Source: Bacteroidota bacterium
GTDB taxonomy: Bacteria; Bacteroidota; Bacteroidia; JABEUT01
Assembly (NCBI GenBank): GCA_013285655.1
Contig: JABDHI010000023.1
Span: forward strand, 1-41,915
Direction of reading: 5' to 3'
DNA length: 41,915 nt
Positions 1 to 41,915 of the stretch are shown here, one piece after another. A model generated the notes under the pieces. The model saw only the letters and a program-made list of their open reading frames with translations, was not told the origin of the DNA and did not search any database. The position numbers and the translations under genes are program-made. Numbering within the stretch: position 1 is the first letter of the stretch; every line of letters starts with the position of its first letter.

Positions 1-424
1 CACTAACCTGGTCTTTTAATGAGGTTTCCATGGCAGCACCTACGGTATCTTTATCATTTATAAATTCAGTAGCGCTTCCTCCACTCATATCTAACTGTAT
101 TGCACGATTGCCAAAAAAATCGCTTGTAATACGTGCAATGGTACCTTTAGGTATTTTAACGTCATTATCGGTAATAAGCAGAGTTACCAATACCTTGCCC
201 GATGAATTATTCTCAAGTTTTATATTTTGTACCAACCCCACATGGAAACCATTTATCAGTACAGGGTTCGAAGGCAACAAGCCTTCCACACTGCTATATA
301 CAGCATATACTTTTTTACTGTGCGAAAATATATTAATGCCCTTAAGGAAATTAAGCCCATATAGCAACATAGCCAGGGCCACTACTACCACAATTCCTGT
401 TTTAACTTCTTTCGTAATCTTCAA
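1..424 (-). CDS. MlaD/MCE-family lipid transport protein, partial
   Basis: Only the N-terminal 141 residues are inside the window; the C-terminus lies beyond the left edge. The protein opens with a short basic segment, one membrane span of about 17 residues ending in YGLNFLKG, then the MCE domain (PSNPVLINGFHVGLV, then a beta-rich stretch with IPKGTIARI and FFGNRAIQLDM). MCE proteins bind phospholipids in the periplasm as the substrate-binding part of Mla-type ABC systems that move lipids between inner and outer membrane. The start is a TTG at 424: an in-frame stop lies upstream, no ATG precedes the membrane span, and the start MKITKEVKTG matches Bacteroidota homologues as I remember them. 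No ABC partner is visible in the window. Confidence 0.8.
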   Translation of the reverse strand, partial: MKITKEVKTGIVVVVALAMLLYGLNFLKGINIFSHSKKVYAVYSSVEGLLPSNPVLINGFHVGLVQNIKLENNSSGKVLVTLLITDNDVKIPKGTIARITSDFFGNRAIQLDMSGGSATEFINDKDTVGAAMETSLKDQVS

Positions 425-511
425 AGCGTCTTTAATATGGGTGCAAAAATAGCGATTATGCTGAATTTGGGCATCGATTTTATTTAATGCTCATTATCAA
501 GCTATAAAGCA

Positions 512-519
512 TACATTTG
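512..519 (+). promoter_or_regulatory. -7 box TACATTTG
   Basis: Exact match to the Bacteroidota -7 element TAnnTTTG, 16 bases before the start of the repeat protein at 536. No clear TTG is seen at the -33 position. Confidence 0.5.
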
Positions 520-535
520 GTTTAAACAATTCACC

Positions 536-946
536 ATGAAAAAAGCCTTACTCACTTTAGGCGGAATGCTTATGGCATTGGCTATAAATGCCCAAACTAT
601 TGAAAATAGCAGCCATAGTACCACTGGCTTTATAAATTCAAACGGCACTATTGAAAATTCGAGCCATTCTACCGCCGGCTACATCCGCAACGATGGCACA
701 ATTGAAAATGAAAGCCATTCAACCATTGGCTATATACGTGATGATGGCACTATTGAAAATGAAAGCCATAGCACCATTGGCTATGTGCACGATGATGGTA
801 CAGTTGAAAATTCGAGCCACTCTACTATAGGTTATGTGCATGATGACGGCACCGTGGAAAATGAAAGCCATAGCACTATAGGCCATGCTGAAGGGGTTAA
901 CCGAAGATGGGCTGCCGTTTGCTTTTTCTTCTTTAAATTCAACTAA
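536..946 (+). CDS. exported 17-residue tandem repeat protein (beta-flower-like)
   Basis: A 136-residue protein with a signal peptide (residues 1-19, cleavage near NAQ) followed by six tandem 17-residue repeats (about residues 21-120) of the form T-I/V-E-N-x-S-H-S-T-I-G-Y-I/V-x-D-D-G. It ends in a short aromatic tail (WAAVCFFFF) after RR. The alternation of beta-prone and turn residues resembles the small beta-flower repeat proteins described in Bacteroidota; I make that link from memory and the exact family is uncertain. It is probably periplasmic or outer-membrane associated. Nothing indicates an enzyme. The gene stands alone between the divergent MlaD-like gene and tRNA-Ser, with its own -7 box. 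Confidence 0.75.
   Translation: MKKALLTLGGMLMALAINAQTIENSSHSTTGFINSNGTIENSSHSTAGYIRNDGTIENESHSTIGYIRDDGTIENESHSTIGYVHDDGTVENSSHSTIGYVHDDGTVENESHSTIGHAEGVNRRWAAVCFFFFKFN
596..895 (+). repeat. six coding tandem repeats of 51 bp
   Basis: The DNA of the repeat protein is six head-to-tail units of 51 bp; the last is slightly shorter. The invariant core encodes SHST-x-GY. Units differ mainly at silent positions (for example agccatagc versus agccattca) and in the x-D-D turn, so they are old enough to have drifted but keep exact length. Confidence 0.85.
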
Positions 947-1013
947 AACGAGGGTAAATAGCTAAATATTCACTCCCTTTTTAGTCTAACTGCCTACGGG
1001 ACTGATTTTTTTT

Positions 1014-1021
1014 TACTTTTG
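1014..1021 (+). promoter_or_regulatory. -7 box TACTTTTG of tRNA-Ser
   Basis: TAnnTTTG match ending 19 bases before the mature 5' end of tRNA-Ser. Confidence 0.5.
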
Positions 1022-1040
1022 CGTTCCATTTTTAGGAATT

Positions 1041-1130
<90 letters not shown>

Positions 1131-1137
1131 AGAAATA

Positions 1138-1169
1138 AAAACCCCGCTTTAGCGGGGTTTTATTTTTTT
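1138..1169 (+). terminator. terminator after tRNA-Ser, probably bidirectional
   Basis: Hairpin ACCCCGC-TTTA-GCGGGGT flanked by A-rich sequence on the left and a T run on the right. It can end the tRNA transcript on the plus strand and the regulator operon (1189-3834) on the minus strand. Confidence 0.85.
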
Positions 1170-1188
1170 CTAACAACATCTCTTCTTT

Positions 1189-1851
1189 TTACGCCTGGTG
1201 AAGCCAAGGTATAGCATACTTAATTAAGCCTGCAACGCTTTTAACATCAAGCTTGGTCATTATGTTCTGACGATGGGAATCCACAGTCCTTTTACTTAAG
1301 TTTAACCTATGGGCTATTGCATCACTTGTATATTCATCAGTTATATAACGCAATATTTCTATTTCTCTCTCAGAAAGCAGTTGAGTAAGCTTATTCTTTT
1401 TCGATAGTTTTTTACCTTGAGTTGAGTCACTGTCAAAGGCCATTAGCTTTAAAGCTACATCGCTCGAATAATAAATACTACCACTTAAAATCGTTTCAAT
1501 AGCCTTTAATAATTCTTCAGGACCTATATTTTTCAATATGAAACCCTTCACACCGGTTTTTACCATCTTATCTATATACATATATTCGTTGTAATTAGAC
1601 AAGGCGAGTATTTTAGCCTTAGAATTCTGATTTAAAATTATAGCTGCTGCTTCGGCGCCACTTAGTTTAGGCAACTGGTAATCCATAATAATAATGTGTG
1701 GCTTCAGTTTGGCCTTGGCTATTCCTTCCTCACCATCTGCTGCCTCGTCAACAACAAACTTATATTTATTCTCTTGCGATTCGAGCATAGATTTAATACC
1801 ATCACGAATCATTTTATGGTCATCTATCAAAAGTATCTTAAGGGTCTTCAT
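1189..1851 (-). CDS. NarL/LuxR-family response regulator
   Basis: 220 residues. An N-terminal receiver domain has the acidic pair D10/D11, the phospho-acceptor D57 (IIIMDYQLP), a serine in ALSNY and a lysine in FILKN. A C-terminal LuxR-type helix-turn-helix follows (LSEREIEILRYI then LSKRTVDSHRQNIMTKL). Phosphorylation should promote dimer binding to DNA. The start codon overlaps the stop of the histidine kinase upstream by 4 bases (ATGA), so the pair is translationally coupled and almost certainly cognate. It is one of two DNA-binding response regulators in the window and is a candidate for binding the TAGGTATWTATACGGA boxes at 3886-3948 and 13016-13064; that is inference. Confidence 0.93.
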   Translation of the reverse strand: MKTLKILLIDDHKMIRDGIKSMLESQENKYKFVVDEAADGEEGIAKAKLKPHIIIMDYQLPKLSGAEAAAIILNQNSKAKILALSNYNEYMYIDKMVKTGVKGFILKNIGPEELLKAIETILSGSIYYSSDVALKLMAFDSDSTQGKKLSKKNKLTQLLSEREIEILRYITDEYTSDAIAHRLNLSKRTVDSHRQNIMTKLDVKSVAGLIKYAIPWLHQA

Positions 1852-3404
1852 TTTACTTTATTTGCAATTTTATTATACGGTATAAGTATTTCATATTTAG
1901 TGCCTACCCCTTGCATGCTTTCTATTCTCAGCGTTCCATTGTATGATTCAACACGCGATCTGGCGTTTTTCAAACCCATCCCTTTGTATTGATCAACTGC
2001 CGTCATATCAAATCCGTTACCGTTATCCTGCAATATTATTGATATGCTGCCAGGTATAAACGATGTGTTCATTTTAATATTAACCTTGCTCGATTGGCCA
2101 TGCTTAATACTATTATTTATAAACTCCTGTATAATGCGGAATATGGTGATCTCAAGCGCTTTATCAATTTCAGGGAAATGCTCTTCTATTGCAAGATCGA
2201 ACGTTACATTCGTGCCCAATTTCAATTTAGTACAAAGTTCCTTTACCGCATAACTCAGGCCAAAACTTCGTAACGTACCTGGCATTATATTAAAACTAAT
2301 GTTCGATAATTCGTCCATTGCATCATTCAATGCATCATTCGACCGGTTTAAAATAGTATCATATTTTTTGTCGTTTATATTTTTCTGCATTGCTTTCAAT
2401 GCTTCAATATGGAATTTTATACCTGATAATTTTTGCCCCAAGCTATCATGCAGGTCTTTGGCTATCCTATTCCTTTCCTTTTCCTGGGTATCTAAAACTG
2501 TGCGCACCAAAATATTTTCAATCTCACGTTGTTGCGACATATCTTTAACTATACCTTGGTAGCCAGTTATATCGCCAAACTGGTTGTATGTTTTACTAAT
2601 AGAAACAAGGCAATTAATAACTGTATTATTCATGCCCTTGATCTTCAGCTTACAGTCTACTAAAATTTCTTTACTGTTCAATTCAAACATAAATTTTTCC
2701 CGTTCCTCCCCATCATAAATAAGGTCAAAAAAAGTTTTAGACTTCGGTGTGATCTTAGAGATCTTGAATAATTGTTTACCGGCATCATTAACTTCCAGCA
2801 TTTTACCCTGGAGATCAATAATAAAAAGGCAGTCGCTCGATTTTTCGAAAATATTGCGATACTTATTTTCCGATTCTATAAGCGATTGCTCGTAGCTGCG
2901 AATAAGTGATTGATCTCTTACAATCAGCAGGTAACCTATTCTTTCTTTGTGCGGATTATATAAATACGTGCAGGTGCAGTTAACAGGCATATGTTTTCCG
3001 CTAACCGACCTTATCTGGCTATCGAATGTAATTACATCTTCCTTTCTATTTAACTCGCTTTTTATGTAATTAAATAAGTATCCCTTGTTAGTAGTAATAA
3101 AATCAATGTGATTATTTCTTAATTCCTGTTCGGGGCAATCCAGCTTTTCAGTAGCTGCCCGGTTCGCACTGTTTATCTTTCCGCTGTTATTTAAAACAAA
3201 TAACATATCAGAAACCGAATTGAATATATTGTTGAAATAATTCCGCGATATAGTTGAGGCCTTCAACTCTTCGCCAAGCATATTTATGTTGCTTATAAAA
3301 GCATCTATTTCATCAAACTTCTCAGATGGCTCTATTTTGTAATCAAATTCACCAAGTGAGTAGTTTATCAGTAATTTGTTTATCTCCTCAAGGCGTGGTT
3401 CCAT
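1848..3404 (-). CDS. cytosolic PAS histidine kinase (HisKA_3, NarX/DegS type)
   Basis: 518 residues without a membrane span. Residues 1-50 look like a HAMP-type helical linker. Two PAS domains lie at about 55-165 and 180-290. The dimerisation helix holds the phosphorylated histidine in RIAKDLHDSLGQ (H319), and the ATPase domain shows an N box (EFINNSIKHG), a G1 box (DNGNGF) and a G2 box (GMGLKNARSRV). HisKA_3 kinases pair with NarL-type regulators, which fits the overlapping gene downstream. The absence of a membrane segment says the PAS domains read an intracellular or diffusible signal. It lies 10 bases downstream of the STAS-like gene at 3415-3834, likely as one operon. Confidence 0.93.
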   Translation of the reverse strand: MEPRLEEINKLLINYSLGEFDYKIEPSEKFDEIDAFISNINMLGEELKASTISRNYFNNIFNSVSDMLFVLNNSGKINSANRAATEKLDCPEQELRNNHIDFITTNKGYLFNYIKSELNRKEDVITFDSQIRSVSGKHMPVNCTCTYLYNPHKERIGYLLIVRDQSLIRSYEQSLIESENKYRNIFEKSSDCLFIIDLQGKMLEVNDAGKQLFKISKITPKSKTFFDLIYDGEEREKFMFELNSKEILVDCKLKIKGMNNTVINCLVSISKTYNQFGDITGYQGIVKDMSQQREIENILVRTVLDTQEKERNRIAKDLHDSLGQKLSGIKFHIEALKAMQKNINDKKYDTILNRSNDALNDAMDELSNISFNIMPGTLRSFGLSYAVKELCTKLKLGTNVTFDLAIEEHFPEIDKALEITIFRIIQEFINNSIKHGQSSKVNIKMNTSFIPGSISIILQDNGNGFDMTAVDQYKGMGLKNARSRVESYNGTLRIESMQGVGTKYEILIPYNKIANKVK

Positions 3405-3414
3405 TTAATTTATT

Positions 3415-3834
3415 TTAAACAATAAGGGAAGCCTGATGCTCTTTTGGCTTATATTGCTCAAGCCATTCAAGGGCTGCATTTACGTCAGTAAATATTTTGC
3501 TAGGGAACGGCGGGTTAGTCAATTTCAGAAAAAAATTCCCGATAAATGTGTTATAAACTGATTTCATTACTAGAGCACCTGCAATAAGTCCGGTAGTGCC
3601 ATCTTCGGCCAAGTAGTCTCTTGCTTCTTTTGAAATCGATTTTAGGCCATCGATAAATACTACAGCAGGGTATGAAATATTCTCTGCAAATTCAACTCTA
3701 CTTCTCACCATCGCTTTCGCCATTTCTAAAGTTACTACTATACCAGGTTTATACCTTGCATACATAACTCCATTCTTAATTTCAAGCTGGGCAGCTTCAG
3801 TTTCTAAAACTCTATCTTTTTTAGATTCTTCCAT
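3415..3834 (-). CDS. small STAS/SpoIIAA-like protein (DUF7793-like)
   Basis: The reading frame is open from 3915, but the start at 3834 (MEESKKDRVLETE, 139 residues) is preferred: the upstream 27 residues are hydrophobic and atypical, and an exact -7 box (TATATTTG) sits 5 bases before this ATG. The fold looks alternating beta/alpha, with NGVMYARYKPG, a central FIDGLKSISKEARDYLA and a C-terminal FTDVNAALEWLEQYK helix, which resembles SpoIIAA/STAS-like domains of Bacteroidota (family name from memory). The serine-containing loop is where STAS anti-sigma-factor antagonists are phosphorylated. It heads the operon with the kinase and NarL regulator. The link to the PP2C phosphatases in this window is speculation. 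Confidence 0.7.
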   Translation of the reverse strand: MEESKKDRVLETEAAQLEIKNGVMYARYKPGIVVTLEMAKAMVRSRVEFAENISYPAVVFIDGLKSISKEARDYLAEDGTTGLIAGALVMKSVYNTFIGNFFLKLTNPPFPSKIFTDVNAALEWLEQYKPKEHQASLIV

Positions 3835-3839
3835 AATTG

Positions 3840-3847
3840 CAAATATA
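3840..3847 (-). promoter_or_regulatory. -7 box TATATTTG, possibly leaderless
   Basis: Read on the minus strand, TATATTTG is followed by only 5 bases and then the ATG at 3834. If it is used, transcription would begin at or next to the start codon. Confidence 0.45.
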
Positions 3848-3885
3848 AATACTATTCTTGCGAAAGTAAAGCTTTGCAAGTAAAA

Positions 3886-3978
3886 TAGGTATTTATACGT
3901 AGGTATATGTTGCAAAACACAAGTGCCTATTTTAGGTATATATACGGATGTTTTTGGCTATCAGTCTGTATAGATTTG
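3886..3978 (+). promoter_or_regulatory. promoter of the synthase-acyltransferase gene with TAGGTATWTATACGGA boxes
   Basis: TAGGTATTTATACGT (3886-3900), a half copy TAGGTATATGTT (3900-3911) and TAGGTATATATACGGA (3933-3948) precede a -7 box TAGATTTG (3971-3978). There are 22 bases between the last box and the -7 element. The half copy and last box are 33 bp apart, the same distance as the two boxes at 13016-13064. The core GTATATATAC is a perfect palindrome, consistent with a dimeric regulator. Confidence 0.6.
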
Positions 3979-4012
3979 GAGAAAGAATATAAACACTTTC
4001 AAATCTCCAAAA

Positions 4013-6475
4013 ATGAAAAAAACAACTCCGAAAATCGACATTATCGATGAGGTATTAAGCTACGGCGCCAAAAAAGGCGTTATGCATCTTAATACTGTAA
4101 ATGAACAACTTATGGGCAATAAATTTATACTTGATAAAAGTATAGGTAAAGAAATCATTAACTTCGGGTCATGCAGTTACCTCGGGCTAGAGTTTGATGA
4201 ACGACTCAAAAAAGGTGCCATTGATGCCATTAATAATTATGGCACACAGTTTTCTTCTTCAAGGGCATATATGTCGCCGGTTTATTACGAAGAACTGGAA
4301 GCTTTATTTTGTAAAATATTTAATGCCTACGCAGTAGTTACACCTACATCAACACTTGGCCATATTGGTGCTATACCGGTTTTGGTTGATGATAAAGATG
4401 CTATTATACTCGACCATCAAGTTCACAACTCGGTTCATACCGCTGTGAATTTGGTTAAAGCTAAAGGCGTTTATACTGAACTTATTCGCCATAACCGTAT
4501 GGACATACTTGAAGACAGGATCAAAGAACTCCGCCAAAAGCATAATCGCATATGGTACATGGCCGATGGTGTATATTCTATGTACGGCGATGTTACTCCC
4601 ATACATGAGATATATGAGCTAATGAATAAGTACCCTGAACTTTATTATTATGTGGATGATGCACACGGAATGAGTTGCTTTGGAGAACGTGGCCAGGGAT
4701 ACGCTCTTAGCCAAAAACCTATTCACGAAAGAATGGTGCTTGTAACATCACTGGCTAAGGCTTTTGCTACCGGTGGGGGCGTAGTTGTTTTTCCTACCCG
4801 TGAAATGGCGCGCAAATTCAGAACTTGTGGTAGTACAGTGGTTACATCAGGCCCTATGCAACCCTCAGGATTGGGTGCTGCTATTGCTTCAGCAAAAATT
4901 CACCTCACAAGCAATATTGGTGACTTGCAAGAGCAACTTAATGAGAATATAAAATTCACTAACATGGCTATTAAAAAGTTTAACCTGCCACTTATTGCTG
5001 AATCAAAAACGCCAATTTTCTTTATTGGGGCAAGCCTGCCTAAAATAGGGTACAACATTATTAGCCGAATGCTTGGTGAAGGGTTCTATGTTAACGCTGG
5101 TATTTTCCCGGGAGTCCCAATTAAAAACACGGGCATACGTTTTACAATTACCAAACTACATACATTTAAACAAATAGAAAACATGGTAAGTGCATTGGCT
5201 TATCATCATGCCGAAGCATTAAAAGAAGAGAACTTTCCTTTAAGCAAAATATACCAGGCTTTTAAAATGAAAGAGCCCATAGAACAGAAAATAGAAAATG
5301 CTATTGTGGCTGATGAAAAGAAATCTATGTTAAACAGCTTTGAAACCAATTCTATAACAAATATCAATAAACAAGAGTGGGATAACTTACTTGGTAACCG
5401 AGGCTCTTATAATTGGGATGGAATTAAATTTCTTGAAGAATCATTCACCAACAATACCGAGCCTGAAAACAATTGGGAGTTTGACTACATAGTAATAAAG
5501 GATGCCCTTAATAAACCCGTGTTGGCTACTTTTTTAACCACAAGTATATGGAAGGATGATATGATGGCACCTGAAGGGGTATCGTTACAAGTTGAATCGA
5601 AACGAAAAGCGTTAAAAGATCCGTATTATTTAACCTCTAAAATAGTGTCAATGGGTTCGTTGCTAACTGAAGGAGAACATTTGTATATAGACAGAACTTC
5701 GCCTTATTGGAAAGAAGCCATGAATATTTTACTTGAAAAAATAGCCCAACTGCAAGAAAAGTATAATGCCGCATCAACCTTGCTGCGCGATTTAAAACAA
5801 GGTGATGAAGAAATGGATGCTTTTTTAATGGACAATGGCTATTTTAAAACAAGTATGCCAACCAATCATATCGTTGATTCATTAACATGGTCGGATGAGC
5901 TAGAGTTCTTGGAAGGCTTATCAACAAGGGCCAGAAAAAATGTTCGACAAGAAGTTATAAGATATCTGGACAACTACGAAGTGCGGATAGTTAAAAATGA
6001 TGCTTCTCAACTTGAAATAAAACATTGGTATGATTTGTATATGAACGTAAAGTCAAAAAGCCTTTTGCTGAATACTTTTGATCTGCCATATAAATTATTC
6101 ACGAACATGGCTATCAACAATAACTGGGAGATAATGACATTAACTTTAAAATCAAACTATGATACAAGAGCGGAGCGTAAACCTGTTGTTGTAGTATTTA
6201 GTTATGTAACTAATGAAAAGTACAATCCAATGATAATTGGAATTGACTATTCTTTTCAAGCTAAGTACAAATGCTATAAGCAAGCCTTATACCAGCTTAT
6301 TATCAGGGCGAGGGAATTAGGTAAAAAAGCTGTAAATCTTGGCTTTTCGGCCAGTATTGAAAAGCAGAAGTACGGAGCTAAGGTTATTGACACAGTAGCA
6401 TATATGCAGGCACGAGACAATTATTCGCTTGAGGTATTATCATCAATGAATGTAATGGAAGTAGCAACTAAATAA
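4013..6475 (+). CDS. alpha-oxoamine synthase fused to GNAT/FemAB-like acyltransferase
   Basis: 820 residues in two halves. Residues 1-420 are a PLP enzyme of the serine palmitoyltransferase/KBL/BioF family: DHQVHNS (H138), ADGVYSMYGD, YVDDAHG (D215, H218) and the Schiff-base lysine in TSLAKAFATGGG (K249) are all present. This family joins an acyl thioester to an amino acid with loss of CO2, giving a keto-amine. Residues about 450-820 resemble the GNAT-fold FemAB-like acyltransferases (WDNLLGNRGSYNWDGIKFLE at the start, a YKCYKQALYQLIIRARE helix, then VNLGFSASIEKQKYGAKV near the end). One chain could form a long-chain base and then N-acylate it, a ceramide-like product; this is inference. Single gene with its own promoter, and a hairpin follows. 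Confidence 0.85.
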   Translation: MKKTTPKIDIIDEVLSYGAKKGVMHLNTVNEQLMGNKFILDKSIGKEIINFGSCSYLGLEFDERLKKGAIDAINNYGTQFSSSRAYMSPVYYEELEALFCKIFNAYAVVTPTSTLGHIGAIPVLVDDKDAIILDHQVHNSVHTAVNLVKAKGVYTELIRHNRMDILEDRIKELRQKHNRIWYMADGVYSMYGDVTPIHEIYELMNKYPELYYYVDDAHGMSCFGERGQGYALSQKPIHERMVLVTSLAKAFATGGGVVVFPTREMARKFRTCGSTVVTSGPMQPSGLGAAIASAKIHLTSNIGDLQEQLNENIKFTNMAIKKFNLPLIAESKTPIFFIGASLPKIGYNIISRMLGEGFYVNAGIFPGVPIKNTGIRFTITKLHTFKQIENMVSALAYHHAEALKEENFPLSKIYQAFKMKEPIEQKIENAIVADEKKSMLNSFETNSITNINKQEWDNLLGNRGSYNWDGIKFLEESFTNNTEPENNWEFDYIVIKDALNKPVLATFLTTSIWKDDMMAPEGVSLQVESKRKALKDPYYLTSKIVSMGSLLTEGEHLYIDRTSPYWKEAMNILLEKIAQLQEKYNAASTLLRDLKQGDEEMDAFLMDNGYFKTSMPTNHIVDSLTWSDELEFLEGLSTRARKNVRQEVIRYLDNYEVRIVKNDASQLEIKHWYDLYMNVKSKSLLLNTFDLPYKLFTNMAINNNWEIMTLTLKSNYDTRAERKPVVVVFSYVTNEKYNPMIIGIDYSFQAKYKCYKQALYQLIIRARELGKKAVNLGFSASIEKQKYGAKVIDTVAYMQARDNYSLEVLSSMNVMEVATK

Positions 6476-6499
6476 AATGTAACCAAGACAACATGGTGT

Positions 6500-6528
6500 C
6501 CGGCACAAATTGATTGGATTTGTGCCGG
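6500..6528. terminator. strong hairpin after the synthase fusion
   Basis: A perfect 11-bp stem CCGGCACAAAT / ATTTGTGCCGG with a 7-base loop lies 24 bases after the stop at 6475, extended by an outer GGT/ACC pair. The T run after it is poor (GTTATTT), so it may be a weak terminator or an mRNA-stabilising hairpin before the small genes. Confidence 0.5.
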
Positions 6529-6546
6529 TAACCGTTATTTACACAT

Positions 6547-6804
6547 ATGACTTTAACAATGGAAGAGTATTGCAGATTCAACTTAACTTCACGAATAGCA
6601 ATTTTGAATAGCGAGGGGGTGTTTCTGATAAAAAAGAAAATTAACAATAACCTGGAAGCGCGCTTATTCTTGCTGTATGATTTTCATGTAGAAACTTACT
6701 ACAGCCACAAAATTCGTAAAATAATAAAGGCTGACCCAATACGAAATAAGAATTGGCTTAAAGATTTTTATATGGATATAGTAAATAGATTTAATTTTTG
6801 CTAA
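6547..6804 (+). CDS. hypothetical small protein (85 aa)
   Basis: I do not recognise this protein. It has no signal peptide or membrane span and is rich in Lys, Asn and aromatic residues (LFLLYDFHVETYYSHK, NWLKDFYMDIVNRFNF). The start may be the ATG at 6547 or the internal ATG at 6559 (MEEYCRF). It lies downstream of the hairpin after the synthase fusion and 10 bases ahead of another small reading frame on the same strand, so the two may be one unit. The longest reading frame on the opposite strand is only 62 residues and no better. Moderate confidence that it is a real gene. Confidence 0.4.
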   Translation: MTLTMEEYCRFNLTSRIAILNSEGVFLIKKKINNNLEARLFLLYDFHVETYYSHKIRKIIKADPIRNKNWLKDFYMDIVNRFNFC

Positions 6805-6814
6805 CCCCCTGTAT

Positions 6815-6973
6815 ATGCAAGCAAAAGACCCGTCAACTAAACCCAAAACCACAATACAGCTTCAAGGCCCATCATGGTTTGTAAGCAAGTATTCAAAGAA
6901 ATATAATACTGATGTAATGGTATTTAACCCTTTGAATAAGCTTCTTTACCGAAATAAAAAGGAAAAAAGTTAA
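6815..6973 (+). CDS. hypothetical 52-residue basic protein
   Basis: Short reading frame from ATG at 6815 to TAA at 6971-6973. It encodes MQAKDPSTKPKTT, a central WFVSKYSKKYNTDVMVF and a lysine-rich end (YRNKKEKS). It follows the 85-residue gene by 10 bases on the same strand and its stop lies 11 bases from the stop of the convergent lipoprotein gene. I recognise no family. The compact spacing, and a reading frame ending just where the opposing gene ends, argue mildly for a real gene. Confidence 0.35.
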   Translation: MQAKDPSTKPKTTIQLQGPSWFVSKYSKKYNTDVMVFNPLNKLLYRNKKEKS

Positions 6974-6984
6974 CATGTTTTCCT

Positions 6985-7104
6985 TTAATAAAGTCTTTCG
7001 GCTGCATCTTTATGCAATTTCCTAACCAGGCTTCTTTGTTCATTACACGAACTGAGGCCGACAATGCCAACAAGTAATAATAATACGATCATAGTAGTTT
7101 TCAT
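6985..7104 (-). CDS. 39-residue lipoprotein
   Basis: Very short gene on the minus strand, ATG at 7102-7104 and TAA at 6985-6987. The product starts MKTTMIVLLLLVG, has a lipobox LSSC with the acylated cysteine at residue 20, and a mature part of 20 residues only (NEQRSLVRKLHKDAAERLY after the cysteine). The size and form recall entericidin-like small lipoproteins, though the mature peptide is more charged and helical. A -7-like box TAGTTTTA lies 27 bases upstream, with three tandem 9-mers beyond it matching those before 14606 and 15026. That shared, precise promoter design is the best evidence that this tiny gene is real and regulated. Confidence 0.65.
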   Translation of the reverse strand: MKTTMIVLLLLVGIVGLSSCNEQRSLVRKLHKDAAERLY

Positions 7105-7131
7105 AATGCATGTTTTTTAATGATTATGATG

Positions 7132-7220
7132 TAAAACTACAGTGCGTTTAAAGGAAAATTTATGTGAATGTAATGACAGCTATGTAGTTATGTAATGAAC
7201 CCCGAAAACAAGGTTATGAA
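7132..7220 (-). promoter_or_regulatory. LytTR-type triple direct repeat promoter of the small lipoprotein
   Basis: Plus-strand copies TGTAATGAC (7169-7177), TGTAATGAA (7191-7199) and a weaker GGTTATGAA (7212-7220) are spaced 22 and 21 bp, reading TTCATTACA toward the lipoprotein. The -7-like box is TAGTTTTA (7139 to 7132). The gap between proximal repeat and -7 box is 29 bases. Confidence 0.7.
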
Positions 7221-7239
7221 TTAGAATATAAGTTTAGGC

Positions 7240-8463
7240 CTAACTTATTTCAATACCCACCACAAGTATATCATCCGTTTGTTCTTCATTCTGCCTCCAC
7301 TTCTCTAAATTGTCGTGCAGCGTTTTTTTATTGACGGCCATTCTCTCATCGCAAAGTTGTGTTAAAAGGTCCTTAAACCCCGTAGTTTTAAATTTTTTGC
7401 CGTGTTTTCCGCCAAACTGATCGGCATAACCATCGGTGCATAAGTAGAATTTATCACCCTTTTCTACTTTAATCGTTTCATTCTTGTAGGGCTTCCCTTC
7501 ATAATGCCCTCCGCCAATAGGTTGAGGCGAGCCCTTAATTTCTGTCAGCACTTTATTCCGGGTATAATAAATAGGGCGCCTTGCACTCGAAAATGTAAGG
7601 TTGGAGTTTGCTTTATCAATAGAACAAATAATTATATCCATTCCATCGTGTATCTCTTCAGTATGCTTTCCAAGGTCAAATATCTCCCTAAAGGCCCTAT
7701 TCATTTCGTTCAATATACCTGCAGGGTCAGCTATGTTTTTTAAGTAAACCGTATTCTTAAGCAAATGGTATCCTATCATAGAAAGTAAAGAACCCGGTAC
7801 GCCATGTCCTGTGCAATCGCCTACCGCAATTATGAACTTATCCTTATACTCTTCAAACCAATAAAAATCGCCACTAATAATATCCTTTGGGCGATATAAC
7901 ACAAATGACTCAGGAAAATGCTTATTGAGTAGCCTGATATCAGGCATTATGGCTCTTTGTATCCTGCGGGCGTAGGTTATACTATCGGTTATGTCCTTGT
8001 TCTTCTGGGCTATTATTTCGTTTGCATTTCTAAGCCTTTCGTTAAGGTTTTTCACTATGCTGTTCTCTGCTTTCAGGTCTTTCTTATTAATTGCGCTTTC
8101 AATAATTGATGGCAACCTTATTAGATTACCCTTTAGCACATAATCCTCTGCCCCATTTTTTATACATCTTACAGCAAATTCTTCAGAAACGGAACCTGTA
8201 ACCAAAACAAAGGGTATATCCGGATAAGAGTCCTTTACAATTTGCAAGGCCGTTAAAGAATCGAATTGAGGAAGACTATGATCGGACAAAATAATATCGG
8301 GAGCAAAAGAAGACAAGCCACGCATAAATTGCTCCTTATTTTCGGCGTGCGTTATATTGAATGAAAAATTCGATTTATACAAAGCTCTCTTAATAAGCTC
8401 TACATCGTCTTTATCATCTTCAAGTACAAGTATTTTAAGGCCTCCTGGTAATGCTATATCCAT
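7240..8463 (-). CDS. REC-SpoIIE (PP2C) response regulator phosphatase
   Basis: 407 residues. The receiver domain at about 8-125 keeps D61 (IILSDHSLP) and K in YVLKGN. A coiled coil follows at about 130-165, ending in ITDSITYARRIQRAIMP, typical for SpoIIE-type output in Bacteroidota. The PP2C domain (about 190-405) has the metal-binding motifs SGDFYWF, GDCTGHGVPG and CTDGYADQFGG. The protein should be a Ser/Thr phosphatase switched by phosphorylation of its receiver domain. It is the last gene of the five-gene operon, one base after the REC-LytTR stop. Its receiver is closely similar to that of the REC-kinase at the head of the operon. A STAS-type target is expected for this enzyme class; none lies in the operon. 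Confidence 0.92.
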   Translation of the reverse strand: MDIALPGGLKILVLEDDKDDVELIKRALYKSNFSFNITHAENKEQFMRGLSSFAPDIILSDHSLPQFDSLTALQIVKDSYPDIPFVLVTGSVSEEFAVRCIKNGAEDYVLKGNLIRLPSIIESAINKKDLKAENSIVKNLNERLRNANEIIAQKNKDITDSITYARRIQRAIMPDIRLLNKHFPESFVLYRPKDIISGDFYWFEEYKDKFIIAVGDCTGHGVPGSLLSMIGYHLLKNTVYLKNIADPAGILNEMNRAFREIFDLGKHTEEIHDGMDIIICSIDKANSNLTFSSARRPIYYTRNKVLTEIKGSPQPIGGGHYEGKPYKNETIKVEKGDKFYLCTDGYADQFGGKHGKKFKTTGFKDLLTQLCDERMAVNKKTLHDNLEKWRQNEEQTDDILVVGIEIS

Positions 8464-8464
8464 C

Positions 8465-9181
8465 TTAACTATAAAACATACGTTCTTTAAATTTTTTCTT
8501 AAAAGCAGCTCCCAGGGTTATTTGTTTAGGCTTACCGTTCTCTGCTTTTATTCCTTTAAGGGTAATCAAATCATGCTCTACTTCATGCACGGCTTCCAAT
8601 GAAACTGCTTCAGCTCTGTTCACCTGCACTAGCGTTGCTGAATTCGCCGTGAGGTGCTCTATTTTGCAATTCATAAGTGTATATGTTTCTCCGGTTTTAA
8701 GCCATGCCTGTTTATGGCGCGGGTCAACATCATCAGTAGTAATAAGCATAATATCCTGCAGGCGAATTTTAACCTTTTTACTAGACTCAGCTACATTAAA
8801 AAGTTCGTATTCTTTCTTTTCAGCAAACATATTAAAGGCCTTTTCAAAAGCCTTGTATAACCTGTCCTTCAGTATCGGCTTAGGCACAATATCTACCGGC
8901 GATAAATTAAGAGCATCTCTGTATTTTTGATCAGCACCGCTTATAAATATTATTGGCTTATTACTTATAACCTGTGCCAATGTGGTTCCTTCCATCTGTG
9001 GCATTTCAATATCGAGCAGGCAAAGGTCAAATTCTATCATGGGAGCATGCTCCAGGAACTCTTTAGGGTTGGAAAATGTTTTTACTAATTCTACAACGGC
9101 AGATTCTTTGCACATCTGTTCTAAAGTAGAAAGAATGGTTTCGTTGTCATCTACTGCAACGGCTCTTAGTTTTTTTAACAT
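8465..9181 (-). CDS. REC-LytTR DNA-binding response regulator
   Basis: 238 residues. The receiver domain holds D11/D12, phospho-acceptor D57 (LCLLDIEMPQMEG), a serine in FISGA and lysine in IVPKPI. From about residue 135 the sequence follows the LytTR pattern: VKIRLQDIMLITTDD, TYTLMNCKIEHL, VQVNRAEAVSLEAV, HDLITLKGI and a C-terminal ITLGAAFKKKFKERM. LytTR domains bind pairs of 9-bp direct repeats separated by 12-13 bp. Three promoters flanking this operon carry exactly such arrays, so this protein is the prime candidate for binding them; that is inference. It is the fourth gene of the operon, 37 bases after the single-REC gene and one base before the phosphatase gene. Confidence 0.88.
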   Translation of the reverse strand: MLKKLRAVAVDDNETILSTLEQMCKESAVVELVKTFSNPKEFLEHAPMIEFDLCLLDIEMPQMEGTTLAQVISNKPIIFISGADQKYRDALNLSPVDIVPKPILKDRLYKAFEKAFNMFAEKKEYELFNVAESSKKVKIRLQDIMLITTDDVDPRHKQAWLKTGETYTLMNCKIEHLTANSATLVQVNRAEAVSLEAVHEVEHDLITLKGIKAENGKPKQITLGAAFKKKFKERMFYS

Positions 9182-9218
9182 CGGGGTAGTTTTACGTTAT
9201 GCAAATATTTTTTAATGT

Positions 9219-9668
9219 TTAATCTTTTTTAGGTAGTTCATTAAGTACCAGCCAGTAAAGCCCCAGCTCAGATACTTTATGCGTAAATGCATCGAAACCC
9301 AATGGCTTAACGATATAACTGTTTACGCCCAGTCGGTAACAGGTTTTAATATCCGGATCTTCCGCAGAAGATGTTAGTACCACAACAGGTATGTGCTTCG
9401 TGCGTTCATCCGATTTCAGTCTTTCCAGTACCTCTATGCCGTTTATTTTAGGCATTTTCAAATCGAGTAATATAACCTTTGGTGCATTGTTAATGTCCCG
9501 GCCTTTATACACGCCTTCAGCAAAAACAAAATCCAGCGCCTCTGCACCATCTTGCAAATGCACTAAATTATTAGCCAGATTTTGCTTCTTAAGGGTTCTG
9601 ATGGCCAAAGCGGCGTCATCCGGGTTATCCTCTACCAGGATAATTTCAACAGCATCATTCATTTTCAT
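9219..9668 (-). CDS. single-domain receiver protein (Rcp1-like)
   Basis: 149 residues made of one receiver domain with no output domain. It has E13/D14 in LVEDNPDDA, phospho-acceptor D69 ([13 protein letters not shown]), T/S in VLTSS and K in IVKPLGF. The loop after beta-2 with FAEGVYKGR and the C-terminal helix with GLYWLVLNE are typical of the Rcp1-like response regulators that accompany phytochrome-type and PAS kinases. It probably shuttles phosphate between the triple-PAS kinase just upstream (23 bases) and other receivers. The start may be the first or third codon (MKM). Confidence 0.9.
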
Positions 9669-9691
9669 ATTCGGAGTTTATATATTGCTGA

Positions 9692-11743
9692 TTAATTAAC
9701 AGGTTGTAACGCTATGTAAAAAGTGGCACCATTACCGGGTTCAGCCTCCGCCCATACCCTTCCTCCATGTCGGGTAATAATACGCTTTACCAGGGCCAGG
9801 CCCACGCCGGTCCCTTCAAATTCGGTAGTGCTATGCAGCCGCTGAAACACACCAAAAAGTTTATTATAATACTTCATATCAAAACCAACTCCGTTATCCT
9901 TAATACTATAAACCGTTTCGTTATCGTTTTTATATGAGTCTATAACAATTACCGGGTCTTCTATTTTACCTGAATATTTTACTGCATTACCAATAAGGTT
10001 TGTAAACACATTTTCTATTAACGAACTATCAGCCATTGCCGGCATCAGGTTATTTATCTTGACTTTTGCTTTTAATTGATTACCGTTGGCAAATTGCACC
10101 GTTTTAAGTGCTGATTTAGCAACAATATTCATATCGGTTGTGGTTATGTTCATTTCCTTTTTTCCCATACGCGAAAAGGCCAGCAAGTCGTCAATCAATT
10201 GGCTCATTCGTTCTGCGTTAGATGCAACAGAACCCATCATCTTCTGGGCATCTTCTGCCAGATTGGCGGCATAATCTTCCATTAATATTTTGGTGTATCC
10301 CCTTATTGCCCTTAATGGCGCCCTCAGATCGTGCGATACCGAATAACTAAACGATTCGAGTTCTTTATTGGCCAACTCCATTTCTCCAACACTTCGGGTT
10401 AGGTCGTAATTAAGTTGCTTTATCTGCTCATCTACTACCCTCTTTTCTGTTATGTCTTCACTTATACCTAAAAGATACAAGGGCATTCCGGCTGCATCTT
10501 TAATTGGTATCTTTCGTGTATGTAACCAACGTTGCCCTTCTTTTGTTGTTATAACTTCTTCGGCTATATCAAATACTTTATTACCTTGCAATACTTCCTT
10601 ATCCTTTAGTATAAATTTATTGGCTTGTTCTTCTGGGAAAAAATCATGGTCGCTCTTACCTATTAACTCTTTGCGGGAAAGCCCCAATAACTCTTCCCCT
10701 GATCTATTAAATCTTACGAATTTAAGCGTACGGGCATCCTTAACAAACACCATGTTAGGAATATTTTCCAACACTGAATCAAGAAATTCATTGGATCTTT
10801 TTATTTCTTCTTCGAATTTTTTCCGTGCGGTAAGATCTCTTGTAATTTTTGAAAAACCTGTATGCTTTCCATCATCATCAAAAACAGGGGTGTAAATTAC
10901 ATTCGCCCAAAACACCGACCTGTCTTTACGTATGCGCCATCCCTCAACCTCGCAACTACCTTCTTCCAATGCGGTCTTCAGGTTTTTCAATAAAACTCCT
11001 TCTTCTCTTTCTTTATCTAAATAAAATATTGATGCTGATTTTCCAATTATTTCATTTTCCTTATATCCTTTTATTCGTTCAGCTCCTTTATTCCAGCTAA
11101 TTACAATACCTTTCTTATCGATCATAAAAATAGCGTAGTCTTTAACGCTTTGGGTAAGGAGCCTGAATCTCTCCTCACTTTCAATTAATTTCTGCACATA
11201 TTCTTTTTCCGAAGCTTCTAATGCTTTATTGCGCTTGATTTGAGTAGCTTCGCGTTCCTTAGCTTCAATACCTTCGGTTATATCTTTTACACAATGAATT
11301 ATATAAATTATTTTACCATCTTTATCTAATACAGGGGTATTAATAGGATCCCAGTACTTCACTTCCCAACCACCTCCATCCTTAGCAGGCTTTTGTATAT
11401 CATACTTCTGCACAGCCATGGCGTGCTTTCTCTTATTTTTTAATACGTAGTTTAACGAGCTGCGAAGGTTGGACACTCCATCAGCTGTTGTATCATTCGG
11501 GTTATCAGGGAAAACGTCAAAGATTCCTTTCCCCGTTATTTCTTCACGTTTTGTTAATGTGGCTTTAGTATAATTATCGCTTACAGCTACAATGGTGAAA
11601 TTTTCATCAGGTAATAAAACAAGATATAAACCTTGCACCGACTCAAAGAGTCTTTGAAAGTCTACCAGCTCAGAAACTGGTTTGCTGACAATTTTCTTCT
11701 TTGCATCAATTTTCTTTTTAAGAGGTGGTCTCTTTTCCTTCAT
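9692..11743 (-). CDS. triple-PAS histidine kinase
   Basis: 683 residues without a membrane span. After a basic N-terminus (KKKIDAKKK) come three PAS domains at about 25-155, 190-310 and 325-440, each ending in the PAC-like D-I-T-E / D-L-T-A signature, joined by short coiled coils. The kinase core follows: SYSVSHDLRAPLRAI holds the histidine at about residue 470, the N box is NVFTNLIGNAVKYSG, G1 is DNGVGFD and G2 GTGVGLALVKRI. The H-box form is that of the phytochrome-like HisKA kinases. It is probably the main signal input of the operon; ligands cannot be read from sequence. It starts 7 bases after the REC-kinase stop. Confidence 0.93.
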   Translation of the reverse strand: MKEKRPPLKKKIDAKKKIVSKPVSELVDFQRLFESVQGLYLVLLPDENFTIVAVSDNYTKATLTKREEITGKGIFDVFPDNPNDTTADGVSNLRSSLNYVLKNKRKHAMAVQKYDIQKPAKDGGGWEVKYWDPINTPVLDKDGKIIYIIHCVKDITEGIEAKEREATQIKRNKALEASEKEYVQKLIESEERFRLLTQSVKDYAIFMIDKKGIVISWNKGAERIKGYKENEIIGKSASIFYLDKEREEGVLLKNLKTALEEGSCEVEGWRIRKDRSVFWANVIYTPVFDDDGKHTGFSKITRDLTARKKFEEEIKRSNEFLDSVLENIPNMVFVKDARTLKFVRFNRSGEELLGLSRKELIGKSDHDFFPEEQANKFILKDKEVLQGNKVFDIAEEVITTKEGQRWLHTRKIPIKDAAGMPLYLLGISEDITEKRVVDEQIKQLNYDLTRSVGEMELANKELESFSYSVSHDLRAPLRAIRGYTKILMEDYAANLAEDAQKMMGSVASNAERMSQLIDDLLAFSRMGKKEMNITTTDMNIVAKSALKTVQFANGNQLKAKVKINNLMPAMADSSLIENVFTNLIGNAVKYSGKIEDPVIVIDSYKNDNETVYSIKDNGVGFDMKYYNKLFGVFQRLHSTTEFEGTGVGLALVKRIITRHGGRVWAEAEPGNGATFYIALQPVN

Positions 11744-11750
11744 ACATCAA

Positions 11751-12869
11751 CTAAAAAGTAACAGTAAACGTGGTCCCTTTGCCTACTTCGCTCTTGCAAT
11801 CAATACTTCCTTTAAGTGCCGCAACCAAATCTTTAACAATAGAAAGACCAAGACCATTACTTGGCTCGTTGTTAGTTGGTTTTGGACTAAGTTTCTGAAA
11901 CCTTCCATACATCTTTTGTATATCTTCTTTAGGTATACCCTGGCCTTCGTCCTTTACTTTTAAAATATACTTTCTATCCTTCTTCGCTATCTCAACCTTT
12001 ATGCCTTTGCCGGGGTTTGTATACTTAATTGCATTAGATATAAGGTTATCTGTAATAATGGAAAAATAACTTACATCCGTCCTGAAAAAAGTGTCCTTAC
12101 ATTTATTTGAATATGTAACCTTTATGTTTTTCCGTATAGCCGCATCTTCGTACCTATCAACAATATCCTGTACTAGGTTACCTACATTCACCAAATTATA
12201 AAGCGGATTAATAATGCCTGATTGAATACGGTTTACCGTTAAAAAATCAGATATAAGAGTACGCATATGTACAACAGTTCTGTCTAGGCGGTTTATCTGC
12301 GAATCTCGCTTGTTACTAATACCCGAAACAGAAGTCTTTATTGAATCGACTATATGTCCCATTGAAGCAACATAGTTTTGTAAGTCATGTGATACAATAC
12401 CCATGAACCTGTCCTTCTCCTGATTTAAGTAATCAAGTTCATTGTTTTTCTTTTCTATTTCCGCATTCAGTCGCTTAATAATTATATTCTCTTCCTCCAG
12501 TTTCCTTTTCTGTATACTGGTTTCTATAGCCGCCGGCAAACGCGATAGATTATTTTTTAATATATAATCATCAGCACCTGCTTTCATACACGACACGGCA
12601 AACTCTTCTGATACTGAACCTGTGACAAGAATAAATGGCACGTTAGGCATCTCTTCTTTAGCAATTTTGAGGGCTGCAAGCGAATTAAATTGCGGTAAGG
12701 AATGGTCAGATAGAATTACATCTGGCTTGAATTGTTTAACTGCATTCGTGAATTCATCACGTGTATCTACACGATGACTTATAAAGCGCATCTTATCTCT
12801 GGTGAGTTGTCTCTCAATAAGATCGGCATCTTCTACAAAATCTTCCAACATTAGTATTTTTATACTCAT
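11751..12869 (-). CDS. REC-histidine kinase, first gene of the phosphorelay operon
   Basis: With the start at 12869 (MSIKILMLEDFVED) the protein has 372 residues: a receiver domain (phospho-acceptor D in VILSDHSLPQF, K in YILKNN), a coiled coil, then HisKA with the histidine in GIVSHDLQNYVASM and an ATPase domain (NLISNAIKYTNPG, DEGQGIP, NGLGLSIVKDL). An N-terminal receiver ahead of the kinase makes kinase activity itself subject to phosphorylation. The frame is open to an ATG at 12965, but those 32 extra residues do not look like part of a receiver domain. A -7 box at 12985-12992 would give a leader of about 110 bases to the chosen start or about 13 to the longer one, so the longer start is not excluded. 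Confidence 0.88.
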   Translation of the reverse strand: MSIKILMLEDFVEDADLIERQLTRDKMRFISHRVDTRDEFTNAVKQFKPDVILSDHSLPQFNSLAALKIAKEEMPNVPFILVTGSVSEEFAVSCMKAGADDYILKNNLSRLPAAIETSIQKRKLEEENIIIKRLNAEIEKKNNELDYLNQEKDRFMGIVSHDLQNYVASMGHIVDSIKTSVSGISNKRDSQINRLDRTVVHMRTLISDFLTVNRIQSGIINPLYNLVNVGNLVQDIVDRYEDAAIRKNIKVTYSNKCKDTFFRTDVSYFSIITDNLISNAIKYTNPGKGIKVEIAKKDRKYILKVKDEGQGIPKEDIQKMYGRFQKLSPKPTNNEPSNGLGLSIVKDLVAALKGSIDCKSEVGKGTTFTVTF

Positions 12870-12984
12870 AATTCTTATCGGGGTTTGGTTAACGTACACT
12901 ATATCTTGTTCTGCAATCATAAATACATTAGATAAGTAAAAATCCCCTCTAATCATTACGTTCATCCAACGTAATTACTAAAAC

Positions 12985-13064
12985 CAAAATTACATTACTA
13001 AAAGGAGAAAAGAAATCCGTATAAATACCTAATTTTCAAAATCAGTTATCCGTATAAATACCTA
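12985..13064 (-). promoter_or_regulatory. promoter of the phosphorelay operon with two TAGGTATTTATACGGA boxes
   Basis: On the minus strand two identical 16-mers TAGGTATTTATACGGA (13064-13049 and 13031-13016) are 33 bp apart. 23 bases after the second is a -7 box TAATTTTG (12992-12985). Box sequence, orientation and distance to the -7 box match the promoter at 3886-3978. Confidence 0.65.
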
Positions 13065-13167
13065 GTATTAATGTGCCTTATAAGAATCACAAAGTATACT
13101 TACGTGCTCAAAATCAGAATAATTATGAGTAGTTTATTTGTAATATCTTATAGTCTATTGGTATAAA

Positions 13168-13198
13168 ACAAAAATGCCCGGTATGCCGGGCATTTTTT
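13168..13198 (-). terminator. terminator of the NHL-repeat gene
   Basis: Stem ATGCCCGG / CCGGGCAT with a TATG loop, and A/T runs on both sides. It lies 50 bases after the NHL-protein stop and separates it from the phosphorelay operon promoter. Confidence 0.85.
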
Positions 13199-13247
13199 CT
13201 ATCTATGTTAAACAACTAATTAAAACAAAGATATCGTATCGTTAAAA

Positions 13248-14606
13248 CTATTCTTTGATGAATCTAGCAATTTGAGTACAATTATCGTTCATGATAGCTT
13301 GTGCAAAATATACACCAGGAGTTAAAGAGTTAATATCAACGGTAGTAGCTTGATCATTAGCAACTTCGGTTGCAAAGCTCATTACTTCTTTACCAGTCAT
13401 ATCTATAATTCTTACTGTTGCATGTTCCGAACTGTTTTGTAAGTTAAAGCTAATGTTAATGTTTTGGCGAGCAGGATTAGGATATACTGATACAGAAGTT
13501 GTTGCAGTAACATTATTTACACTAGTGAACAAATTACCAATAACTCTTATTTCGTTGTTGCCGAAGTCTGCAACATATAGGTTACCACTTATATCAGATG
13601 CGATCCCTCTTGGATTATTGAAGGTTCCTGAAGAGCCAGTACCATTATTTGCACCTTCACTCCTTGAGCCTGCTAAAGTGCTTACCGTTCCGGTTGCAAT
13701 TACAATTTTACGTATTTGGTTATTGTCTCCATCTGCCACAAACAAATCACCATTACCATCAGCTGTTATACCATAAGGAGCGTCAAATTTTGCAGAAGCA
13801 CCAATACCATTTGTAGAACCCCATGAAGTAGAACCGGCAACTGTAGACACCATTCCGGTTGCAAGAACTATTTTACGTATTTCGTTATTGCCTTCGTCCA
13901 CAACATACAAATTGCCCTCGCCATCTGTAGTTACTCCCGAAGGGTAGTTAAAACTTGCAGCTGCCCCCTTACCATCAGCTGAACCTGTGCAACTAGAACC
14001 GGCTATGGTGGTTACAGCACCAGTTGCAACAACTATCTTTCTTATTGCTGAGTTAAGCCCGCCGGCAACATACAGGTTGCCTTGTGCATCACAAGTAATA
14101 CCGCATGGGTGGTAAAAGCTGGCAGCAGTTCCAACTCCATCAGAACCTCCATCCTTTCCTGAACCTGCAAGTGTAGTAACTGCGCCGGTTGCAAGAACTA
14201 TCTTTCTGATTTGATTGTTATAAGAGTCTGCCACATATAAGTTGCCTTGTGCATCACAAGTAATGCTCGTAGGATAGTTAAACCTTGCAGCAGTATCTGT
14301 TCCGTTAGCTGAACCTGCTTCTGTTGAACCTGCAACGGTAGTAACCGCTCCTGTTTCTATTGATATTTTACGTATTTCGTTATTACCGGCATCTGCAATA
14401 TACAAATTACCTTGTCCATCAGTAGCAACTCCAAATGGGTTATTAAAACTTGCCGAAGTGCTTACTCCATCATTTGAGCCTGCATTTGTTGTACCTGCTA
14501 AGGTGTTTACTTGTTGTGCACCTGCAAAAGTAACTGCACATACCAGTACTGTCATTAATTTAACCTTTAGGCTGCTTGCTGTTTTTGTTTGGAAGTTCGT
14601 TTTCAT
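13248..14606 (-). CDS. secreted six-bladed NHL propeller with T9SS sorting domain
   Basis: 452 residues. A signal peptide (1-30) is followed by six NHL repeats of about 55 residues (about 54-355), each with F-N-x-P-x-G-I/V, D-G-x-G-N-L-Y-V-A-D and N-N-x-I-R-K-I, joined by linkers of the form ATGAVTTxAGS. Such repeats form a six-bladed propeller for protein or glycan contacts; the linkers are Gly/Ser/Thr rich. The C-terminal 85 residues are a type A T9SS sorting domain (VSVYPNPARQNINISF, MTGKEVMSF, LTPGVYFAQAI), so the protein is predicted to cross the outer membrane and be surface-attached or released. It has its own -7 box (14635-14642), a triple LytTR-like array upstream and a terminator. 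Confidence 0.93.
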   Translation of the reverse strand: MKTNFQTKTASSLKVKLMTVLVCAVTFAGAQQVNTLAGTTNAGSNDGVSTSASFNNPFGVATDGQGNLYIADAGNNEIRKISIETGAVTTVAGSTEAGSANGTDTAARFNYPTSITCDAQGNLYVADSYNNQIRKIVLATGAVTTLAGSGKDGGSDGVGTAASFYHPCGITCDAQGNLYVAGGLNSAIRKIVVATGAVTTIAGSSCTGSADGKGAAASFNYPSGVTTDGEGNLYVVDEGNNEIRKIVLATGMVSTVAGSTSWGSTNGIGASAKFDAPYGITADGNGDLFVADGDNNQIRKIVIATGTVSTLAGSRSEGANNGTGSSGTFNNPRGIASDISGNLYVADFGNNEIRVIGNLFTSVNNVTATTSVSVYPNPARQNINISFNLQNSSEHATVRIIDMTGKEVMSFATEVANDQATTVDINSLTPGVYFAQAIMNDNCTQIARFIKE

Positions 14607-14634
14607 GATATTTTGTTTTAATTAGTTTATGAAG

Positions 14635-14724
14635 CAAACATACAGCCGTAACAGGGGGTAGCGGGGTAGCTATGTAACGAGAAGTAGCCACATTTGTAAT
14701 GAACATATGAAACTCTGTAATGAA
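14635..14724 (-). promoter_or_regulatory. LytTR-type triple direct repeat promoter of the NHL protein
   Basis: Plus-strand copies TGTAACGAG (14673-14681), TGTAATGAA (14695-14703) and TGTAATGAA (14716-14724) are spaced 22 and 21 bp. On the minus strand they read TTCATTACA toward the gene. The -7 box is TATGTTTG (14642-14635) and the gap to the proximal repeat is 30 bases. The leader is about 22-29 bases. Confidence 0.75.
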
Positions 14725-14771
14725 TTTTCAAAGCGATTAATACAAGGCTCCGACAAACATTATTATATAAG

Positions 14772-14786
14772 TAGTTATTATAACTA
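14772..14786. repeat. 15-bp palindrome in the divergent intergenic region
   Basis: TAGTTAT-T-ATAACTA is a perfect odd palindrome between the two LytTR-like arrays. The rest of the intergenic stretch 14725-14903 is AT-rich and shows no gene that I can support. It could be an operator or chance in AT-rich DNA. Confidence 0.35.
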
Positions 14787-14903
14787 TATATATACCTCCC
14801 TTTTTAAAATGGCTATTTTTTGCTTGCACTATCCTATAGATAAGACTTAAGTCCTCCTTTATAGAAATACCTGCCAAAGCACCTTTTTTAGAAACACCAA
14901 AGG

Positions 14904-14991
14904 TTCATTACATAATTTCTTGCATTCATTACCTATAGTGCCTTATTCATTGCATACACAAAGCATAAGGCCCGATACCGATATAGTTTTG
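14904..14991 (+). promoter_or_regulatory. LytTR-type triple direct repeat promoter of the 203-residue exported protein
   Basis: TTCATTACA (14904-14912), TTCATTACC (14925-14933) and TTCATTGCA (14946-14954) repeat at exactly 21 bp. A -7 box TAGTTTTG (14984-14991) follows after 29 bases. No TTG lies at the usual -33 position, as expected for an activator-dependent promoter whose proximal site covers that region. Confidence 0.75.
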
Positions 14992-15025
14992 TATCGTAAT
15001 TCAACAACAACTAAAACAAAACGTC

Positions 15026-15637
15026 ATGAAAAATTCAATCTTAATATTACTGGTAGCTGGAAGTTTGACCGCCGGCAATTTATTTGCAACAAACAACAAC
15101 AGGAACAATGGGGCTAAAAGAGATACATTAAACATTAAATGCCTGCTTTATTCACCAAATGCATTTTATGCAGCTGAATTAGGCGAAACCCCGTTAAAAA
15201 ACACTGTGGATTCGTTGGCTGCCTCTATTCCTTACGATAGCACTCAAAATTTAAACCTAGTGGTAGTATCGGCGGCTGACCTTGGCCTTCAAAATCTGGC
15301 TGATGTTCAATGGGATGAATTACTTGATAGCGCCATAAGCCATGGTTATCAGCCATGTCCTGCACAAGCCGGTCCAGAACTTTACCTGCTTTCTCAATGC
15401 GTAAAACTGCATAACATGCCAACTACTGAGCCTATATTTATTGGAATGCAGGAAATAACACCCAAAAAGCATAAATTCATGGGTATTTCGCTTAAAAAAG
15501 AAGAAGCATTTGTATTCTGCCTTAAATCAAAGGACCATGGAAAATCATACAAACTGGGTTATGCAAGCACACAATTGGGTAATAAAAGCTACATATGGTC
15601 AGCCGATGATAAGTTTGTGTTCGTAAAAGGAAAATAA
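15026..15637 (+). CDS. exported protein of unknown function (203 aa)
   Basis: I do not recognise the family. A signal peptide (residues 1-21, ending LFAT) is followed by a Asn-rich linker (NNNRNNGAKR) and a mixed alpha/beta domain with YSPNAFYAAELGETPLKN, NLNLVVVSAADLGLQNL and a Cys-containing middle (PCPAQAGPELYLLSQC). The mature part has four cysteines, which could form disulfides in the periplasm. The end (YIWSADDKFVFVKGK) has no T9SS tail or anchor, so a periplasmic location is likely. It is divergent from the NHL/T9SS gene and shares the same promoter architecture, which suggests joint production. A terminator follows 60 bases downstream. Confidence 0.75.
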   Translation: MKNSILILLVAGSLTAGNLFATNNNRNNGAKRDTLNIKCLLYSPNAFYAAELGETPLKNTVDSLAASIPYDSTQNLNLVVVSAADLGLQNLADVQWDELLDSAISHGYQPCPAQAGPELYLLSQCVKLHNMPTTEPIFIGMQEITPKKHKFMGISLKKEEAFVFCLKSKDHGKSYKLGYASTQLGNKSYIWSADDKFVFVKGK

Positions 15638-15696
15638 AACTGCCAGCTATAGGGGGCAACAATAAATACCTAACATGATTCAACATAGGGATACTT

Positions 15697-15725
15697 AAAT
15701 CCCGACCATACGGTCGGGATTTTTA
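15697..15725 (+). terminator. terminator after the 203-residue exported protein
   Basis: Stem AAATCCCGACC / GGTCGGGATTT with a 4-base loop and a following T run. Confidence 0.9.
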
Positions 15726-15775
15726 TTTTAGCTTAAAAAGAATGGTTCTTAAATATTCATTATCTTCAAATCCCG

Positions 15776-16903
15776 ATGAATACTTGGCCTGGCACCATTA
15801 AAGATCTTTTTCGTTTATTCTTAAAGCTTGGCTTTACTGCCTTTGGTGGGCCAGCAGTTCATATTGCAATGCTGCGCAGAGAAACCGTTGAGAGACTACA
15901 ATGGTTTACAGAAGAGCAATTTCTTGATTTAACCGGCGCCGCAAGCCTTGTACCCGGGCCAACCAGCACCGAATTAGCCATTTTAATTGGTAAGCAACGA
16001 GCAGGGTGGAAAGGTTTATTAGTTGCGGGCTTATGCTTCATACTTCCCGCTGTTGTAATAACAGGCATTATTGCCTGGCTTTACAAATTATACGGCACAT
16101 CACCCAACCTGCAGCAATATATATATGGTATAAAGCCAGCCATTATTGTAGTAATTATTAGTGCACTTTATCCGCTGGCAAAAAAATCATTAAAGTCAAT
16201 TGAGCTGGCTATAATTGGTATTGCAGCACTTATTCTCTGCTTATTCGGGTTTAATCAACTCTACATTTTGTTTGGCTCAGGTTTTATGGCTTTAGCTTTA
16301 ACTGCAATAAAAAACAAAGGTACAACCGTATGTATCCTTCCACTTACATTATTGCAAATCCCCACTTCCAGTGTTATTTCACTTACCAATACTCGTTTGT
16401 TCTTTACCTTTTTAAAAATTGGTGCCATACTTTACGGAAGTGGTTATGTATTGTTCGCTTTTCTCGATAGTGAGTTTGTACAAACCGGTTTCTTAACACA
16501 TCAACAATTACTTGATGCCATTGTCGTTGGTCAGTTTACGCCAGGGCCGGTATTTTCATCAGTAACTTTTGTAGGTTACCAAATAAGCGGGCTACAGGGC
16601 GCCATACTAGGTACCATTGCCATTTTCCTACCTGCGTTTTTATTTATTGCCTTACTCGGTAATCTTATATTGAAACTACGTAACTCCAAACTATTCTCCT
16701 CATTCCTCGATGCGGTGAATATTGCGTCTATAGCCATAATACTTTCTGTATGCTACGATCTGGGTAAAAACTCTATAACCGATTGGCGCGCAATAGTAAT
16801 TGCAGTGACAGCCTGCGTTATAGTAGTTTTATTCAGGAAGCTAAACAGCGCATGGATTATATTAGGCGGAGCCCTACTAGGGTATCTGCTTAATTTTATT
16901 TAA
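15776..16903 (+). CDS. chrA: chromate transporter (ChrA, CHR family)
   Basis: 375 residues with two homologous CHR halves. The first has LGFTAFGGPAVHIAMLRRE and LVPGPTSTELAILIG, the second repeats the pattern as LKIGAILYGSGYVLFAFL and FTPGPVFSSVTFVGYQI. About ten hydrophobic segments place it in the inner membrane. Family members export chromate, usually by proton-linked antiport, though for many environmental bacteria the true anion is unproven. It stands alone, with a terminator upstream, and converges on the antiporter gene with stops 7 bases apart. Confidence 0.93.
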   Translation: MNTWPGTIKDLFRLFLKLGFTAFGGPAVHIAMLRRETVERLQWFTEEQFLDLTGAASLVPGPTSTELAILIGKQRAGWKGLLVAGLCFILPAVVITGIIAWLYKLYGTSPNLQQYIYGIKPAIIVVIISALYPLAKKSLKSIELAIIGIAALILCLFGFNQLYILFGSGFMALALTAIKNKGTTVCILPLTLLQIPTSSVISLTNTRLFFTFLKIGAILYGSGYVLFAFLDSEFVQTGFLTHQQLLDAIVVGQFTPGPVFSSVTFVGYQISGLQGAILGTIAIFLPAFLFIALLGNLILKLRNSKLFSSFLDAVNIASIAIILSVCYDLGKNSITDWRAIVIAVTACVIVVLFRKLNSAWIILGGALLGYLLNFI

Positions 16904-16909
16904 TCACCC

Positions 16910-18133
16910 CTACTTTAAGGGAACCTCACCACCAGCAACAAGTGGGTCTAATTCAGAATACTCAGTTTTGGTAAACATTAAGCCAAGCATCATTATTACA
17001 CTCGATACTATAATTACATAATACAATATACCTACATTAAATAAAGACGATACATATTGAGCGGGGATGCTATAAAACAAAACAACAGTAACTAAACCTC
17101 TTGGTGCAATAAAAACTTCCGGTATAACATTTACCTTAGAAATAAAGCGCAGGAAAATGTACCGGGCAAAAAGTACGCAGATTATAATAGCTGAACCTGT
17201 AATTATTACCTGTGGTTCAATAAGCGAACCTATATTCATACTATAGCCGAATAATACAAAGAAAAATGTCCGCACCAGGAAAGAACATTCCGCGGTAAAG
17301 AGTTTAACCTCATTAGTTACCGATGACATTTTCTCGAGATGCAAGGTTTTAGCCAGCTTTCCTTTAATGTAACGCCTGTTATTATTAAGAGCCACGCCGA
17401 ATGTAAGAACCAACAGTAATGCAGGAAGATGGAAGGTTTTAGCAACCGCATAAATTAAAATAAGAATTGCGAATATTAAAAAGGATTTTATGGTAGAAGT
17501 AAGCCTGTTCAACATAAACACAAGTATTGCCGATCCTACCAATGAAATTAAAATGATATATAAAAAGTTGAGGAAAAAAGTAACGAAAGATTCGGACGAC
17601 ATTGCATTATCAAGTATTCCAAACCCGAACACCATAATTCCAATTATATCAGAAAATGTTGATTCATATACTATAAATTCCTTTTTATGATCGGATAATC
17701 CTTTTACAGAAGGAATTGCAATGGCACTGCTTATTACCGCCATAGGTATGGAATATACAAATGCCTGTTTCACAGGTATGCCCAGGTACCCATGCAGCAA
17801 AAGGTATATAAGTCCGCAGGTGCCGGCCATTATTAGAATTGCAGAGAGCAACGACCTGCCTATCATAGGGAGCTTGCTTCGTGTTACTTCCAGATCGAGC
17901 GAACCTTCCAGCACGATCATAATTAAACCGACTTCTCCAAAAAAGCTCAGAAAAAAAGGAATGCCACTTGGCGGTTGCAATCCAAATTTGTCGCTTATAA
18001 ATTTTAAGCTTACACCTGTAGCAAGCAGTAAAATAACTGAAGGTATTTTTACATACTTCGAAAGTATATTGAATAAGTAAGAAAGTATTACTAACCCGCT
18101 AAGTGTAATTAATATGCTGTTTATATCGCCCAT
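16910..18133 (-). CDS. Na+(K+)/H+ antiporter, CPA family
   Basis: 407 residues with about 12 membrane spans. Features of the monovalent cation/proton antiporter fold include the N-terminal LSKYVKIPSVILLLATGV, EVGLIMIVLEGSLDLE, SSAIAIPSVKGL and, near the end, FIAPRGLVTVVLFYSIP, a form common in CPA1-type exchangers. It lacks C-terminal RCK/TrkA domains, so direct nucleotide gating is unlikely. The physiological ion cannot be told from sequence. A TATATTTG box lies 4 bases before the ATG, so the transcript may be leaderless. It is transcribed away from the fasciclin gene's terminator. Confidence 0.9.
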   Translation of the reverse strand: MGDINSILITLSGLVILSYLFNILSKYVKIPSVILLLATGVSLKFISDKFGLQPPSGIPFFLSFFGEVGLIMIVLEGSLDLEVTRSKLPMIGRSLLSAILIMAGTCGLIYLLLHGYLGIPVKQAFVYSIPMAVISSAIAIPSVKGLSDHKKEFIVYESTFSDIIGIMVFGFGILDNAMSSESFVTFFLNFLYIILISLVGSAILVFMLNRLTSTIKSFLIFAILILIYAVAKTFHLPALLLVLTFGVALNNNRRYIKGKLAKTLHLEKMSSVTNEVKLFTAECSFLVRTFFFVLFGYSMNIGSLIEPQVIITGSAIIICVLFARYIFLRFISKVNVIPEVFIAPRGLVTVVLFYSIPAQYVSSLFNVGILYYVIIVSSVIMMLGLMFTKTEYSELDPLVAGGEVPLK

Positions 18134-18137
18134 TTCC

Positions 18138-18145
18138 CAAATATA
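18138..18145 (-). promoter_or_regulatory. -7 box TATATTTG, possibly leaderless
   Basis: Minus-strand TATATTTG then GGAA and the ATG of the antiporter at 18133, the same arrangement as before the STAS-like gene at 3834. Confidence 0.45.
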
Positions 18146-18180
18146 AGGTACTGTTTTGTATTATGGGACTTAAAACAACA

Positions 18181-18208
18181 AAGGCCCTGTTTGTGCAGGG
18201 CCTTTATT
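18181..18208 (-). terminator. terminator of the fasciclin gene
   Basis: Stem AAGGCCCTG / CAGGGCCTT with a 6-base loop, 22 bases after the fasciclin stop codon, with T-rich sequence on the minus strand. Confidence 0.85.
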
Positions 18209-18229
18209 TAACATTCTTATCTGTAAGCC

Positions 18230-18790
18230 TTATTTAGGCATAAGTACAGTGTCAATAACGTGAATAACTCCATTTGATTGGTAAACATCAGCAATAGTGA
18301 TCATTGCCATATTGCCCTTCTCATCAGTTAGCATTATGTTTTTACCTTTCATGGTAAAAGTTAAAGTTCCACCCTGCACTGTTTTTAAAGTTGCTTTACC
18401 ATGACCTTCCTTAATTTTCTGCATAAGCTCCTTTGCATCAATTTTACCTGCAACAACATGGTAGGTTAGTATAGCTGTTAGTGTAGCCTTATTCTCCGGC
18501 TTCACTAAATTATCTACCGTACCGGCAGGCAACTTTGCAAACGCTTCATTGGTTGGTGCAAATACTGTAAAAGGCCCAGCGCCTTCAAGAGTTTCAACCA
18601 GGCCTGCTGCCTTAACTGCCGCTACCAGCGTTGTGTGATCTTTTGAATTAACTGCATTTTCAATAATGTTTTTTGAAGGATACATTGCTGCGCCACCAAC
18701 CATTACAGTTTTTTCTTGTGCATTTACGTTGCCGACTGTTAAAGCTGTAACGGCTAGCAGACTAAGAGATAATTTTTTTAGTGTTTTCAT
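18230..18790 (-). CDS. exported fasciclin (FAS1) domain protein
   Basis: 186 residues with a signal peptide (1-24, ending VNAQ) and one complete FAS1 domain (about 45-185): the H1 motif FTVFAPTNEAFAKLP, the YH motif LTYHVVAG and the H2 motif NGVIHVIDTVLMP are present. FAS1 domains mediate adhesion and protein or glycan contacts at surfaces. There is no lipobox or T9SS tail, so it is probably periplasmic or loosely outer-membrane bound. It has its own promoter and terminator and is therefore monocistronic. Confidence 0.95.
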   Translation of the reverse strand: MKTLKKLSLSLLAVTALTVGNVNAQEKTVMVGGAAMYPSKNIIENAVNSKDHTTLVAAVKAAGLVETLEGAGPFTVFAPTNEAFAKLPAGTVDNLVKPENKATLTAILTYHVVAGKIDAKELMQKIKEGHGKATLKTVQGGTLTFTMKGKNIMLTDEKGNMAMITIADVYQSNGVIHVIDTVLMPK

Positions 18791-18859
18791 TTTAGGTTTT
18801 TAGTTGATTTATTACTGCTATCATTTACGGAAGCACCTGATGTTTTGGATTTAGCGAAA

Positions 18860-18890
18860 CAAAAATATCCTCACAACATGCTGATAACAA
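18860..18890 (-). promoter_or_regulatory. promoter of the fasciclin gene
   Basis: On the minus strand TTG (18890-18888), a 20-base spacer, then -7 box TATTTTTG (18867-18860). Both elements and the spacing fit the Bacteroidota housekeeping promoter; the leader would be about 60-65 bases. Confidence 0.6.
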
Positions 18891-18951
18891 GTTAATTAAA
18901 AATAATTTTCTTGCACTAAAAGTTTGAGTAATTTTATTTCGCCAGAACTAA

Positions 18952-19437
18952 ATGATGATAAATATGGAAATGAGAAAATACCTTATCGATACCTTTAACT
19001 ATAATAGCTATGCTAATAAAAAGGTGCTTGAGAAAATAAGATTGCTTAATGATAAGGAGCAAGCCATGAAATTCATGAATCACCTGGTAAATTGCCAATA
19101 TAAGTGGATGGCGAGAATAGAAAATGACCCTAGCGAAGGCAAAATGAGTTGGTGGGATCCTTCATACTCTATTGATAATTGGGTCATTGAATGGGATAAA
19201 AGCCTGAAAATATGGATAGACTACCTTTCAGACAAAACAGATGATGAAATTTCTCAATATGTAATTTATACAGGAACCGATGGTGGTAAATGGACCGCGA
19301 AGCCACAAGATATTGCATTGCAACTCAATTACCACTCTATACATCATCGGGCACAAATACAAACCATTATTAGGCAACAAGGACTAGAACCAGACTTTGT
19401 AGATTATATTGGAACCGTTTATAAAAAACTGAATTAA
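18952..19437 (+). CDS. DinB-family protein
   Basis: 161 residues forming the DinB four-helix bundle: N-terminal helix with FNYNSYANKKVLEKI, a first metal-ligand region MNHLVNCQYKWM, then the C-terminal signature LNYHSIHHRAQIQTIIRQQGLEP, whose histidines bind the metal. Family members include thiol transferases and damage-induced proteins; the substrate is unknown. The start may be 18952 or the internal ATG at 18964. Its stop is immediately followed by the GTG start of the methyltransferase gene, so the two are coupled. Confidence 0.88.
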   Translation: MMINMEMRKYLIDTFNYNSYANKKVLEKIRLLNDKEQAMKFMNHLVNCQYKWMARIENDPSEGKMSWWDPSYSIDNWVIEWDKSLKIWIDYLSDKTDDEISQYVIYTGTDGGKWTAKPQDIALQLNYHSIHHRAQIQTIIRQQGLEPDFVDYIGTVYKKLN

Positions 19438-20118
19438 GTGGGCATAGGAAAAATCATTTTCACATTTCTTTACATTTTAGTGTACCCTGCGCTAATTTTA
19501 TTCCTTTCTGGTGATTGGTTTTGGCCTGAAGGTTGGATATTTACTATTTGGTTCATTGCACTTTGCTTTACAACAATTCTATATTTATTTCTAAAGAACC
19601 CCGGCTTGTTGGCTGAAAGATACAGGAAGCCCGGAACGGGTAACCAGCAAGGCTGGGACAAATATGTGGTATATGGCCTGGCTTTAGGTTTTTTTATTTG
19701 GATAGCGATTATGCCATTAGATGCAAAAAGATTTAGATGGAGCGGACCCTTCCCACTACCCGTCAAAATTGCCGGATGTATTTGCCTTGTTCTCTCTTTC
19801 TTCTTCTTTTTAAGGTCTTTTGCTGATAATGATTTTTTATCGCCTTTAGTAAGAATACAGGAAGAACGGAAACAAAAAGTAATTACTACGGGTGTTTATA
19901 GTTTTGTCAGGCATCCTATGTATTTTGCTGCCACCATGCTCTTTATGGGAACTCCCCTGTTACTGGGTTCTGTATATGGCTTACTAATTGGGTTTTTATT
20001 GGTATTGCTTTTAGCAATTCGTTCGGTAGGCGAAGAAAAATTGCTTGAAAAAGAACTGGAAGGATATACAGACTACAAGAAAAAAGTAAAATACAGGCTC
20101 ATGCCTTTTATCTGGTGA
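19438..20118 (+). CDS. integral membrane methyltransferase (ICMT/PEMT family)
   Basis: 226 residues with about five membrane spans. The GVYSFVRHPMYFAATMLF segment is the conserved SAM-binding/catalytic signature of the isoprenylcysteine carboxyl methyltransferase and phospholipid methyltransferase fold, followed by the acidic EEKLLEKELEGYTDYKKKVKYRLMPF end seen in the family. The methyl acceptor is unknown; isoprenylated proteins are not expected, so a lipid or small molecule is likelier. The start is GTG, directly abutting the DinB stop; the next gene follows after 7 bases. Confidence 0.88.
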   Translation: MGIGKIIFTFLYILVYPALILFLSGDWFWPEGWIFTIWFIALCFTTILYLFLKNPGLLAERYRKPGTGNQQGWDKYVVYGLALGFFIWIAIMPLDAKRFRWSGPFPLPVKIAGCICLVLSFFFFLRSFADNDFLSPLVRIQEERKQKVITTGVYSFVRHPMYFAATMLFMGTPLLLGSVYGLLIGFLLVLLLAIRSVGEEKLLEKELEGYTDYKKKVKYRLMPFIW

Positions 20119-20125
20119 TTGAAAA

Positions 20126-21073
20126 ATGAATCGTTTAGACAGGCTTACCGCCATTTTAATACAACTGCAATCGAAACGGGTAGTTACCGCACAAGAAATT
20201 GCTGAACGATTCAACGTTAGCTTACGGACTGTTTACCGAGATATACGAACATTAGAAGAAGGTGGTATTCCCTTAACAGGCGAGGCAGGTGTCGGTTATT
20301 CTATTATGGATGGATACCGATTACCGCCTGTAATGTTTACTAAAGAAGAAGCCACTGCGTTTCTCACTGCCGAAAAACTGATAGAGAAACTTACTGATGA
20401 ATCGACTGATGAAAGTTATAAATCGGCCATGTATAAAATAAAGGCGGTATTAAAAGCAACGGAGAAGGATTATCTTGAAACACTCGATAAACATATTGAG
20501 GTTATAGATAGTCCATATGTGCCAACTGAAAAATTACAATCGGGCAGGATACCTGTTATTTTAAAAAGCATTTCAGAAAAAAACATACTTAGCATCGACT
20601 ATTTTGCAAACCATAGCCAGGAGAAAACAAAACGCAACGTAGAGCCTGTTGGTATATTTTACATGCGCCTTTACTGGCACTTGGTTGCTTATTGCCATTT
20701 GCGTAAAGATTATCGAAACTTCAGGATAGACAGAATATCAGGCTTAACCAGAACCAATCAATCTTTTGAAAAGGAACACCCATCATTAAACTCATTTATT
20801 CAACGAATAACTAAAGACGAGCTTATCCACAAAGTTCTAATGCGGGTAGATAAAAAGATAATGAAGCATTTTGGCGATCAGAAATATTACAATGGCTTTG
20901 TTTCTCAAAAAGAATTAAAGAATGGTATAGAAATGACTTTCCTTGCTCCATCTATAGAAGGATTTGCCCGTTGGTATATGATGTTTGGCGATAGTGCAGA
21001 AATTATTAGCCCGCCAGAATTAAAGGCCGCTATAAAGAAGATTAGCATAGCTATTTCTAAAAAATTGAAATAA
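20126..21073 (+). CDS. YafY-type HTH-WYL transcriptional regulator
   Basis: 315 residues. The N-terminal winged HTH (MNRLDRLTAILIQLQS, AQEIAERFNVSLRTVYRDIRTLEEGGIPL) is followed by a helical region and a WYL domain (about 140-235), with VEPVGIFYMRLYWHLVAYCHLRKDYRNFRIDRI holding the ligand-binding aromatic/arginine pattern. A C-terminal WCX-like extension ends the protein. WYL regulators respond to nucleic acid or small ligands. Located at the end of the DinB-methyltransferase operon, it likely controls that operon or the second DinB gene downstream. Confidence 0.92.
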   Translation: MNRLDRLTAILIQLQSKRVVTAQEIAERFNVSLRTVYRDIRTLEEGGIPLTGEAGVGYSIMDGYRLPPVMFTKEEATAFLTAEKLIEKLTDESTDESYKSAMYKIKAVLKATEKDYLETLDKHIEVIDSPYVPTEKLQSGRIPVILKSISEKNILSIDYFANHSQEKTKRNVEPVGIFYMRLYWHLVAYCHLRKDYRNFRIDRISGLTRTNQSFEKEHPSLNSFIQRITKDELIHKVLMRVDKKIMKHFGDQKYYNGFVSQKELKNGIEMTFLAPSIEGFARWYMMFGDSAEIISPPELKAAIKKISIAISKKLK

Positions 21074-21145
21074 TTTTTTTGCTGCTGACATAGGGCTGTC
21101 ACTAAGTGGTAGTTAGTTTGCAGTATAAAACTAAAAAATGAAATT

Positions 21146-21637
21146 ATGAAAATGACAGAAATGTTCCTTAAAGAAATGGCACAAGAAGCCGAAATCACGC
21201 GCAAAATGTTATCTCGCATTCCGGAAGACAAGTATGACTGGAAGCCACACGAAAAAAGCATGAGCGTTAAACAATTAGCCTGCCATATTGCAGAATTACC
21301 TGAATGGGTAAGCACTGCTATAACTGCCGACGAGCTTGATTTTGAAAAGATACCTTATGCTCCTAAAGAAGTAAAGAACAACAAGGAAGTATTGGCTATC
21401 TTCGAAAAGGCTTATGCAAAAGCTAAGTCAGACCTTGAAAGCGCAAAAGATGATATTATGACCAGGAACTGGACCATGCGTAGCGGAAAAGACATTTATT
21501 ACGAAGCACCTAAAGGCGAAGTAATACGCATGACCTTTAACCAAACCACGCATCACCGTGCACAAATGGGAGTATTTTTACGCTTATTGAATGTGCCTAT
21601 ACCTGCCACCTACGGACCAAGTGCTGACGAACATTAA
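21146..21637 (+). CDS. DinB-family protein
   Basis: 163 residues, a second DinB bundle distinct from the one at 18952. It has FLKEMAQEAEITRKMLSRIPEDKYDWKPH, the first histidine region KQLACHIAELPEW and the C-terminal FNQTTHHRAQMGVFLRLLNVPIPATYGPSADE, typical of the Bacteroidota group of this family. The three histidines expected to hold the metal are present. Role unknown; the neighbouring WYL regulator and DinB gene suggest a stress or detoxification cluster. Confidence 0.92.
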   Translation: MKMTEMFLKEMAQEAEITRKMLSRIPEDKYDWKPHEKSMSVKQLACHIAELPEWVSTAITADELDFEKIPYAPKEVKNNKEVLAIFEKAYAKAKSDLESAKDDIMTRNWTMRSGKDIYYEAPKGEVIRMTFNQTTHHRAQMGVFLRLLNVPIPATYGPSADEH

Positions 21638-21689
21638 TACCGAGCACTGTTAGGGGATTTTGTATATTAGTTCTATCAATTAATGAGCA

Positions 21690-22073
21690 ATGGCTAAGGT
21701 TTACACCATATTATTAGATGGCAATAAAATAGGCACATCAAAACTTGAATACGGTGACCCTCCTATGGGAGTTGTTTTTGGAGACATCGATTTTCATGAA
21801 AAGCCACTGACCTATGATTACTTTAGCGTGTATTGTAAAAATAATGGTGTAAAGACTGTCGAGTATCCTGAAGATAAATTGATAAATACAGAAACGATTC
21901 CAAAACTTAAAGTAGTTAATGAAACTGGTTTAGAAATAAAAAGCATTGGCTGCTATATTGAAGGGATGGACTCAGATGGATTTCGCCTGAATATTATTGG
22001 TATTCCTGAAGCTATTTACAAAGAAGAATTCCCACACCATATTAAAGCATACGAAGAAAAATTTGAAAATTAA
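21690..22073 (+). CDS. hypothetical protein (127 aa)
   Basis: I do not recognise the family. The protein is soluble, without signal peptide, and mostly beta-prone: KVYTILLDGNKIGTSKLEYGDPPMGVVFGDIDF at the start, a middle with YDYFSVYCKNNGVKTVEYPEDK and an end with GCYIEGMDSDGFRLNIIGIPE. The phrase LEYGDPPMGVVFG looks like a conserved family signature. Its stop is followed after 3 bases by the SRPBCC gene, so it is probably the first gene of a three-gene operon with the SRPBCC and MpaB-like genes. Confidence 0.75.
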   Translation: MAKVYTILLDGNKIGTSKLEYGDPPMGVVFGDIDFHEKPLTYDYFSVYCKNNGVKTVEYPEDKLINTETIPKLKVVNETGLEIKSIGCYIEGMDSDGFRLNIIGIPEAIYKEEFPHHIKAYEEKFEN

Positions 22074-22076
22074 ATT

Positions 22077-22508
22077 ATGAGACACGACCTGAAAGCATCA
22101 GAAACAGTTAAAATAAATGCAGGCCCTGAAAAGGTTTGGAAGGTATTGACAGATCCTGTACTTATTAAAGAATACCTGTTCGGCACCGAAACCATTACTG
22201 ATTGGAAAGTAGGAAGTGAAATAATTTTCCAGGGAGAGTATCAGGGACATAAGTATAAAGATAAAGGCCTGGTAAAGGAGAATATTAATCACAAGCGTAT
22301 CAGTTACGCTTACTGGAGTGCTTTTTCAGGGTTAGAAGATAAACCTGAAAACTATTCGATAGTAACTTACGATCTGGAATCGAAAGATGGTAAACACACC
22401 CACTTTACCTGGAGCCAAAGCGGGTTTGCTAACGAAGAAGGCCAAAAGCATTCGCAAGGTGGTATGACAGATTTTTTAAAGCAGATAAAGGCAATTGCTG
22501 AAAGATAG
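22077..22508 (+). CDS. SRPBCC/AHSA1-type ligand-binding protein
   Basis: 143 residues with the START/Bet v1-like AHSA1 pattern: SETVKINAGPEKVWKVLTDPVLIKEYLFG, a beta strand WKVGSEIIFQGEY, then SYAYWSAFSGL and HFTWSQSGFANEEGQKHSQGGM before the long C-terminal helix. Members bind hydrophobic ligands or act as co-chaperone-like domains. It sits 3 bases after the 127-residue gene and one base before the MpaB-like gene. Confidence 0.9.
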   Translation: MRHDLKASETVKINAGPEKVWKVLTDPVLIKEYLFGTETITDWKVGSEIIFQGEYQGHKYKDKGLVKENINHKRISYAYWSAFSGLEDKPENYSIVTYDLESKDGKHTHFTWSQSGFANEEGQKHSQGGMTDFLKQIKAIAER

Positions 22509-22509
22509 T

Positions 22510-23688
22510 ATGCTGCCTAAAAGGTTCACCTACCCTTCACCCGGATTTTCGCACTACTGGAACTATGGTGCAGGTAGGAGAATGCTAAGAAAACTTGACA
22601 AGGTACCCGACAAAAAAAGCATTGAACAGAATGCTGCCTGGTTAATGGAATGCGATGAGCCGGCAGACAGAGTTATTAGAGAAGTCTTTGAAAAAATAGG
22701 ATTCCATAAAGCAAGTGAATTAATAAATGAAGCCCTTACTAAAGGGCTTCATTCTATTAATGATGTTCCTGAATCTGTTGCATTGTTATTTAAACAAGCA
22801 GAAACTGTTCCCGATTGGTTAGATAAAGATCTACTTGCAATAGGTTCCTGCTTTTGCCGCAGAGCAGGCACAATGGCACTTATTGTTTTGCGAGATTATT
22901 GTTTAATGGGTGGTTATGAATCATCGGCTATCAATAAGCCGCTCATCTATACCCAAGCTTTAAAAAAGGGCGCTGCCAAGCGAATGGCAGAGACGATTGA
23001 TTTCTGGGTAAACGTTACCGGAGAAAATGCAATGGACCTTCATGCTATCGGTTTTAATAGTGCCATAAAAGTCCGCTTGATGCATGCCTATGCCAGAACT
23101 TCAATACAAAAAATGTCGGATTGGAGCAATGAACAATGGGGAATACCCCTTAACCAATGCGATATGGTGGCTACTAATTTAGGCTTCTCCTTAGTGTTTA
23201 TGGAAGGCCTAAAAAGGGTTGGCCTTATACCAACAGAGAAAGAAATAAAAGGAGTGCTGCACCTATGGAAATATATTGGTTATTTATTGGGTATTCCTCC
23301 CGCCTATCTTCCCGATACAGAAACCAAAGCTATTGAAACACTCTATAAATGGACAATTAGTCAATCTGCTGCCGATGATGATACAAAAGCATTAGCCAAT
23401 GCATTGCTCAATGAACCACTCTCTGCAGCCTTTGCAAAACACCTGTGGCAAAAGAAATTTGTAGCAGGTGCTCACCTTGCTTATAACTATTATTTTCTGG
23501 GTACCCGAGCCTGTACCGCAATGGGCCTGCCCAAAACAATCTTCAGATATTATCCCTACTCCGTATCTTTCTTAAACAGGATATTCGAATTTTTTACGCC
23601 CTACAAAACATCCGTCAATATTGGTCGAAAAAGACAAGAGCAGATCAAAACCTTGTATTTAAGAAGTCACGGATATCCTACTCACTAA
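22510..23688 (+). CDS. MpaB-family (DUF2236) haem oxygenase-like protein
   Basis: 392 residues from the ATG at 22510; a TTG at 22495 would overlap the SRPBCC gene and is less likely. The central helical domain has FCRRAGTMALIVLRDYCLMGGYESSAINKPL, the RLMHAYAR segment and IPLNQCDMVATNLGFSLVF, matching the fold of rubber oxygenase Lcp and MpaB, in which histidine residues coordinate haem b. The substrate is not known; family members oxidise polyisoprene or related lipids, or act on small hydroxy compounds. The gene converges on the saccharopine dehydrogenase gene with a 4-base stop overlap. Confidence 0.85.
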   Translation: MLPKRFTYPSPGFSHYWNYGAGRRMLRKLDKVPDKKSIEQNAAWLMECDEPADRVIREVFEKIGFHKASELINEALTKGLHSINDVPESVALLFKQAETVPDWLDKDLLAIGSCFCRRAGTMALIVLRDYCLMGGYESSAINKPLIYTQALKKGAAKRMAETIDFWVNVTGENAMDLHAIGFNSAIKVRLMHAYARTSIQKMSDWSNEQWGIPLNQCDMVATNLGFSLVFMEGLKRVGLIPTEKEIKGVLHLWKYIGYLLGIPPAYLPDTETKAIETLYKWTISQSAADDDTKALANALLNEPLSAAFAKHLWQKKFVAGAHLAYNYYFLGTRACTAMGLPKTIFRYYPYSVSFLNRIFEFFTPYKTSVNIGRKRQEQIKTLYLRSHGYPTH

Positions 23689-25010
23689 GAACTTTTCTCC
23701 ACAAACTTTATACCCATTGTTTCCAATTCGTTTAGTAGTGGATCATAAATCTCTTTTATAGTAGGTATGCAAACGCCTTTCAGCTTCAACTGATCGGTTA
23801 TAATGAGTTTGGTTAATATACCTAAAGGCAGGCCAACGGTCTTTGCCATGGCCGTATGTATAGCATCATCCCCTTTTACTACAAGCGATGAAGTAAGCGT
23901 GTGTTTTTTATTCTTCTTTTCGTATTCAAAAATGTGTTGCATCACAATCATATCGATATCACCATCCTTCAGCCTCCACTTTTCTTCTAACTGAGCTTGC
24001 AATATTTGTGCAGGTGTAGCATTCTTTAATGCAATCGGCCTATTCTCAAAAATACCGGCCCACTCCAGCATATCCATTACTTTCCCTTTTACAGGTATAT
24101 GAACATACTCAGCCAATTTGTGTTTTAAATCGCCTTTGCCATGCGGGACAAACGAATCAAAGAACTCTCTCAGTGTCATCTTCTCAGAACCTTCTACCAC
24201 GTATGTATCATCTGTAACACCTAACTGCACAAATACATTCCATGCCTCACAGTAAGCAGGCATGCGCAATGTACCACGTATCAGTGTTGGTATTTCTTCA
24301 ATACCATATATAGACCGGTAGCTCAACGAATCGCGGTTAGCATATCCTTCAAAATCGCCCCACCCTTCTACATGCATTTTTTCAATGCGTGTAAATAGTT
24401 TGTGGTAGGGTACATAGGCATATTTGCCGTTTTCAATAAACTTAGCAGTGCCCTGGCCTGCTAATATTACGTTGCGAGGGTTCCATGTAAACTTATATCC
24501 CCATGGGTTATCATTCGACTCAGGCGCGACAAGTCCGCCGGTATATGATTTAAAACTAAGTAGCTTTCCACCCTCTTCTTTTATCTCATCAATAATCTTC
24601 ATAGCCGAAGCATGGTCAATACCCGGATCGAGCCCAGCTTCATTCATCAGTATAATACCTGCTTTACGTGCATCCGCATCCAGTTTCTTCATTTCAGGCG
24701 ATACATAGGAAGCCGTAACCATATGCTTTTTCATTGCCACACATTGTGCAGCAATTTTAGGATGCAGAAAAGCAGGCAACATGGATATGACAATATCAGC
24801 TTTACTTATTTCATCATGTGTTAACTTCTCATCAGCAATATCCAAGGCAATAGGTCTTGCAGATGGGTGACCAGCGGTTTTTTGTTTAACCAGGTCTAAC
24901 GAAGTATCGGCAACAGTAACTTCAAAGTTATGTTGCTTAGCGTTATTTAGTAAGTATGTAATAAGCGACGAAGCCGATCTGCCTGCGCCAAGTATCAATA
25001 TTTTTTTCAT
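23685..25010 (-). CDS. saccharopine dehydrogenase-family protein (Lys9-like)
   Basis: 441 residues. An N-terminal Rossmann domain (ILILGAGRSASSLITYLL, VTVADTSLD, IVISMLPAFLHP) is followed by the saccharopine dehydrogenase C-terminal domain with EAGLDPGIDHASAM, FKSYTGGLVAPESNDNPWGYKFTWNPRNV and a final TMAKTVGLP-like helix. In lysine metabolism this enzyme interconverts saccharopine with aminoadipate semialdehyde and glutamate; in bacteria the true substrate may differ. It starts within the last codons of the FAH gene (ATGA overlap), the fourth gene of the recA operon. Confidence 0.9.
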   Translation of the reverse strand: MKKILILGAGRSASSLITYLLNNAKQHNFEVTVADTSLDLVKQKTAGHPSARPIALDIADEKLTHDEISKADIVISMLPAFLHPKIAAQCVAMKKHMVTASYVSPEMKKLDADARKAGIILMNEAGLDPGIDHASAMKIIDEIKEEGGKLLSFKSYTGGLVAPESNDNPWGYKFTWNPRNVILAGQGTAKFIENGKYAYVPYHKLFTRIEKMHVEGWGDFEGYANRDSLSYRSIYGIEEIPTLIRGTLRMPAYCEAWNVFVQLGVTDDTYVVEGSEKMTLREFFDSFVPHGKGDLKHKLAEYVHIPVKGKVMDMLEWAGIFENRPIALKNATPAQILQAQLEEKWRLKDGDIDMIVMQHIFEYEKKNKKHTLTSSLVVKGDDAIHTAMAKTVGLPLGILTKLIITDQLKLKGVCIPTIKEIYDPLLNELETMGIKFVEKSS

Positions 25011-25618
25011 TTCACTTCAAAGTCCAAAAGTTTCTCATTTTCTAAATATGCCTCTAGTCTGTCGCCAATTTTCACAGGGCCCACACCTACAGGAGTACCT
25101 GTAAATATAAGGTCGCCGGTGCGCAGGGTTACGTATTGAGATACGTATTCTATAATAGCATCGAAAGAAAATATCACATCCTTGGTATTACCTTCCTGCA
25201 CAGTTTTACCATTTATATCAAGTCGGAAGGATAGCGCACTTAGGTCTTTATAATGTTCTTTAGAATGCATAGCACCAACTACTCCTGAGCTATCAAATGC
25301 TTTTGCTTTTTCCCAAGGCAAGCCTTTGGCCTTACAAATAGCTTGCAGATCACGTGCCGTAAAATCAATACCCACACTCACTTCTTCGTAATACTTACTT
25401 GCAAATTGTTTCTGAATGTTCTTACCATTCTTATTGATTTTCAACACCACCTCTACTTCATGATGCACCTCGTTGGAGAACTTAGGAAAATAGAATGGAT
25501 CATTATTCAAAAGCAAAGCCGTATCAGGTTTCATAAAGAATACAGGCTCTGTTGGAGTTTCCGCTTTCATTTCCTTAGCGTGTTCGGCATAATTGCGCCC
25601 AATGCAAATGATCTTCAT
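25007..25618 (-). CDS. fumarylacetoacetate hydrolase-family protein
   Basis: 203 residues, a single FAH domain. Conserved elements include KIICIGRNYAEHAKE, FMKPDTALL, the metal ligands in EVHHEVEVVLKI, GIDFTARDLQ and a C-terminal LRTGDLIFTGTPVGVGPVKIGDRLEAYLEN. Family members hydrolyse or decarboxylate acylpyruvates, oxaloacetate or related diketo acids. It is compact (typical single-domain FAHD1 type). It follows the TPR lipoprotein by 6 bases and overlaps the next gene by 4. Confidence 0.93.
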   Translation of the reverse strand: MKIICIGRNYAEHAKEMKAETPTEPVFFMKPDTALLLNNDPFYFPKFSNEVHHEVEVVLKINKNGKNIQKQFASKYYEEVSVGIDFTARDLQAICKAKGLPWEKAKAFDSSGVVGAMHSKEHYKDLSALSFRLDINGKTVQEGNTKDVIFSFDAIIEYVSQYVTLRTGDLIFTGTPVGVGPVKIGDRLEAYLENEKLLDFEVK

Positions 25619-25624
25619 AGTATG

Positions 25625-26674
25625 TTATTTAAGTTTTGCTTTCACTTCTTTATAAGAATCCTGCGCTTCCTGAAAGTCAGGTTTCTGCCTCACAGCAATT
25701 GCTAAGTCAGCTTGTGCATCTTTAAAGTCATTCATCTCTTTGTAACATGTTCCGCGTGCAAAATATGCCATAGTATAGGTCGAATCGCTGTGTAATGCCT
25801 TGCTAAAATAATAAATAGCTCTTTTGTAGTCCTTATTATTTATATAACTGATAAAACCCATGTTATATAAGGCAAACTTGTAAGTAGAATCTACCTGCAG
25901 CAATTGAGTGTAGGATTTAATTGCATTATCATAATCTCCGGCAGCCTGGTAAAACATACCCTTATCGTAATACGGTTCAATACTATTCGGGTTAATGTTC
26001 TCAGCCGAATTAAAATAATCTACAGCATGGGCATTACCCTTACGCGAATAAATAAGCCCTAACTGAATATAGGCATCAAAATAACCCGAGTTCTGCTCTA
26101 TTGCTGTTTGCAAACTCGACATAGCCTTTGTTGTATCATGCACTTCTACAAATATCATGGCTTTCATAAAATAAGCTTTCGCCAAGTGGGCATTTATCTT
26201 CAGGGCTTTGTCTGCCAACTCAATAGATTCTTTATACTTCTTTACATAAAAGTAAATCTCGCCTAACTTAAGTAGCGCATCTGTGTTTGCTGGGTTCAGT
26301 GCAATGCATTTTTCAAATGCAGCCTTCGATTCACGCGTATGCCCCATTACAAAATCAACATCAGCCAGGCTACTGTAATATGAATCCTTCGTGCTGTCTA
26401 TCTTAACCGTTCTCGAAAAATCGTTAAATGCAGCTTGTACATTCTTTTGCAACATCTCTAATTTCCCTCTGTTCCAATATGCATCTGCATCCGTCGGATT
26501 AGAAGCAATTCGCGATGTTAATGCCGCTACCTTAGGGGAAATAGTATCAGCAGCAACCCGGCTTGTATCCTTACCGTGCTGCTGCTGAACTGATGCGCTC
26601 CTATTATTACAAGAAAAGCAGAGGCTTAATACCCCTGCTATTCCCGTAAATTTAATCCAAAAACCTAAGCTCAT
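25625..26674 (-). CDS. TPR-repeat lipoprotein
   Basis: 349 residues. The N-terminal signal segment ends in a lipobox (SLCFSC, acylated cysteine about residue 22), followed by a polar linker and then about eight TPR units from residue 50 to the end, with typical [15 protein letters not shown] and A-L-Y-N-M-G-F cores. It is probably an outer-membrane lipoprotein scaffold. Its start overlaps the recA stop by 4 bases, so translation is coupled to RecA, an unusual pairing. Confidence 0.9.
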
Positions 26675-27720
26675 GCTTTCTGAGCAAGAGCATCTTTGAT
26701 CTTATGCTCTATTTCTTCTGCCAATTCAGGGTTATCGTTAAATATTTGTTTAACAGCTTCCCTTCCTTGTCCAAGGCGTGTTTCGCCATAACTGAACCAT
26801 GCGCCGGCTTTCTTTACTACGTTCTTCTCAACACCAAGGTCAACTATTTCGCCAGCCTTTGAAATACCTTCTCCATATATAATGTCGAATTCAGCCAACC
26901 CGAAAGGAGGACAAACTTTATTCTTAACCACTTTTACACGGGTACGGTTACCTACAACTTGTTCGCCTTCTTTAATTTGGGCAATACGGCGAATATCTAA
27001 ACGAACCGAAGCGTAGAACTTAAGTGCATTACCACCGGTGGTTGTTTCAGGGTTACCGAACATAACACCGATCTTTTCTCTTAACTGGTTGATAAATACG
27101 CAACAGCAACCGGTCTTATTAATAATTCCGGTAAGCTTACGTAGTGCCTGCGACATTAACCTTGCCTGCAAGCCCATCATCGAATCACCCATTTCGCCTT
27201 CAATTTCAGCGCGTGGGGTAAGTGCAGCTACCGAGTCAATAACCACCATATCTACAGCACCCGAACGAATAAGATTTTCTACAATTTCAAGTGCTTGTTC
27301 GCCATTATCGGGTTGCGATATAAGCAAGTTGCTTACATCAACACCTAATTTGGCTGCATAAAAACGATCGAACGCATGCTCAGCATCTATAAAAGCAGCA
27401 ATACCACCGTTGCGTTGTACATTAGCAATAGCATGTAATGCCAGGGTAGTTTTACCCGATGATTCCGGGCCATAAATTTCAACTACACGGCCTTTAGGAT
27501 ATCCGCCAACACCTAATGCAATATCCAATGTAAGCGAACCGGTTGGTATCACCTCAATAGCATCACCTGCAGTATCGCCCATTTTCATAATAGTGCCTTT
27601 ACCATAGGTCTTCTCAATTGTCTCAAGTGTAAGCGCTAAGGCTTTCAGCTTTTCTTTGTTCGCTTCTTTTACTGCGTCTCTCTTCTCTGCTTTTTCTACT
27701 TTTTCTGCTACTTTTTCCAT
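26671..27720 (-). CDS. recA: recombinase RecA
   Basis: 349 residues. Walker [10 protein letters not shown], the MAW-like motif with FIDAEHAFD, Walker [11 protein letters not shown], loop L1 [22 protein letters not shown] and loop L2 [25 protein letters not shown] are all intact. RecA forms filaments on single-stranded DNA for strand exchange and stimulates self-cleavage of LexA/CI-type repressors. An unusual Lys/Glu-rich N-terminal extension (about 25 residues) precedes the core. It starts an operon with the TPR lipoprotein; only a weak -7 candidate (TATCTTTA, 27764-27757, minus) is seen upstream. Confidence 0.98.
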
Positions 27721-27732
27721 GGTGATTGCATT

Positions 27733-27743
27733 TTGATGATTAT
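27733..27743 (-). promoter_or_regulatory. ATAATCATCAA element in recA leader
   Basis: Minus-strand ATAATCATCAA, 12 bases before the recA start codon. Near-identical TAAATCATCAA lies in the leaders of the XRE-S24 gene (29125-29115) and the gene at 29262 (29242-29252). Possibly a shared operator half-site; function unproven. Confidence 0.3.
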
Positions 27744-27804
27744 GAATTATTAAAATTAAAGATATATAATTATGTACTTATTACCTGTATTAAGTTTTGA
27801 ACAT

Positions 27805-28344
27805 TTAAGCCCTTTGATAGTTGAAAGTCCGCTCATTAAAATATCCTATTGACTGCTTGCTCTTCGCCTCTTCTAACATACTAACCGGAGGCATTTGAAT
27901 ATAGTCTTGTTTAAGTCCGTATTGCCATGCATATTTCTTTGCGTGACTCATCATTTTCTGAAATACTTCATCTACCACAAAATCAATTACCTGCCTGTAG
28001 TCAGTATGATAGCTTCCATTTAAATAATTAAGATTAATACTGCGGTTTGCCTTTATTATTATTGAATATTCGCCTGTCATTTCAACTGCTCTATCCTTAC
28101 CGGCAAAGGTTTGCAGGTACTTTATCTTTGCTTTTATGCTGTACATTAAAGGTACTTCACCTGCTTTCGATACTTTTTGAAGCGTCTTCATTTGTATAAG
28201 CAGTTCATCCTTTTCGGTAGCATTTAAAATGCAGGTGCTTGAATTACCGTGAAACAAGCCCAGGCTAATTTCAAGCGGATCGTGTTTTATTAATTCAGCT
28301 ACTGAGTCAATAAACATAGAGGGTAACCTATCTATCTTTCTCAT
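27805..28344 (-). CDS. hypothetical protein (179 aa), follows the S24 regulator
   Basis: I do not recognise the family. The frame opens at 28374, but the ATG at 28344 (MRKIDRLPSMFIDS) is preferred because it falls 4 bases after the stop of the upstream XRE-S24 gene instead of overlapping it by 26. The protein has no signal peptide. It shows amphipathic helices (MKTLQKVSKAGEVPLMYSIKAKIKYLQTF), a beta-like segment AVEMTGEYSIIIKANRSINLNYL and a helical part FVVDEVFQKMMSHAKKYAWQYG. Its position in an apparent operon with the regulator and next to recA points to a role connected with that regulator. Confidence 0.65.
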   Translation of the reverse strand: MRKIDRLPSMFIDSVAELIKHDPLEISLGLFHGNSSTCILNATEKDELLIQMKTLQKVSKAGEVPLMYSIKAKIKYLQTFAGKDRAVEMTGEYSIIIKANRSINLNYLNGSYHTDYRQVIDFVVDEVFQKMMSHAKKYAWQYGLKQDYIQMPPVSMLEEAKSKQSIGYFNERTFNYQRA

Positions 28345-28348
28345 GATG

Positions 28349-29113
28349 TTATTTTTTAATTCTTTCAAACTCAATTTTCAAATCTCTGAGCATATTCATA
28401 ATGCTTTCCAAATTCAATTCTTCAGGTTTGCTCTTCGATGTGTTTATGGCACATTGGTATTCCCACACTTCAAGTATATCTTCTGCCTTTACTTTATATG
28501 GGTCATATACCTTATTATCTGAATGGAGGCTAAGTGTTCCGTCTTCTTTAAGGTTTGAATACACACGCTTATAAACCAAACCCTCGTCACGGGTAACTAA
28601 TATATAGGTCTGGCCATCTTTCACTTCCTGGAAAGATTCCATATACTTGCCGATAACGAAGCTTCCATCAGTTAAAGGAGGCATTGAATCTCCTTTTATA
28701 GGGAAAGCCCTGTGCTTACCAACAGGCAGGAACGGAAAGTTCATGTGCTGGAGGCTCTCAATGTATTCAGGATCGGCATAACCATTAAGATACCCCGCCT
28801 GCGCTTTAATGGGTACCACTTCAACAAGGTCATTACCATCTTTATCTACCATTATAGGAAACAGAATTCGGTTTTCACCCACTTTCATTAAATCTTCCGG
28901 TTTAGTTTTAGACAAATTGGCACGCAGGAGGGCATCAATGGCAACATGAAAATAATCAGCAAATTTTATTAATAGATCGTAAGGAGGTTCGGCACGGCCT
29001 TCTTCATAAGATGCTAAACGTGCCCGTTGTATGCTCAACACATCTGCCAACGATTCTTGCGAAAGGTTGCGCAGTTTTCGGAGTGTTTTTATATTTCTAT
29101 CTATTAGCGACAT
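28349..29113 (-). CDS. XRE-family HTH regulator with S24 (CI/LexA-like) domain
   Basis: 254 residues. The N-terminal HTH (LRKLRNLSQESLADVLSIQRARLASYEEGRAEP) is of the Cro/CI type. The C-terminal S24 domain has a serine in FPIKGDSMPPL and a lysine in GLVYKRVY, the catalytic pair of LexA/CI self-cleavage, and a possible Ala-Gly cleavage pair in KAQAGYLNGY. Such proteins repress genes until RecA filaments provoke cleavage, although many Bacteroidota members have not been shown to self-cleave. It has its own promoter (29133-29162), is followed 4 bases later by the 179-residue gene, then recA. I cannot tell whether it is host or phage derived; no phage genes are nearby. Confidence 0.9.
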   Translation of the reverse strand: MSLIDRNIKTLRKLRNLSQESLADVLSIQRARLASYEEGRAEPPYDLLIKFADYFHVAIDALLRANLSKTKPEDLMKVGENRILFPIMVDKDGNDLVEVVPIKAQAGYLNGYADPEYIESLQHMNFPFLPVGKHRAFPIKGDSMPPLTDGSFVIGKYMESFQEVKDGQTYILVTRDEGLVYKRVYSNLKEDGTLSLHSDNKVYDPYKVKAEDILEVWEYQCAINTSKSKPEELNLESIMNMLRDLKIEFERIKK

Positions 29114-29114
29114 C

Positions 29115-29125
29115 TTGATGATTTA
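29115..29125 (-). promoter_or_regulatory. TAAATCATCAA element in the XRE-S24 gene leader
   Basis: Minus-strand TAAATCATCAA directly before the ATG at 29113; identical 11-mer at 29242-29252 on the plus strand before the divergent gene, and near-identical before recA. Confidence 0.3.
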
Positions 29126-29132
29126 TTTAGCA

Positions 29133-29162
29133 CAAAACTACTAAGTATTTTATCATAACAAA
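29133..29162 (-). promoter_or_regulatory. promoter of the XRE-S24 gene
   Basis: Minus-strand TTTG (29162-29159), 18-base spacer, -7 box TAGTTTTG (29140-29133). The start codon is 19 bases after the -7 box. Confidence 0.6.
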
Positions 29163-29181
29163 TATTTTACTGGTGTTTTTT

Positions 29182-29252
29182 TTAGCATTACATTATAATA
29201 TATTGATTATCAACATAATAAAATTATAAATAAATGCTAATTAAATCATCAA
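29182..29252. promoter_or_regulatory. operator-like inverted repeats between divergent genes
   Basis: A perfect odd palindrome TTGATTATCAA (29203-29213) lies between the arms of an inverted repeat TTAGCATT (29182-29189) / AATGCTAA (29233-29240), and is followed by TAAATCATCAA (29242-29252). XRE regulators often bind such palindromes in their own control region; binding here is inference. Confidence 0.4.
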
Positions 29253-29261
29253 TTATAAAAC

Positions 29262-29969
29262 ATGAACCAAATAAAATCTAGTCCCGCTAAAATAATTGGC
29301 ACTATATTTAGTTCCTTATCTATAAACAAGTTAATGACACGACCGACCTTTATTGGGGCAACCTTAGTAGCATTATTTCTTATTATAACTTGCTCCAAAA
29401 CGTTGTTGGGTCAATACACATCTTCTCCACCCAATACTAAATGGGAAAGCGTAAAGACAGACGATAAACTATCTAATACTCTGTTTACCCACCTTACCAT
29501 GTTTAGAGATTCTGCTTACTTACAAAATGGCGATACAGATGATTTTAACGTTCCCATAAGGTCAAACATATATGCATGGGGGGCTTGTAACCCTGACACC
29601 TTACTATTTTGTGATGAAAGCACAAACGGCGATACACTTATTATACATGCCACCGCCCCTTCTATGTGTTGTATGGATTATCTGACCATTCGAATTTATA
29701 AAAACACATTTACCTCATACTTCTATTATTCATATGATATTGAACCGGATGCGGTATTAATACGGCCAATCGTTCAGGAATTAACTTTAAAAAGCACCAA
29801 ATACAGCAAAGGCAATAGCTTGGAAGGGTATATTAATTTTATAGGAACAGGTATAGACACCAGCGCAACCAACGAGATCATGCTCTCACATCAAGATTCT
29901 ACTAAAGATAATATACAAAGGATTGATACAGCAATGGCGAAAGGATACTTTAAGTGTATTATTAAGTAG
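29262..29969 (+). CDS. hypothetical exported or membrane protein (235 aa)
   Basis: I do not recognise the family. A basic N-terminus and a hydrophobic segment (about residues 28-48, TFIGATLVALFLIITC) precede a mature region rich in Ser, Thr, Asp and Asn. The mature region has several cysteines (WGACNPDTLLFCDES, SMCCMDYL) and a CIIK end. The ITCSK segment could be a lipobox but threonine before the cysteine is unusual. It is divergent from the XRE-S24 regulator over a 148-base region holding inverted repeats, so it may be controlled by that regulator. Start ATG at 29262 is the first in frame; the internal ATG before TRPTF would shorten the N-terminus. Confidence 0.65.
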   Translation: MNQIKSSPAKIIGTIFSSLSINKLMTRPTFIGATLVALFLIITCSKTLLGQYTSSPPNTKWESVKTDDKLSNTLFTHLTMFRDSAYLQNGDTDDFNVPIRSNIYAWGACNPDTLLFCDESTNGDTLIIHATAPSMCCMDYLTIRIYKNTFTSYFYYSYDIEPDAVLIRPIVQELTLKSTKYSKGNSLEGYINFIGTGIDTSATNEIMLSHQDSTKDNIQRIDTAMAKGYFKCIIK

Positions 29970-30046
29970 CGCCATATAATATTGCTTTTAAGTTTTTTTA
30001 ACAATGCAGCCCTATCCCACTTCACTTATCCTTCATGATGCGGCCC

Positions 30047-30054
30047 TAATTTTG
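30047..30054 (+). promoter_or_regulatory. -7 box TAATTTTG
   Basis: Exact TAnnTTTG match ending 33 bases before the start codon of the Lys-rich peptide at 30088. Confidence 0.5.
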
Positions 30055-30087
30055 CTTTCATAAACTAACCAATAAATTTAAACTGTT

Positions 30088-30291
30088 ATGAAAAACTTAG
30101 GTTTAATCCTCGCTTCCCTGGTTCTCTTTACCAGTGTTTCTTTTGCAAGTCCAATTGCTAAGAAGAATGTAAAACAAGACAAAGCAAAGGCTGAAAAAAC
30201 AGAAACAAAGAAAGAAGAAAAGAAGACAGATAGCAAAAGCGTAAAGAAGGAAACAAAGAAAACAGAAACAAAGGCTACTGACAAAAAGTAA
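30088..30291 (+). CDS. exported lysine-rich low-complexity peptide (67 aa)
   Basis: A signal peptide (1-20, ending SFAS) is followed by about 47 residues dominated by Lys, Glu, Thr, Asp and Ser, about 18 of them Lys, with no aromatic residue. Repeated motifs of the form KKETKKTETK make it intrinsically disordered and highly basic in the periplasm. I know no function; binding of polyanions such as LPS, peptidoglycan or nucleic acid would fit. It has its own -7 box and a strong terminator, so it is a discrete and probably well expressed gene. The opposite strand has a 68-residue low-complexity frame, a shadow of the same repeats. Confidence 0.8.
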   Translation: MKNLGLILASLVLFTSVSFASPIAKKNVKQDKAKAEKTETKKEEKKTDSKSVKKETKKTETKATDKK

Positions 30292-30315
30292 TCAGCTTAT
30301 TTGAGTATCTTATCT

Positions 30316-30343
30316 AAAACCCCGGCCTGTAAGCCGGGGTTTT
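30316..30343 (+). terminator. terminator of the Lys-rich peptide gene
   Basis: Hairpin AAAACCCCGGC / GCCGGGGTTTT with a 6-base loop, 25 bases after the stop codon. Confidence 0.9.
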
Positions 30344-30361
30344 GTTATTTACCTACAATCT

Positions 30362-30369
30362 TATATTTG
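30362..30369 (+). promoter_or_regulatory. -7 box TATATTTG that sets the start of the TPR-phosphatase
   Basis: Exact TAnnTTTG, 20 bases before the TTG at 30390. A start further upstream would fall inside the preceding terminator. Confidence 0.55.
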
Positions 30370-30389
30370 TCTTTCTAATTTCAACGGCA

Positions 30390-32759
30390 TTGAAAACCCT
30401 AGTACGCATATTTCTCTTACTTCTTTGTCCGCTAACCACTTTATTTGCTCAGACCCATAAGGCTGATTCATTGAAAACAGTAATTACTCGTCAGAAAGAC
30501 GATACAAGCAAAGTAAATACACTTTTATCCTTAGCGGCAGAACTTGAAACCAACACCCCCGATAGTTCACTCCTCCTTAGTAAACAAGCCCTTGCAATAT
30601 CACGTAAAGCAAACTGGCAAAAAGGTATTGTAGGCGCCATATATGATGTAGGAGTATATACATATGTAAAAGGAGATTTGAATACTGCACGGCTATACAT
30701 TGATAGTGCATTGACGTATAGCAATATGTATAAAAACACCAAAAGACTTAATTCTATTTACAATATGCTTGGCAACATTGCATCTGACCAGGATAAATAT
30801 GCTCAGGGGCTCGATTACTACTTTAAAGCCCTGGCATTGGACTCTATGGGAAATAAAAAAGCAGTTGGGGACCTTTACAATAATATTGGCTTGAATTATG
30901 GAGAGTTGGGCAACTATGTTAAGGCAGAAGAGTATTACTTCAAGGGAATGCGCTTATATGAAGAAGCTAACGATCAGGAAGGAATAGCCAGCATATGCAC
31001 CAACTTGGGAAACCTGTATGATTTGGAAGGCGATCACAAAAAAGGGCTTACAACTAAATTAAAGGCACTTAAAATTGACAGTGCACTTCATAACAATGAG
31101 AACTTAATATTAGATTATCAAACTGTTGGCAATGGATTTCTATTAAACAGAGATTTCGTTAATGCTCTCGAATACAATTACAGGTCGGTAGGCTTAGCAG
31201 CTAAGATGGGCATAGAATCTCAAATATATGCCTCATACTCCAACATTGGCGATGCATTTGTGGCATTTTATGATTCTGATAGCACCCATTCAGGAATTAA
31301 CTATACAATTAATGGCAGCAGGAAGCATGTTACTCATGATGCCTTACTGGATTCTGCACTCTTCAACGAAAAAAGATGTATCTATTATGCCAATAAAGCT
31401 AATAGCCGGTCAAACCTTATAAATGCATATGAAAGTATTGGAGATGTATATTCTTCCCAAAAGGATTTTAAGCATGCCCTTACTTTCTACCAAACTGCAT
31501 ACAACCTTGCAGATAGCTTAGGAATATTGCAAGAAAAGATGCATGAGTCTCAGGTACTGGGGCGCGCATATGCCGCACTCGGCAATTATGAAGCAGCCAC
31601 AAAATACCTTAACAATGCACTAAAATTAAAAGATTCACTTTACGGAGTAGAGAAACAAAAAACCATTGGCAATATAGAAGCACAATTTGTTTTTGACAAA
31701 CGGTTACTAGAGCAGAAGAAAGAAAATGAGAAAGAGCAGGCAGTAGCAAATGAACAGCAAAAAAGGCAGAAATATGTTATTGCTACCATTTCACTCGGAT
31801 TGGGTATCGTATTAATTTTCTTAACTCTTCTTTTCAGGCGATACAGGTTAACCAACAGGCAAAAGCGAATTATTGAAAAGCAAAAGAAAGAAGTAGATGC
31901 TGCTTATGGCCAGTTAAATAACGCCCATGCCCAGTTGCAGGAAAAAGATAAAGACATTACTGATAGTATTGCTTATGCCCGAAAAATACAAAGTGCAATA
32001 CTTCCAATCGAAGAATCGATGCAGGAACAAATAGGCGACTGCTTTGTGCTTTATAAACCAAGAGACGTTGTGAGCGGAGACTTTTATTGGTGCCACACTG
32101 TTGGTACCAGGTCGATATTTGCAGTGGTAGATTGCACCGGACATGGCGTACCGGGTGCATTTATGAGTATGATTGGCAATAGTATACTTAACCAGGTAGT
32201 AATTGAAAATAAAGCAACTGAGGCGTCTGACATATTAAACCAGATGCGAAATAATTTGCTTAAGCAGTTGCAGCAAAAAGGGCAGGAATCTGTTTCGCGC
32301 GATGGCATGGATATGGCTGTATGTATATGGGACAAGGCTAAGAACGTATTGCAATATGCAGGTGCAAACAATTCTCTTTATTTTGTGCGTAAAAATATAA
32401 ATACTGAACCCTCACAGAACCTCAGACAACGGCCACATGGTATTGATTTATTAGAAATATTGCCTGACAAACAGCCGATAGGCTATCAAGAAGGTAAAAT
32501 GGAATCGAGCTTTACTACACATACCATTCAACTGAAAAAGAATGACCTGATATATATTGCATCTGATGGATACCAGGACCAGTTTGGCGGAGAAAAGAAT
32601 AAAAAATTTACATCACGTGCTTTCAGAGACCTATTGGTTTCAATGGCCGATAAACCCATTGATAAGCAAAAACAGATACTTAATGGTACCATAGAAACCT
32701 GGAAAGGAGCTTATGCCCAAACTGATGATATTTGTGTAATGGGAATAAGAATATTCTGA
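30390..32759 (+). CDS. TPR-SpoIIE (PP2C) membrane phosphatase
   Basis: 789 residues from a TTG at 30390, chosen because it directly precedes a good signal sequence (MKTLVRIFLLLLCPLTTLFA) and follows a -7 box at 30362-30369; the longer frame from 30342 overlaps a terminator. A periplasmic region with about ten TPR repeats (about 60-440) leads to a membrane span (ATISLGLGIVLIFLTLLF, about 475-495), a coiled coil and a cytoplasmic PP2C domain with SGDFYWC, VDCTGHGVPGAFMSMIG and ASDGYQDQFGGEKNKKF. The TPRs probably sense envelope partners and pass the signal to the phosphatase. Its output domain is a paralogue of that at 7240-8463. Confidence 0.9.
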   Translation: MKTLVRIFLLLLCPLTTLFAQTHKADSLKTVITRQKDDTSKVNTLLSLAAELETNTPDSSLLLSKQALAISRKANWQKGIVGAIYDVGVYTYVKGDLNTARLYIDSALTYSNMYKNTKRLNSIYNMLGNIASDQDKYAQGLDYYFKALALDSMGNKKAVGDLYNNIGLNYGELGNYVKAEEYYFKGMRLYEEANDQEGIASICTNLGNLYDLEGDHKKGLTTKLKALKIDSALHNNENLILDYQTVGNGFLLNRDFVNALEYNYRSVGLAAKMGIESQIYASYSNIGDAFVAFYDSDSTHSGINYTINGSRKHVTHDALLDSALFNEKRCIYYANKANSRSNLINAYESIGDVYSSQKDFKHALTFYQTAYNLADSLGILQEKMHESQVLGRAYAALGNYEAATKYLNNALKLKDSLYGVEKQKTIGNIEAQFVFDKRLLEQKKENEKEQAVANEQQKRQKYVIATISLGLGIVLIFLTLLFRRYRLTNRQKRIIEKQKKEVDAAYGQLNNAHAQLQEKDKDITDSIAYARKIQSAILPIEESMQEQIGDCFVLYKPRDVVSGDFYWCHTVGTRSIFAVVDCTGHGVPGAFMSMIGNSILNQVVIENKATEASDILNQMRNNLLKQLQQKGQESVSRDGMDMAVCIWDKAKNVLQYAGANNSLYFVRKNINTEPSQNLRQRPHGIDLLEILPDKQPIGYQEGKMESSFTTHTIQLKKNDLIYIASDGYQDQFGGEKNKKFTSRAFRDLLVSMADKPIDKQKQILNGTIETWKGAYAQTDDICVMGIRIF

Positions 32760-32762
32760 TAT

Positions 32763-33977
32763 CTATTTCTTGTCGGTTTTAAAATAGCCTTTGTCATAGG
32801 CATCACAATACTCTTTATAATATCGATTTGTATCAGCCAAGGTTTTTTCAGAATAATCTAATAACAGTTTCTCATCTATTTTTTCAACATTAGCAAAATC
32901 TATTAAAGCATCTGCTATTGCTGATCCCTCGCGCCCTGCTCCTCGCAAATTACTCCAGGCACAAACAGCAGCCATATCTTCCAGTATATTTTTTAGCTTC
33001 TTTGTATTTCCGCTGAACAAGGTATAATCAATTCTGTCGGCAGTAGGTTGCAATTCTTTTAAAACAAAGTTACGCTTACCCACGTTTATACTGGCAAGCA
33101 AAGCAGGCGGGGCTGACAATGTACGTTTCTGCACTTCCACAACCCTATCACCTTCTGTCTTCCATTTAGGTTGCTTTACTTTCACATAAGGTTCAAGGCA
33201 TGATGGCAAAGCCTCTTTCAAATCAAGCAAAAAGTGTCCATAGGGCTTACCTCTGCCTTCCACCAATATGGCATATCTCTGTATTCCAAGGCTCGATGTT
33301 CCTGCAATTCGAAATGCAATGTCCTTTACTTTAAAAAAATCAGGATTAGTAGTCCCCTTTGCCCAATGTTTTAAATGAGCCTCTACCTTTTCTTTTACAT
33401 CATCAGTAATAGCTAATGTATGAATATCATCTATCAATATTTTCAGACCTTTCTTCTTCTTTATAGTCTTCTGTGTTAAAAAATCAACCCTACTTCTATC
33501 ACGGACTCTCTCCAAAAATCGTCTCATCACTCCACGTGTTGTTTCAGACTCCAGTTGGCGAATGTATCCTTCCCCCAGATTCTCAAAATATGTAGTAATA
33601 AATGTTTTACATAAAAGCCGCGCTTCCTTTTTACCAAGCCTCAAATTATCTGCCGATATCATTATACTGCTAAGCATCCTTGTCATATCTATCAACACGG
33701 GGCCCAGCAAGGCTTCATCAAAGTCGTTCACCCCAAAATAGGTCAGCCGGTTATCTGCCTTATAGCTACCCATATTTTCAAGGTGCAGATCTCCGCATAA
33801 CCACACCCGTGGAGAGTTGTATAAAAACGAGTTAGCTGGTATATCGGCATATAATATATGTGGTATAGCTCGGTAGAAACGATACTTATCAATACGCATA
33901 GCCTTATACTTTAGCTTCAGTAATTCAGGAATGCGCCCGCTATTGTATTCTTTTATTTTTTTTACAGTTTCGTTCAT
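32763..33977 (-). CDS. DUF2252-family protein, kinase-fold-like
   Basis: 404 residues. The family signature is clear: YRAIPHILYADIP, VWLCGDLHLENMGSY and LTYFGVNDFDEALLGPVLIDMTRML, later LGIQRYAILVEGRG and VGKRNFVLKELQP and a C-terminal end with YCDAYDKGYFK. GDLHLEN and NDFDEA resemble the catalytic (D, N) and metal-binding (D) motifs of aminoglycoside phosphotransferase-like kinases, so a small-molecule kinase role is plausible, but the substrate is unknown. It lies 4 bases beyond the TPR-phosphatase, convergently. Confidence 0.88.
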   Translation of the reverse strand: MNETVKKIKEYNSGRIPELLKLKYKAMRIDKYRFYRAIPHILYADIPANSFLYNSPRVWLCGDLHLENMGSYKADNRLTYFGVNDFDEALLGPVLIDMTRMLSSIMISADNLRLGKKEARLLCKTFITTYFENLGEGYIRQLESETTRGVMRRFLERVRDRSRVDFLTQKTIKKKKGLKILIDDIHTLAITDDVKEKVEAHLKHWAKGTTNPDFFKVKDIAFRIAGTSSLGIQRYAILVEGRGKPYGHFLLDLKEALPSCLEPYVKVKQPKWKTEGDRVVEVQKRTLSAPPALLASINVGKRNFVLKELQPTADRIDYTLFSGNTKKLKNILEDMAAVCAWSNLRGAGREGSAIADALIDFANVEKIDEKLLLDYSEKTLADTNRYYKEYCDAYDKGYFKTDKK

Positions 33978-34130
33978 ATATTACTTATCTATTTGTGAGT
34001 AACAGTTACAGTCTATACCTATACTTACTGCACCATAAAACGCAGAGGCCTGTTAAATACGAATATACTAACATACAACCAAATACTATACTGAATGGGA
34101 TATAAAATGAATTATCTTATGCTTTTTACA

Positions 34131-34138
34131 TAGCTTTG
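34131..34138 (+). promoter_or_regulatory. -7 box TAGCTTTG
   Basis: TAnnTTTG match ending 25 bases before the methyltransferase start at 34164. The rest of the 186-base gap to the DUF2252 start holds nothing else that I can support. Confidence 0.45.
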
Positions 34139-34163
34139 TTAGCTTACATCCATTACCAATACT

Positions 34164-34883
34164 ATGTCCTTAAAAAGAAAAGCTTTTAAAAAGCTAATGC
34201 CTCCGCCTGTTAGTGTAAGGCATTCTGAATATTCTATGCTTTTCTCGGCGGATGATGATCTCGGTAAGCCATCCGGCACATTGATCGATATAGCATTACG
34301 TTCAGCAAAAGATGCCGTAGAAATAGATTTGACTGATATAGCACAGAGGACCGAGCAAGGGCATTTTTTAAATGTATGGCCTGGTGAGCACTATAAACTA
34401 ATTGCCAGCCTAATTAAAACCTTAAAGCCTAAAGTAATTATAGAGATCGGTACTGAAAAAGGGCTATCAGCTTTATGTATTAAAAAGTACATGCCTGCTG
34501 ATTCGAAACTGGTAACGTTTGACATTATATCGTGGAAAAAATACCCCGGAGGGGCATACCTTGAACAAAAAGATTTTGCTGATGGAAACTTCATTCAGTA
34601 TACTGATGACTTATCGACAAAAGAAGGAGTATTAAAACATATAGACCTTTTAAAGAATGCAGATTTAATTTTTGTGGATGCAGCAAAAGACGGAGCACAG
34701 GAACAAAGGTTTATAGATAATTTCAGAACAATACAATTCAACCGCCCGCCCTTTATAATTTTTGACGATATCCGCCTTTGGAACATGTTAAAAATATGGA
34801 GAGAAATATCTTTACCTAAACTTGATGTTACTTCGTTCGGGCATTGGTCTGGCACAGGGCTTGTAGAGTGGAAAAACCAATGA
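34164..34883 (+). CDS. class I SAM-dependent methyltransferase-like protein (CmcI-type)
   Basis: 239 residues. The Rossmann-type motif I VIIEIGTEKGLSAL, the acidic strand KLVTFDI and motif DLIFVDAAKDG match O-methyltransferase or CmcI/cephalosporin-hydroxylase-like SAM proteins. There is no signal peptide. It opens the polysaccharide gene block and may methylate a sugar, but this is inference. The end (FGHWSGTGLVEWKNQ) is well formed. Confidence 0.8.
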   Translation: MSLKRKAFKKLMPPPVSVRHSEYSMLFSADDDLGKPSGTLIDIALRSAKDAVEIDLTDIAQRTEQGHFLNVWPGEHYKLIASLIKTLKPKVIIEIGTEKGLSALCIKKYMPADSKLVTFDIISWKKYPGGAYLEQKDFADGNFIQYTDDLSTKEGVLKHIDLLKNADLIFVDAAKDGAQEQRFIDNFRTIQFNRPPFIIFDDIRLWNMLKIWREISLPKLDVTSFGHWSGTGLVEWKNQ

Positions 34884-35043
34884 CAACTTAAATAATGGCT
34901 TGCCGACATTCAACATTTAACTGTGTACAAACAGTTAGTTAACAATAATTTACAGTTTAATAAATTTATATTTTTACAAATAAGTAAAACCTGCAAGAAA
35001 CGTTGAATATATTGACGATTAGCCATTTAATTTTTATGTGATT

Positions 35044-36318
35044 GTGAGCAAAATTTCTTTTTTTAAGTCAGATTTTGCAAAAAACATTTTTACCCTGGTT
35101 AGTGCCACAGCTTTAGCCCAGGTTATAAACTTTGGCTTTAATGTTTTTTTAACCCGCATATATACGCCTGCCTCATTCGGTGCTTTATCAATTTTCACTT
35201 CGCTTGTAGGTTTTATTTTAGTGGTAGCAAGTGGCAAGTATGATATTGCGCTGGTGGTAGCAACTGACCGAGATGAAGCTAAAGGGCTATTAACCGTTGG
35301 TACGTGGTTAACTTTTATATCGGCATTAGTATGCCTTATTGCATCATGGGTTATATATATGGTGCCCATTCATTTTTACGACCAAAGTGTAGTACGCAAC
35401 TGGCTCTATTTGATTCCTGTAGCTGTAATATTCTTAAGCCTTTTCCAATTATTCTGGATGTGGAACGTACGCGAAAAAAAATTCAAGACGGTATCTTTTA
35501 TACGGCCTCTTGAGGCATTTATAAATAATGGGTTATGTATTTTATTGAAAGGATATCAAGCAACCGGATTATTACTAGGCTCTCTGGCAGGCCAGTTTGT
35601 ATCGATGCTACTTATAACCGGTATATCGCTACAAGGCGAAGGCATTGGCCTATTTGCTCACCACATCAAAAAACTCAAAACTTTATCAGTTAAATATGCC
35701 GAGTTTCCTAGAATAAATATTTTACAAGGCATAATAGATACATTACAGATTAGCATTCTTGTTCTAATTGCATCGGCCTATTTTCCTGCAGCCGAAATTG
35801 GCTACTATGCACTTTGTATGCGCATCTTGCAGGTTCCTATGCGCCTTATTGTTTTACCCTTTTCACACGTTTTCTTTGCTGAAGCGTCAGAAGCCCTTCG
35901 CGATGGCCGAGACCTTTATCAGTTAGTTAAACGCTCTACCTATCAAATTGGCATTTGGACGGTTGCCTTGCCGATTGTACTTATTACCGGTGGTGCATTT
36001 ATCTTTAAGTTGATATTTGGTGCAGAATGGTACACTGCCGGAATTTATGCAGGCGTTTTATCGCCCTGGATATTCCTTGATATCATTAGGGCTCCAATAG
36101 CCCAGGTAGCTTCCATCTTAGGCAGGCAGAAACAAATTTTATTCCTATCTGTTCTGTCAAGTGCAATTTTATTAATTACAGTTGTTACTAATGTGGCTCT
36201 TCATTCAAGCTTTGTTATCCTATTATCATGTGTATCGGCTACGCAATGCCTAATGACGGCTTTAATTATATTTACCATCTTTAAAATGGCAAAAAAAGCC
36301 GCTCCAACAAAAGCCTGA
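35044..36318 (+). CDS. Wzx-type polysaccharide flippase
   Basis: About 424 residues with 12-14 membrane spans, beginning SKISFFKSDFAKNIFTLVSATALAQVINFG and then LTRIYTPASFGALSIF, the MATE/PST-like start of oligosaccharide flippases. GTG codons at 35038 and 35044 are both possible; 35044 gives the more usual N-terminus. It moves lipid-linked glycan across the inner membrane. The next gene (GT17) follows after 4 bases, so both are in the operon. Confidence 0.9.
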   Translation: MSKISFFKSDFAKNIFTLVSATALAQVINFGFNVFLTRIYTPASFGALSIFTSLVGFILVVASGKYDIALVVATDRDEAKGLLTVGTWLTFISALVCLIASWVIYMVPIHFYDQSVVRNWLYLIPVAVIFLSLFQLFWMWNVREKKFKTVSFIRPLEAFINNGLCILLKGYQATGLLLGSLAGQFVSMLLITGISLQGEGIGLFAHHIKKLKTLSVKYAEFPRINILQGIIDTLQISILVLIASAYFPAAEIGYYALCMRILQVPMRLIVLPFSHVFFAEASEALRDGRDLYQLVKRSTYQIGIWTVALPIVLITGGAFIFKLIFGAEWYTAGIYAGVLSPWIFLDIIRAPIAQVASILGRQKQILFLSVLSSAILLITVVTNVALHSSFVILLSCVSATQCLMTALIIFTIFKMAKKAAPTKA

Positions 36319-36322
36319 GGCA

Positions 36323-37186
36323 ATGATATACGATTGTTTTACTTTTTTTAATGAATTGGATATTCTTGAAATTCGTTTGAATATACTGAACGAAGTGGTA
36401 GATAAGTTTGTGCTTGTCGAAGCTACACGTACGCACCAGGGCAAAGAGAAACCACTCTATTTTACTAACAATAAGGCCCGATTTGAGAAGTTTGCTAATA
36501 AGATCATTCATATTGTTGTTGATACTTACCCCAATACCGATGATAAGTCGGCATGGGTATATGAACGCCACCAGCGCAATATGATACAAGAGGGTTTAAA
36601 GAAATGCGCGCCTGATGATGTGATAATGGTATCGGACGTAGATGAAATACCCAAACCTAAAGCAGTTAAAGAATTTGCCCAGACTTCGGGGATAAAGATA
36701 TTTTACCAGCGCATGTACAACTATTATGTGAACTGCATAAATAATTCAAATAGCGATACATACCGTTGGCAAGGCACTGTAATGTGCAGGATTAAAGATA
36801 ATTTAAGCCCACAGGAAATGCGATGGCTCAGTATTATATACGCAGGCAAGTTTAGCACTCGTTTGCAGGCAAGTTTACTTTGCAAAATGCGCTTACTATG
36901 GTGGCAAATTAAAAAAGGGAAAAGATTGGTACCTGTGTTAGATGGCGGATGGCACTTTACATATTTAGGCGGTGTAGATATAATTATTAAAAAGCTGGAA
37001 GCCTTTGCCCATACCGAATACAACAAGGATGAATACAAGAACGCCGCAACTATAGAACAGGCTTTAAAAGAAGGCAAGGATATATTTGGCCGTGGGTATA
37101 CATATAGGTTTGTTCCGCTTGATGATTCCTTCCCGAAATATATATTACAAAATAAGGACCGTTACAAAGCACTTATAAAAGAATGA
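36323..37186 (+). CDS. glycosyltransferase family 17-like protein
   Basis: 287 residues. The start MIYDCFTFFNELDILEIRLNIL and VDKFVLVEATRTHQGKEKPLYF are typical of GT17, the family of eukaryotic beta-1,4-mannosyl-glycoprotein GlcNAc-transferase (MGAT3). VMVSDVDEIPKP is the likely DxD motif for metal-nucleotide binding, and DGGWHFTYLGG is a further conserved segment. It should add a sugar, probably GlcNAc, to a surface glycan. It lies 4 bases after the flippase gene. Confidence 0.9.
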   Translation: MIYDCFTFFNELDILEIRLNILNEVVDKFVLVEATRTHQGKEKPLYFTNNKARFEKFANKIIHIVVDTYPNTDDKSAWVYERHQRNMIQEGLKKCAPDDVIMVSDVDEIPKPKAVKEFAQTSGIKIFYQRMYNYYVNCINNSNSDTYRWQGTVMCRIKDNLSPQEMRWLSIIYAGKFSTRLQASLLCKMRLLWWQIKKGKRLVPVLDGGWHFTYLGGVDIIIKKLEAFAHTEYNKDEYKNAATIEQALKEGKDIFGRGYTYRFVPLDDSFPKYILQNKDRYKALIKE

Positions 37187-37210
37187 TTCCTCCACTTACC
37201 CTGACCCTAA

Positions 37211-38503
37211 ATGAATATAGCCGAAAATAAGCAAGGTGCCCTTAGATTAAAAGGGCTGTCGTACTTAATCTTATTTTTCTTTTGCTACGAAAGTTGCTCA
37301 CCTGCTCTTAGAGTTTTTCTTATTGGCGGCAATGCAATGAATGGGTTACTCCAAACTATAGTTACCATAATGCCGGATATACTTTTTGCTGCAGTGGTTG
37401 TTTGTGCGGCAATAAAATATTTTAAAGGAGAAAAAATCACATTGCTATTTTTTGATAAGCTGGTATTGTTCTACATTTTTTTCAATCTCGTTTATGGCAC
37501 CATTTTATCGAACCTTTTTATAGCCGCACAGGGGTTTAGGATAACCTATATGCCGGTTATTTTTTATTTCATAGGGCGTTTGTACAATAAACAAAAACCG
37601 GAATTAGCTTCAGCCACCACACATTCCATTTTTTCGTGGTTCATTATTTTTGGCATGCTGGGCTTAGTTTTTCACTTCTTGTTTACAGGGGTCGAAGCTT
37701 CTTTAATACAATCGACTAACCATTTACAAACGGCCTATTTTATTCCCCGTATGGGCGGGTTCTTTCTTACGCCTGTCCTATTTGGTACTGCTATGACGAT
37801 TACCTGCATCTATTTCTATTACAGGTTGTTTACAAACAAGTCATCACTAAACTATTTATTTATTGCCTTAACGTGGGCCTGTATTTTCCTAAGCGTATCA
37901 CGGGGGCCTATCATGGCATTTTTTCTAGGTTTTATATTGTTGTCGTTAATTTTTAAAGAGTGGAAGAAAACACTGGCAGTCATTATTATTATTGCTGTAA
38001 CATCCGCTACACTTTCCTTAATTCTTACAGGGTCATTAAATATACTTACCTGGCTATTCAGTTCTACTGCCGATACATTAAGTATGGGCCAGGGTATTAC
38101 GCGGGTTGAACTATGGAGGCGTTCGTGGCACGACTTCGTTCAAAGGCCATATGGTTATGGGCTTGGGCATGCAGGAGCAACGGCTGTGCGCTACCTTAAA
38201 GGTACTGATACCCCCGCTGCTGTTTATACTACTGATGGTTGGTTTTTGAAAATAGCTTGTGAAACGGGAATTGCAGGACTTCTATCGTACCTCGCTCTGG
38301 CTCTTTATTATTTGGTATTAGTAAAGAAAAACCTGTCAACGCATAGGTACTCGTTGTTTTCATTTGTTACCGTACTTTTTATAATGGTAAATGCTCAGGC
38401 AGTAGTGGCTAACATTTATGATTTCTACCCAACCATTAGTTTGTTTTGGTTATTAATGGGATATTCAATTAATATAATTGAGCAAAAACAAGTTAATGAG
38501 TAG
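37211..38503 (+). CDS. O-antigen ligase/polymerase (Wzy/WaaL-type)
   Basis: 430 residues with about 11 membrane spans. The conserved Wzy_C-like region is ISVSRGPIMAFFLGF-like (LSVSRGP) followed by the large periplasmic loop with RSWHDFVQRPYGYGLGHAG and DGWFLKIACETGIAGLLSYL. Such proteins join or polymerise surface glycans using lipid-linked donors in the periplasm. Its last codons overlap the start of the next glycosyltransferase (38496), hence coupled. Confidence 0.88.
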   Translation: MNIAENKQGALRLKGLSYLILFFFCYESCSPALRVFLIGGNAMNGLLQTIVTIMPDILFAAVVVCAAIKYFKGEKITLLFFDKLVLFYIFFNLVYGTILSNLFIAAQGFRITYMPVIFYFIGRLYNKQKPELASATTHSIFSWFIIFGMLGLVFHFLFTGVEASLIQSTNHLQTAYFIPRMGGFFLTPVLFGTAMTITCIYFYYRLFTNKSSLNYLFIALTWACIFLSVSRGPIMAFFLGFILLSLIFKEWKKTLAVIIIIAVTSATLSLILTGSLNILTWLFSSTADTLSMGQGITRVELWRRSWHDFVQRPYGYGLGHAGATAVRYLKGTDTPAAVYTTDGWFLKIACETGIAGLLSYLALALYYLVLVKKNLSTHRYSLFSFVTVLFIMVNAQAVVANIYDFYPTISLFWLLMGYSINIIEQKQVNE

Positions 38504-39416
38504 CCCCGGAATAAGCGTAATAATAGTAAGCTACAATGCATTTGATTATTTAGACAAGTGCCTAAGTTCGTTATTGTTACAGAAAGGGGTTGACGTTGAA
38601 ATTATTGTTGTGGATAATAATTCAAAGGATGAGACGGTAAGCTCCATTAAAACTAAGTACCCTGAAATAAAATTGATAGCTTCCTCTATTAATTTAGGGT
38701 TTTCCGGAGGCAATAACCTAGGTATAAGAGAAGCAACAAAAGATGTGGTTTTATTACTTAACCCGGATACAGAATTACCGGAAAGCGATACCTTGGTTAA
38801 AATGAGAAATTACCTTATTGCTAACCCAAATATTGGTATTCTGGCTCCTTACCTTTTGAATACTGATGGAACTTTCCAATCCTCTTTCTGGAGTTTCCCC
38901 AAGCCATCAGATATTTTACTCGAATTGTTTTACTTGCACAGAATACAAAAAAACAATGCTTCGGCCTCGCCTACTCAAGTACCAGCTGCATCTGGTGCAG
39001 CATTATGCCTAACTAAAGAAACTGCCGATAAGTTAAATGGCTTGGATTCCAATATGTTTTGGATGGAAGACACTGACCTATGTTTTAGGGTAACTCTGGT
39101 GGGGAAACAAGTGGTCTATCATCCGGGCATTAAAATTATACATCACGGCGGCAAAAGCTCGGTGAACAATTACTCTATAAGCATACCTAACCAGGTAATA
39201 AGTAAGATAAAGTACTTTAGGAAGAATAGCTCCTGGTTAGCTTTTATTGCCAGTGATATTTTAAGTTTCCTTTTCATTTTAAGCCGCTTGGCAATATTTA
39301 CCTTGCTTTCCTTATCGGTAAATAAGATGTTTAAACTAAAGACAAAAGCTTATTTTGTTGCATTAAAGGGGTATTTCAGCTATAATTTTGGTGGAAATAA
39401 AGAAATAATCAGTTAA
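38496..39416 (+). CDS. family 2 glycosyltransferase (rhamnosyltransferase-like)
   Basis: 306 residues from the ATG at 38496, which overlaps the stop of the polymerase gene by 8 bases; a TTG at 38478 is less likely. The GT-A domain has ISVIIVSYNAFDYLDKCL, VVDNNSKDETV, NLGFSGGNNLGIREA, NPDTELP and FWMEDTDLCFRV, then a C-terminal amphipathic or membrane-associated helix (SFLFILSRLAIFTLLSL). The pattern is that of WbbL-type rhamnosyltransferases. It transfers a sugar from a nucleotide donor at the cytoplasmic side of the membrane. Confidence 0.93.
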   Translation: MSSPGISVIIVSYNAFDYLDKCLSSLLLQKGVDVEIIVVDNNSKDETVSSIKTKYPEIKLIASSINLGFSGGNNLGIREATKDVVLLLNPDTELPESDTLVKMRNYLIANPNIGILAPYLLNTDGTFQSSFWSFPKPSDILLELFYLHRIQKNNASASPTQVPAASGAALCLTKETADKLNGLDSNMFWMEDTDLCFRVTLVGKQVVYHPGIKIIHHGGKSSVNNYSISIPNQVISKIKYFRKNSSWLAFIASDILSFLFILSRLAIFTLLSLSVNKMFKLKTKAYFVALKGYFSYNFGGNKEIIS

Positions 39417-39480
39417 AAACAGCTCCAAAGAATTATTTCGCACATTTTCCTAAAAAATTTCATAGTAATGTCTAAATTCT

Positions 39481-39488
39481 TATCTTTG
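39481..39488 (+). promoter_or_regulatory. -7 box TATCTTTG of the tRNA pair
   Basis: TAnnTTTG, 32 bases before tRNA-Pro. Confidence 0.5.
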
Positions 39489-39520
39489 CGCCCTTCTAAA
39501 AAAGTTCTATCTTATAGTAT

Positions 39521-39595
39521 CGGGGTGTAGCGTAGTCTGGTTATCGCGCCTGCTTTGGGAGCAGGAGGTCGTCAGTTCGAATCTGGCCACCCCGA
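39521..39595 (+). tRNA. tRNA-Pro (anticodon TGG)
   Basis: Acceptor CGGGGTG pairs with CACCCCG, discriminator A at 39595. Anticodon arm CCTGC-TTTGGGA-GCAGG gives TGG. The T arm contains GTTCGAATC. Confidence 0.97.
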
Positions 39596-39616
39596 CTGGG
39601 GCTATAAAAATTAACT

Positions 39617-39690
39617 GATCCCGTAGCTCAGTTGGATAGAGCAACAGATTTCTAATCTGTCGGTCATGAGTTCGAATCTCGTCGGGATCA
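39617..39690 (+). tRNA. tRNA-Arg (anticodon TCT)
   Basis: Acceptor GATCCCG pairs with CGGGATC, discriminator A at 39690. Anticodon arm ACAGA-TTTCTAA-TCTGT gives TCT. Only 21 bases after tRNA-Pro, so probably cotranscribed. Confidence 0.97.
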
Positions 39691-39725
39691 CTGGTTTTAG
39701 AAGAGTACCACTCATACTAAATATC

Positions 39726-41108
39726 TTGAAAAAATACTTACCCTTATTAATTACAACAATAGTTGCATTTATAATATGGGGCGTTTGTTACCCTGCATTT
39801 ATGAATGGTGACAGCCTCGTGCAATATGGCCAGGCGCTTATGGCTAACTATGATGATTGGCACCCGCCAATTATGGCAATATTATTACACTATGTTTTAA
39901 AGCTTGGTGGCGGAATTGGTTTTATTACCCTTATACAAACGGTAATGGGTTGTATAGGAATCTACCTATTATCAAGAGAAATTTTAGGGCTATTTAATAT
40001 TTCAGGCAGGAATTATTATTATTTGCCATTTTTAATTTTATTAATTCTGCTCTCGCCCATCTCACCATTGCCATTTCATTTAATGGCCTTTATTAAAGAT
40101 ACATGGGTAGAAATTGGTTTTATTTGGATTGCATATCTATCATTACATATTCACCATATAAAAACTACTCAATCAAAAAAAGCATTGTGGAATCTGGTTT
40201 TACTTATCACCTGTATGATATTTGTTTTACTGGTAAGGCATAATGCTATAGTTCTGTTACCCGTATTTATGCTTCAGCTTTATTTACTTTCCAATAGCTA
40301 TATCACAACTCGAAAACTCAAATTCTCAGGCATTGAAAATAGTTTGCTATTACTATTAGTTTACTTCATCATTTCTCATCAAATTTATAATAGCTATCAT
40401 GTAACTAAAACCCATCCCGAGAATCAGGTATATGCAACGGAATGCCTTGGTATATTGGTAAACAATATCGAAAACAAAAAATATTTACCTTATATCTACG
40501 GTCATTTAACACCTAATTATGCTACCGCTTATATACCCGGTAATGTAGCCCCAATAATGTGGTGGGGGCCAGTAAAGGCTGTGGATAGTACTTTCGATAG
40601 AAATGACAGTCAGTTTACAGCCCAGTATTACAACTTAATTAAACATGCCCCTTTAAGCCTTGTAAAAGTAAAATGGGATGGATTTAAACTGATGATACCA
40701 CCTCGAATTAAATATCACTGGTTTCATCCACAACTGGATAGTAATAAATATGGGCTTGCACAAAATGAAAATTTTAAGAACATTCGCTTGAATTGGATAT
40801 CGAGAACAAAACATGTATTATCTGCTACACCATTCGCCTACATTTTTGGCGGGCATTTATTATGGTTTATTCTTAATATACTGCTGTTGGTATTATTCTT
40901 TATCAAAAAATTATCGCCTAATGTTATATTCACAACTGTACTATTTATTCCTGTGCTCTATTGTCTGTCTTATTTACTAGCTTCTACCGATCCCGATTTT
41001 CGTTTTATTTACCCTTCAACTTTATTAATGGAGGTACTGTCTTTTAGTTTAATTAGTGTCCTTAGCGTTAATAAGCTAAGGCCTAAGCAATCTACTACCT
41101 CATCTTAA
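39726..41108 (+). CDS. GT-C-like integral membrane protein
   Basis: 460 residues. The frame is open from an ATG inside tRNA-Arg at 39666, so a start after the tRNA is needed; the TTG at 39726 (MKKYLPLLITTIVAFIIWG) is the best candidate. About ten membrane spans follow. The first loop NGDSLVQYGQALMANYDDWHPPIMAILLHYVL, with an acidic residue after the first span and a His-Pro pair, resembles GT-C type (PMT-like) glycosyltransferases that use lipid-linked sugars in the periplasm. No exact family is assigned. It ends with a 14-base overlap with the convergent T9SS gene. Confidence 0.8.
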   Translation: MKKYLPLLITTIVAFIIWGVCYPAFMNGDSLVQYGQALMANYDDWHPPIMAILLHYVLKLGGGIGFITLIQTVMGCIGIYLLSREILGLFNISGRNYYYLPFLILLILLSPISPLPFHLMAFIKDTWVEIGFIWIAYLSLHIHHIKTTQSKKALWNLVLLITCMIFVLLVRHNAIVLLPVFMLQLYLLSNSYITTRKLKFSGIENSLLLLLVYFIISHQIYNSYHVTKTHPENQVYATECLGILVNNIENKKYLPYIYGHLTPNYATAYIPGNVAPIMWWGPVKAVDSTFDRNDSQFTAQYYNLIKHAPLSLVKVKWDGFKLMIPPRIKYHWFHPQLDSNKYGLAQNENFKNIRLNWISRTKHVLSATPFAYIFGGHLLWFILNILLLVLFFIKKLSPNVIFTTVLFIPVLYCLSYLLASTDPDFRFIYPSTLLMEVLSFSLISVLSVNKLRPKQSTTSS

Positions 41109-41915
41109 TTACCTTAACATGCTCTGAGGTATTTGAAGGACTAATGATATTAATAGAATATACTCCATTATCATAAGCACTCAGATTAACTTGTTCCAAA
41201 TTTGACTTACATGATATTGGTTTATCAGCAACAATTTTACCTGAACTCATATCTACCACCTGCATTGTAGCAGCATTACATTCATCTGCATTTAAGTTAT
41301 AGCTAACATTTACCAACCCGTTTGTAGGATTAGGATAAGCACTAAGCTGATACTTACTATTTGCTAATTGATCAACACCTGCTGGGTTGCCGCATTGGCC
41401 AATATGCAATACAAAACGGGCAGCCTTAGTAGTGTCCGATATATTAAATGTATACGCCGTGAAATTACTGATGTCCATTTGCAGTCCGGTAACCTTATCT
41501 TCAAGTACCAGGCAATAACCTGTAGGTAATGTAGAAGAAGAATCAAGGCTAAGTGTATAAATACCCGAAACACCAACGATCGTCTTGATAGGAACATTAA
41601 TAGCAGATGTAATTGCCGGCAAACTGTTTATAGAAAGATCTTTCAGGGTAGAATCTTGCGTTGCTATTCCCGGAACCTGTGTATTGCTGCTATATATTTT
41701 GCGTGCATCAAGGCTTGCGTCATATTCGTTTGTTGCCCCATTACCAAACCGCACAAGTGCTTCATCTTTATAACCGTTACCTGCCAACTTAAACTTTAGA
41801 ACATCGAATGCTTGATTGCCATCTGCTTGCAAAAAGGTTGGGTTTGAAGATACCTTAACATTCTCATTGCTCACTAAAATTGGGTTAGCGGCATTGGTTT
41901 GTATCCAGAATGATT
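41095..41915 (-). CDS. T9SS-sorted secreted protein, partial
   Basis: Only the C-terminal 273 residues are inside the window; the frame is open to the right edge (ending FWIQTNAANPILVSNENV upstream), so the GTG at 41874 is not the start. The stretch LKFKLAGNGYKDEALVRFGNGATNEYDASLDARKIYS and later TLSLDSSSTLP and ISDTTKAARFVLHIGQCG is beta-rich, as in secreted adhesin-like proteins. The last 80 residues are a type A T9SS sorting domain (YQLSAYPNPTNGLVNVSYNL, GKIVADKPI, NGVYSINIISPS, HVKVIKMR), so the protein crosses the outer membrane. Confidence 0.9.
   Translation of the reverse strand, partial: SFWIQTNAANPILVSNENVKVSSNPTFLQADGNQAFDVLKFKLAGNGYKDEALVRFGNGATNEYDASLDARKIYSSNTQVPGIATQDSTLKDLSINSLPAITSAINVPIKTIVGVSGIYTLSLDSSSTLPTGYCLVLEDKVTGLQMDISNFTAYTFNISDTTKAARFVLHIGQCGNPAGVDQLANSKYQLSAYPNPTNGLVNVSYNLNADECNAATMQVVDMSSGKIVADKPISCKSNLEQVNLSAYDNGVYSINIISPSNTSEHVKVIKMR

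Follow-up and report, generated by a model that had tools for sequence, protein, structure and literature searches.

Repeat arrays of fixed geometry upstream of exported-protein genes in a Bacteroidota bacterium: putative operators of a LytTR-type response regulator

Three promoters in a 41,915-nucleotide stretch of a Bacteroidota bacterium (contig JABDHI010000023.1 of assembly GCA_013285655.1; hereafter the window, meaning this whole stretch) are each preceded by three 9-bp direct repeats related to TTCATTACA. We regard these arrays as probable LytTR-type operators; the response regulator most likely to use them is the protein encoded at 8465-9181, whose putative binding is proposed from sequence. 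A related pair of repeats recurs beside the genes of many of its relatives across Bacteroidota.

Repeat Arrays and Their Target Genes

All nine 9-mers that the earlier note had assigned to these promoters were found where it placed them (Table 1), and recounting returned the same periods (22/21, 22/21, and 21/21 bp in sets 1, 2, and 3) and the same distances from proximal copy to -7 box (29, 30, and 29 bases, respectively). Each array points toward its own gene, likewise as described. TAnnTTTG, against which the boxes were compared, is the -7 box consensus given in PMC9723704 (excerpt). The three sets agree with the definition of a LytTR operator as 9-bp direct repeats in one orientation with 10-13 bp spacers (PMC11347149, excerpt), and while the sequence between repeats varies among the arrays, sites and distances are constant.

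Table 1. Positions of array elements, signalling genes, and target genes in the window
Feature	Position	Strand	Basis or remark
Set 1 distal repeat TTCATAACC	7212..7220	-	read toward gene
Set 1 middle repeat TTCATTACA	7191..7199	-	read toward gene
Set 1 proximal repeat GTCATTACA	7169..7177	-	read toward gene
Set 1 -7 box TAGTTTTA	7132..7139	-	5/6 match to TAnnTTTG
Set 2 distal repeat TTCATTACA	14716..14724	-	read toward gene
Set 2 middle repeat TTCATTACA	14695..14703	-	read toward gene
Set 2 proximal repeat CTCGTTACA	14673..14681	-	read toward gene
Set 2 -7 box TATGTTTG	14635..14642	-	6/6 match to TAnnTTTG
Set 3 distal repeat TTCATTACA	14904..14912	+	read toward gene
Set 3 middle repeat TTCATTACC	14925..14933	+	read toward gene
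Set 3 proximal repeat TTCATTGCA	14946..14954	+	read toward gene
Set 3 -7 box TAGTTTTG	14984..14991	+	6/6 match to TAnnTTTG
39-aa lipoprotein-like ORF, set 1 target	6985..7104	-	translation, ...LSSC...
REC-SpoIIE phosphatase, signalling-cluster neighbour	7240..8463	-	domain search
REC-LytTR response regulator, candidate array binder	8465..9181	-	REC 1.8e-16, LytTR 15.2 bits; predicted structure
Single-domain response regulator	9219..9668	-	domain search
PAS sensor histidine kinase	9692..11743	-	domain search
REC-histidine kinase	11751..12869	-	domain search
NHL-repeat protein with T9SS sorting domain, set 2 target	13248..14606	-	Pfam NHL 1.7e-33, Por_Secre_tail 5.5e-15
203-aa exported-looking protein, set 3 target	15026..15637	+	signal peptide judged by eye

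The geometry of sets 1-3 lies far above chance. A motif-free search for triple repeats (9-mers with at most two mismatches at steps of 20-22 bp) returned five in the window, three of which are sets 1-3, whereas 200 Markov-1 windows averaged 0.26 and never exceeded 2. The best triple score in the window was 39.1, and the highest over 200 Markov windows was 22.6; the matrix was trained on the arrays themselves, and is in this sense circular, and it also scored the null.

The proposed lipoprotein of 39 residues is present as an ORF, its lipobox judged by eye, and the set 2 product, described earlier as a T9SS-exported NHL propeller, does carry the T9SS sorting domain PF18962. The 203-residue protein had no match in Pfam or NCBIfam. 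Four copies of it occur in 100 genomes, the window's included, and three have an array: set 3, the C6 array of the same genome (whose target is a paralogue of the window protein), and C41 of genome G001. The homologue in genome G006 has none.

A Divergent REC-LytTR Regulator

Of the earlier description of the 8465-9181 product as a REC-LytTR regulator, the receiver part holds (N-terminal PF00072, 1.8e-16), and the LytTR part is supported by predicted fold but not by the Pfam LytTR profile, which reached 15.2 bits, under its cut-off of 22.6. LytTR matches at E<=0.1 were obtained for 12 of the 17 members of regulator set A3, the window protein among them. An AlphaFold model (pLDDT 91.5) displays a beta-rich C-terminal domain, and its five best PDB matches are all full-length ComE (top match 4cbv; E 1e-11 to 2e-10 over 256-269 alignment columns); global TM-scores are low (0.39-0.47), which leaves it uncertain how the domains sit relative to each other. 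Short matches of the C-terminal domain sequence to designed repeat proteins and a Cas2 among PDB chains (E 0.36) were not used. The best NCBIfam model spanning both domains is BtsR (PRK11697; residues 5-233, 41 bits), which is outscored by a CheB model covering the receiver only; BtsR gives 81-82 bits for two relatives, and the window protein, far under the equivalog cut-off of 246 bits, is not an orthologue. On its predicted structure, the protein is a divergent REC-LytTR regulator. In the same signalling cluster, ATTAC copies forming a roughly 20-bp set near 12952-12996 (+), 5' of the kinase gene, were considered and left unproven.

Arrays Elsewhere in the Genome and Genus

The genome (69% complete) holds five strong arrays, three of them in the window, according to two-copy searches and model R1, which was built from these five and two arrays of relatives and is therefore partly self-trained. 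They score 62.6-71.2 bits, the next match drops to 14.0, and all five have a -7 box 29-30 bases away. Thus the genome-wide motif search, set beforehand as a refuting test, showed no scatter: period and promoter position are kept. The small regulon of three promoters that had been proposed keeps its three members and grows to at least five promoters. No more than 6 kb separates three of the five arrays from the regulator gene; the remaining two (C6 and C98) are also 5' of exported-looking proteins. Two-copy matches with at most three mismatches numbered 27 in this genome, 7 of them inside the five arrays, versus 5 in the control; the 20 outside were examined further only at a triple score of at least 15, and those in C26 and C11, which by eye have no -7 box at 29 bp, were not counted. 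A strict triple pattern found set 3 only in this genome; too strict, it was superseded by the mismatch and model searches. Across 11 genomes of the genus, two-copy matches with at most two mismatches numbered 29, versus 2 for a reversed control.

Linkage to Regulator Genes across Bacteroidota

Of 80 regulator relatives across Bacteroidota, 48 have a TTCATTACA-like pair exactly 21 bp apart downstream, versus 2 of 363 distant control stretches, in a scan of the sense strand up to 600 bp downstream of each gene with a matrix trained on the window repeats only. Antisense and upstream controls gave 0/80 and 1/80. In 34 of the 48 loci the pair begins 0-2 bases past the stop codon, and in 39 the second copy is followed, 49-50 bases on, by the start of a -7-like box, which is what the window geometry predicts. 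A motif-free scan returned 21 bp as the top repeat step near regulator genes (28 of 160 flanks; scaling from distant stretches gives 6.1), and the 80-locus pair scan has a lesser peak at 26 bp (11/80). Pairs scoring at least 16 were absent from 17 other LytTR-like or response-regulator loci and present at 7 of the 17 loci of set A3 (weak in one case); together with the ComE-like predicted structure and the 48 linked genes, this specificity supports the LytTR reading of the arrays. In relatives, the downstream pair most often points toward a gene resembling cation:proton antiporters. The G009 regulator cluster includes a SpoIIE phosphatase gene with a strong array and a protein, similar to the C98 target by eye, with a weaker one.

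The remaining 32 of the 80 relatives fall below the pair threshold, and some relatives carry drifted motifs: the ACTATGTTGC type in G008, identified by script, and those in G005 and G023, identified by eye. Regulator-array pairing should not be taken as absolute, because the paralogue C4 and the relatives in G006 and G010 (each 68% identical to the window regulator) have no array nearby; in G006 (99% complete) no array anywhere in the genome exceeds 13.2 bits. A test of whether arrays track the regulator tree gave no support, 338 of 500 shuffles being as low (hand-set labels, 11 of 17 rows).

Outside the genus, genome-wide two-copy counts only slightly exceeded those of the control (138 genomes gave 189 versus 141; leaving out two control-dominated genomes gave 182 versus 99), so the phylum-wide signal resides at the regulator gene and not in a large regulon. 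A second model, R2, was built without the window arrays and those used in R1, from 37 of the 40 box-bearing arrays listed (L111 was left out, having served in R1 as G061; L159 and L174, near copies of L151 and L165, were absent). In this genome it places set 3 at the top and set 2 in third position, is weak (20.5 bits), and misses set 1, C6, and C98. The second-ranked match, in C10, was rejected: it lies antisense in a gene, RND-pump-like by eye, that is interrupted by a stretch of N. For finding regulons class-wide, R2 is too diffuse, with weakly scoring matches in 16 of 99 class genomes; among those with listed surroundings, L194 and L197 adjoin a clade regulator, and L192, L193, L195, and L207 have none within roughly 3 kb.

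Proposed Mechanism and Alternatives

In the reading that we favor, a histidine kinase of the cluster would phosphorylate the 8465-9181 regulator, which would then bind head to tail along one face of the DNA, at three 9-bp sites spaced by two helical turns. If the -7 box spans -12 to -5, its placement in flavobacteria, set 3 would have its proximal site at about -50 to -42, and regulator bound there would adjoin RNA polymerase at a promoter lacking a clear -33 element. It may thereby switch on the exported lipoprotein, the T9SS-secreted NHL protein, the 203-residue exported protein, and at least two more promoters. The -33 TTG element is part of the sigma-A type Bacteroidota promoter. Forty relatives with a predicted -7 box show no -33 TTG enrichment, which would fit activator-dependent promoters.

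The arrays might instead be LytTR operators that serve a different LytTR protein encoded in this genome, with the 8465-9181 product a bystander; candidates are the closely similar C4 paralogue and three canonical LytTR genes (C67, C8, and C13), and G006 indeed has a regulator relative and no arrays. We consider this unlikely, since three of the five arrays flank the cluster of the 8465-9181 regulator, neither C4 nor the canonical loci have a pair scoring at least 16, and the pair is present at many relatives of the window regulator phylum-wide. Slightly less probable still is a repressor function, in which bound regulator blocks transcription until a signal relieves the block. CoxC, a three-repeat LytTR regulator, is a repressor (PMC11347149, excerpt), but its operator overlaps the -35 box, whereas the sites here end 29-30 bases before the -7 box, and the lack of -33 TTG enrichment would also be in keeping with activation. 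Coincidence or a recently duplicated stretch devoid of regulatory meaning is very improbable: two-copy matches do occur outside the arrays, but the triple score far exceeds the null, the intervening sequence differs while sites and distances hold, and the layout is repeated across the phylum.

Comparison with Known Systems

The operator of yhjX in Escherichia coli, target of YpdB from the LytS/LytTR system YpdA/YpdB, likewise pairs a LytTR response regulator with direct repeats. The yhjX oligonucleotide (PMC4847170, excerpt) holds TTCATTCCT, TTCATTCCG, and TTCATGCCG at 21/21 bp by our count, copies near TTCATTACA in sequence and identical in period to the window arrays. The differences are that two sites, A and B, not three, are described there in GGCATTTCAT (same excerpt), that the promoter is proteobacterial, and that yhjX encodes a putative transporter (PMC6545925, excerpt). 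Operators of RcoM1 and CoxC also comprise three direct repeats, with the consensus TTCNNGCA and 12-13 bp spacers for RcoM1, and RcoM1, like most LytTR regulators, is an activator that binds upstream of -35 (PMC11347149, excerpt). RcoM1 and CoxC are one-component CO sensors, not REC response regulators, acting on 8-bp sites and not at Bacteroidota promoters, and CoxC represses. Among LytTR regulators of the ComE/HdrR type, HdrR uses two 9-bp repeats beside -35 promoters, most such operons having 12-bp spacers (PMC6193735, excerpt). Among the open-licence PMC papers that our searches listed, we found no described LytTR operator in Bacteroidota; the excerpt of a Flavobacterium johnsoniae paper (PMC10197871) holds nothing on LytTR sites.

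Implications

We lean modestly toward a broader interpretation, a phylum-wide LytTR promoter code in one Bacteroidota clade that comprises three 9-bp sites at 21-bp steps, a strong distal pair and a weak proximal site, the last 29 bp from TAnnTTTG. Under a constant geometry, the sequence would drift with the regulator (TTCATTACA, TTCATCGGC, and CAACATAGT types), so that the DNA next to each regulator gene would reveal that regulator's targets. In many relatives the layout just 3' of the REC-LytTR gene is copy, 21, copy, 21, weaker copy, 29, TAnnTTTG, and the present lineage may have adapted this widespread putative activator operator from an ion antiporter to secreted proteins.

Since the layout recurs beside many related regulator genes, the regulated genes become predictable from sequence; a fixed-spacing operator, often just 3' of the regulator gene, would allow LytTR targets to be predicted genome by genome. 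It would tie a two-component system to orphan secreted proteins and provide a natural series of diverging regulator-operator pairs from which rules of LytTR DNA recognition might be derived. It also draws attention, in the well-studied yhjX promoter of E. coli, to the third copy spaced at 21 bp.

Triple-Repeat Arrays in the Genome

On rechecking of coordinates, the nine repeats preceding the lipoprotein-like 39-residue ORF (set 1), the NHL/T9SS protein (set 2), and the 203-residue exported-looking protein (set 3) agree with the earlier note in their periods, gaps to the −7 boxes (TAnnTTTG-like), and orientation. A motif-free count of triple direct repeats (9-mers with ≤2 mismatches, 20–22 bp steps) retrieved five from the window, including sets 1–3; 200 first-order Markov windows averaged 0.26 with a maximum of 2. 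The best window triple scored 39.1 versus 22.6 for the best of 200 random windows, using a matrix trained on the arrays themselves that is circular and a guide only.

The assembly (2.69 Mb, 121 contigs, 68.7% complete, with the window as contig 23) has Bacteroidia metagenome bins as its nearest named relatives. A genome-wide search for two repeat copies (≤3 mismatches) yielded 27 matches versus 5 for a reversed control. Among matches outside the window with a triple score of at least 15, only those on contigs 6 and 98 (C6 and C98) are joined by a third copy and followed at 29 bases by a −7 box. The genome search envisaged in the earlier note set these arrays apart: R1, an array-plus-box model trained on seven arrays including all five from this genome, scored the five at 62.6–71.2 bits and the next match at 14.0. 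When the seven arrays (the five of this genome plus one apiece from relatives G009 and G061) are aligned, sites and distances are constant and the intervening DNA is variable, except for a TAGTTTT tendency 3′ of the distal copy.

The gene after the C6 array encodes a paralogue of the 203-residue protein (39% identity across the matched part), and the C98 gene has a signal-like start and continues past the contig end. The window copy of the 203-residue protein has no Pfam or NCBIfam match. Its family comprises four copies in 3 of 100 genomes searched, three of them with an array, the homologue on contig 41 of relative G001 included.

Two further window features were noted. The region upstream of the minus-strand kinase gene (12869) has three degenerate copies of ATTAC spaced by ∼20 bp, which could represent an array, decayed or autoregulatory, or have arisen by chance. 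A GC-rich hairpin flanked by T runs, found by eye, separates the NHL gene from the kinase cluster; it is likely a two-way terminator that would stop set 2 from driving the kinases.

Locations of arrays and associated features
Feature	Location	Strand
203-residue protein	window 15026–15637	+
203-residue protein paralogue	C6:38098–38559	
Array, contig 6	C6:38653	−
Array, contig 98	C98:4432	+
Degenerate ATTAC copies	window 12952–12996	+
GC-rich hairpin	window 13171–13198	
Array, G007	C27:2139–2223	
Array, G007	C128:1302–1370	
Triple repeat, G008	L040 10173–10224	

Relatives and Drifted Motifs

Among genus relatives, R1 arrays were found in G009 (67.3, 52.1, and 40.8 bits), G001 (48.4, 38.8, and 23.7 bits), G007 (32.2, 27.7, and 26.8 bits), and G003 (27.1 bits), with weaker matches below. 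Two-copy matches (≤2 mismatches) numbered 29 versus 2 control matches in 11 genus genomes and 189 versus 141 in 138 genomes outside the genus, or 182 versus 99 there upon removal of G123 and G140, where control matches abound. The regulator cluster of G009 has a strong array 5′ of its SpoIIE phosphatase gene; a weaker array in this genome stands ahead of a protein whose resemblance to the start of the C98 product was judged by eye. Pairs (two copies 21 bp apart) occur within 1.5 kb of a regulator homologue in G002, G003, G001, and, outside the genus, G061, G047, and weakly G031. Near-identical CTTGTTACA / CTTATTACA / CTTGTTACA arrays on two G007 contigs lie directly 3′ of two partial regulator matches. 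No array was found near the regulator's own-genome paralogue on contig 4 or its G006 and G010 relatives (each 68% identical), and R1 gave nothing above 13.2 bits anywhere in G006. On a 17-row tree with labels assigned by the analyst, array presence was not clustered (5 changes, a number matched or undercut in 338 of 500 shuffles).

Repeats of other sequence at 21 bp were detected by script in G008 and by eye in G005 and G023. The G008 triple, of GCAACATAGT type, lies 5′ of a related regulator gene, and similar repeats were seen by eye on that gene's downstream flank. This retained geometry with altered bases possibly reflects co-evolution with the LytTR domain. In G023, TTCATTGCC / TTCATCGGC / TTCATCGGT at 21-bp steps and then TAAGTTTG, read by eye on the downstream flank of locus L020, follow a 27%-identical regulator, a drifted motif in a similar layout.

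Linkage to Regulators across the Phylum

An alignment of seven regulators, used as the query against genome_contigs (84,980 species), retrieved 125 relatives, the best 80 of which were kept; record titles include Chitinophagaceae, Cytophagaceae, Flavobacteriaceae, Prolixibacteraceae, Sphingobacterium, and others. A matrix of the window's nine repeats, trained without any of these loci, placed a pair at exactly 21 bp on the sense strand ≤600 bp 3′ of the regulator gene in 48 of 80 loci, which are mutually related and hence not independent trials. The pair starts 0–2 bases past the stop codon in 34 of the 48. The same matrix gave 0/80 antisense, 1/80 upstream, and 2/363 in distant stretches, with a lesser count at 26 bp (11/80); no pair reached this threshold at any of 17 further loci of LytTR-like or response-regulator genes. 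In a motif-free scan, the 21-bp step led (28 of 160 flanks against 6.1 when distant stretches are scaled), so the conclusion holds without the motif; a second peak appeared at 33 bp (18 versus 6.1).

A −7 box (at least 5/6 to TAnnTTTG) starts 50 bases after the second copy in 28 of the 48 loci (12 + 9 + 29) and one base less, 49, in 11. The third repeat slot shows a weak TTYATTNCA-like bias, and a −33 TTG was not enriched in the 40 array loci with a box at 49–51. R2, a model from 37 phylum arrays with the window's and R1's left out, ranked set 3 first in this genome (20.5 bits) and set 2 third (16.8), behind an antisense match in an RND-pump-like stretch (17.7); set 1 and the C6 and C98 arrays were not recovered.

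The longest downstream ORF is 750–810 residues in 54 of 80 loci and 36 of 48 with an array. All three tested are Na+/H+-exchanger-type antiporters (PF00999), the remainder being called antiporter-like from similar starts; one, compared with NCBIfam, came nearest CPA2 antiporters (164.4 bits, under that model's 238.3 cutoff). The kinase encoded upstream is LytS-like (PF06580) in the single case tested, L197, which comes from another genome (G109).

Regulator and Operator Precedents

The proposed binder, the window's REC-LytTR regulator (238 residues), has a clear receiver domain and a C-terminal domain matching LytTR at 15.2 bits, below the 22.6 cutoff. Its AlphaFold model (mean pLDDT 91.5; 39-row alignment) most resembles the REC-LytTR regulator ComE: the five best PDB matches are full-length ComE chains covering both domains. 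Global TM-scores are low (0.39–0.47; rmsd 13–15 Å), so how the two domains are placed relative to each other differs or is unsure. The cluster's two histidine kinases, lone receiver, and REC-SpoIIE phosphatase may form a branched phosphorelay.

PMC9723704 places the flavobacterial −7 box at −12 to −5. Set 3 would then start near 14996, with sites at approximately −50 to −42, −71 to −63, and −92 to −84: three on the same face, the proximal one just behind polymerase. This position, without a −33 element, suggests that the predicted binder acts as an activator.

LytTR operators usually comprise two 9-bp direct repeats with 10–13 bp spacers, and three-repeat precedents exist for RcoM1 (TTCNNGCA three times, 12–13 bp spacers) and CoxC, according to PMC11347149. 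The E. coli YpdB operator oligonucleotide, as excerpted from PMC4847170, carries by our count three TTCATKCC copies at 21/21 bp. That excerpt names two YpdB sites at yhjX; a third copy, similar to TTCATTCC, is present 21 bp upstream of them. Among the literature matches listed, no described Bacteroidota LytTR operator was found, and of the papers containing the letters TTCATTACA, none of those listed first had a related title. Given the usual LytTR repeats and the RcoM1, CoxC, and YpdB precedents, the kind itself is already known, and the putative operator adds to it a member that is new and widely conserved.
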